Shown in pieces: positions 1-25,233 of a DNA stretch of 25,233 nucleotides; the first letter of the stretch is position 1, and each line of letters opens with the position of its first letter. The translations under genes and the position numbers were made by a program. Under the pieces are notes generated by a model. The model was not told the origin of the DNA and ran no database searches. It saw only the letters and a list, made by a program, of their open reading frames with translations. The stretch comes from a virus: positions 1-25,233 of IMG/VR virus record IMGVR_UViG_3300032088_000074; one strand, 5' to 3'.

Positions 1-663
1 ACAGGTGGTACTGTAGGGGCTATTACAGTAGATGTAAACGGTGTAGAAGTATCTAATGCACTTTTTCACACTAGTACAGAAACAACTATTGACAATTTAG
101 TAAACACTGCTAATGGTATCTATCAAACAAACGATTGGTACATGCAGAAAATAGGAACAGACACAATAAGAGTTATTTCTAAAAATCCAGGTGAACTTTA
201 CAACGGTCTTGATTTAAACGTAGGCTTTAGTGGAGATATAACTGTACAAATGATAGACGATCCAACTGCTTATGGTGTTGGAACTGACAATTCTTTTGAG
301 TTTGGTATCGCTGATTTATATGGAACAAGTGAACCTCCTGTAGGAAATAGTGGTCCTGACTTTCAAGATGGTGTATATGAATTTACTTATATTGTTTATA
401 ATAAATCAAACATAGAAGTAGCAAGAATACAAAAATGTGTACTGTTTGATTGTAATGTAAAGAAATGTGTTAAAGATGCTTTAATTAAATTAGCAGACGA
501 TTGCTGTAGCGATTGTAGTAAAGACTTAACAGAGAAAGTATTGTTAGTTAAATCTAAAATAGAACAAGCAAAAGCTCAACTTGAAAAAGGTTTAGGCGAT
601 TGTGCTAATAAAACAATTAAGTCTGCTAATAAGATATGTACTAATATTTGTTTAGATTGTTAA
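1..663 (+). CDS. Phage structural protein, 5' end outside window
   Basis: The reading frame is open from the first base of the window and ends at TAA 661-663, so the gene starts upstream; the internal ATG at 142 is not a convincing start. The visible part is a beta-rich stretch followed by a C-terminal tail of about 65 residues. That tail contains a CC-x2-C cluster, further spaced cysteines and a Lys/Glu-rich helical segment. The next gene starts 1 nt after the stop, so it belongs to the same late operon. I do not recognise a named family. Cysteine-rich tails recur in the next two proteins, which suggests a shared virion complex, perhaps head-neck or tail. That role is inferred from position only. 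Confidence 0.7.
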   Translation, partial: TGGTVGAITVDVNGVEVSNALFHTSTETTIDNLVNTANGIYQTNDWYMQKIGTDTIRVISKNPGELYNGLDLNVGFSGDITVQMIDDPTAYGVGTDNSFEFGIADLYGTSEPPVGNSGPDFQDGVYEFTYIVYNKSNIEVARIQKCVLFDCNVKKCVKDALIKLADDCCSDCSKDLTEKVLLVKSKIEQAKAQLEKGLGDCANKTIKSANKICTNICLDC

Positions 664-664
664 T

Positions 665-2155
665 ATGGGAACTTACGCAATTACATTAACTAATTATACA
701 GAAAGGTATAATGAATCACTTTTATATAAAGGTCTTGCTCATAATATAAATGATACGAACCAAAAATATAAACCAAAAGAAATTGTATTAAATGATTATA
801 GTAATAGTAAAGGTATTTCTTTGTCATCTGATTCTTTTTGGGATAGTTATGATAATAGATACATTTATTTTTATATCGAAGCTGGTGGTTCAGCATATAT
901 TTTAACTAAAAATGATGATAATGAATGGGTAGATTATAAAACTTTATCTAATCCTGCTCACGCTAGTTTTTCTGCAAATTATTTTATTAGAACAGAATCA
1001 GGAAAAGTTTATGGATTATCTAGTGGTTTAGGAGAATACGATAAAGATTTTAACTATACGCCTAATGGTTATGACTTTGCAGTAGGAACAACTATGGCTT
1101 ATGATACAAAAAGAAATTATTTATTAGTAGCGGGAGTCAATCCATTTGGGGGGTTTCCGTCTGCAACTAAATTTATTACACAATTAGATTTAAACAAGGA
1201 GGCTAGTACTATTGTTGGAATTACTGATTTACTATTTCCAATTATTTTAAATCAATATACTACTACAAATGAAGTGATTTCTTTTTTAACTTATAGTAGT
1301 TCTGACGATATGTACTACTATGTAGTTGGTAATAATATTTATAAAACAAACCCAACAACAGGAGTTGCAGAAATAGTAAAAACAAAAGGTACTGACGTTA
1401 TTGGTTTTATTATAGAAGAGGGTACAAATACAGCTTATTATGCTTATATAGAAAATAATGTTACTAACAATGTAATTGTATCTAAATTTAACCTAGACGA
1501 TCCTAATGGCGAGGGTAGTTATATAGACTATACTGTAGGTAATGTATATAAATTTCAATTTATTTACGTAGGAAAAGTTACAGTTTTTTTATCAAAACTT
1601 GCAATAACTAGCACACACGAAAGCGTTACAGTTCTTTCTTCAGACTTAATAACTAATTTAAGTAGAGAAAAGTACATGGCAACGCCAATAAGCGTTACAA
1701 GCGGTTTGTTTAATTTAACATTTCCAACTCCTACTCAATATTTCTATAGTACTGTTGGGGGAAAACAAGTAGTAACTCAAAATCCTACACAAAAATTTAA
1801 ACCATTATCAGGAGATGAGGTTGATATTCATATACCTGTTTCTATAAACTCACCACTAGGAGGAATATCTATGGGTACAACTTCTTCTGTATTGAATATA
1901 AACCCTGTTGTTGCTTACCCTGTTGTAAGTACTCCAACTGTAGAAGATTGTTGCTTAGACGAGCTTAAATGCGACATAAATACTAAATTAGCAAAGAAGA
2001 GTTGTGAAGCTACAAAGAGGGCAATAGTAGGTAGGCATTACGGTGGAATGACTAACGATTCAGAATTATTAGAAGCATTACTTTGGATAACAACTTTCGA
2101 CTGTTTAACTTGTGATGAAATAGAAAAACTTAGATGTATAACTTCAAAAATATAA
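665..2155 (+). CDS. Large virion protein with Cys-rich C-terminus
   Basis: This is a 496-aa protein rich in Asn, Thr, Ser and Tyr. Its first ~400 residues look like repeated beta-strands with many aromatic Y/F residues, reminiscent of a propeller or fibre protein. The last ~70 residues switch to a helical cysteine-rich tail with an EDCC-x4-LKC cluster and a CLTCDEIEKLRC-type cluster. There is no signal peptide or membrane helix. It starts 1 nt after the previous stop and is followed 4 nt later by another structural gene. A tail or neck-associated virion protein is the most likely reading. I recognise no catalytic motif. Confidence 0.65.
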   Translation: MGTYAITLTNYTERYNESLLYKGLAHNINDTNQKYKPKEIVLNDYSNSKGISLSSDSFWDSYDNRYIYFYIEAGGSAYILTKNDDNEWVDYKTLSNPAHASFSANYFIRTESGKVYGLSSGLGEYDKDFNYTPNGYDFAVGTTMAYDTKRNYLLVAGVNPFGGFPSATKFITQLDLNKEASTIVGITDLLFPIILNQYTTTNEVISFLTYSSSDDMYYYVVGNNIYKTNPTTGVAEIVKTKGTDVIGFIIEEGTNTAYYAYIENNVTNNVIVSKFNLDDPNGEGSYIDYTVGNVYKFQFIYVGKVTVFLSKLAITSTHESVTVLSSDLITNLSREKYMATPISVTSGLFNLTFPTPTQYFYSTVGGKQVVTQNPTQKFKPLSGDEVDIHIPVSINSPLGGISMGTTSSVLNINPVVAYPVVSTPTVEDCCLDELKCDINTKLAKKSCEATKRAIVGRHYGGMTNDSELLEALLWITTFDCLTCDEIEKLRCITSKI

Positions 2156-2159
2156 AATT

Positions 2160-2876
2160 ATGAGTGACTGCGGATGCGGATGCAATGGAGCTGGGGATTG
2201 CACAGACAACTTAAACAGCAATGCAAAGAATGCACAACTAACAGGAAATATTAATTACGATGGTTCTGCTTTAGCTTGTTCGAACAATACTGATATAAGT
2301 ATAGCTAATGGAGAGGGATTAAACTCTATTATACAAAAAGTACTTACTGCTTTATGTCCAATAACACAAAGCAATAGTAGTTATTTAGCGCACACTAGTG
2401 TAGACAATAATCTTACTAATCCTATTGCTACAGTGCAGACATTAAATTCTGTTGAGTTTAATGGTGTAAATAATATTAAGGAAAATGAAATGATTAAGAT
2501 TAAATACACAGGTACTCTTAGCACTGTAGCGAGTACTGGTGGTTTAACTATCAATTTTACTATTTTTGGAAAAGATTCTTCAGGCGCAACTACAACTCCT
2601 GTAAATTTTATTAGCGCAACTGTACCTGCTGGTGTTACAACTACAGACCAATTTGTTTACTCTGTAGAAGTAATTAAAATCTCTAATACTATTTTACATT
2701 TTTCTGTAAATGGAGAAACAAGATTAGCATCTATACCTAAAAACATAAGTAATAATAATATAGGTTCACCTAATTTATCTGTTTACGATTTAGTTATTAA
2801 TGCTACAGCGTCAAGAAATAATATTGGTGATGTATTTAATTTAGATTATGTAAGTATGGAACACATTAGACCTTAA
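2160..2876 (+). CDS. Virion protein with CGCGC N-terminus, probable fibre/decoration
   Basis: This 238-aa protein begins with a very cysteine-rich leader (CGCGC-N-GAGDC within the first 15 residues). A short helical region with 'LTALCPI' follows, and then a ~140-residue beta-sandwich-like region ('TGTLSTVASTGGLTINFTIFG') typical of phage fibre or head-decoration jelly rolls. It is the last gene of the tight first late cluster, since a 52-nt A/T-rich gap follows. The assignment to the virion rests on composition and neighbours. A carbohydrate-binding fibre is equally possible. Confidence 0.6.
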   Translation: MSDCGCGCNGAGDCTDNLNSNAKNAQLTGNINYDGSALACSNNTDISIANGEGLNSIIQKVLTALCPITQSNSSYLAHTSVDNNLTNPIATVQTLNSVEFNGVNNIKENEMIKIKYTGTLSTVASTGGLTINFTIFGKDSSGATTTPVNFISATVPAGVTTTDQFVYSVEVIKISNTILHFSVNGETRLASIPKNISNNNIGSPNLSVYDLVINATASRNNIGDVFNLDYVSMEHIRP

Positions 2877-2928
2877 TTATTTTTTACTATTTTAGCTATA
2901 TAACAATTTTTATTAAAAGGAAAAGAAA

Positions 2929-3387
2929 ATGGAAGTAATCGCAGACGCACAATTGGTGCAAGAAGAACAAGTAGTAACGAATGAAGTTGTATTAATTTTA
3001 GGTAGAGCAATTATTGATTTGTTAGAATCAACGCCAACAATAAATGGTAAAATGCTTTACGCTTTAGGAAAAAATGAAGCTAAGTTTGAGTCTTCTGCTA
3101 AAAAGTACAGAAGTTATCAGCTAGAACTTTTAAATAAGTATGTTGAAAAAAACGAAGACGGTTCTATTAAAGTATTAACTGAGGAAGAATCAGGTGGTAA
3201 TCCAAATAGATTTGTATTTAAAGGAGAAGACGAAGAGCAAAAGTATGAAAGCGAAATGACTAAATACTTAAAAGCTCCAGTTGAAATTGAATTACATAAA
3301 GTAGATAAGGTTTTATTTGAAGGATTAAATATTAATCCACAAAAAAACAGAAGCTTTACTATAATGGTAGATTTTTTATCAAAGTAA
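2929..3387 (+). CDS. Conserved hypothetical phage protein
   Basis: A 152-aa acidic, helical protein (residues ~10-85) with a Lys/Glu-rich second half and no membrane segment. It lies just before the endolysin gene (3 nt apart) and after a 52-nt non-coding gap. The start is ATG preceded by an A-rich leader (AAAAGGAAAAGAAA), the usual look of initiation sites here. Small proteins of this sort between structural genes and the lysin can be tail-assembly or lysis accessories, but I do not recognise a family. Confidence 0.6.
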   Translation: MEVIADAQLVQEEQVVTNEVVLILGRAIIDLLESTPTINGKMLYALGKNEAKFESSAKKYRSYQLELLNKYVEKNEDGSIKVLTEEESGGNPNRFVFKGEDEEQKYESEMTKYLKAPVEIELHKVDKVLFEGLNINPQKNRSFTIMVDFLSK

Positions 3388-3390
3388 TAA

Positions 3391-4209
3391 ATGGAAGAGT
3401 TATTAAACAGAACTGATTACCTAGTTGAGTTAAAACCTCCAAAGAAAACATTGTTGGTTGGAACTAAAAAAGATGGTTGGGCAAAAAAAGTTCAAGAGTG
3501 GTTAAACCTACATAGGTTTCATACACCTAAATTTAATACTCGTGTTGACATAGATGATTGGTACGGAAAAGCTACAGCATTAGCTGTAAAAGAGTTTCAA
3601 TTAATTAAAGGTATAGAGCAGACGGGTCAAGTAGATATGACTACTTGGCTACGTTTGGTCGCACCTATGAGAAGGGCTTTTAGAGAAGTACAGGGAGAAG
3701 TCGATATAAAACTTAGGTTAGTTCAATACATGCAACAGTTTTGCGAAGAACACCCTACAGAAATACACCCTAACAGTGGAGCTTGGGTTAGAGCCTTTAT
3801 GAAAGGTAATGAGGGAGATTGGGCAGCTTGGTGTAACGGAGTTGTTTCTACAGCTTTAGATCATGCTTGTGCATCATTAGGGTTAGAAATGAAAGACGTA
3901 ATGAAATGGTCATGGTCTTGTGAAGAAACAAAACAGTATGCTATAAAAGATAGCACTACTGCAACATATTATTCTCCTGAACAGTTAAATAAAGGAGAAG
4001 TAATTCCCGAATTAGGGGATTTATTTTTGGTTATTAGAAAATCTGATAATCGAGCAAGGCACATTGGTGTAATAGAAAAAGTAGAAGAAAGTATTGCCTC
4101 TTGTATAGAGGGCAATACAAATGATGAGGGTAGTCGAGAAGGCTATGAACTCTGTAAAAGAAAACGAAATTTATCCAATGGCAATTACGGTATAATTAAA
4201 CTTAAATAA
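3391..4209 (+). CDS. Endolysin: peptidoglycan-binding domain + CHAP/NlpC-like cysteine peptidase
   Basis: A 272-aa cell-wall hydrolase for host lysis or for entry. Residues ~27-92 form a PG_binding_1 domain: a paired-helix fold with WYGKATALAVKEFQ, the G-x-x-T-x-x-A-V-x-x-F-Q signature. After a linker, residues ~105-272 look like a papain-like amidase/peptidase. C148 in 'WAAWCNG' matches the catalytic Cys of CHAP domains ('WC' before a helix), H224 in 'ARHIGV' the catalytic His, and E240-G-N the third polar residue. There is no signal peptide, so export would need a holin. Candidates lie 4 kb downstream. The presence next to fibre genes leaves open a virion-associated lysin. Confidence 0.82.
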   Translation: MEELLNRTDYLVELKPPKKTLLVGTKKDGWAKKVQEWLNLHRFHTPKFNTRVDIDDWYGKATALAVKEFQLIKGIEQTGQVDMTTWLRLVAPMRRAFREVQGEVDIKLRLVQYMQQFCEEHPTEIHPNSGAWVRAFMKGNEGDWAAWCNGVVSTALDHACASLGLEMKDVMKWSWSCEETKQYAIKDSTTATYYSPEQLNKGEVIPELGDLFLVIRKSDNRARHIGVIEKVEESIASCIEGNTNDEGSREGYELCKRKRNLSNGNYGIIKLK

Positions 4210-4218
4210 ATTGCTATT

Positions 4219-4533
4219 ATGGGAAATTTAGATCCTAAAAACACTACAGAATTTTTACTTCAAAAAGGAAATAGGCTATTAAAAGAAATAGGTCAAGGCG
4301 GTACTTCTACAGCTAGAGTGCCTTCTGTTCAAATAATTTCTGCTACTTCAGGAAACACTACTTCAGGAGTTAAAGGAGTGGCTTTATTAGTACAGTCAAA
4401 TGATTGTACTATAAATGGAGTATCAATACCCAATGGAACTTCTATTGAATTTAACGCTACTGGTGGTGACACTGTTGATTCTATTGCTTACAATTCAGGT
4501 ACGGGTACTATTATTATAACTTATTTAACTTAA
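4219..4533 (+). CDS. Small beta-rich fibre-associated protein
   Basis: A 104-aa protein. The second half ('INGVSIPNGTSIEFNATGGDT') is a Gly/Thr-rich beta region of the kind seen in Bacteroidota phage fibre or baseplate-adapter proteins. It is the first of a run of seven short genes of similar composition, separated by 0-21 nt. Its role as a fibre component is inferred from composition and position. Confidence 0.55.
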   Translation: MGNLDPKNTTEFLLQKGNRLLKEIGQGGTSTARVPSVQIISATSGNTTSGVKGVALLVQSNDCTINGVSIPNGTSIEFNATGGDTVDSIAYNSGTGTIIITYLT

Positions 4534-4540
4534 TAAAAAT

Positions 4541-4972
4541 ATGGGAACTCGTATAAAAATTAGTGGTGGTGGTGGCACACCAGCTTTAAATAACGGAGAA
4601 GTTTTTGTAGGTAATTCTTCAAATGAAGCTGCATCTGTACCTATGAGTGGTGATGTAGCAATAGTTACAAGTGGAGCAACTACGATACAATCTGATTCTG
4701 TTACTTATGATAAGATGCAAGATACTACTCAAGCAGCTTTGTTAGGTAATCAATCAGGTGCAGGAACGGTAGGAGAAATTCCAATAGTTGAAGCATACAT
4801 ACCAGCGGGAACAGCAAGAACTTTATTAGAAACAATTACTAATTGGGATATTAATGGAGTTTATACAGGAACTACAATAACAGGAACATTTCAAGGACAG
4901 TCACACTATAATGCAAACTATTGGTTTACAGCAGTAGCTGATAACGATTGGATAAGATTAATTAGAGGTTAA
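4541..4972 (+). CDS. Probable tail fibre protein with 'GNSSNEAASVPMSGD' motif
   Basis: A 143-aa protein. Residues ~15-75 contain the low-complexity pattern 'NGEVFVGNSSNEAASVPMSG' followed by 'TSGATTIQSDSVTYDKM'. This is a recurring module in phage tail fibres, where it forms a repetitive shaft. The C-terminal half is a short beta-rich domain ('NINGVYTGTTITGTFQGQSH'). It starts 7 nt after the previous stop and 4 nt before the next gene. Taken together this is a short fibre subunit or a shaft piece, assigned from remembered motif similarity and context. Confidence 0.65.
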   Translation: MGTRIKISGGGGTPALNNGEVFVGNSSNEAASVPMSGDVAIVTSGATTIQSDSVTYDKMQDTTQAALLGNQSGAGTVGEIPIVEAYIPAGTARTLLETITNWDINGVYTGTTITGTFQGQSHYNANYWFTAVADNDWIRLIRG

Positions 4973-4976
4973 GATT

Positions 4977-5912
4977 ATGAGAATAATATTAAATAACGGA
5001 AAGTATCTAAGAAATAAACCTCCAATAGATGAATTTATTTTTAAAATTAATACTACTCTTGGTAATGGCACTAATAATTATGAATTTCAACCAACACTAA
5101 CTGGGACTTCTGATTATGACATTGACTGGGGCGATGGTATTCAACAAACAAATTTAAGTAGCTCAGTTACGCATACTTATTCTAATAGTGGTATTTATTT
5201 AATAAAAGTATTATCTCGGCAAGGTTTAACAAAATATAACTTAAATCAAACTATTATAAGGGATAAATTAATTGATGTTGTTAATTGGGGTTCAAATTCA
5301 ACTTTAACAAATTTTAGTAGTTTTTTTTATAATTGTTCAAATATTAATTCAATTAGTGCAACTGATGCACCTAATTTAACCAATGTAACAACTTTTCACA
5401 GTTTTTTAAGAGGTTCTTCAATTAATCACGATTTTTCAAATTGGGATTTCTCCAATGCAACTAACTTTACATTTTTTGCATTAAGTTCAACAAATTTTAA
5501 TAGTAAAATTGGAAATAATGATTTAAGCAATATGACTATCGGTTCTTCTTTTTTTCAAGGTGTTACAACAAATACAAGTAGTTTATCTAATTTAAAAATA
5601 TCAGGTAACTGTTCGTATTTTTTTTATAATACTTCAAATTTTAATTTTAATAGTTTAACTGATCTTGATTTTAGTGGCGTTACCAATGCAACTGGTATTT
5701 TTCAAAATTCTGATTTTTCAAATCAAAATTACCAAAACTTTTTAATTCAATTAACTGGTTGGAATGGAACAACTGCAACAAAAACATTGCAAAATAATGT
5801 TCCTATTCATTTTGCAAATGCAAAATATGAAATTGGCGGTCAAAGTGAAGATGTAAGAAATTATTTAATTAATACTTTAGGTTGGACTATAACCGATGGT
5901 GGCGGAATTTAA
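4977..5912 (+). CDS. PKD + DUF285 (BspA-like) repeat receptor-binding protein
   Basis: A 311-aa protein. Residues ~18-85 resemble a PKD-like fold: 'DIDWGDGIQQ' followed by 'VTHTYSNSGIYLIKVLS', the WGDG...HTY signature. Residues ~100-250 consist of repeats with 'F(F/L)xx(S/T)xFN' and 'DFSNxxN' periodicity, as in DUF285/BspA-like surface proteins. The protein ends 'YLINTLGWTITDGG', the usual tail of DUF285 proteins. Such domains normally sit on the surface of Bacteroidota or mollicutes and bind host proteins or glycans. In a late phage operon the best guess is a receptor-binding fibre tip. Note the Phe/Asn/Ser-rich composition. Confidence 0.7.
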   Translation: MRIILNNGKYLRNKPPIDEFIFKINTTLGNGTNNYEFQPTLTGTSDYDIDWGDGIQQTNLSSSVTHTYSNSGIYLIKVLSRQGLTKYNLNQTIIRDKLIDVVNWGSNSTLTNFSSFFYNCSNINSISATDAPNLTNVTTFHSFLRGSSINHDFSNWDFSNATNFTFFALSSTNFNSKIGNNDLSNMTIGSSFFQGVTTNTSSLSNLKISGNCSYFFYNTSNFNFNSLTDLDFSGVTNATGIFQNSDFSNQNYQNFLIQLTGWNGTTATKTLQNNVPIHFANAKYEIGGQSEDVRNYLINTLGWTITDGGGI

Positions 5913-5933
5913 AAAAATAAAATAATTAATATA

Positions 5934-6131
5934 ATGGCAAGTACAACAATAAAACCCGAACACAGTACAATTTATTACATAATATATTCAAACGATTTAT
6001 CAGTTTTATTTGACGGTAGTGTTGATGTAGGTAATGTACTAACAACAGGACAACCGAATGTTGAAGAGTTTTCAAATGAAGAAGAAATGAAAGAAAGACT
6101 TATTGAATTAGAAAAACAAAAAAACAATTAA
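5934..6131 (+). CDS. Small hypothetical in fibre operon
   Basis: A 65-aa protein. The N-terminal half is beta-like ('TIYYIIYSNDLSVLFDG') and the C-terminus is an acidic/basic helix (NEEEMKERLIELEKQK). The arrangement resembles small fibre-assembly or chaperone-like subunits often paired with fibre genes, but I cannot name a family. It begins 21 nt after the DUF285 gene, behind an A/T-only leader, and ends 3 nt before the next gene. Confidence 0.5.
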   Translation: MASTTIKPEHSTIYYIIYSNDLSVLFDGSVDVGNVLTTGQPNVEEFSNEEEMKERLIELEKQKNN

Positions 6132-6134
6132 ACT

Positions 6135-6665
6135 ATGAGTGCTACACCAAATATAGACCCTTTAAAAATTAAAGGAAATAAGCTTGATGCTACACAAGTG
6201 CCTACAGCTTCAAATGATAGTTCAGAAGGCTTTTCAGTAGGCTCAAAATGGGTAGATATAACAAATGATAAAATTTACTTTTGCTTAGATGCAACTGCTA
6301 ATTCTGCTGTATGGAGTGAATCAAATGCTTTAATGCCTACTAAATCATTTACTTTAGAAGAACCCATAAATGGTGATAACATTACAATATTTAGAACAGA
6401 TGTTGACATTACAGTTCAAGAAGTTATTGCTGTAAGTACGGGAACAACACCTAGTACAACTTATACAATTAGACATGGTTCTAATAGAAGTACAACTGGA
6501 AATCTTTTAGTTGTTAGTGCAGCAACAACAAGTACAACAACTGGTGATGTTGCAACATTAAGTGATGCTACTATTCCAGCAGATTCATGGATATGGTTTA
6601 TATGTTCAGCATCAAGTGGAACAAATGTTTATTTAAGTATTGATATAAGATACACAGAAGATTAA
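6135..6665 (+). CDS. Phage tail fibre protein
   Basis: A 176-aa protein. Residues ~25-65 read 'SNDSSEGFSVGSKWVDIT', then 'KIYFCLDATANSAVWSE'. This is a widespread module of phage fibre/appendage proteins (G-F-x-V-G-S-x-W followed by Y-x-C-x-D-A-x-x-x-A-x-W). The remaining ~110 residues form a Thr/Ser-rich beta-sandwich ('TTPSTTYTIRHG', 'TIPADSWIWFICS'), likely a receptor-binding or trimerisation head. It lies within the co-oriented fibre cluster. The module recognition is from memory of the family and no database comparison was possible. Confidence 0.68.
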   Translation: MSATPNIDPLKIKGNKLDATQVPTASNDSSEGFSVGSKWVDITNDKIYFCLDATANSAVWSESNALMPTKSFTLEEPINGDNITIFRTDVDITVQEVIAVSTGTTPSTTYTIRHGSNRSTTGNLLVVSAATTSTTTGDVATLSDATIPADSWIWFICSASSGTNVYLSIDIRYTED

Positions 6666-6670
6666 AAGTT

Positions 6671-6952
6671 ATGATAACAATAATAAGTAAAATAGAATTA
6701 GAAGATAATAACTCTTTAAAATATACAGATATTGGTCATACTGAAGATATAAACATAATCAATCAGATTAATGAAGATTACGATATGACTTTAGGTAAGT
6801 TTTTAGGAGAAAATAGAACAAAGCTTGAATTAAATCTTTTAAGTGTAAGTTCTTTCTTTTCTGAAACTTCTTATGTAAATGAAGCAAGGACTCAAGTTGA
6901 AAATATAGAGGGCTTAGGTTTAATTGAAGTAACTAATATAAATCAACTGTAA
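6671..6952 (+). CDS. Hypothetical protein, fibre operon
   Basis: A 93-aa acidic protein with no recognised domain. It is predicted to mix short strands and helices. The stop TAA overlaps the next start (TAATG at 6950-6954), so translation is probably coupled to the following fibre gene. A fibre chaperone or adapter role is possible but unsupported beyond that arrangement. Confidence 0.5.
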   Translation: MITIISKIELEDNNSLKYTDIGHTEDINIINQINEDYDMTLGKFLGENRTKLELNLLSVSSFFSETSYVNEARTQVENIEGLGLIEVTNINQL

Positions 6953-7950
6953 TGTCTGTACCTACTAAAGGAAATACTACAAGTAATAATTCAACTCCAG
7001 GTGGTAGCTTTAGGAATCAAACCCATAACCAAAATGCGGGTAGTGGTGGATTAATAGTTGCTCAATTTACAATGAGTAATAGTGTATCTTTTACAACAGC
7101 TACTTATGGTGGAGTTGCAATGACAAGATTATACTCAATTAACCGAAGTGGATTAGGTCAAAGAATGGCTTTTTATTACTTAGAGAATCCACCAACAGGA
7201 AATAATACTTTAAGAGTTAATTTCAGTGGTTCACAATGGAATCCACTTAGTACGCACATAAGAAGTTTTACAAACTCAGGAGGTATTGGAAACTCATTAA
7301 GGTCAGGAGGCTCTGCAACACCACATAACGCAAGTTTAACGGTTTCTGATGATAGTTTGATAATGATGACTTCATGTAGTATTAACGCTATTACAAGCCA
7401 ACAAATACCAACAGGAACAAATCAATCATATACGCAACATAACACCAATAGACAAGTTGGTACAGGTGCTATTTCATCAAATGCTGGTCATAGTGCAGGT
7501 AGTATTGCATTAAGAGCCACATCGACATTTGGTAATATATCATTAGATAGAACAGAAATATTAGGAATAGGCGCTACGCCTACATTAACTGTTAGCACAA
7601 CTGCATTAAGTGGATTTACTTATGTAGAGGGAAGCGGACCAAGTAACGAAGTTACTTTTACAGTATCAGGAGAAGACTTAACTGCTAACGCTACAGTATC
7701 AGCTCCATCAGATTATGAAGTGTCATTAACAAGTGGTAATGGCTTTGCAAGTTCAGTGTCATTAACTCAAAGTTCAGGAGATATTGTTGGAGAACCTAAG
7801 ACTGTTTATGTAAGATTAAGAAGTGGATTGCCAATAGATACTTACACAATAGGAAACGTAACAGTAGCATCAGCGGGAGCAATTACTAAAAACCTTAGTG
7901 TTAATGGAAGCGTAACTGAACCCCTAATAAGAAGAATAATAATAGTATAA
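6952..7950 (+). CDS. Fibre/adhesin with host-type beta-sandwich C-terminus
   Basis: A 332-aa protein, coupled to the preceding gene by a TAATG overlap. The first ~200 residues are a Ser/Asn/Gly-rich beta domain ('TATYGGVAMTRLYSI...') like those in phage fibres. The last ~125 residues ('LSGFTYVEGSGPSNEVTF', then 'VSAPSDYEVSLTSGNGF' and 'VYVRLRSGLPIDTYTIG') closely resemble a repeat common in secreted and cell-surface proteins of Bacteroidota. It ends in a short hydrophobic tail (IRRIIIV). This is the last gene of the fibre cluster before a terminator-like hairpin. The probable job is host-surface recognition, and the C-terminal domain may have been captured from a host. Confidence 0.65.
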   Translation: MSVPTKGNTTSNNSTPGGSFRNQTHNQNAGSGGLIVAQFTMSNSVSFTTATYGGVAMTRLYSINRSGLGQRMAFYYLENPPTGNNTLRVNFSGSQWNPLSTHIRSFTNSGGIGNSLRSGGSATPHNASLTVSDDSLIMMTSCSINAITSQQIPTGTNQSYTQHNTNRQVGTGAISSNAGHSAGSIALRATSTFGNISLDRTEILGIGATPTLTVSTTALSGFTYVEGSGPSNEVTFTVSGEDLTANATVSAPSDYEVSLTSGNGFASSVSLTQSSGDIVGEPKTVYVRLRSGLPIDTYTIGNVTVASAGAITKNLSVNGSVTEPLIRRIIIV

Positions 7951-7980
7951 ACAATATAATAATATTAACGTATAAATAAT

Positions 7981-8024
7981 AAATAAGCTTGTTTTTGTTG
8001 TAATAATATAAAAAACTTATTTTT
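7981..8024 (+). terminator. Terminator-like hairpin after fibre operon
   Basis: AAATAAG (7981-7987) pairs with CTTATTT (8016-8022), and a T-run opposite an A-run extends the stem. A T tract follows at 8020-8024. It lies in the 90-nt gap between the fibre gene and the next gene. It is AT-rich and weak, so it could be an attenuating terminator. Confidence 0.4.
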
Positions 8025-8040
8025 AGTAAAACTACAAAAA

Positions 8041-8400
8041 ATGAATTTTATATTACTTGCTGCAAAAGCTAATGTTTCAGTAACAGAAGTAGACTTGCCA
8101 ATTATGGTTGTTGCTCAATTAATTGTTTTTGTTGGGTCACTTGTTGGTTTTTGGTTTAATATAAAAAACAAAACAGATATGAACACAAGGTTAAATAAAG
8201 AACTTAAAGAAAAACTAAATGATCATATAACTGAATCTGACAAAAGAATTAGCACCAATAGGCAAGAGTGCAATGATGCCTATACAAAACTAGAAAACAA
8301 AATTTGCTTAATAGAAAAAGATGTAAAAAATATAACTGTAGGTATAGCTAATATTGAGGGTTATATGAAAGCAATAGTAAACAATAAACAGAATAATTAA
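8041..8400 (+). CDS. Membrane protein with coiled coil, possible lysis protein
   Basis: A 119-aa protein. There is one membrane helix at residues ~18-40 ('LPIMVVAQLIVFVGSLVGFWF'), then a charged cytoplasmic or periplasmic coiled coil (residues ~48-110, 'NKELKEKLNDHITESDKRI...'). A single N-terminal helix with a coiled-coil tail is seen in small phage lysis-region proteins (holin, spanin-like or hemolysin-XhlA-like). Its place after the fibre genes and before another membrane protein fits a lysis role. No family is confidently recognised. Confidence 0.55.
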   Translation: MNFILLAAKANVSVTEVDLPIMVVAQLIVFVGSLVGFWFNIKNKTDMNTRLNKELKEKLNDHITESDKRISTNRQECNDAYTKLENKICLIEKDVKNITVGIANIEGYMKAIVNNKQNN

Positions 8401-8416
8401 TTTTAAATTTTAAGTC

Positions 8417-8527
8417 ATGGGTTACGGAGGAAGTAAAAAACCAGTAAAAGGATTAGTAGTGTTAACTAAGCCAAAAAGTTATGGAGGAACTAAGAACAAT
8501 ACTGTTATTAGATCACAACCAAAATAA
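8417..8527 (+). CDS. Tiny basic Gly/Lys-rich protein (36 aa)
   Basis: A 36-aa open frame (ATG 8417, TAA 8525-8527) with the start MGYGGSKKP and a second SYGGTK motif. Eight lysines or arginines give it a strong positive charge, and it has no hydrophobic segment. It begins 16 nt after the membrane-protein stop and ends 7 nt before the ATG of the next membrane protein, so it fits the operon exactly. The function is unknown. Confidence 0.45.
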   Translation: MGYGGSKKPVKGLVVLTKPKSYGGTKNNTVIRSQPK

Positions 8528-8534
8528 TTTTATA

Positions 8535-8741
8535 ATGAGAAAATTATTAGTATTAGCTAAGTTGTTTTTTTCTAAAAAAGAAATAGTTGAAAAAACTATT
8601 GATGGAATTGAAAACATAACTAAGTCAAGAATTGACAAAAAAAAAGTTACTTTATGCATTATTATTGTACTTGCTTTGTTGACAGTACTTGGTGTTATAA
8701 GTGAAGAAACTTTTGTAGAATTATTTAAAGACGTTAATTAA
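8535..8741 (+). CDS. Small single-helix membrane protein, holin candidate
   Basis: A 68-aa protein from ATG 8535 (MRKLLVLAK). An upstream in-frame ATG at 8481 lies inside the 36-aa gene and would add 18 residues. I prefer 8535 because it leaves a normal 7-nt gap. It has a basic, amphipathic N-terminal helix (residues ~1-30), one membrane helix ('VTLCIIIVLALLTVLGVI', ~39-56) and a short acidic tail. Its size and layout are compatible with a small holin or antiholin for the endolysin at 3391-4209, but no holin family is recognised. Confidence 0.5.
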   Translation: MRKLLVLAKLFFSKKEIVEKTIDGIENITKSRIDKKKVTLCIIIVLALLTVLGVISEETFVELFKDVN

Positions 8742-8756
8742 TTTTAACGTCTTTAA
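8725..8756 (+). terminator. Terminator-like hairpin overlapping the stop codon
   Basis: TTAAAGACGTTAA (8725-8737) pairs with TTAACGTCTTTAA (8744-8756): 13 bp, loop TTAATT. It spans the end of the holin-like gene. There is no long T tract, so termination strength is uncertain. Confidence 0.45.
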
Positions 8757-8773
8757 TTAGATAGAAAAAGAAA

Positions 8774-9022
8774 ATGACTGAAATAATTGAAGTAAAAGTA
8801 GTTAGTAAGAAAGGTGGTTCTAGTGATTACGCTATAAACAAAGACAAAGTAACTTACTTTAGAGGTTATGTCGAAACTAGCTTTGAGGTAAAGGTTCAAC
8901 CTAAACTTAAAACTGCCGTATATCTAATGGGAAGCACTAAGGCTTTAATATTAGATATAAGCTACGATGAATTTAAACGAAAGTTTTCTTTAAAAAACGA
9001 TACCTTAACTAAACAGCTTTAA
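8774..9022 (+). CDS. Hypothetical protein, last gene of the + strand block
   Basis: An 82-aa lysine-rich, mostly beta protein ('EIIEVKVVSKKGGSSDYAI', 'VKVQPKLKTAVYLMGS') with a short C-terminal helix. It has no membrane segment and no recognised family. It follows a hairpin and an A-rich leader (GATAGAAAAAGAAA) and ends 5 nt from the convergent J-domain gene. Confidence 0.5.
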   Translation: MTEIIEVKVVSKKGGSSDYAINKDKVTYFRGYVETSFEVKVQPKLKTAVYLMGSTKALILDISYDEFKRKFSLKNDTLTKQL

Positions 9023-9042
9023 AAAAACTATTCTTTTAAGCT
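9015..9042. terminator. Bidirectional terminator between convergent gene blocks
   Basis: AGCTT-T-AAAA (9015-9024) pairs with TTTTAAGCT (9034-9042), with one bulged T. The hairpin includes both stop codons of the converging genes and has A/T runs on either side. This is the expected spot to separate late and early transcription. Confidence 0.5.
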
Positions 9043-9627
9043 CATTACTGAATTAGGATTGTCATTGTAAGAATAATAAAACTCATGGTTTTTGTGTATC
9101 TCACTAATTAACTCATCGAACATTTCTATTTCTACTGATAATTCATTTTCGTTGTTTTGCAATTCTTCTATTTTAAAAATAAAATTCTCATAGAAAAACT
9201 GCGGATTGCAATTTTTCTTTTTATGTATCTTCTTATAGAAATCTCTAAGCATATTTACTTTATTACTAATTTCTTTTTTCTTGTTTTTCAACTTCATAAG
9301 CATATTGTTTAATGCTCCAATAACATCACTTAGTGTTTGAAAATTAGACTCAGTAATTACATCAACTATTAATCCTTCAAATACAGATTTAAAATATTCT
9401 ATTTTAATTTTTTCAGTAATTTCTTTTGTGCTACCAGTAATATCATAAGTTTGTCTTCTTTTAGAATTAGACAATACATTATAAGCCTCTTTAATAGCTT
9501 TAAATTCTTTTTCTTTACCTTTTACTAGGTCAGGGTGATTGAGTTTAACTAGCCGTTTATAGGCTAGTTTAATCTCTTTGTCAGTAGCTTTTTTATCTAC
9601 TTCTAGTAATGCATACAAGTCTTTCAT
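9028..9627 (-). CDS. DnaJ (J-domain) co-chaperone-like protein
   Basis: A 199-aa protein. Residues 1-62 are a complete J domain: 'DLYALLEVDKKATDKEIK', then 'AYKRLVKLNHPDLV' with the essential HPD at 31-33, then 'FKAIKEAYNVLSNSKRRQTYD'. This domain stimulates host Hsp70/DnaK ATPase. The rest (~75-199) is a lysine-rich coiled-coil region without the Gly/Phe segment or zinc-finger domain of full DnaJ, so it probably targets DnaK to a phage-specific client. The start overlaps the YopX stop (TAATG arrangement). It is the terminal gene of the minus-strand early block. Confidence 0.85.
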   Translation of the reverse strand: MKDLYALLEVDKKATDKEIKLAYKRLVKLNHPDLVKGKEKEFKAIKEAYNVLSNSKRRQTYDITGSTKEITEKIKIEYFKSVFEGLIVDVITESNFQTLSDVIGALNNMLMKLKNKKKEISNKVNMLRDFYKKIHKKKNCNPQFFYENFIFKIEELQNNENELSVEIEMFDELISEIHKNHEFYYSYNDNPNSVMSLKE

Positions 9628-10004
9628 TATTTTTTGTCTTTCATGTTGCCAATTACAATTGCTCTTTCGTTTAATGGAAAAATCATACGTTCACCATGTC
9701 CTTCGTACATCTTTAGTCTGTATGTTCCAGTTAATTTATTAAAACAAACTACCCATTTTTTAGGTTCTTCACCTTCGTATTTTACTTCAATAATATCATT
9801 GTTAAAAATATTATTACCCTTAGAGTCTTTTAGATTAGTATCTAAACAAACAGTTTCAAGTTTTACGTAATAAGAATCTCCTTCTTTAGTTCTTATTTCT
9901 TCAAGCATAAAACCTTTTTCTCCATTCCAATTATATTGAGGAACACCAACTACCCATTCTTTAAGTCCGTCTAAGTTTTTTGCTTTAATTATTATTTCTT
10001 TCAT
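9627..10004 (-). CDS. YopX-family protein
   Basis: A 125-aa protein with the YopX signature. An N-terminal 'YNWNGEKGFMLEE' is followed by 'VKLETVCLDTNLKDSKGNNIFNNDIIEV', i.e. the T-G-L-x-D-x-x-G-x-x-I-(Y/F)-x-x-D-I-I pattern, and it ends 'AIVIGNM'. The family is widespread on Firmicutes and Bacteroidota phages, and its function is unknown. It shares its stop with the J-domain start. A terminator hairpin lies upstream (10016-10052), so it probably has its own promoter or depends on read-through. Confidence 0.82.
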   Translation of the reverse strand: MKEIIIKAKNLDGLKEWVVGVPQYNWNGEKGFMLEEIRTKEGDSYYVKLETVCLDTNLKDSKGNNIFNNDIIEVKYEGEEPKKWVVCFNKLTGTYRLKMYEGHGERMIFPLNERAIVIGNMKDKK

Positions 10005-10015
10005 AATTATTTTTT

Positions 10016-10052
10016 AAAAAAAAGTAGCAACAGATAAATACTGTCGCTACTT
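10016..10052 (-). terminator. Intrinsic terminator (minus strand)
   Basis: In the minus-strand RNA, AAGTAGCGACAG pairs with CTGTTGCTACTT (12 bp including one G-U), loop 7 nt, followed by eight U residues (A-run 10016-10023). It sits 5 nt beyond the stop of the 92-aa gene and just upstream of the YopX start. Confidence 0.75.
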
Positions 10053-10056
10053 ATAG

Positions 10057-10335
10057 TTATTCAAAATCAGCCATACTTGATCTAATTGAAAATATTTCAC
10101 AATTAAATTCTTTCATGTATTTTCGACTATAGTAAGGCTTGTAATCATTATTAATTTTATAACCATCACCACGAGTTTCTACTGTAGTATACCATCTTAT
10201 TTGATTAAAGATAGCTTCTGCTGAATATTTTTTATGTCCAGCATTAATTACTTGATTAGTAAAGTAACAAAATAATCTAAAAACTTCAGGATTATTTGCG
10301 TGAAACTCTTCGAACTGTTTTCTAGTTTTTGCCAT
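10057..10335 (-). CDS. Conserved small phage protein (winged-helix-like)
   Basis: A 92-aa protein. The pattern 'FHANNPEVFRLFCYFTNQVINAGHKKYSAEAIFNQIRW' then 'INNDYKPYYSRKYMKEF' is one I recognise as a conserved hypothetical in many phages: a helical fold with H-K-x-Y-S-A-x-x-I-F-x-x-I-R-W, then N-N-x-x-x-x-Y-x-R. The function is unknown; DNA binding has been the usual guess. It begins 1 nt after the exonuclease stop, so they are co-translated. Confidence 0.72.
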   Translation of the reverse strand: MAKTRKQFEEFHANNPEVFRLFCYFTNQVINAGHKKYSAEAIFNQIRWYTTVETRGDGYKINNDYKPYYSRKYMKEFNCEIFSIRSSMADFE

Positions 10336-10336
10336 A

Positions 10337-11194
10337 TTAATATAATGTTTGACTAATGAATTTTTTACTTACGTCTAATTTAGGATTAGATAAATGATAT
10401 GTTAAGTCTTTTAAACCTTGTGTGTATTTTTCTCTACCTCTTTCTAAAAATGAACTGTCTGCTTTAAACACACCTACATTGTAAGGGTACATAGTTTCTA
10501 CTACAACAAAATAATAGTCTTTAACATCTACAATATCGCAATATAATGCGGCAGCTTGATCGTAATCATACATTCTACAACTTTTAGCAAATTCCATTAC
10601 ATTAGAACTTGTTGTCTTTAAATCAACTACAAAACTGTCAAATTTTATACCGTCAACTTTACACTTAACTTTAGTACCATTAAAATCATTAGTATAAATA
10701 TTCTCTACTAAATCACAAGCTTTAATTAAACTTGTTGCTTCATCTATTTTAGTAAATGATGCAAACATATTATCTAAGTTTCGCATTTCATCTTGAGATA
10801 AAATAGTCAGACCCTCTGCACTAGGTAGTATTTCGTTTTCGTACCACTCTTTATACTTTTTAGTCATTCTAGGTTTTTTACCACCTATTTCTTCACACAT
10901 TTCTTCATCGTCAAATACAAAGTATCTATTACTAAATTCTTCTGGCTCTAACACCATACAATGAAAAGCACTACCAATATCAAAAGACTTTGAAGACTTT
11001 TTAAGTTCACCATTTAAGTAACACATATAATTTCTTATACCACCTTTCTGAAACTGTTTTAACATTGAATTAGAGATATACTCTTTTTCGTTAAAGTACC
11101 AACTGTCAGTTTTATCAATTCTTCTTTTTTGATTTGGGTCTGTGTTTCTTAAATGTTCTAAATAATCTTTTGCTTGTTCACTACTTGTTATCAT
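10337..11194 (-). CDS. PD-(D/E)XK exonuclease (RecE/Cas4-like, DUF3799 type)
   Basis: A 285-aa nuclease. The motifs appear in order: 'ISNSMLKQF' (N-terminal substrate segment, ~40-48), 'GSAFHCMVLEP' (G-x-x-x-H, 74-84), 'CKVDGI' (D181), 'FVVDLKTTSS' (D191-x-K193, the PD-(D/E)XK core) and 'YDQAAALY' (Q213-x-x-x-Y, motif IV). This layout is that of RecE/exodeoxyribonuclease-VIII-like phage nucleases, which resect double-stranded ends for recombination. A NinB-like protein, an SSB candidate and a Sak4-like ATPase nearby support a phage recombination/replication module. The start overlaps the previous gene by 14 nt. Confidence 0.82.
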   Translation of the reverse strand: MITSSEQAKDYLEHLRNTDPNQKRRIDKTDSWYFNEKEYISNSMLKQFQKGGIRNYMCYLNGELKKSSKSFDIGSAFHCMVLEPEEFSNRYFVFDDEEMCEEIGGKKPRMTKKYKEWYENEILPSAEGLTILSQDEMRNLDNMFASFTKIDEATSLIKACDLVENIYTNDFNGTKVKCKVDGIKFDSFVVDLKTTSSNVMEFAKSCRMYDYDQAAALYCDIVDVKDYYFVVVETMYPYNVGVFKADSSFLERGREKYTQGLKDLTYHLSNPKLDVSKKFISQTLY

Positions 11195-11732
11195 TTTCTT
11201 CTACTTTTTTAATTAAACTATCTACTTCTTTAATCAACGCTTCTGCTTGTTGTTCTATTTTCATTTTTTCAAACTTTAATGCGTTCATACTCATATACTC
11301 CAATTGAATATCTTTTTTTGGATTTACTCGTGGCTTTTTCTTTTTAGGAAATAGTTTTTCTATACTATCTATATCTATAATTTCCCAATCAATTTGTTGT
11401 TTTTTAACAAATTCAATTAATAAATCAGCGTCTAATAAGACATCTCTAATTTCAGAAAGACTAATAGGTATTGTGTCTACACTATTTTTGTCTTTATAAA
11501 ATTCCTCAATTTCATCAATAAAAGCTTTTGGAATTTCTTCTTTTGCTTTTAATTTATCCACTAATTTGTTTAGTGAATATTTGCTGTACTTAAATTTAGT
11601 TACTGCTGTACTAACATATTCATTTGTTTGATTATGTAGGATTACATATCCTCTATCAAAACTGTCAATGATTACATTTTTCTTATTATACCTCAGTAAT
11701 AAACTGTTCCATCGTTCTAACGTTAAATTCAA
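11181..11732 (-). CDS. Hypothetical protein with C-terminal coiled coil
   Basis: A 183-aa protein; the start is uncertain. The longest open frame begins with TTG at 11732, which would overlap the preceding nuclease gene by 47 nt. No ATG or GTG lies in frame before residue ~147, so TTG (or CTG near 11693) is needed. The body has an Ile/Glu/Lys-rich middle and a Lys/Glu coiled coil at residues ~150-183. It overlaps the exonuclease start, so the two are probably translated together. No family is recognised; an accessory subunit of a nuclease is possible. Confidence 0.55.
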   Translation of the reverse strand: MNLTLERWNSLLLRYNKKNVIIDSFDRGYVILHNQTNEYVSTAVTKFKYSKYSLNKLVDKLKAKEEIPKAFIDEIEEFYKDKNSVDTIPISLSEIRDVLLDADLLIEFVKKQQIDWEIIDIDSIEKLFPKKKKPRVNPKKDIQLEYMSMNALKFEKMKIEQQAEALIKEVDSLIKKVEENDNK

Positions 11733-12291
11733 TTTTTCTAAGTTTTACACTTTTATCAGTTATTAAAAATCTAGTTGGCACAAAATATTTCTTAAACAAA
11801 CTTGGCAATTTTACAAGATTAACAAATACATTCTCTCTTTGACAAAGCCAGTTCATCTTTACTTTAGTGTACCTAGTCATGTTGTTTTGGTCAAAATCAG
11901 GCTTAACTTCAAAAACTGTAATTACATCAGTTCCTCTAATTGTACCTATAAACTTATTTTGAGATTGACCTTTCATCAGTTTATCCTTAGTGTTTAAGGT
12001 TTCTACAAAAACACCTAAAGCTTTTCGTGTCCAATGAACTACAAAATCAGGAGTATAAACTAATCCTTTTTGAATTGTTTCTTCTCCTTTAATCACTTTT
12101 ACTTTTGTTTTTAGCTTTTTCTCTGTTATAAATTCTTTTGTAATAGAATCTGATAAGCTGTAAGTAAACGGTTCGTATAAAACATTACTTACATACCCAG
12201 CATTATAAAGGTCTACTAAAAACCAATAAAAATATAATTCTTCTTTTGACTGAAAATCTTCAATCTTTGTTAATGGAAATAAATCGTTCAT
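11686..12291 (-). CDS. Putative PD-(D/E)XK endonuclease (resolvase/TnsA-like)
   Basis: A 201-aa protein from ATG 12291; a frame extension to TTG 12303 runs into the leader hairpin and is unlikely. Motifs: 'SKEELYFYWFLVDLYNAGYV' (helix with conserved E), 'YEPFTYSL', 'LVYTPDFVVHW' (the D of the PD motif), 'VFEVKPDF' (E-x-K) and 'YTKVKMNWLCQRENVFVNLV'. The D...E-x-K spacing matches PD-(D/E)XK enzymes such as T7 endonuclease I or TnsA. It may resolve branched DNA during replication or packaging. A repeated leader element lies 10-40 nt upstream (12302-12330). Confidence 0.62.
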   Translation of the reverse strand: MNDLFPLTKIEDFQSKEELYFYWFLVDLYNAGYVSNVLYEPFTYSLSDSITKEFITEKKLKTKVKVIKGEETIQKGLVYTPDFVVHWTRKALGVFVETLNTKDKLMKGQSQNKFIGTIRGTDVITVFEVKPDFDQNNMTRYTKVKMNWLCQRENVFVNLVKLPSLFKKYFVPTRFLITDKSVKLRKIEFNVRTMEQFITEV

Positions 12292-12301
12292 AATAAAAAT
12301 C

Positions 12302-12330
12302 AAAGAGCAAAGGGAAAACCAATGCTCTTT
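12302..12330 (-). promoter_or_regulatory. Leader hairpin 1 (TTTTCCCTTTG element)
   Basis: AAAGAGCA (12302-12309) pairs perfectly with TGCTCTTT (12323-12330). The 13-nt loop, in minus-strand sense, is TTGGTTTTCCCTT. It lies 10 nt upstream of the nuclease ATG. The 15-mer TTGGTTTTCCCTTTG is identical in the dnaB leader. Confidence 0.6.
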
Positions 12331-12336
12331 ATAACT

Positions 12337-12720
12337 TTAAGGATTTGCAATAACTTTTTTTACAACTTCACTAAATCTTTCTTCATATTCTTTTGTACCA
12401 TGTATTATATTTATTTCGTCAAACAACTTTTTTAAGAAAAATAAATTGTTTAACATTTCATAACTATGTATGGGTTTTAATTCAATATTTAGTACAGTAA
12501 AACACTCATCATTATATACGCAATCCCAATTTATAATCTTATAATTTTTAGAATTGCAATAAAAATTTAGTTCTTCTTCAATAATAAAATCAAATTCTTC
12601 TTTTAAAACTTCTCCAGGAACTTTAAATTTTACTTTTTTTTCTTGTATACCAAAATTACTAGGAAACTTAATTCTATTAAATTCTTCTATTATTCTTCCA
12701 CGTTTCGAAACTGTTAACAT
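12337..12720 (-). CDS. Hypothetical protein
   Basis: A 127-aa Glu/Lys/Phe-rich protein starting 'MLTVSKRGRIIEEFNRIKFP'. It has a predicted mixed alpha/beta middle ('NCDSKNYKIINWDCVYNDEC'-like segment with Cys and Trp) and a helical C-terminus. It sits inside the recombination/replication operon, and its start overlaps the 54-aa gene upstream by 44 nt. I recognise no family. Confidence 0.58.
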   Translation of the reverse strand: MLTVSKRGRIIEEFNRIKFPSNFGIQEKKVKFKVPGEVLKEEFDFIIEEELNFYCNSKNYKIINWDCVYNDECFTVLNIELKPIHSYEMLNNLFFLKKLFDEINIIHGTKEYEERFSEVVKKVIANP

Positions 12721-12841
12721 TATCTTCTATTTTATTAAATATTGTGTTTATTTTTTTTTCAAAAGGAGTTAAAACTTCTAATTCAAACTGTAATTCAAAT
12801 TTGTCTGCAATTTCTTCTATTTGTTGTTTTAAACTTAACAT
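12677..12841 (-). CDS. Small acidic helical protein (54 aa)
   Basis: This is a short frame that is easy to miss: ATG 12841, TAA 12677-12679. The protein begins MLSLKQQIEEIADKFEL and is predicted to be almost wholly helical, with a Lys/Asn-rich C-terminus (WKNNRRI). Its ATG overlaps the NinB stop (ATGTTAA), a classic translational-coupling arrangement, and it fills the only gap in this operon. It overlaps the 127-aa gene by 44 nt. The function is unknown. Confidence 0.5.
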   Translation of the reverse strand: MLSLKQQIEEIADKFELQFELEVLTPFEKKINTIFNKIEDNVNSFETWKNNRRI

Positions 12842-13275
12842 ATCTGATTTATAAAATTATCTTGATTTGGATCAGGTATAATAATATCTCTTTCTGCAAA
12901 AGAATTTTGTAGCTTTTTATAAAACTCGTTAAACTCTTGTACATTCATGTCAGAAGTTCTTTTCTGTTTTACTTCCAATACGTTATGACCAAACAACATT
13001 TTACTTTCTAGCTTAATACTATCGGTTATACTTAACGCTAAAGCATGAGCAGTATCTTTTTCCAACAACTCTCCGTTTTGTTCCTCTATGCCTCTAATAA
13101 TAGTCGGAATTGCAACTCCCCAATACCATCTGTTTTGTCTATCACTACGCTTTTTTACAAATTTTTGAATTTTAACAGCAACGTCTTTGCCTTCTAAACT
13201 TTGTATTTGTAGTTCTAATATTTCTCTATTAAAAAATATTATTTTTCCTTGTTCTATTTTACCTAAATATTCCAT
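12835..13275 (-). CDS. NinB-like recombination protein
   Basis: A 146-aa protein. The segment 'FVKKRSDRQNRWYWGVAIPTI' (residues ~39-59) carries the R-S-x-x-Q-N-R-x-Y-W signature of NinB/Orf-family proteins. In lambda these bind single-stranded DNA and help RecA-independent recombination, replacing RecFOR. The rest ('LSITDSIKLESKMLFGHNV', 'TSDMNVQEFNEFYKKLQNSFAERDIIIPDP') matches the C-terminal part of that family. It lies between the SSB candidate and the nucleases and follows a terminator-like hairpin (13282-13307). The start is ATG 13275. Confidence 0.78.
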   Translation of the reverse strand: MEYLGKIEQGKIIFFNREILELQIQSLEGKDVAVKIQKFVKKRSDRQNRWYWGVAIPTIIRGIEEQNGELLEKDTAHALALSITDSIKLESKMLFGHNVLEVKQKRTSDMNVQEFNEFYKKLQNSFAERDIIIPDPNQDNFINQIC

Positions 13276-13281
13276 AAAAAT

Positions 13282-13307
13282 AAAAGGAGGCTATTAAACC
13301 TCCTTTT
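13282..13307 (-). terminator. Hairpin between SSB-like and NinB-like genes
   Basis: AAAAGGAGG (13282-13290) and CCTCCTTTT (13299-13307) form a perfect 9-bp stem with an 8-nt loop, followed on the minus strand by ATTTTT. It lies 4 nt after the SSB-like stop and just before the NinB ATG, so it may terminate or attenuate, or act as a 5' leader structure. Confidence 0.6.
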
Positions 13308-13310
13308 TAT

Positions 13311-13967
13311 TTACATTATTGAATCAAATGGATCACTATTTTCTTTTGTTAGAAAGTCTTCTTTCTTTTCTTGCACTCCATGTAAGCTATCCCAATAAGA
13401 TTTAGCATCGTCATATGCTTTTCTTCTTTTAGGATTTAAAGGAATGATTTTTTGAATATCATTCATACTCTTGTTAATAGTATTATTAGGATGCTCAACA
13501 ATACTAACTTTAGTAAAGTTTTTTAATAAAGGCTCTTTACTATCTCTGTCAACTATAAAAGCTTCTTCTAAGACTATAACAATCTTAACTTGCTTATTAG
13601 TCATATCAGCACACAACTTTTGTCTGTTTGTTTTATAAGTTGGGTAATCTGTTGCTTCAGTACTTTCACAAAGTCTTTTAAAGATTGAACCTTTAACTTC
13701 ATTAGCTTTATCATTAAAAGTAGGGTGTGGTAATACTGCCTTATATCTAATAATATCACCAGCATTTTCTGCTGATTTTGCTTTATTTTGACTTGCTGTT
13801 GTAAGTAATCTAAAAACAATATCAAACATTTCTGCGTCAGGTGTTTGACCAAATGCGCCTTGTTTATATTCTACACTTTCTATTACCGCTAATGCTATAT
13901 CAGGGTGTTGTGCATAACTTGGAGTTGACTTTAACTCTGCTTTTTGAACGAAATCGAATGCATCCAT
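13311..13967 (-). CDS. Putative phage single-stranded DNA-binding protein
   Basis: A 218-aa protein. The central part ('AEMFDIVFRLLTTASQNK', 'DIIRYKAVLPHPTFNDKA', 'KQVKIVIVLEEAFIV') has the alternating strands of an OB-like fold. The C-terminus is acidic and ends 'ENSDPFDSIM', with D-P-F-D resembling the acidic tail of SSB proteins. It lies directly downstream of the Sak4-like ATPase (22 nt) and upstream of NinB, the usual place for a phage SSB or DUF669-like protein. No single motif is diagnostic, so the call rests on the tail and the neighbours. Confidence 0.5.
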   Translation of the reverse strand: MDAFDFVQKAELKSTPSYAQHPDIALAVIESVEYKQGAFGQTPDAEMFDIVFRLLTTASQNKAKSAENAGDIIRYKAVLPHPTFNDKANEVKGSIFKRLCESTEATDYPTYKTNRQKLCADMTNKQVKIVIVLEEAFIVDRDSKEPLLKNFTKVSIVEHPNNTINKSMNDIQKIIPLNPKRRKAYDDAKSYWDSLHGVQEKKEDFLTKENSDPFDSIM

Positions 13968-13989
13968 ATTTACTAACTTTTAAAATTTA

Positions 13990-14676
13990 TTATAAATAAC
14001 TATCAATACTAGGTAAGTCTTCATTTGTCTCAAAATACTTTTCACAACGTTCTTGAAATAAATTCAAATCGTTAGGAATGTACTCAGGTGCTAAACCTAA
14101 AGGTGTTTTAGCTGAAACTGTACTGTATTTAGAATTTTTGTTTGTTAAGAATACATACTTAAACTGTGAATCTTGTTCTTCAACAGTTGAATATAGTACG
14201 TTTACAAACTCTTTTTCAATAGATTTTTTCCATCTATTACCTTGAACTACTGCATATCTTTCAGATATACCTTCAGGCGTTTCTATTACTTGGTCAATAG
14301 AAATCATAGCAACATACTTATCTAAAGAAGACTTTGACTTCTTAAATACTTCAGATAATGTTTGATTGTATAAATTCCATTTGTCAAAACCACCTCCCGT
14401 TATACGTTCAGCATGTTCATCAATCATTTCTATCAAAGACGTTAAAGACTCAACTACTATGTGAGTTATTTTATCGCTTTTTAAAGCTTTATCAAAAGCT
14501 TTCTCGAACTGTGGATAGTTATGTATCGCAAAGTTCATTTTAAAATCTTTACCCTCTCTAAAAGGCAACGCTTTTCTTTCTGTATTAAAGATAATCGTTG
14601 TCTCTTTAGGTAAATTTCTGATACTACTAGATTTACCAGTACCAGATGCCCCTAGAATTAGTGTGTTTGGCTTCAT
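13990..14676 (-). CDS. Sak4-like RecA-fold ATPase (AAA_24)
   Basis: A 228-aa ATPase. Walker A is 'GASGTGKSS' at residues 9-17; 'TTIIFNTERKALPF' is the following strand, as in Sak4/AAA_24 proteins; a Walker B-like strand is 'THIVVESLTSL'. 'VAMISIDQVIETPEGISERYAVVQGNRWKKSIEKEF' matches the conserved R-x-x-x-x-Q-G-x-x-W-K region. These proteins are short RecA paralogues that promote single-strand annealing or strand exchange together with a phage SSB. The SSB candidate, NinB and exonuclease downstream support a phage recombination module. Confidence 0.78.
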   Translation of the reverse strand: MKPNTLILGASGTGKSSSIRNLPKETTIIFNTERKALPFREGKDFKMNFAIHNYPQFEKAFDKALKSDKITHIVVESLTSLIEMIDEHAERITGGGFDKWNLYNQTLSEVFKKSKSSLDKYVAMISIDQVIETPEGISERYAVVQGNRWKKSIEKEFVNVLYSTVEEQDSQFKYVFLTNKNSKYSTVSAKTPLGLAPEYIPNDLNLFQERCEKYFETNEDLPSIDSYL

Positions 14677-14677
14677 G

Positions 14678-14908
14678 TTAATTTAAAAATAAAAGTTGAT
14701 AATTGTCGTTTTCTTGTGCGAATTTTAATTGTTCTTTTGTCTTTACTTTTTCTAATAAACCTGTTTCTAAATGATACCATAAAGCAGAATTTAATAGTTT
14801 TTCTTCATCGTTTAATGTTTTTATTCCAATTTTCAAAAGCTGTCTACAAACCTTTTCAAAGTCATTATTATTTTTAATAATGCTTTTTTTAATTATTAGT
14901 CTAAACAT
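14678..14908 (-). CDS. Small hypothetical protein
   Basis: A 76-aa helical, Lys/Leu/Asn-rich protein from ATG 14908 (MFRLIIKKS). An ATG at 14920 adds MVTN. I prefer 14908 because a -7-like box (TACATTTG, 14929-14922) ends one base before the upstream ATG, so transcription would start at about that codon. It ends 1 nt before the Sak4-like ATG, making it the first gene of that transcript. The fold and function are unknown. Confidence 0.5.
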   Translation of the reverse strand: MFRLIIKKSIIKNNNDFEKVCRQLLKIGIKTLNDEEKLLNSALWYHLETGLLEKVKTKEQLKFAQENDNYQLLFLN

Positions 14909-14921
14909 ATTTGTTACCATA

Positions 14922-14929
14922 CAAATGTA
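14922..14929 (-). promoter_or_regulatory. Bacteroidota-type -7 box TACATTTG
   Basis: TACATTTG on the minus strand matches the TAnnTTTG -7 element known for Bacteroidota sigma factor ABfA. I see no clear -33 TTG at the usual spacing. It lies just upstream of the recombination operon. Confidence 0.35.
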
Positions 14930-14956
14930 ATTAATTTACAATAAAATTCATAATAT

Positions 14957-15136
14957 TTAGTCCTCTTTATTTTTCAAAAACATGAAATAACCTTTAAGAT
15001 TTATTTCATGTTTTTCTTTCAATAATTTTCTAACAGAGTTCCAAAAAGACTTAATTATAATTGTAATTATAACAGTTTTAATTTTTGTCTTTTTAGAAAT
15101 TGTTTGCTGAATTTGCCAATATTTGGATTTTTGCAT
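14957..15136 (-). CDS. Short basic protein overlapping dnaB 3' end
   Basis: A 59-aa frame from ATG 15136 (MQKSKYWQIQ); a GTG at 15151 would lengthen it. It is lysine-rich, has a hydrophobic stretch 'TVIITIIIKSFW' (~23-34) too short and polar-flanked to be sure of as a membrane helix, and a basic second half ('RKLLKEKHEINLKGYF'). The first 44 nt overlap the 3' end of dnaB in another frame. A real gene is plausible because it fills the gap before the next promoter, but base composition alone could produce it. Confidence 0.35.
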   Translation of the reverse strand: MQKSKYWQIQQTISKKTKIKTVIITIIIKSFWNSVRKLLKEKHEINLKGYFMFLKNKED

Positions 15137-16484
15137 TTTCTTTAAAATCACTTATAAATTTAACATACTTACTTACGTAGTTTGCATAAACAGTTCCTAC
15201 GCCAGTACTTCTACCCTTAGCTATAATGACTTCTACATCAGTTTCTAACTCAGGTATGCCTTTTTCTTGCATTTCGTAATAAGCTGGTCTGTATGGAAAT
15301 ATTACCATATCTGCATCTTGTTCTATTGCGCCTGATTCACGTAAATCTGAAAGCATAGGTCTTTTATTTGGTCTAGCGTTAACTTGACGATTTAATTGAC
15401 TTAATGCAATAACAACAATTTTTAATTCTGCCGCAACTTCTTTAAGTGATCTAGATATAGTAGCAATTTCTTGTTCTCTATTACCTGATTTAGAAGTAAA
15501 GGATATTAACTGTAAGTAATCAATAATAACTAGTTTAGAACCATGTCTAATGACTTGCTTTCTAATTTGATTAATAATTTTACCTAGCTTTCTTGAAGTG
15601 TCATCAATAAAGTAGTTTCTAGACTTAAATATGTTTACAGTTTTTTGAACTTGACTTTTATCAATACTGTCTAATGATTTATCTCTAAACTTATACATTT
15701 CAATGCAACTAAATGAACTAATTAGTCTTTTAGTTAATTCTAAATCAGTCATCTCTAAACTAAAGAACAAAGGATTTACATCGCTAAACATAATATTATT
15801 CTTAAATATTTCTAATGCAAATGCTGTTTTACCCATAGAGGGTGCGCCAGCTATAATTACTAGATTGTTTAAGTCAAACTGATAAATAAAATTGTCTAAA
15901 CATGGTATTCCGCTTCTAACTCCTAAAGAAACTTCACTTTCTAAATCATTAACAAAATTAATCATAGATTTCTCTACATTAAAGTCTTCTACTTCTGCTA
16001 ATTCCTGAATGTCTAGTAAGCTTTTATGAATAGACTGTATTATGTCTATACCCTCATGGCTTTGATTACACATTTCGCTAATATTTCTAGATAAAGTAGC
16101 TAATTCTCGTCTTTGTGTATAACCATTAAGTATATTAACGTAATCTTTGATGTTTTTATCAGTGTCAGCTTTATCGCATATCATTTCTAAATAATTAATT
16201 AGATTGATTTCGTTTTTTTGACTTGATAAAATAACATACTTTTTCTTAATCAACATATCCGTTACAGTAGTAATATCTATTTTAGATACTTTACTTAAAT
16301 CGCATATTGCTGAATAAATTAATCTTGTTTCAGTAGTTGAAAAATCTTTGACAGAAACACTATCAGATAATAAATAGTAAGTATCACCGTAATTAACAAA
16401 CGTACCTAAAACAACTTCCTCTATTTCTACATTGGTTTGACCAATAAAATTAGGTAAGTTGTCAAAACTTAACTGTTCTCCCAT
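15093..16484 (-). CDS. dnaB: DnaB-family replicative helicase
   Basis: A 463-aa protein from ATG 16484 (MGEQLSF). A frame extension to GTG 16514 is not used because it runs into the leader hairpin. The N-terminal domain (~15-105, 'VEIEEVVLGTFV', 'FSTTETRLIYSAICDL') is the DnaB N-domain, followed by a linker helix. The RecA-like C-domain has Walker A 'GAPSMGKT' (213-220), 'PLFFSLEMTDLELTKRL' (motif 1a), Walker B 'LVIIDYLQLI' (318-327), and 'REQEIATISRSLKEVAAELKIVVIALSQLNR' and 'SDLRESGAIEQDADMVIF' (H3/H4). It unwinds the phage replication fork as a hexamer. No loader or primase is seen in the window. A structured 165-nt gap separates it from the ThiF gene upstream. Confidence 0.93.
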   Translation of the reverse strand: MGEQLSFDNLPNFIGQTNVEIEEVVLGTFVNYGDTYYLLSDSVSVKDFSTTETRLIYSAICDLSKVSKIDITTVTDMLIKKKYVILSSQKNEINLINYLEMICDKADTDKNIKDYVNILNGYTQRRELATLSRNISEMCNQSHEGIDIIQSIHKSLLDIQELAEVEDFNVEKSMINFVNDLESEVSLGVRSGIPCLDNFIYQFDLNNLVIIAGAPSMGKTAFALEIFKNNIMFSDVNPLFFSLEMTDLELTKRLISSFSCIEMYKFRDKSLDSIDKSQVQKTVNIFKSRNYFIDDTSRKLGKIINQIRKQVIRHGSKLVIIDYLQLISFTSKSGNREQEIATISRSLKEVAAELKIVVIALSQLNRQVNARPNKRPMLSDLRESGAIEQDADMVIFPYRPAYYEMQEKGIPELETDVEVIIAKGRSTGVGTVYANYVSKYVKFISDFKENAKIQILANSANNF

Positions 16485-16508
16485 AATAAATAATGAATTA
16501 AATAACCA

Positions 16509-16542
16509 AGCCACAAAGGGAAAACCAAACTAATGTTTGGCT
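16509..16542 (-). promoter_or_regulatory. Leader hairpin 2 (TTTTCCCTTTG element) upstream of dnaB
   Basis: AGCC (16509-16512) can pair with GGCT (16539-16542), and a nested CCAAAC/GTTTGG hairpin (16525-16530 / 16535-16540) competes with it. In minus-strand sense it contains TTGGTTTTCCCTTTG, identical over 15 nt to leader 1. The CCC is 34 nt upstream of the dnaB ATG. Confidence 0.55.
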
Positions 16543-16566
16543 CTCTTTATGTCTTTTAATAATATC

Positions 16567-16647
16567 AACTGTTTTTGAATTTTAACAGTTATGTTCTTTT
16601 TACAATTATGATAACAGATACACATATAACTGTTATTACTATTGTAA
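16567..16647. repeat. Nested inverted repeats upstream of dnaB
   Basis: AACTGTT (16567-16573) faces AACAGTT (16584-16590). A second compound palindrome has TTACAAT (16600-16606) and ATAACAG (16611-16617) mirrored by CTGTTAT (16630-16636) and ATTGTAA (16641-16647). AACAG/CTGTT therefore occurs four times in 80 bp of non-coding DNA. It could be an operator, a replication origin element or a ThiF-operon terminator. Confidence 0.5.
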
Positions 16648-16680
16648 ATAATAATAAAAATAATTTATTTCTAAATTTAA

Positions 16681-17427
16681 TCAATTCCATTGAATACTTT
16701 TTGATGTTAATGTTTCTAATGACACATAAATACCTTTATGTGTCATTTGTTCTTTTGTTAAAAGCTCATCTAATAGATTAAGTCCATGACTTGCAAGCAA
16801 AGGGTTCATAAATAGCTTTTGCTTTGATATAGCTTCTGCTATAGAGCAACTAGGTTCGTTTAAATCTTCTTTAGTTTCTAAATAATTTTTAGGAAAACCA
16901 TATTGAGGTATATCTTTTTTAACGTTTTTACCTGGAATGTAACTTACGTATACTTGTCCATAATCGTAACTGTTACCAAAATCAATAATATAAACACCTT
17001 CTCCATGATTTATTAGTTGTCCTTTTATTTTATGAGAAATATAGTCGTAAACTTTTCTTCTTACTTCCATATTATCAGGACATAATATGATCACTTGTGT
17101 GTCTTTTATTTTTTTTACATCATACTTTTCTTCAAAAGCATTCCAATCAAAGCCATAATTTCTATTGATATTGCTAACAATAGTCATAGCTTTACTTTCT
17201 CCTATTTCATTATCGTTATAAAGTTGTCTAACTGTGTTAGAATGACTTATAACATCAGGGTCGTAAACATTTACGTTTATCCCTTGACTATTAATCACGA
17301 GTTCTTTATGCACTAAGCTTAATTTTGCTAAACCTTGTAAAACATAAGAACCAGTACCTCCAACACCTATTAAATCTATATTAATAGGTGCTAAAGGATT
17401 AGATAGAAAACTTTTTATTAAGTGCAT
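16681..17427 (-). CDS. PRTRC system ThiF-family (E1-like) protein
   Basis: A 248-aa ubiquitin-activating-enzyme-like adenylase. The Rossmann loop is 'GVGGTGS' (21-27). 'VYDPDVISHSNTVRQLY' (D56, D58, R67, Q68) and 'IGESKA' (K79) match the ATP- and Mg-binding residues of ThiF/MoeB/E1; 'CPDNMEVRRKV' (D118) follows. The C-terminal 'PSCSIAEAISKQKLFMN' with C194, then 'LLASHGLNLL', is the pattern I remember for PRTRC ThiF proteins, making C194 the candidate thioester Cys. It would adenylate the C-terminal Gly of the neighbouring PRTRC-C. Its start overlaps PRTRC-B by 29 nt. It is the last gene of the cassette. Confidence 0.88.
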   Translation of the reverse strand: MHLIKSFLSNPLAPINIDLIGVGGTGSYVLQGLAKLSLVHKELVINSQGINVNVYDPDVISHSNTVRQLYNDNEIGESKAMTIVSNINRNYGFDWNAFEEKYDVKKIKDTQVIILCPDNMEVRRKVYDYISHKIKGQLINHGEGVYIIDFGNSYDYGQVYVSYIPGKNVKKDIPQYGFPKNYLETKEDLNEPSCSIAEAISKQKLFMNPLLASHGLNLLDELLTKEQMTHKGIYVSLETLTSKSIQWN

Positions 17428-18109
17428 TTAGTACATCTTTAATTTTTTTACCACTATCAATATGATTTATATATTGATCTTTTTCTTTCATTTTATAAAA
17501 ATCTGATGATTTTAATTTTAGTCCTGCAGTTAAATGATTGTTAAATTTACTGTTCCAAAATAAATTATGTAATTGTGTTTTTAACATTCTTAAACTTCTA
17601 AAAACATCATAACCTCCATGACCTCCTAAAGAATTTCCCCAACATATCTTACCGTTGTCATAAACATTAGGAGTAGCTAATCTGTAAAGTTTAGTTTCTA
17701 AATGTCTAAATTTCTTGTAGGCATAAACATAAACTTCATTACCATCATATACCCAAAAAGTATTAGGACAATAATAAGTTTCATTTTTAGTACCAATTGA
17801 AATTATTCTTTTTTGAGGTTTATCTGTCCATGCTACTAATGTGTTGTCATCAGAGTTATCTAACCAAAAAAAAGTATTAGGTTTACAATCTATATTTAAT
17901 TTAGGACTAAATGATTTATCAACAACTAAGTCTTTTAGAAAGTTAATTGTTTTTAAACTAGCAGGCTTACCTACTAACATTTTACCATTTTTATCTATAT
18001 CTCGTACTTCAACATAGTTTTCATTTGAATTATTATTATAAAAAATCATTGTTTTTACTGGTAATAAATTCTGTATTGGTTTAAATACATCTTCTTTTAA
18101 ATCTGCCAT
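17399..18109 (-). CDS. PRTRC system protein B (prokaryotic E2-like)
   Basis: A 236-aa protein. The region 'TYYCPNTFWVYDGNEVYVYAYKKF' then 'TKLYRLATPNVYDNGKICWG' (P-x-N-V-Y-x-x-G-x-x-C-W-G-N) is the hallmark of PRTRC protein B, which is related to the prokaryotic E2 (UBC-fold) family. C156 is the candidate active-site Cys that would accept the ubiquitin-like PRTRC-C from the ThiF E1. The C-terminal helix-rich part ('MLKTQLHNLFWNSKFNNHL') also fits. The start overlaps the 337-aa gene by 13 nt and the end overlaps ThiF, so the set is translated as a unit. Confidence 0.82.
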   Translation of the reverse strand: MADLKEDVFKPIQNLLPVKTMIFYNNNSNENYVEVRDIDKNGKMLVGKPASLKTINFLKDLVVDKSFSPKLNIDCKPNTFFWLDNSDDNTLVAWTDKPQKRIISIGTKNETYYCPNTFWVYDGNEVYVYAYKKFRHLETKLYRLATPNVYDNGKICWGNSLGGHGGYDVFRSLRMLKTQLHNLFWNSKFNNHLTAGLKLKSSDFYKMKEKDQYINHIDSGKKIKDVLNALNKKFSI

Positions 18110-19110
18110 AAGTAATCTGTTAATTTTTTAATGTATTGAAGTGTTTCAAAGTGCTTTGTTGTGTTTACAATACCATCTAATGAATATTCTTTTTTATAAA
18201 CTAATCTTTCAAATTCATAATTATTCCAATAATCATTTAAGTGATGTTCATATTCGTCAAAAATTTCATCGTCTAAAGGAAGTATGCACATATAAGATTG
18301 AAAAGGTACTATTGTATCTTCATCTTCTATATTTTTTATGTTTCCAATTAATTCACTAAAAGAAAAATCTTCACAACTAAAGCTTTTATAATGATTAACC
18401 ATTTCTAAAACTTTCTTAATTTGTTTAGTATGGTTAGGAATTTCCATTATGTAATCATAATGCCATTCATTAGTTCCATTTATAAACTCAGTCGTACATT
18501 CTTTTAATTTTACTATAAAATCATTTTGATACTTTTGTTGTGAAATTTCTATAGTTCTTTCTTCGTTTACTTCATCAAACCAATAATCCATTGTCATTAA
18601 AAAAGTATCATTATCAACTGCTGTTGAATAATTGTATTTAATAATTAAGCTTCCAATAATATATCTTATTATCTTTTTAAGATTTTTATCTTCAACTTTA
18701 TCAATACAACTAAGAGTAATACAATTACCTACTTCTGGTTCTTCACAATAAAGAATTATTGATTTACCATTAAAAATTATGTTGTCATAATTAAAATAAT
18801 GTCTTTCAGCTTCTAATAAACTTTGTAAGTTAGAATTAAGAAATTTAATTAATTCTTCTTGATTTAGTTTTGAAATATATTTTAAATTAATATTAGTGTA
18901 TTTGTGTAAAATACTTAATAACGATAAAAATACATTTTCAATTTTATCAATTTCATAATTTTCTAATAAAGAAATTACAGGGGAAAACGTAAGGCTCCTT
19001 TCGGAACCTTTATTCGTTTTTCTTCTTTTGATTCGTTCAAGACTCTTCGGCAAATCTTTGTATGTAACGCATTGTCCAACGTAACGATTGATTTCTTTTC
19101 TTTGTTGCAT
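18097..19110 (-). CDS. Large protein in the PRTRC-F position
   Basis: A 337-aa protein rich in Glu, Asn, Ile and Tyr, mostly helical with some strands. It has no transmembrane segment and no motif I can name. PRTRC cassettes usually encode protein F (about 340-350 aa) between C and B; length and position match, but sequence similarity could not be tested. The start ATG 19110 (MQQRKEINRY) implies a 136-nt overlap with the 67-aa gene. No in-frame ATG lies near the end of that gene, so either the overlap is real or a non-AUG start or -1 frameshift is used. Confidence 0.6.
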   Translation of the reverse strand: MQQRKEINRYVGQCVTYKDLPKSLERIKRRKTNKGSERSLTFSPVISLLENYEIDKIENVFLSLLSILHKYTNINLKYISKLNQEELIKFLNSNLQSLLEAERHYFNYDNIIFNGKSIILYCEEPEVGNCITLSCIDKVEDKNLKKIIRYIIGSLIIKYNYSTAVDNDTFLMTMDYWFDEVNEERTIEISQQKYQNDFIVKLKECTTEFINGTNEWHYDYIMEIPNHTKQIKKVLEMVNHYKSFSCEDFSFSELIGNIKNIEDEDTIVPFQSYMCILPLDDEIFDEYEHHLNDYWNNYEFERLVYKKEYSLDGIVNTTKHFETLQYIKKLTDYLWQI

Positions 19111-19178
19111 ATGTTTAACACATTTTCGATTACCCTTTTGGGTAAAGATTCGTAAACTTTTTGAATAAAACTTTTCAT
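18975..19178 (-). CDS. Small PRTRC-associated protein (67 aa)
   Basis: The ATG at 19178 overlaps the PRTRC-C stop by 4 nt (ATGA), the strongest coupling signal in the cassette. The protein is basic, with 'ESLPKRVIENVLNICN' and a helical middle, and ends 'IKVPKGALRFPL'. Small proteins after PRTRC-C in Bacteroidota elements often end in a similar proline-rich tail, as far as I remember. The last 136 nt overlap the following 337-aa gene in another frame. The role in the conjugation system is unknown. Confidence 0.6.
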   Translation of the reverse strand: MKSFIQKVYESLPKRVIENVLNICNKEKKSIVTLDNALHTKICRRVLNESKEEKRIKVPKGALRFPL

Positions 19179-19381
19179 CCTTTTGTTCCTATTTTAGTTT
19201 CAAATTTATATACAATTTTGTTTTTAACTACATTAGGTTCAGATAGATGAGCGTTTACTAATTCAGGATATGAATTTGCATAGAAATCTAAAACTTGTTT
19301 TAAAGTAAAGTTTGGATTAGGGTCTGCGAGTGTAAGTTCATTGAACTTAAATTCTCTTACTAATTTTTCTGTCTTAGTCAT
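19175..19381 (-). CDS. PRTRC system protein C (ubiquitin-like modifier)
   Basis: A 68-aa protein. 'REFKFNELTLADPNPNFTLKQVLDFYANSYPELVNA' followed by 'KIVYKFETKIGTKG' is a near-textbook PRTRC-C (prokaryotic ubiquitin, Prok_Ub-like): beta-grasp strands, the L-A-D-P-(N/D)-P turn, F-Y-(A/S)-x-x-Y-P-E-L and the C-terminal G-T-K-G. Ending in Gly without an extension means it would not need processing before activation by the ThiF-like E1. It overlaps PRTRC-E by 8 nt upstream and the 67-aa gene by 4 nt downstream. Confidence 0.9.
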   Translation of the reverse strand: MTKTEKLVREFKFNELTLADPNPNFTLKQVLDFYANSYPELVNAHLSEPNVVKNKIVYKFETKIGTKG

Positions 19382-19982
19382 TAAAATTTAATTTATTGTA
19401 TCTTTCTTCCATCATTGATTCAATTTGCTCAGGACTTAATTGTTTAGATTCAACTACTTTAGGCTGTGCTGGTGCCGTATAAGCTTGTTCTTGAAACAAA
19501 CCAACACTTCTGTTGTTTTTATCAAGTTTAGACTTACAGGACATAGCTAATGAGCTTTTAGGGTCAAGTTTAAATGCTGCATCAATTAATTTTTGAGCTT
19601 CTTTAAAAGATTTTTCTTCAATTAATTTATCAAAATCTTCTAATTTCTTTTTCACTTTTTCGTCAAGAGTTTTTTGTTTCTTCTTTTTCTCCTCTTCCAT
19701 CTTTGACTCTGCTTTCATCTTTTTTGTCGAATCAATAAAAGAGTTCATGTTTGTGGTTACTTTTGAAATTTCAGTAAATTGATTTTCTAAAGAATTACTA
19801 AGTTCTTGTAAAAGACTTTCAACTTCAGTACTTGTTACAATAAATGGTACAATCAACTTCGCGCTTTCGTCAGAAGTTTTTGGCTTTGGAAGTACTGAAA
19901 CAGTAAATTCATTGCCAACTTTCTTAAATGCTACAACAATATCTATATTGTCTAGCTTTTCTAAAATTTGTTTAAATATCAT
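19374..19982 (-). CDS. PRTRC system protein E
   Basis: A 202-aa protein. The first ~80 residues ('MIFKQILEKLDNIDIVVAF' then 'VSVLPKPKTSDESAKLIVPFIVTST') match the N-terminal beta domain of PRTRC-E. Residues ~80-130 are a Lys/Glu coiled coil, and 'FDKLIEEKSFKEAQKLIDAAF' (~117-137) looks like a single TPR-type helix pair. The C-terminus is Gln/Pro-containing. The function in the system is unknown. It leads the cassette (E-C-x-F?-B-ThiF) and has a large leader palindrome (19996-20042). Confidence 0.85.
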   Translation of the reverse strand: MIFKQILEKLDNIDIVVAFKKVGNEFTVSVLPKPKTSDESAKLIVPFIVTSTEVESLLQELSNSLENQFTEISKVTTNMNSFIDSTKKMKAESKMEEEKKKKQKTLDEKVKKKLEDFDKLIEEKSFKEAQKLIDAAFKLDPKSSLAMSCKSKLDKNNRSVGLFQEQAYTAPAQPKVVESKQLSPEQIESMMEERYNKLNFND

Positions 19983-19995
19983 AGTTTTAAATTTT

Positions 19996-20042
19996 AATTA
20001 TCAAGTCACAACGGGATAAACCCATTGCAACTTTTGATAATT
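19996..20042 (-). promoter_or_regulatory. Leader palindrome 4, upstream of PRTRC-E
   Basis: AATTATCAA (19996-20004) pairs with TTGATAATT (20034-20042), and an inner CAACGGG/CCCATTG stem closes an ATAAA loop. In minus-strand sense it carries GGTTTATCCCGTTGTG, a variant of the TTTTCCCTTTG motif. The CCC lies 31 nt upstream of the ATG. The outer arm overlaps the DUF932 stop, so it could also terminate that gene. Confidence 0.55.
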
Positions 20043-20937
20043 AAGCGTAAACTAATTTAGAAATTTCAGAAAATGCTTTAGCATCTATCTTTTGACCTGA
20101 TCCAATCATTTTGCTTTCCATTAATTCTTTATTTCCTGGTAAATCTCTATTAGTATAAGAGGTTACTCCTGAAAATAATCCCCATAAAGTTTGACCTTTT
20201 TGAGAAGATTCTTCAGCAATACGAAGAGTTAAATTCCTTGCTTTGTTAATTGCATTTGTAGAGTAATTATCACTTGCTTCTTGAGCATTCATTGTAACAT
20301 CTACACCTACTAAGCTTTTAATTAACCTTTTAATGTCATTAGGTTTAGATTCTATCTCATTCATCTTTTTAAAGGTATCATAAAGGCTTAATTCTGATTC
20401 TTTAAAATCATCAATACCAAACATAATAGTGTCTATTTTTTCACGCATAGTTTTAGTATGTCTTACTTTGTGAGCTAAATCTCTATAAGCTTTGTGAAAA
20501 ATATTACTACAACTAATAGTTTTATTAGTCATTCCTAATCCTACACCTGAACTACCATCATGGCTGTTTGTTATAGTTATATACTTATCAATTTGATCGT
20601 TATTAAGACCAATATTTTTAATAGAACCACTGTCTATTTGCATAAATACTTTACGACCTTTTTGTAAAGAACCACCTTTAACTACATTTCCACCTAATTT
20701 TGTAGCAATTTCATTAGTTAATTCTGCTAAATCCCAGTTTTGAAAAACTTCATAGCCATCTTTACAAGTCATAAACTCTAAATCATTATCACCTCTACGA
20801 ATAGAAAGATAATCTGAAACAATTCCTTCTCTAGTAAAAAGGTTTTCTTTTTTGACTTCCCAAAAAAGATTGTGTTGTTCTAACAAGTCCATTACCATTT
20901 GTCCTTTGTTTTCAACTTCGTTAATTTGATTTTCCAT
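20041..20937 (-). CDS. DUF932 (phage/plasmid-like) protein
   Basis: A 298-aa protein. The core 'ITNSHDGSSGVGLGMTNKTISCSNIFHKAYRDLAHKVRHTKTM' is the DUF932 signature (S-H-D-G-S...C-x-N...x-R-H-T), preceded by 'LEFMTCKDGYEVFQNWDLAEL'. Members occur on plasmids, ICEs and phages. Their role is unproven. In Bacteroidota ICEs, as far as I recall, a DUF932 gene often precedes the PRTRC E-C-B-ThiF genes, the same order as here. A 10-bp leader hairpin lies 20 nt upstream (20958-20988). Confidence 0.85.
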   Translation of the reverse strand: MENQINEVENKGQMVMDLLEQHNLFWEVKKENLFTREGIVSDYLSIRRGDNDLEFMTCKDGYEVFQNWDLAELTNEIATKLGGNVVKGGSLQKGRKVFMQIDSGSIKNIGLNNDQIDKYITITNSHDGSSGVGLGMTNKTISCSNIFHKAYRDLAHKVRHTKTMREKIDTIMFGIDDFKESELSLYDTFKKMNEIESKPNDIKRLIKSLVGVDVTMNAQEASDNYSTNAINKARNLTLRIAEESSQKGQTLWGLFSGVTSYTNRDLPGNKELMESKMIGSGQKIDAKAFSEISKLVYA

Positions 20938-20957
20938 AATAAATTAAATTTTAAATA

Positions 20958-20988
20958 ACCAAAACACAAAGGGAAAAAGTGTTTTGGT
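20958..20988 (-). promoter_or_regulatory. Leader hairpin 3, upstream of DUF932
   Basis: ACCAAAACAC (20958-20967) pairs perfectly with GTGTTTTGGT (20979-20988) over 10 bp. The loop in minus-strand sense is TTTTTCCCTTT. The CCC is 34 nt upstream of the DUF932 ATG, the same distance as in the dnaB leader. Confidence 0.65.
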
Positions 20989-21015
20989 AAAAAATAGACA
21001 CATTAAAACGTGTCA

Positions 21016-21064
21016 TAACGTTCTATAATAGCAATCCTACAGACAGCCTATTATTTCAACGTTA
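21016..21064 (-). repeat. attC-like site G (after the zinc-ribbon ORF)
   Basis: TAACGTT (21016-21022) is mirrored by AACGTTA (21058-21064). ATAATAG (21025-21031) is mirrored by CTATTAT (21048-21054). Spacers are asymmetric (CT versus TTC) and the loop is 16 nt. In gene orientation the first end reads ATCTAAC, matching RYYYAAC. It starts 8 nt after the stop of the 47-aa ORF. Confidence 0.5.
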
Positions 21065-21071
21065 GATGTAA

Positions 21072-21215
21072 TTATTTTACTAACCTATTCCACACCTTAA
21101 CAACTTCTGTTTTATCCTTACATTTATGGCATACATAGTAATTCCATAACCTATTACTTTTTGTGTCATAACTTGTATTACAACATTTACTTACTTCTGT
21201 CTTTCTTTTTTTCAT
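21072..21215 (-). CDS. Zinc-ribbon-like small protein (47 aa)
   Basis: A short gene: ATG 21215, TAA 21072-21074. The protein starts MKKRKTEVSKCCNTSY and contains a second pair in 'YYVCHKCKDKTEV', giving C-C...C-x-x-C, the minimal ligand set of a zinc ribbon, between basic and aromatic residues. The C-terminus is 'VWNRLVK'. Both sides carry attC-like repeats, and the frame exactly fills the space between them. DNA or protein binding is possible, but no family is recognised. Confidence 0.55.
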   Translation of the reverse strand: MKKRKTEVSKCCNTSYDTKSNRLWNYYVCHKCKDKTEVVKVWNRLVK

Positions 21216-21233
21216 AATCCGTAAAATAAAAAC

Positions 21234-21286
21234 ACCTAACAAGGTGTATAAAACATTAAAACGATTTCATACACAAACCGTTATAG
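21234..21286 (-). repeat. attC-like site A
   Basis: In gene orientation: CTATAAC (21286-21280) immediately after the stop codon, then GTGTAT (21274-21269) mirrored by ATACAC (21249-21244), then GTTAGGT (21240-21234), a perfect GTTRRRY core. The spacers are unequal (GGTTT and CTT). TATAACGGTTTG is shared with site E. Confidence 0.55.
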
Positions 21287-21514
21287 TTAACTTCTTTTGT
21301 CTCTAGTGTAGTCTATTAAATCCTCAATAGTTTCTTCATTTTTACATTCTGGACATACAACTATAACATCATCTAAAACATTATTATTAACTTTGCTTAG
21401 TGCTTTAACTAAATCAGGTATTTTATCTTTATAATCTTGGGGGCAAGTATCCCAATATGGTAAGTTTTCCAGTATATCAATTATTTCATCTTTCTGTTTA
21501 ACGTTCATATTCAT
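21287..21514 (-). CDS. Small protein with CPEC motif
   Basis: A 75-aa acidic protein (ATG 21514; a second ATG two codons on is possible). An N-terminal helix ('KQKDEIIDILENLPYWDTCP') is followed by 'KIPDLVKALSKV' and a C-terminal 'VIVVCPECKNEETIEDLI' with one C-x-x-C pair. It may be half of a zinc site completed by the upstream Cys. It sits as one unit in the cassette-like array. No family is known to me. Confidence 0.55.
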   Translation of the reverse strand: MNMNVKQKDEIIDILENLPYWDTCPQDYKDKIPDLVKALSKVNNNVLDDVIVVCPECKNEETIEDLIDYTRDKRS

Positions 21515-21524
21515 CTCTTTAATT

Positions 21525-21554
21525 CGTTAATAACTGTGTTTAGTTGTAGCGTTA
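21525..21554 (-). repeat. Degenerate attC-like junction B
   Basis: In gene orientation it begins with CTAACGC overlapping the stop codon (CGTTA at 21550-21554). A short AACT/AGTT hairpin follows and it ends at ...TTAACG. It is shorter than sites A, E and G and lacks a clear second core. Confidence 0.3.
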
Positions 21555-21767
21555 GCGGTAATTATTTAGAAACCATCTCCAATGTTCCGCTTTCCATAGG
21601 TTAGGGTTTTTAATGTCTTCTAATTCTGTTGGCGGGTACTCAGTTTTTGTACTATTAAAAAGCTTGTTAACGTGATTTTTATGTAAGCAATACCACATAT
21701 CAGCTTTTTCTAAATCACTACCGCTAACACTACCTAAATTTAATTTATTCTCTTCGTTCATAAACAT
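21552..21767 (-). CDS. Small hypothetical protein, array gene
   Basis: A 71-aa protein starting MFMNEENKLNLG (an ATG two codons later is also possible). It has several tryptophans ('ADMWYCLHKNHVNKLFN', 'NPNLWKAEHWRWFLNNYR') and a proline-rich linker. The stop codon lies inside a TAACG motif, as with its neighbours. No known family. Confidence 0.5.
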   Translation of the reverse strand: MFMNEENKLNLGSVSGSDLEKADMWYCLHKNHVNKLFNSTKTEYPPTELEDIKNPNLWKAEHWRWFLNNYR

Positions 21768-21781
21768 AATTTTAGCTTAAA

Positions 21782-21786
21782 CGTTA
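21782..21786 (-). repeat. Minimal array junction C (GTAACGTTTAAG)
   Basis: The stop codon of the 106-aa gene lies within GTAACGTTTAAG. It resembles the outer ends of the attC-like sites fused without the hairpin. Only 16 nt separate the genes. Confidence 0.25.
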
Positions 21787-22104
21787 CCCAACATTTAAGT
21801 CAGGCAACTTAGCTTTTATGTGAAATTTAGGGCTTATTTGTTTCCCTCTTTGCTCTAGCCAACTATAAGAGTCAAGTCCTATTTGTTGCCTTATTATTCT
21901 AATTCCTCGCCAGCTTATTTTCCCCTTTGTTATCTCACCTTTTATTGGAGGTTCTGCCATAGTTCGCAAAGCAGTTGTAAATAGTTCCTCTTCTTGTTTT
22001 TGCACTTCAGAAATAAAACGTTGGGTAACATTAGCTATATTTAATGCCATTTCATCCATACCCTCAATTTTTGGTGCTTCTATTCTTTTTAGTTCGTATT
22101 CCAT
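21784..22104 (-). CDS. Hypothetical protein, array gene
   Basis: A 106-aa protein. An N-terminal acidic helix and coiled coil (~15-50, 'MALNIANVTQRFISEVQKQEEELFTTALRTM') is followed by a basic region 'KGKISWRGIRIIRQQIGLDS' and 'WLEQRGKQISPKFHIKAKLP'. It looks like a small nucleic-acid- or protein-binding protein, but I recognise no domain. ATG 22104 has an A/T-only leader. Length and base composition are ordinary for the array. Confidence 0.55.
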   Translation of the reverse strand: MEYELKRIEAPKIEGMDEMALNIANVTQRFISEVQKQEEELFTTALRTMAEPPIKGEITKGKISWRGIRIIRQQIGLDSYSWLEQRGKQISPKFHIKAKLPDLNVG

Positions 22105-22119
22105 AATTTATTTATTTTA

Positions 22120-22146
22120 AATGGCACTAATCATAGCCTTACCATT
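22120..22146 (-). repeat. Weak inverted repeat at array junction D
   Basis: AATGG (22120-22124) pairs with CCATT (22142-22146). In gene orientation the junction reads TGCTAATGG after the stop, where the other junctions have TAACG. A decayed attC-like site is possible, but the signal is slight. Confidence 0.2.
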
Positions 22147-22150
22147 AGCA

Positions 22151-22351
22151 TTAATTAAAAAGATTGTACGTGCTTTCTTTGTTCACCAATGTTATTCTTT
22201 GCTTTAATGCTACTAACCTATGTTTCAGTTCACCAAATACATGGCAATGGTAAGGCTTGTATTCCTTGTTTTCTTTTTGGTACTTTTTAACTCTTTCAAT
22301 ATTCTCTTGCACCATTTTCAATTCTTGTTCTAATAGTTCTAATTGCTTCAT
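22151..22351 (-). CDS. Small coiled-coil protein, array gene
   Basis: A 66-aa basic protein. Residues 1-26 are a heptad-patterned helix (MKQLELLEQELKMVQENIERVKKYQ). The segment 'YKPYHCHVFGELKHRLVALKQRI' contains Cys and two His residues and leads into a second helix. It could form an antiparallel coiled-coil hairpin. Site E lies directly upstream of its ATG (13 nt), in the position of an integron core preceding a cassette gene. Unknown function. Confidence 0.5.
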   Translation of the reverse strand: MKQLELLEQELKMVQENIERVKKYQKENKEYKPYHCHVFGELKHRLVALKQRITLVNKESTYNLFN

Positions 22352-22364
22352 AATAATTAACTAA

Positions 22365-22458
22365 TGCTAACACAACCTATACACCATAAAGCAATATAGT
22401 ATTGTGCTAAGATTAAACATTGTGCTACGCTTTACGGTGCATAGCCAAACCGTTATAA
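22365..22458 (-). repeat. attC-like site E, the longest
   Basis: In gene orientation: TTATAAC, an unequal spacer, then GCTTTACGGTGCATAG (22429-22444 on +) mirrored by CTATACACCATAAAGC (22377-22392), a 16-bp stem with two G-T pairs. The far end is GTTAGCA (22371-22365). The 36-nt loop contains a 9-nt direct repeat ATTGTGCTA (22401-22409, 22419-22427). It starts 4 nt after a stop codon. Confidence 0.55.
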
Positions 22459-22462
22459 ACAA

Positions 22463-22699
22463 CTATATACACGTAGATACATAGTCTGCTCCTTCTTGCC
22501 ATCCATCTGCATAACCTTGTTTGTGTGCTTCATTGCGTGAGTTTATAACAAGGTGTAACAAATCATAACTATTTAAAAAGTTCTGCAATTCATAAAACTC
22601 CTTCAATAAATTATCATCTGCTTTTTTTCTACCTACTTTATTAATCTCTTCTTTTAAAGAATTAAATCTTTCCTTAACTAATCTCTTTACGTTTTCCAT
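22463..22699 (-). CDS. Small helical protein with YADGWQEG motif, array gene
   Basis: A 78-aa protein. Residues 1-45 are a charged helix (MENVKRLVKERFNSLKEEINK...). The C-terminal 'SRNEAHKQGYADGWQEGADY' resembles a helical motif (G-Y-x-x-G-(W/F)-x-x-G) seen in many small phage proteins of unknown function. The stop TAG is followed within 10 nt by site E. The ATG has an A/T-rich leader (AAATTTAAGGA). Confidence 0.55.
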   Translation of the reverse strand: MENVKRLVKERFNSLKEEINKVGRKKADDNLLKEFYELQNFLNSYDLLHLVINSRNEAHKQGYADGWQEGADYVSTCI

Positions 22700-22736
22700 T
22701 CCTTAAATTTTAAATAGTTTCGATTGTTACACTAAA

Positions 22737-22741
22737 CGTTA
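22737..22741 (-). repeat. Minimal array junction F (ATAACGTTTAGT)
   Basis: ATAACGTTTAGT begins 2 nt after the TAA stop of the 99-aa gene. It is the same short form as junction C (TAACGTTTA). No flanking hairpin is visible. Confidence 0.25.
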
Positions 22742-22744
22742 TGT

Positions 22745-23044
22745 TTAATAATTATCTCTTTCTTTTATTATTTTAAGATAGTCCCAAACTCCAATACCAC
22801 TATTTTCTATTTTATCCATTTCTTTAATAAGTGTTAATCCTATTTGTTTTGGTATTCTCTCCATCCTTCTAAATCCGTTATGCCTAAACAAATCACCTTC
22901 GTCATCAATAACATTAAATCTACCATGCCACGTCATATCTCTAAAATAGCCGACTACAAAATGGTCTCTTGGGTCTCCGTCACTATATTTAGTAGCTAAA
23001 ACATAGTCTCCTTTTTTAAACTTTGGTTCTAAATGATACTCCAT
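22745..23044 (-). CDS. Hypothetical phage protein, first array gene
   Basis: A 99-aa protein. An SH3-like beta start ('FKKGDYVLATKYSDGDPRDHFVVGYF', then 'RFNVIDDEGDLFRHNGFRRMERI') is followed by a helix ('QIGLTLIKEMDKIENSGIGVWDYLKII'). The G-D-x-V...W/F...V-I-D...F-R-x-N-G-F-R-R pattern is one I recall from uncharacterised phage and Bacteroidota proteins. No catalytic motif. Site H and a strong terminator lie upstream, so the array probably has its own promoter between them. Confidence 0.6.
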   Translation of the reverse strand: MEYHLEPKFKKGDYVLATKYSDGDPRDHFVVGYFRDMTWHGRFNVIDDEGDLFRHNGFRRMERIPKQIGLTLIKEMDKIENSGIGVWDYLKIIKERDNY

Positions 23045-23074
23045 ATCTATTAATTTTTACAAAACATAACACAC

Positions 23075-23113
23075 ACCTAACAACAACTACCGCAGTTGTT
23101 AGCTTCAACGTTA
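23075..23113 (-). repeat. attC-like site H at the array entry
   Basis: In gene orientation: TTAACG (23114-23109), then GCTAAC (23103-23098), a short AACT/AGTT stem and GTTAGGT (23081-23075), a perfect GTTRRRY core shared as TTGTTAGGTGT with site A. The stem has a 3-nt bulge. Confidence 0.42.
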
Positions 23114-23154
23114 AAAAATTGTAGTAGTTCGGTATTTCCGAACTACTACTTTTT
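23113..23154. terminator. Strong bidirectional terminator
   Basis: GTAGTAGTTCGG (23121-23132) pairs perfectly with CCGAACTACTAC (23138-23149), loop 5 nt. A-run 23113-23118 gives a T tract on the minus strand and TTTTT 23150-23154 on the plus strand. It ends the SplB-type operon and separates it from the small-gene array. Confidence 0.85.
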
Positions 23155-23335
23155 AATAACATAAAAAACTTTGTATATGTTTAAAATATTCTTCAGCTTT
23201 TATATTACTTTCAAATTGTATAGAAATTAAATTTCCGTCACCATGAAATTTTAAAGTCCTATCAATTATAATTACTTTAAAAACTAAGTCAAGATTAACA
23301 ATACTATTGTCTGGTAATTTTAAAAATTTTGACAT
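23153..23335 (-). CDS. Small hypothetical protein
   Basis: A 60-aa, mostly beta protein ('FLKLPDNSIVNLDLVFKVIIIDRTLKFHGDGNLISIQF') with a C-terminal helix. It is possibly a small PH/TIM44-like or Tudor-like fold, but nothing specific is recognised. It is the last gene before the strong terminator and starts 6 nt after the 83-aa gene. Confidence 0.5.
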   Translation of the reverse strand: MSKFLKLPDNSIVNLDLVFKVIIIDRTLKFHGDGNLISIQFESNIKAEEYFKHIQSFLCY

Positions 23336-23341
23336 TTAATC

Positions 23342-23593
23342 TTAAATTAATTCCATTGTTTCTTTATCAAATTGTAATTCTTTTATCACTTCTCCATCAA
23401 GGCTAAATTTAAAAACAACTTTATCATCAACTTCTCTTCTAGTTGTACATATTTGTGCAATTTCATGAGAGTTTTTTGGACTTGTACCTACCATAATAGT
23501 TTGTGTACTTGTGTCTTTTGCTCCAAAAGATTTATCTGACTTGTAAATACAAGCTTCTACTTTTGTCCATATTGGGTAATTTCTACTTGCCAT
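23342..23593 (-). CDS. Small hypothetical protein
   Basis: An 83-aa protein of beta character ('TKVEACIYKSDKSFGAKDTSTQTIMVGTSPKNSHEIAQI', then 'VVFKFSLDGEVIKELQFD'). No motif is recognised. Two nucleotides separate it from the radical SAM gene upstream, which implies co-translation, so it could be an accessory of that protein. Confidence 0.52.
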   Translation of the reverse strand: MASRNYPIWTKVEACIYKSDKSFGAKDTSTQTIMVGTSPKNSHEIAQICTTRREVDDKVVFKFSLDGEVIKELQFDKETMELI

Positions 23594-23595
23594 AA

Positions 23596-24456
23596 TTAAA
23601 ATATATATCTAATTAAATTCCATTTAATAATACTATCATGAAGTTTTATAAACGATTTAATATAATCACGTTTTAAATTGTGTTCATATCTAATGTTTGT
23701 ACCTCCATAGCTTGAAACTTTGCTTTCTTGGTTTTCTGGTGTCCATAACAAACTTTCTCCTTTTTTGTCGTTTTTAACATTTTGATAATGTTTTTTTTCG
23801 TTGTGCGTTAAAAAGATTACTTCGCATTTTACTTGTTCTTTGTAATCTATATAATCATTACAAAGTTGAAATAAATATTTATAATCTTCTAACCAATCAG
23901 GATAAACAACAACAGGACTAAAGTTTAAATGAACATCATATCCAGCATCAATAAAAGCATTTACAGCTTTTATTCTATCAATAATTTTAGGTGTACCAGG
24001 TTCAAGATAATTTGAAATCTTTTGTGGCATCAAGCTAAATCTAATTCTTACTTTACCGTTTGGGTTATATTTAATAAACTCAATGGGTATAATTTTAGTA
24101 GCTAAAGTAGCCATAGCTAAAGGATGATTTTTAAAAAAATCAAAAATCTTTTCCCAATCATGATACTTTCTATGTAAAGCAAAATCTTCATTACAAGCTA
24201 TATCGTATGTCATATAGCTTTCATGTGTTTGATTAGGCTTACTAGCGTTAGCTACAAAGTAAGAATGACTATTAATTTCACTTAAAATCTGATTAACATT
24301 TTTAGAAACAGTTAAACCTTTTTCTAAATGTCGTTTCATATAACAATAAGTACAGTCTAATAAACAACCATAACCAAAAGAAGGAGTAATGTAATCACTA
24401 CTCCTTCCTGATTCTCTTATTGTCATAGTCTTTCGGTCTACATAGTTAACTATCAT
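23596..24456 (-). CDS. Radical SAM protein, spore photoproduct lyase-like
   Basis: A 286-aa protein. 'TPSFGYGCLLDCTYCYMKRH' carries the radical-SAM C-x3-C-x2-C cluster (C31, C35, C38), which binds a [4Fe-4S] centre. The rest resembles SplB-family proteins: 'TYDIACNEDFALH', 'ATLATKIIPIEFI', 'VRIRFSLMPQKISNYLEPGTPKI' (S/R-x-S-x-x-P region) and 'INAFIDAGYDVHLNFSPVVVYPDWLEDY'. The C-terminal 'WNLIRYIF' fits too. SplB repairs UV-induced spore photoproduct. Homologues on phages may repair thymine photoproducts or modify nucleotides. The start overlaps the upstream stop (ATG 24456). Confidence 0.82.
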   Translation of the reverse strand: MIVNYVDRKTMTIRESGRSSDYITPSFGYGCLLDCTYCYMKRHLEKGLTVSKNVNQILSEINSHSYFVANASKPNQTHESYMTYDIACNEDFALHRKYHDWEKIFDFFKNHPLAMATLATKIIPIEFIKYNPNGKVRIRFSLMPQKISNYLEPGTPKIIDRIKAVNAFIDAGYDVHLNFSPVVVYPDWLEDYKYLFQLCNDYIDYKEQVKCEVIFLTHNEKKHYQNVKNDKKGESLLWTPENQESKVSSYGGTNIRYEHNLKRDYIKSFIKLHDSIIKWNLIRYIF

Positions 24457-24722
24457 TAAGGAAACGTATAACCTAAAGCTTTTCTAATCTTCTTTGTTAA
24501 AGAACCACGATCTCTAGGAAATTTATGATTATTTCTGTCGAAAATCCAAGCTCCTGATAAACATAAATTATTAACAAATTTTTCTACTGTTGTTAATCTA
24601 TACATTGTTTTTTCAGGATTTTTTGCAACGTATGCATTAGTATCTTCTACAATTTTTCTCCAAAGTTTATCAAAGTTTTCTTCATGTTTTAACATTCTTT
24701 TTTCGTAAGTTTCTTGTCTCAT
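24456..24722 (-). CDS. Hypothetical protein upstream of radical SAM gene
   Basis: An 88-aa basic helical protein ('EKRMLKHEENFDKLWRKIVEDT', 'LTTVEKFVNNLCLSGAWIFDRNNHKFPRDRGSLTKKIRKALGY'). It overlaps both neighbours by a few bases, so it sits in a tight operon. A nucleic-acid-binding role is conceivable from its charge, with no family support. Confidence 0.5.
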   Translation of the reverse strand: MRQETYEKRMLKHEENFDKLWRKIVEDTNAYVAKNPEKTMYRLTTVEKFVNNLCLSGAWIFDRNNHKFPRDRGSLTKKIRKALGYTFP

Positions 24723-24925
24723 GACTTATTAATTTTAGATAAAACAAATTCATTATAACCTATATCAAAGAAAACTTTATCGTATTTACGCAAAGCAGTT
24801 CCATACTGATTAAGGTATTTAAAATAAAATCTAGGAACACCTCCAATTATCCATTCACTACTATCTTGAGCTGGTGAAATAGAATTTAAATGTTCTTCAT
24901 ACTGTTTTTTTGTTGGCTTTTTCAT
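24719..24925 (-). CDS. Conserved small phage protein
   Basis: A 68-aa protein: 'MKKPTKKQYEEHLNSISPAQ', 'SEWIIGGVPRFYFKYLNQYGTALRKYDKVFFDIGYNEFV'. The pattern K-P-T-K-x-x-Y-E, then W-I-I-G-G, then Y-G-x-x-L-R-K-Y-D-x-x-x-F-x-x-G-Y-N-E is one I remember from short hypothetical proteins of Bacteroidota phages. The function is unknown. It overlaps the next gene by 4 nt and the previous stop by 4 nt. Confidence 0.65.
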   Translation of the reverse strand: MKKPTKKQYEEHLNSISPAQDSSEWIIGGVPRFYFKYLNQYGTALRKYDKVFFDIGYNEFVLSKINKS

Positions 24926-25233
24926 ATTCCATTTATTAATAAATGATTTTTATAATCTTTGTGTTCTTTCTTTTCAATTAATTCATTTATTGCATCTCTA
25001 CAAATATGAATACCTTTGTTCTGAAAGTGTTCAAGATATTTTAATACTCTATCTTCAAATATTTCTATTGCTTGCTCATAACGCTTTTGAGAGCGTCTTT
25101 TACAAGGCAATAAAGTATCTCCAAAGCCTGTAAAAGCTGTAAAGCTTTCCACTCTTCCGTCAGCAGACCTTTCAACTGGAACTCCTGTAATTCTATAGCC
25201 AGTTTTTCTATATTCTCCTGTAGCCCAATTATG
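24922..25233 (-). CDS. Hypothetical protein, start beyond right edge
   Basis: The frame is open to the last base of the window. The GTG at 25152 lies inside the coding frame and is not a likely start. The visible 103 residues read 'TGEYRKTGYRITGVPVERSADG' then 'GDTLLPCKRRSQKRYEQAIEIFEDRVLKYLEHF' and end in a helix. The N-terminal beta part and the helical C-terminus are both ordinary for phage early proteins. No family is recognised. Truncated by the window, not broken. Confidence 0.6.
   Translation of the reverse strand, partial: HNWATGEYRKTGYRITGVPVERSADGRVESFTAFTGFGDTLLPCKRRSQKRYEQAIEIFEDRVLKYLEHFQNKGIHICRDAINELIEKKEHKDYKNHLLINGI

Follow-up and report, generated by a model that had tools for sequence, protein, structure and literature searches.

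A marine crAss-like phage lineage, related to the crAss-like phages of the human gut, carries a compact PRTRC-type cassette, that is, a set of genes for a bacterial ubiquitin-like tagging pathway, beside its DNA-replication genes. The window analysed here (the whole 25,233-nucleotide stretch of IMG/VR record IMGVR_UViG_3300032088_000074) had been predicted from its sequence alone to encode such a cassette, with the genes in the order E, C, a 67-aa protein, a 337-aa protein, B and ThiF downstream of a DUF932 gene, and our analysis confirms that observation. The accompanying interpretation, that the phage uses the system on a virion or host target or carries it to counter host defences, is only partly supported: the cassette type and the phage context hold up, but nothing in our data shows modification of a virion or host protein, or counter-defence. 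In order of transcription, the block comprises:

20041-20937, minus strand: DUF932 protein (TIGR03299-like), 298 aa, first gene of the block
19374-19982, minus strand: PRTRC protein E, 202 aa
19175-19381, minus strand: PRTRC protein C, ubiquitin-like modifier, 68 aa, ending in the reactive-type glycine with no tail
18975-19178, minus strand: small protein X, 67 aa, an unnamed PRTRC component
18097-19110, minus strand: PRTRC F-position protein, 337 aa, predicted to be largely helical, fast-evolving
17399-18109, minus strand: PRTRC protein B, candidate E2-like (Prok-E2_D), 236 aa, candidate active-site Cys156
16681-17427, minus strand: PRTRC ThiF, E1-like adenylating enzyme by homology, 248 aa
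15093-16514, minus strand: DnaB-type replicative helicase
13990-14676, minus strand: Sak4-like ssDNA annealing protein, downstream in the same block

To establish the identity of each gene, we compared its product with NCBIfam and Pfam profiles (scores are given as bits/cut-off). C passes both TIGR03738 (77.9/46) and Prok_Ub (83.8/25), and ThiF passes both TIGR03736 (170.1/144.75) and Pfam ThiF (53/28); the ThiF profile also matches eukaryotic E1s and Cap2 in the PDB, with E-values down to 2.5e-8. E passes Pfam PRTRC_E (PF19556; 48.3/26) but not TIGR03741 (29/38), and B passes Pfam Prok-E2_D (50.8/25) but falls well below TIGR03737 (37/131), such that, contrary to a straightforward family assignment, E and B are divergent members that miss the NCBIfam cut-offs. 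DUF932 (77.8 bits), DnaB (DnaB_C, 262 bits) and the Sak4-like protein (PHROG 2872, E 1e-24) were also identified. Neither F nor X had a meaningful library hit; a match of the 67-aa ORF to DfrL (20.6 bits against a cut-off of 370) is spurious. F is linked to the system only by profile-profile comparison, in which hhalign matched it to the F-position proteins of Bacteroidota cassettes (probability 97%, E 4.9e-11) but not to proteobacterial F or directly to TIGR03742, with control comparisons at or below 1.3%; its position is conserved.

The residues quoted in the original prediction are real and conserved, and ThiF has the GxGGxG, Asp, Arg finger, Lys and catalytic-type Cys of the E1-like ThiF superfamily. 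In ThiF, R67, Q68, K79 and the catalytic-type C194 are conserved in 98-100% of 176 ThiF proteins, and G21, G23, G24, G26 (the GxGGTG motif) and D58 are likewise at least 98% conserved. In B, P115, N148, C156 and G158 are conserved in 96-100% of 166 proteins, N148 and C156 each at 96%. C ends KIGTKG-stop, and its G65, K67 and G68 are 97-99% conserved. A UBC fold for B, which had been set in advance as a point on which the prediction could fail, was neither confirmed nor excluded by fold comparison: the AlphaFold model (pLDDT 82) had no Foldseek match at E ≤ 0.001, a single E2 (Ube2W) appearing at E 1.2 and TM 0.23, and the B profile, like that of C, hit no PDB chain. The helical model of F (pLDDT 82) similarly had no significant match in the PDB.

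The 67-aa ORF is real. X begins on the stop codon of C (GGATGA) and overlaps the start of F by up to 136 nt, although the true start of F may lie further downstream, within X. It is 67 aa in all relatives, and third-position variation is seen in its non-overlapping part (19/22 versus 21/44). A small gene X follows C in most PRTRC cassettes surveyed, its terminal motif being found in 121/155 cases as opposed to 1-11% after other main cassette genes. When an HMM of X was built without the phage copies, the phage X ORFs ranked at the top of 691 small ORFs, but with individually weak E-values (0.38-8.8). We also considered a frameshift fusion of X to F, but no clear slippery heptamer was seen by eye.

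The element carrying the cassette is a phage. Although a near-identity DNA search of the phage collection gave no match, seven separately assembled relatives share the syntenic arrangement, and all those covering the region retain the gene order. One ~70 kb relative, G005, has 153-bp terminal repeats and encodes a terminase, a portal, a Crass_capsid protein (177.9/27) and a crAss muzzle protein (crAss_MUZ, 319/27); G005 is syntenic with the window, but the window fragment itself does not contain these genes, and the assignment is to the crAss-like phages (Crassvirales) and not to a particular family. No tyrosine integrase was found in G005 or in G004, the second ~70 kb relative, making a non-integrating lifestyle plausible. 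Every gene tested is under purifying selection (dN/dS 0.07-0.55). Thus, chance is excluded as the source of the arrangement, and although PRTRC is typical of plasmids, host or plasmid sequence mis-assembled into a viral contig, or a decaying acquired cassette, is very unlikely.

To ask whether the cassette is a stable part of these genomes, we searched for phage contigs using DnaB alone. The same seven relatives were recovered together with one more, G019 (DnaB 47%), all with ThiF, such that every phage contig found at 47% DnaB identity or more has the cassette beside or near DnaB; a further locus, L034 (DnaB 64%, ThiF 47%), has the same gene order. The cassette is therefore a retained part of the replication module, and its conserved linkage to DnaB and Sak4 over deep divergence points more to a replication-module function than to an accessory anti-defence gene, as anti-defence genes are usually accessory and variable. 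Counter-defence, in which host defence proteins would be tagged and disabled during infection, is for this reason unlikely but remains in contention, as PRTRC genes travel on many mobile elements and B and F evolve faster than the rest of the cassette (dN/dS 0.24-0.55 for B and F, 0.27-0.55 for F itself, compared with 0.07-0.26 for C, E and ThiF and 0.04-0.10 for DnaB and Sak4). Such rates are expected if B and F face changing partners, host factors among them. We also note that the linkage to DnaB may reflect a hot spot for insertion, since a sister lineage (G028) without PRTRC has unrelated genes between DUF932 and DnaB (in the order DUF932, a 432-aa protein, an M42/M28-like peptidase, DnaB). 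The DUF932 gene, close to DnaB in both lineages, is probably part of the phage's own module.

No JAB protease (A) is encoded in the cassette, and neither Prok-JAB nor ParB_N was detected in G004 and G005. A is also absent from the Bacteroidota PRTRC cassettes surveyed and so is not universal, and a ParB homologue was seen within the flanks examined of only 24 of ~212 surveyed loci, a lower bound given the single-sequence seed. Across 193 cassettes, scored by the actual C-terminal ending of C, 66 of the 68 with A have a tail on C and two do not, whereas none of the 125 without A has one; six sequences that a motif pattern alone would score as tailed without A, and seven that it would leave unmatched, all end in KG or LG. 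This association reflects only about three or four changes on the ThiF tree and is phylogenetically weak. The phage probably makes C ready to use and has no dedicated deconjugase.

These observations are, with moderate confidence, best explained by a JAB-less and ParB-less PRTRC-type conjugation cassette kept in the replication module of this lineage. In the mechanism we propose, ThiF would adenylate the C-terminal Gly68 of C and take it onto Cys194 as a thioester, C would pass to Cys156 of the E2-like protein B, and B, guided by the fast-evolving F with E and X as accessory subunits, would attach C to lysines of one or more target proteins. C would be made already mature, with no need of a processing protease, and in the absence of a JAB enzyme the tag would not be removed by the element itself. 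The most likely role would be to mark host or phage proteins to favor establishment or replication of the element's DNA, a function shared with PRTRC plasmids and other mobile elements. The sequence analysis itself demonstrates gene identity, conservation of catalytic-type residues, the mature C-terminus, purifying selection, linkage to DnaB, and the lack of detectable JAB, ParB and tyrosine integrase in two ~70 kb relatives; the enzymatic steps are inferred, no biochemistry for any PRTRC system having been found in the literature searched (where several of the high-count hits for "PRTRC" look like Rhizobium tropici plasmid names, pRtrCIAT899, and not the cassette). The target and purpose are speculative, and the replication or establishment role, although favored, is tentative and rests on indirect evidence.

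Three other roles appear less likely. The cassette might act in inter-element competition or defense by tagging proteins of competing phages or plasmids, much as the bacterial Bil (ISG15-like) system conjugates a ubiquitin-like protein to the phage central tail fibre (PMC11364771), and temperate phages and plasmids do carry PRTRC. However, a phage that does not integrate gains little from lysogen-type exclusion, and PADLOC models, including the specific ones for Bil and CBASS-type E1-E2 defense, gave only weak, domain-level E1-E2 matches to ThiF (best E 1.8e-5) and none to C, F or X. Virion assembly or modification is improbable: lambdoid phages carry the Ub-like TAPI with JAB/NlpC proteins in the tail assembly module (PMC1779556), but here the cassette lies in the replication block on the opposite strand to the structural module, and PRTRC plasmids have no virion. 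Equally improbable is a sulfur-carrier pathway (ThiS/MoaD-like) in which C would receive a thiocarboxylate from ThiF. This would fit the ThiF/MoeB homology and the small glycine-ending carrier, but no rhodanese, cysteine desulfurase or biosynthetic partner was seen among the family hits in the cassette, and an E2-like family protein (B) with a conserved Cys accompanies ThiF in nearly all cassettes.

The closest counterparts are the PRTRC cassettes of Bacteroidota mobile elements and plasmids (for example, Tunicatimonas pelagia plasmid NZ_CP120684 and the Mucilaginibacter/Flavobacterium loci L179 and L183), which have the order E-C-X-F-B-ThiF, no A gene, a C ending exactly at Gly and often DUF932 upstream, and with which the ThiF of the window nests. 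The window differs in being a phage genome with the cassette beside DnaB and Sak4, its ThiF is 30-36% identical, and F and B are much diverged. Complete proteobacterial cassettes, such as those of pMOL28 and Burkholderia phage BgVeeders33 (OK665841), have the same core genes in the same order with the small ORF X between C and F, but they have A and a C with a C-terminal tail, and pMOL28 also has ParB. Operon type 6d of Iyer et al. 2006 (PMC1779556) likewise combines Ub-like, alpha-helical, E2-like (with Cys) and E1-like proteins, although it was described with JAB always present, and no phage members and no small gene X are mentioned in the section consulted. The Bil (BilABCD) system shares the Ub-like/E1/E2/JAB logic but is a host-encoded defense with a two-domain BilA and a JAB protein, and we saw no close sequence relationship.

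Gut crAss phages (Steigviridae) carry a distant ThiF and JAB pair at an equivalent locus, downstream of DnaB and Sak4. In crAss001, gp76 matches PRTRC ThiF (hhalign E 1.5e-39) and gp77 resembles PRTRC A (probability 91%, E 1e-6), but the partner genes differ and no C, B, E or F homologue was detectable: gp79, gp78 and gp75 were compared with C, B and F and gave hhalign probabilities of about 1% or less, and although gp79 looks Ub-like by eye we do not claim it as such. It is possible, if unlikely on present evidence, that ubiquitin-like conjugation is a standing part of crAss-like phage biology, with the marine lineage using a PRTRC cassette with a pre-matured modifier and gut crAss phages (crAss001 gp79-gp76 region) using a diverged relative in which the E1 and JAB genes are still recognizable, and the tag acting in DNA replication or takeover of Bacteroidota hosts.

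PRTRC cassettes are widespread on mobile elements but have no known function, in part because they sit on large plasmids with no simple phenotype. The original prediction described them as mostly reported from plasmids and integrative elements, which is incomplete: in addition to the marine lineage, a second, temperate phage group, consisting of the cultured BgVeeders33 and at least 20 other proviral contigs sharing its terminase, carries the cassette. Its retention in a phage replication module, and its presence on a cultured phage, give it a plaque, burst and DNA-synthesis phenotype by which its purpose could be tested and, if our reading is correct, link ubiquitin-like tagging to crAss-like phages. 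The JAB/tail pattern predicts which systems need processing and which tag without a dedicated removal enzyme, and X is a missing component that any reconstitution should include. The BgVeeders33 cassette is complete but unannotated and passes all six cut-offs, and in this unrelated phage, too, it lies about 3 kb from dnaB.

To check the original prediction of a PRTRC ubiquitin-like cassette, we first examined the gene content of the 25,233-bp IMG/VR virus record. In transcription order on the - strand, the genes are DUF932, E, C, a 67-aa ORF, a 337-aa ORF, B, ThiF, DnaB, and Sak4. When the predicted proteins were scanned against NCBIfam and Pfam, C (TIGR03738, 78 bits against a cut-off of 46; Prok_Ub, 84/25) and ThiF (TIGR03736, 170/145) were above cut-off, whereas E (PRTRC_E, 48/26; TIGR03741, 29/38) and B (Prok-E2_D, 51/25; TIGR03737, 37/131) passed the Pfam but not the NCBIfam thresholds, and the 67-aa and 337-aa proteins hit nothing meaningful. 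The residues that had been singled out are present and conserved: R67, Q68, K79, and C194 of ThiF in 98%, 99%, 100%, and 100% of 176 proteins, and N148, C156, and G158 of B in 96%, 96%, and 98% of 166 proteins. The observation of such a cassette on this DNA was therefore borne out.

To understand what type of element carries the cassette, we examined seven IMG/VR relatives that share the block. Two of these are 69-71 kb, and one, G005, has a 153-bp exact terminal repeat and so is probably complete. Its terminase, portal, and capsid match PHROG families, and Pfam identifies the capsid as Crass_capsid (178 bits, cut-off 27) and a 1447-aa protein as the crAss muzzle protein (319 bits); its predicted virion module also encodes a 3,360-aa protein (G005:C1:23618-33700) with no PHROG or Pfam match. 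By capsid and terminase, the best matches among named phages are crAss-like gut phages and Flavobacterium phages such as FpV4, at about 24-29% identity. The window is thus a fragment of a crAss-like phage lineage, although this identification rests on the syntenic relative because the window itself lacks head genes, and the lineage is probably marine, judging only by the company of its relatives. No tyrosine integrase was found in the two ~70 kb relatives, G004 and G005.

To ask whether the cassette is a core or an accessory feature while avoiding the circularity of searching with ThiF, we searched with DnaB. This returned the same seven relatives and an additional contig, G019 (DnaB 47% identity), all with ThiF, plus one remote contig with 28% DnaB identity in which no cassette gene was found. 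A further locus, L034 (DnaB 64%, ThiF 47%, DUF932 33%), keeps the whole gene order, and G019 keeps E, C, B, and ThiF with extra genes between them. In contrast, a sister crAss-like lineage with 42-43% capsid identity has DUF932, an unknown 432-aa protein, an M42/M28-like peptidase, and DnaB in the slot (contig G028, locus L287, 4624-9249), such that the region between DUF932 and DnaB appears as an exchange slot. The cassette therefore entered or was retained in one branch at the DUF932-DnaB junction and has been kept since. All cassette genes tested are under purifying selection, with F (dN/dS 0.27-0.55) and B (0.24-0.35) evolving fastest. We also note that ThiF (16681-17427) is 86% identical in the closest relative, L005, whereas most neighbouring genes are 89-99% identical (B 92%, C 99%, DnaB 97%; F 78%), suggesting recombination around ThiF.

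The ThiF tree places the window and L034 inside a clade of Bacteroidota elements (Pedobacter, Mucilaginibacter, Algoriphagus, Flavobacterium), several of which also have DUF932 just upstream. Acquisition from such elements is the simplest reading, although the DUF932 proteins are only about 25% identical, and joint transfer is not shown.

We next compared the anatomy of about 200 cassettes using HMMs seeded from the window, plasmids, and phages, which gave a nearly constant order of E-C-(X)-F-B-(A)-ThiF. Two patterns emerged. First, the JAB protein A and a C-terminal tail on C go together: 66 cassettes have A and the tail, two have A without the tail, 125 have neither, and none has the tail without A. 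The ThiF tree needs only three changes of A and four of the tail, so the independent evidence is thin, but the sense is clear: where the processing enzyme is missing, C is encoded mature. The window phage is of this type, and no Prok-JAB was found in G004 or G005. JAB has been proposed to release the Ub-like moiety in related phage and bacterial systems, and this operon type (6d) was described with JAB always adjacent (Iyer et al., 2006; PMC1779556). In prophages resembling Burkholderia phage BgVeeders33 (proviral loci such as L064, L071, L123-L140, and L010, the last being the BgVeeders33 locus), the tail of C is itself a conserved segment of ~60 aa (AHVCPLLDEEVAFINALHARY...), so the part released by JAB may have its own function.

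Second, a small ORF, X, of about 41-73 aa follows C, often overlapping its stop codon (ATGA), and ends in a conserved terminus of the R-x-L-P... type. This motif occurs after C in 121 of 155 deduplicated loci, compared with 13/149 after E, 13/167 after B, 1/97 after F, and 19/170 after ThiF. X overlaps the predicted start of F in many cassettes and matched no named NCBIfam family in the copies tested. In the window lineage it is 67 aa in every relative, and in the part that does not overlap F its variation falls mostly on third codon positions (19/22 vs 21/44). An HMM built without the phage copies still ranks them first among 691 small phage ORFs, though with weak E-values. The 67-aa protein listed in the original prediction is therefore a real, apparently undescribed PRTRC component.

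The 337-aa protein aligns by profile-profile comparison to the F-position proteins of Bacteroidota cassettes (probability 97%, E 4.9e-11, with controls at or below 1.3%), but not to the proteobacterial TIGR03742 F. It is predicted with confidence to be largely helical (pLDDT 82), and no relative was found in the PDB. For B, AlphaFold gave a model (pLDDT 82) with a beta meander before the Cys and helices after it, but a Foldseek search, addressing the UBC fold that had been set as a criterion in advance, found no significant E2 match. The assignment of B as an E2 rests on Pfam Prok-E2_D, the conserved Cys motif, and Iyer et al.; we consider it likely, but not shown.

To determine whether other phages carry related genes, we searched 50,697 phage records with ThiF, which found 43. 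One is Burkholderia phage BgVeeders33, and the other listed matches are crAss-like phages or related uncultured records with the distant crAss-type ThiF. The cultured phage BgVeeders33 (OK665841.1, 25952-30438) has a complete cassette in the order E-C-X-F-B-A-ThiF, in which E (66/38), C (107/46), F (104/58), B (203/131), A (224/102), and ThiF (289/145) are all above the NCBIfam cut-offs and X is 61 aa; five of the six cassette proteins and X are annotated 'hypothetical protein'. Twenty-one viral contigs with PRTRC share its terminase, one of them nearly identical to it, and its cassette lies about 3 kb from dnaB. In gut Steigviridae, crAss001 gp76 is a PRTRC ThiF relative (hhalign E 1.5e-39) and gp77 resembles A (91%, E 1e-6; Prok-JAB just below cut-off, with HSH...SxxD), both downstream of DnaB and Sak4. 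The adjacent gp78 and gp79 show no detectable relation to C or B. The JAB-like gp77 and the PRTRC-ThiF-like gp76 sit in a conserved row with two unassigned genes in eight crAss-like genomes (in crAss001, gp79-gp76; NC_049977.1, locus L011, 4241-8651) and are annotated as 'thiamine biosynthesis' and 'metalloprotease', raising the possibility of a second ubiquitin-like system. We found no paper linking crAss phages to ubiquitin-like systems, or PRTRC to phages, in the open literature, to which our search was confined.

These collective observations are best explained by a pathway in which ThiF would activate mature C and B would transfer it, with F, E, and X providing specificity or scaffold, and with no dedicated deconjugase present. 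The gene order, family matches, conserved residues, purifying selection, and retention beside or near DnaB are results of the analysis, whereas the enzymatic steps are inferred and the target and purpose of the pathway are speculative. The retained position in the replication module and the shared presence on plasmids and phages favour a role in establishing or replicating the element, although counter-defence, competition with other elements, virion modification, and sulfur transfer remain possible, in about that order. The original interpretation, that the phage uses a ubiquitin-like conjugation system on a virion or host target or to counter host defences, is partly supported: a PRTRC-type cassette on a genuine phage is, whereas nothing here shows modification of a virion or host protein, or counter-defence. 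As the cassette is PRTRC-type but lacks A and ParB, we regard it as a variant rather than a textbook member of the family.

Two other genes of the window, both on the - strand, are conserved in the relatives. The protein encoded at 9028-9627 begins with a J-domain-like region (DnaJ), and that encoded at 23596-24456 resembles a radical-SAM spore photoproduct lyase (Pfam SPL, 85 bits) and is conserved at 93-98% identity in the relatives that cover it.
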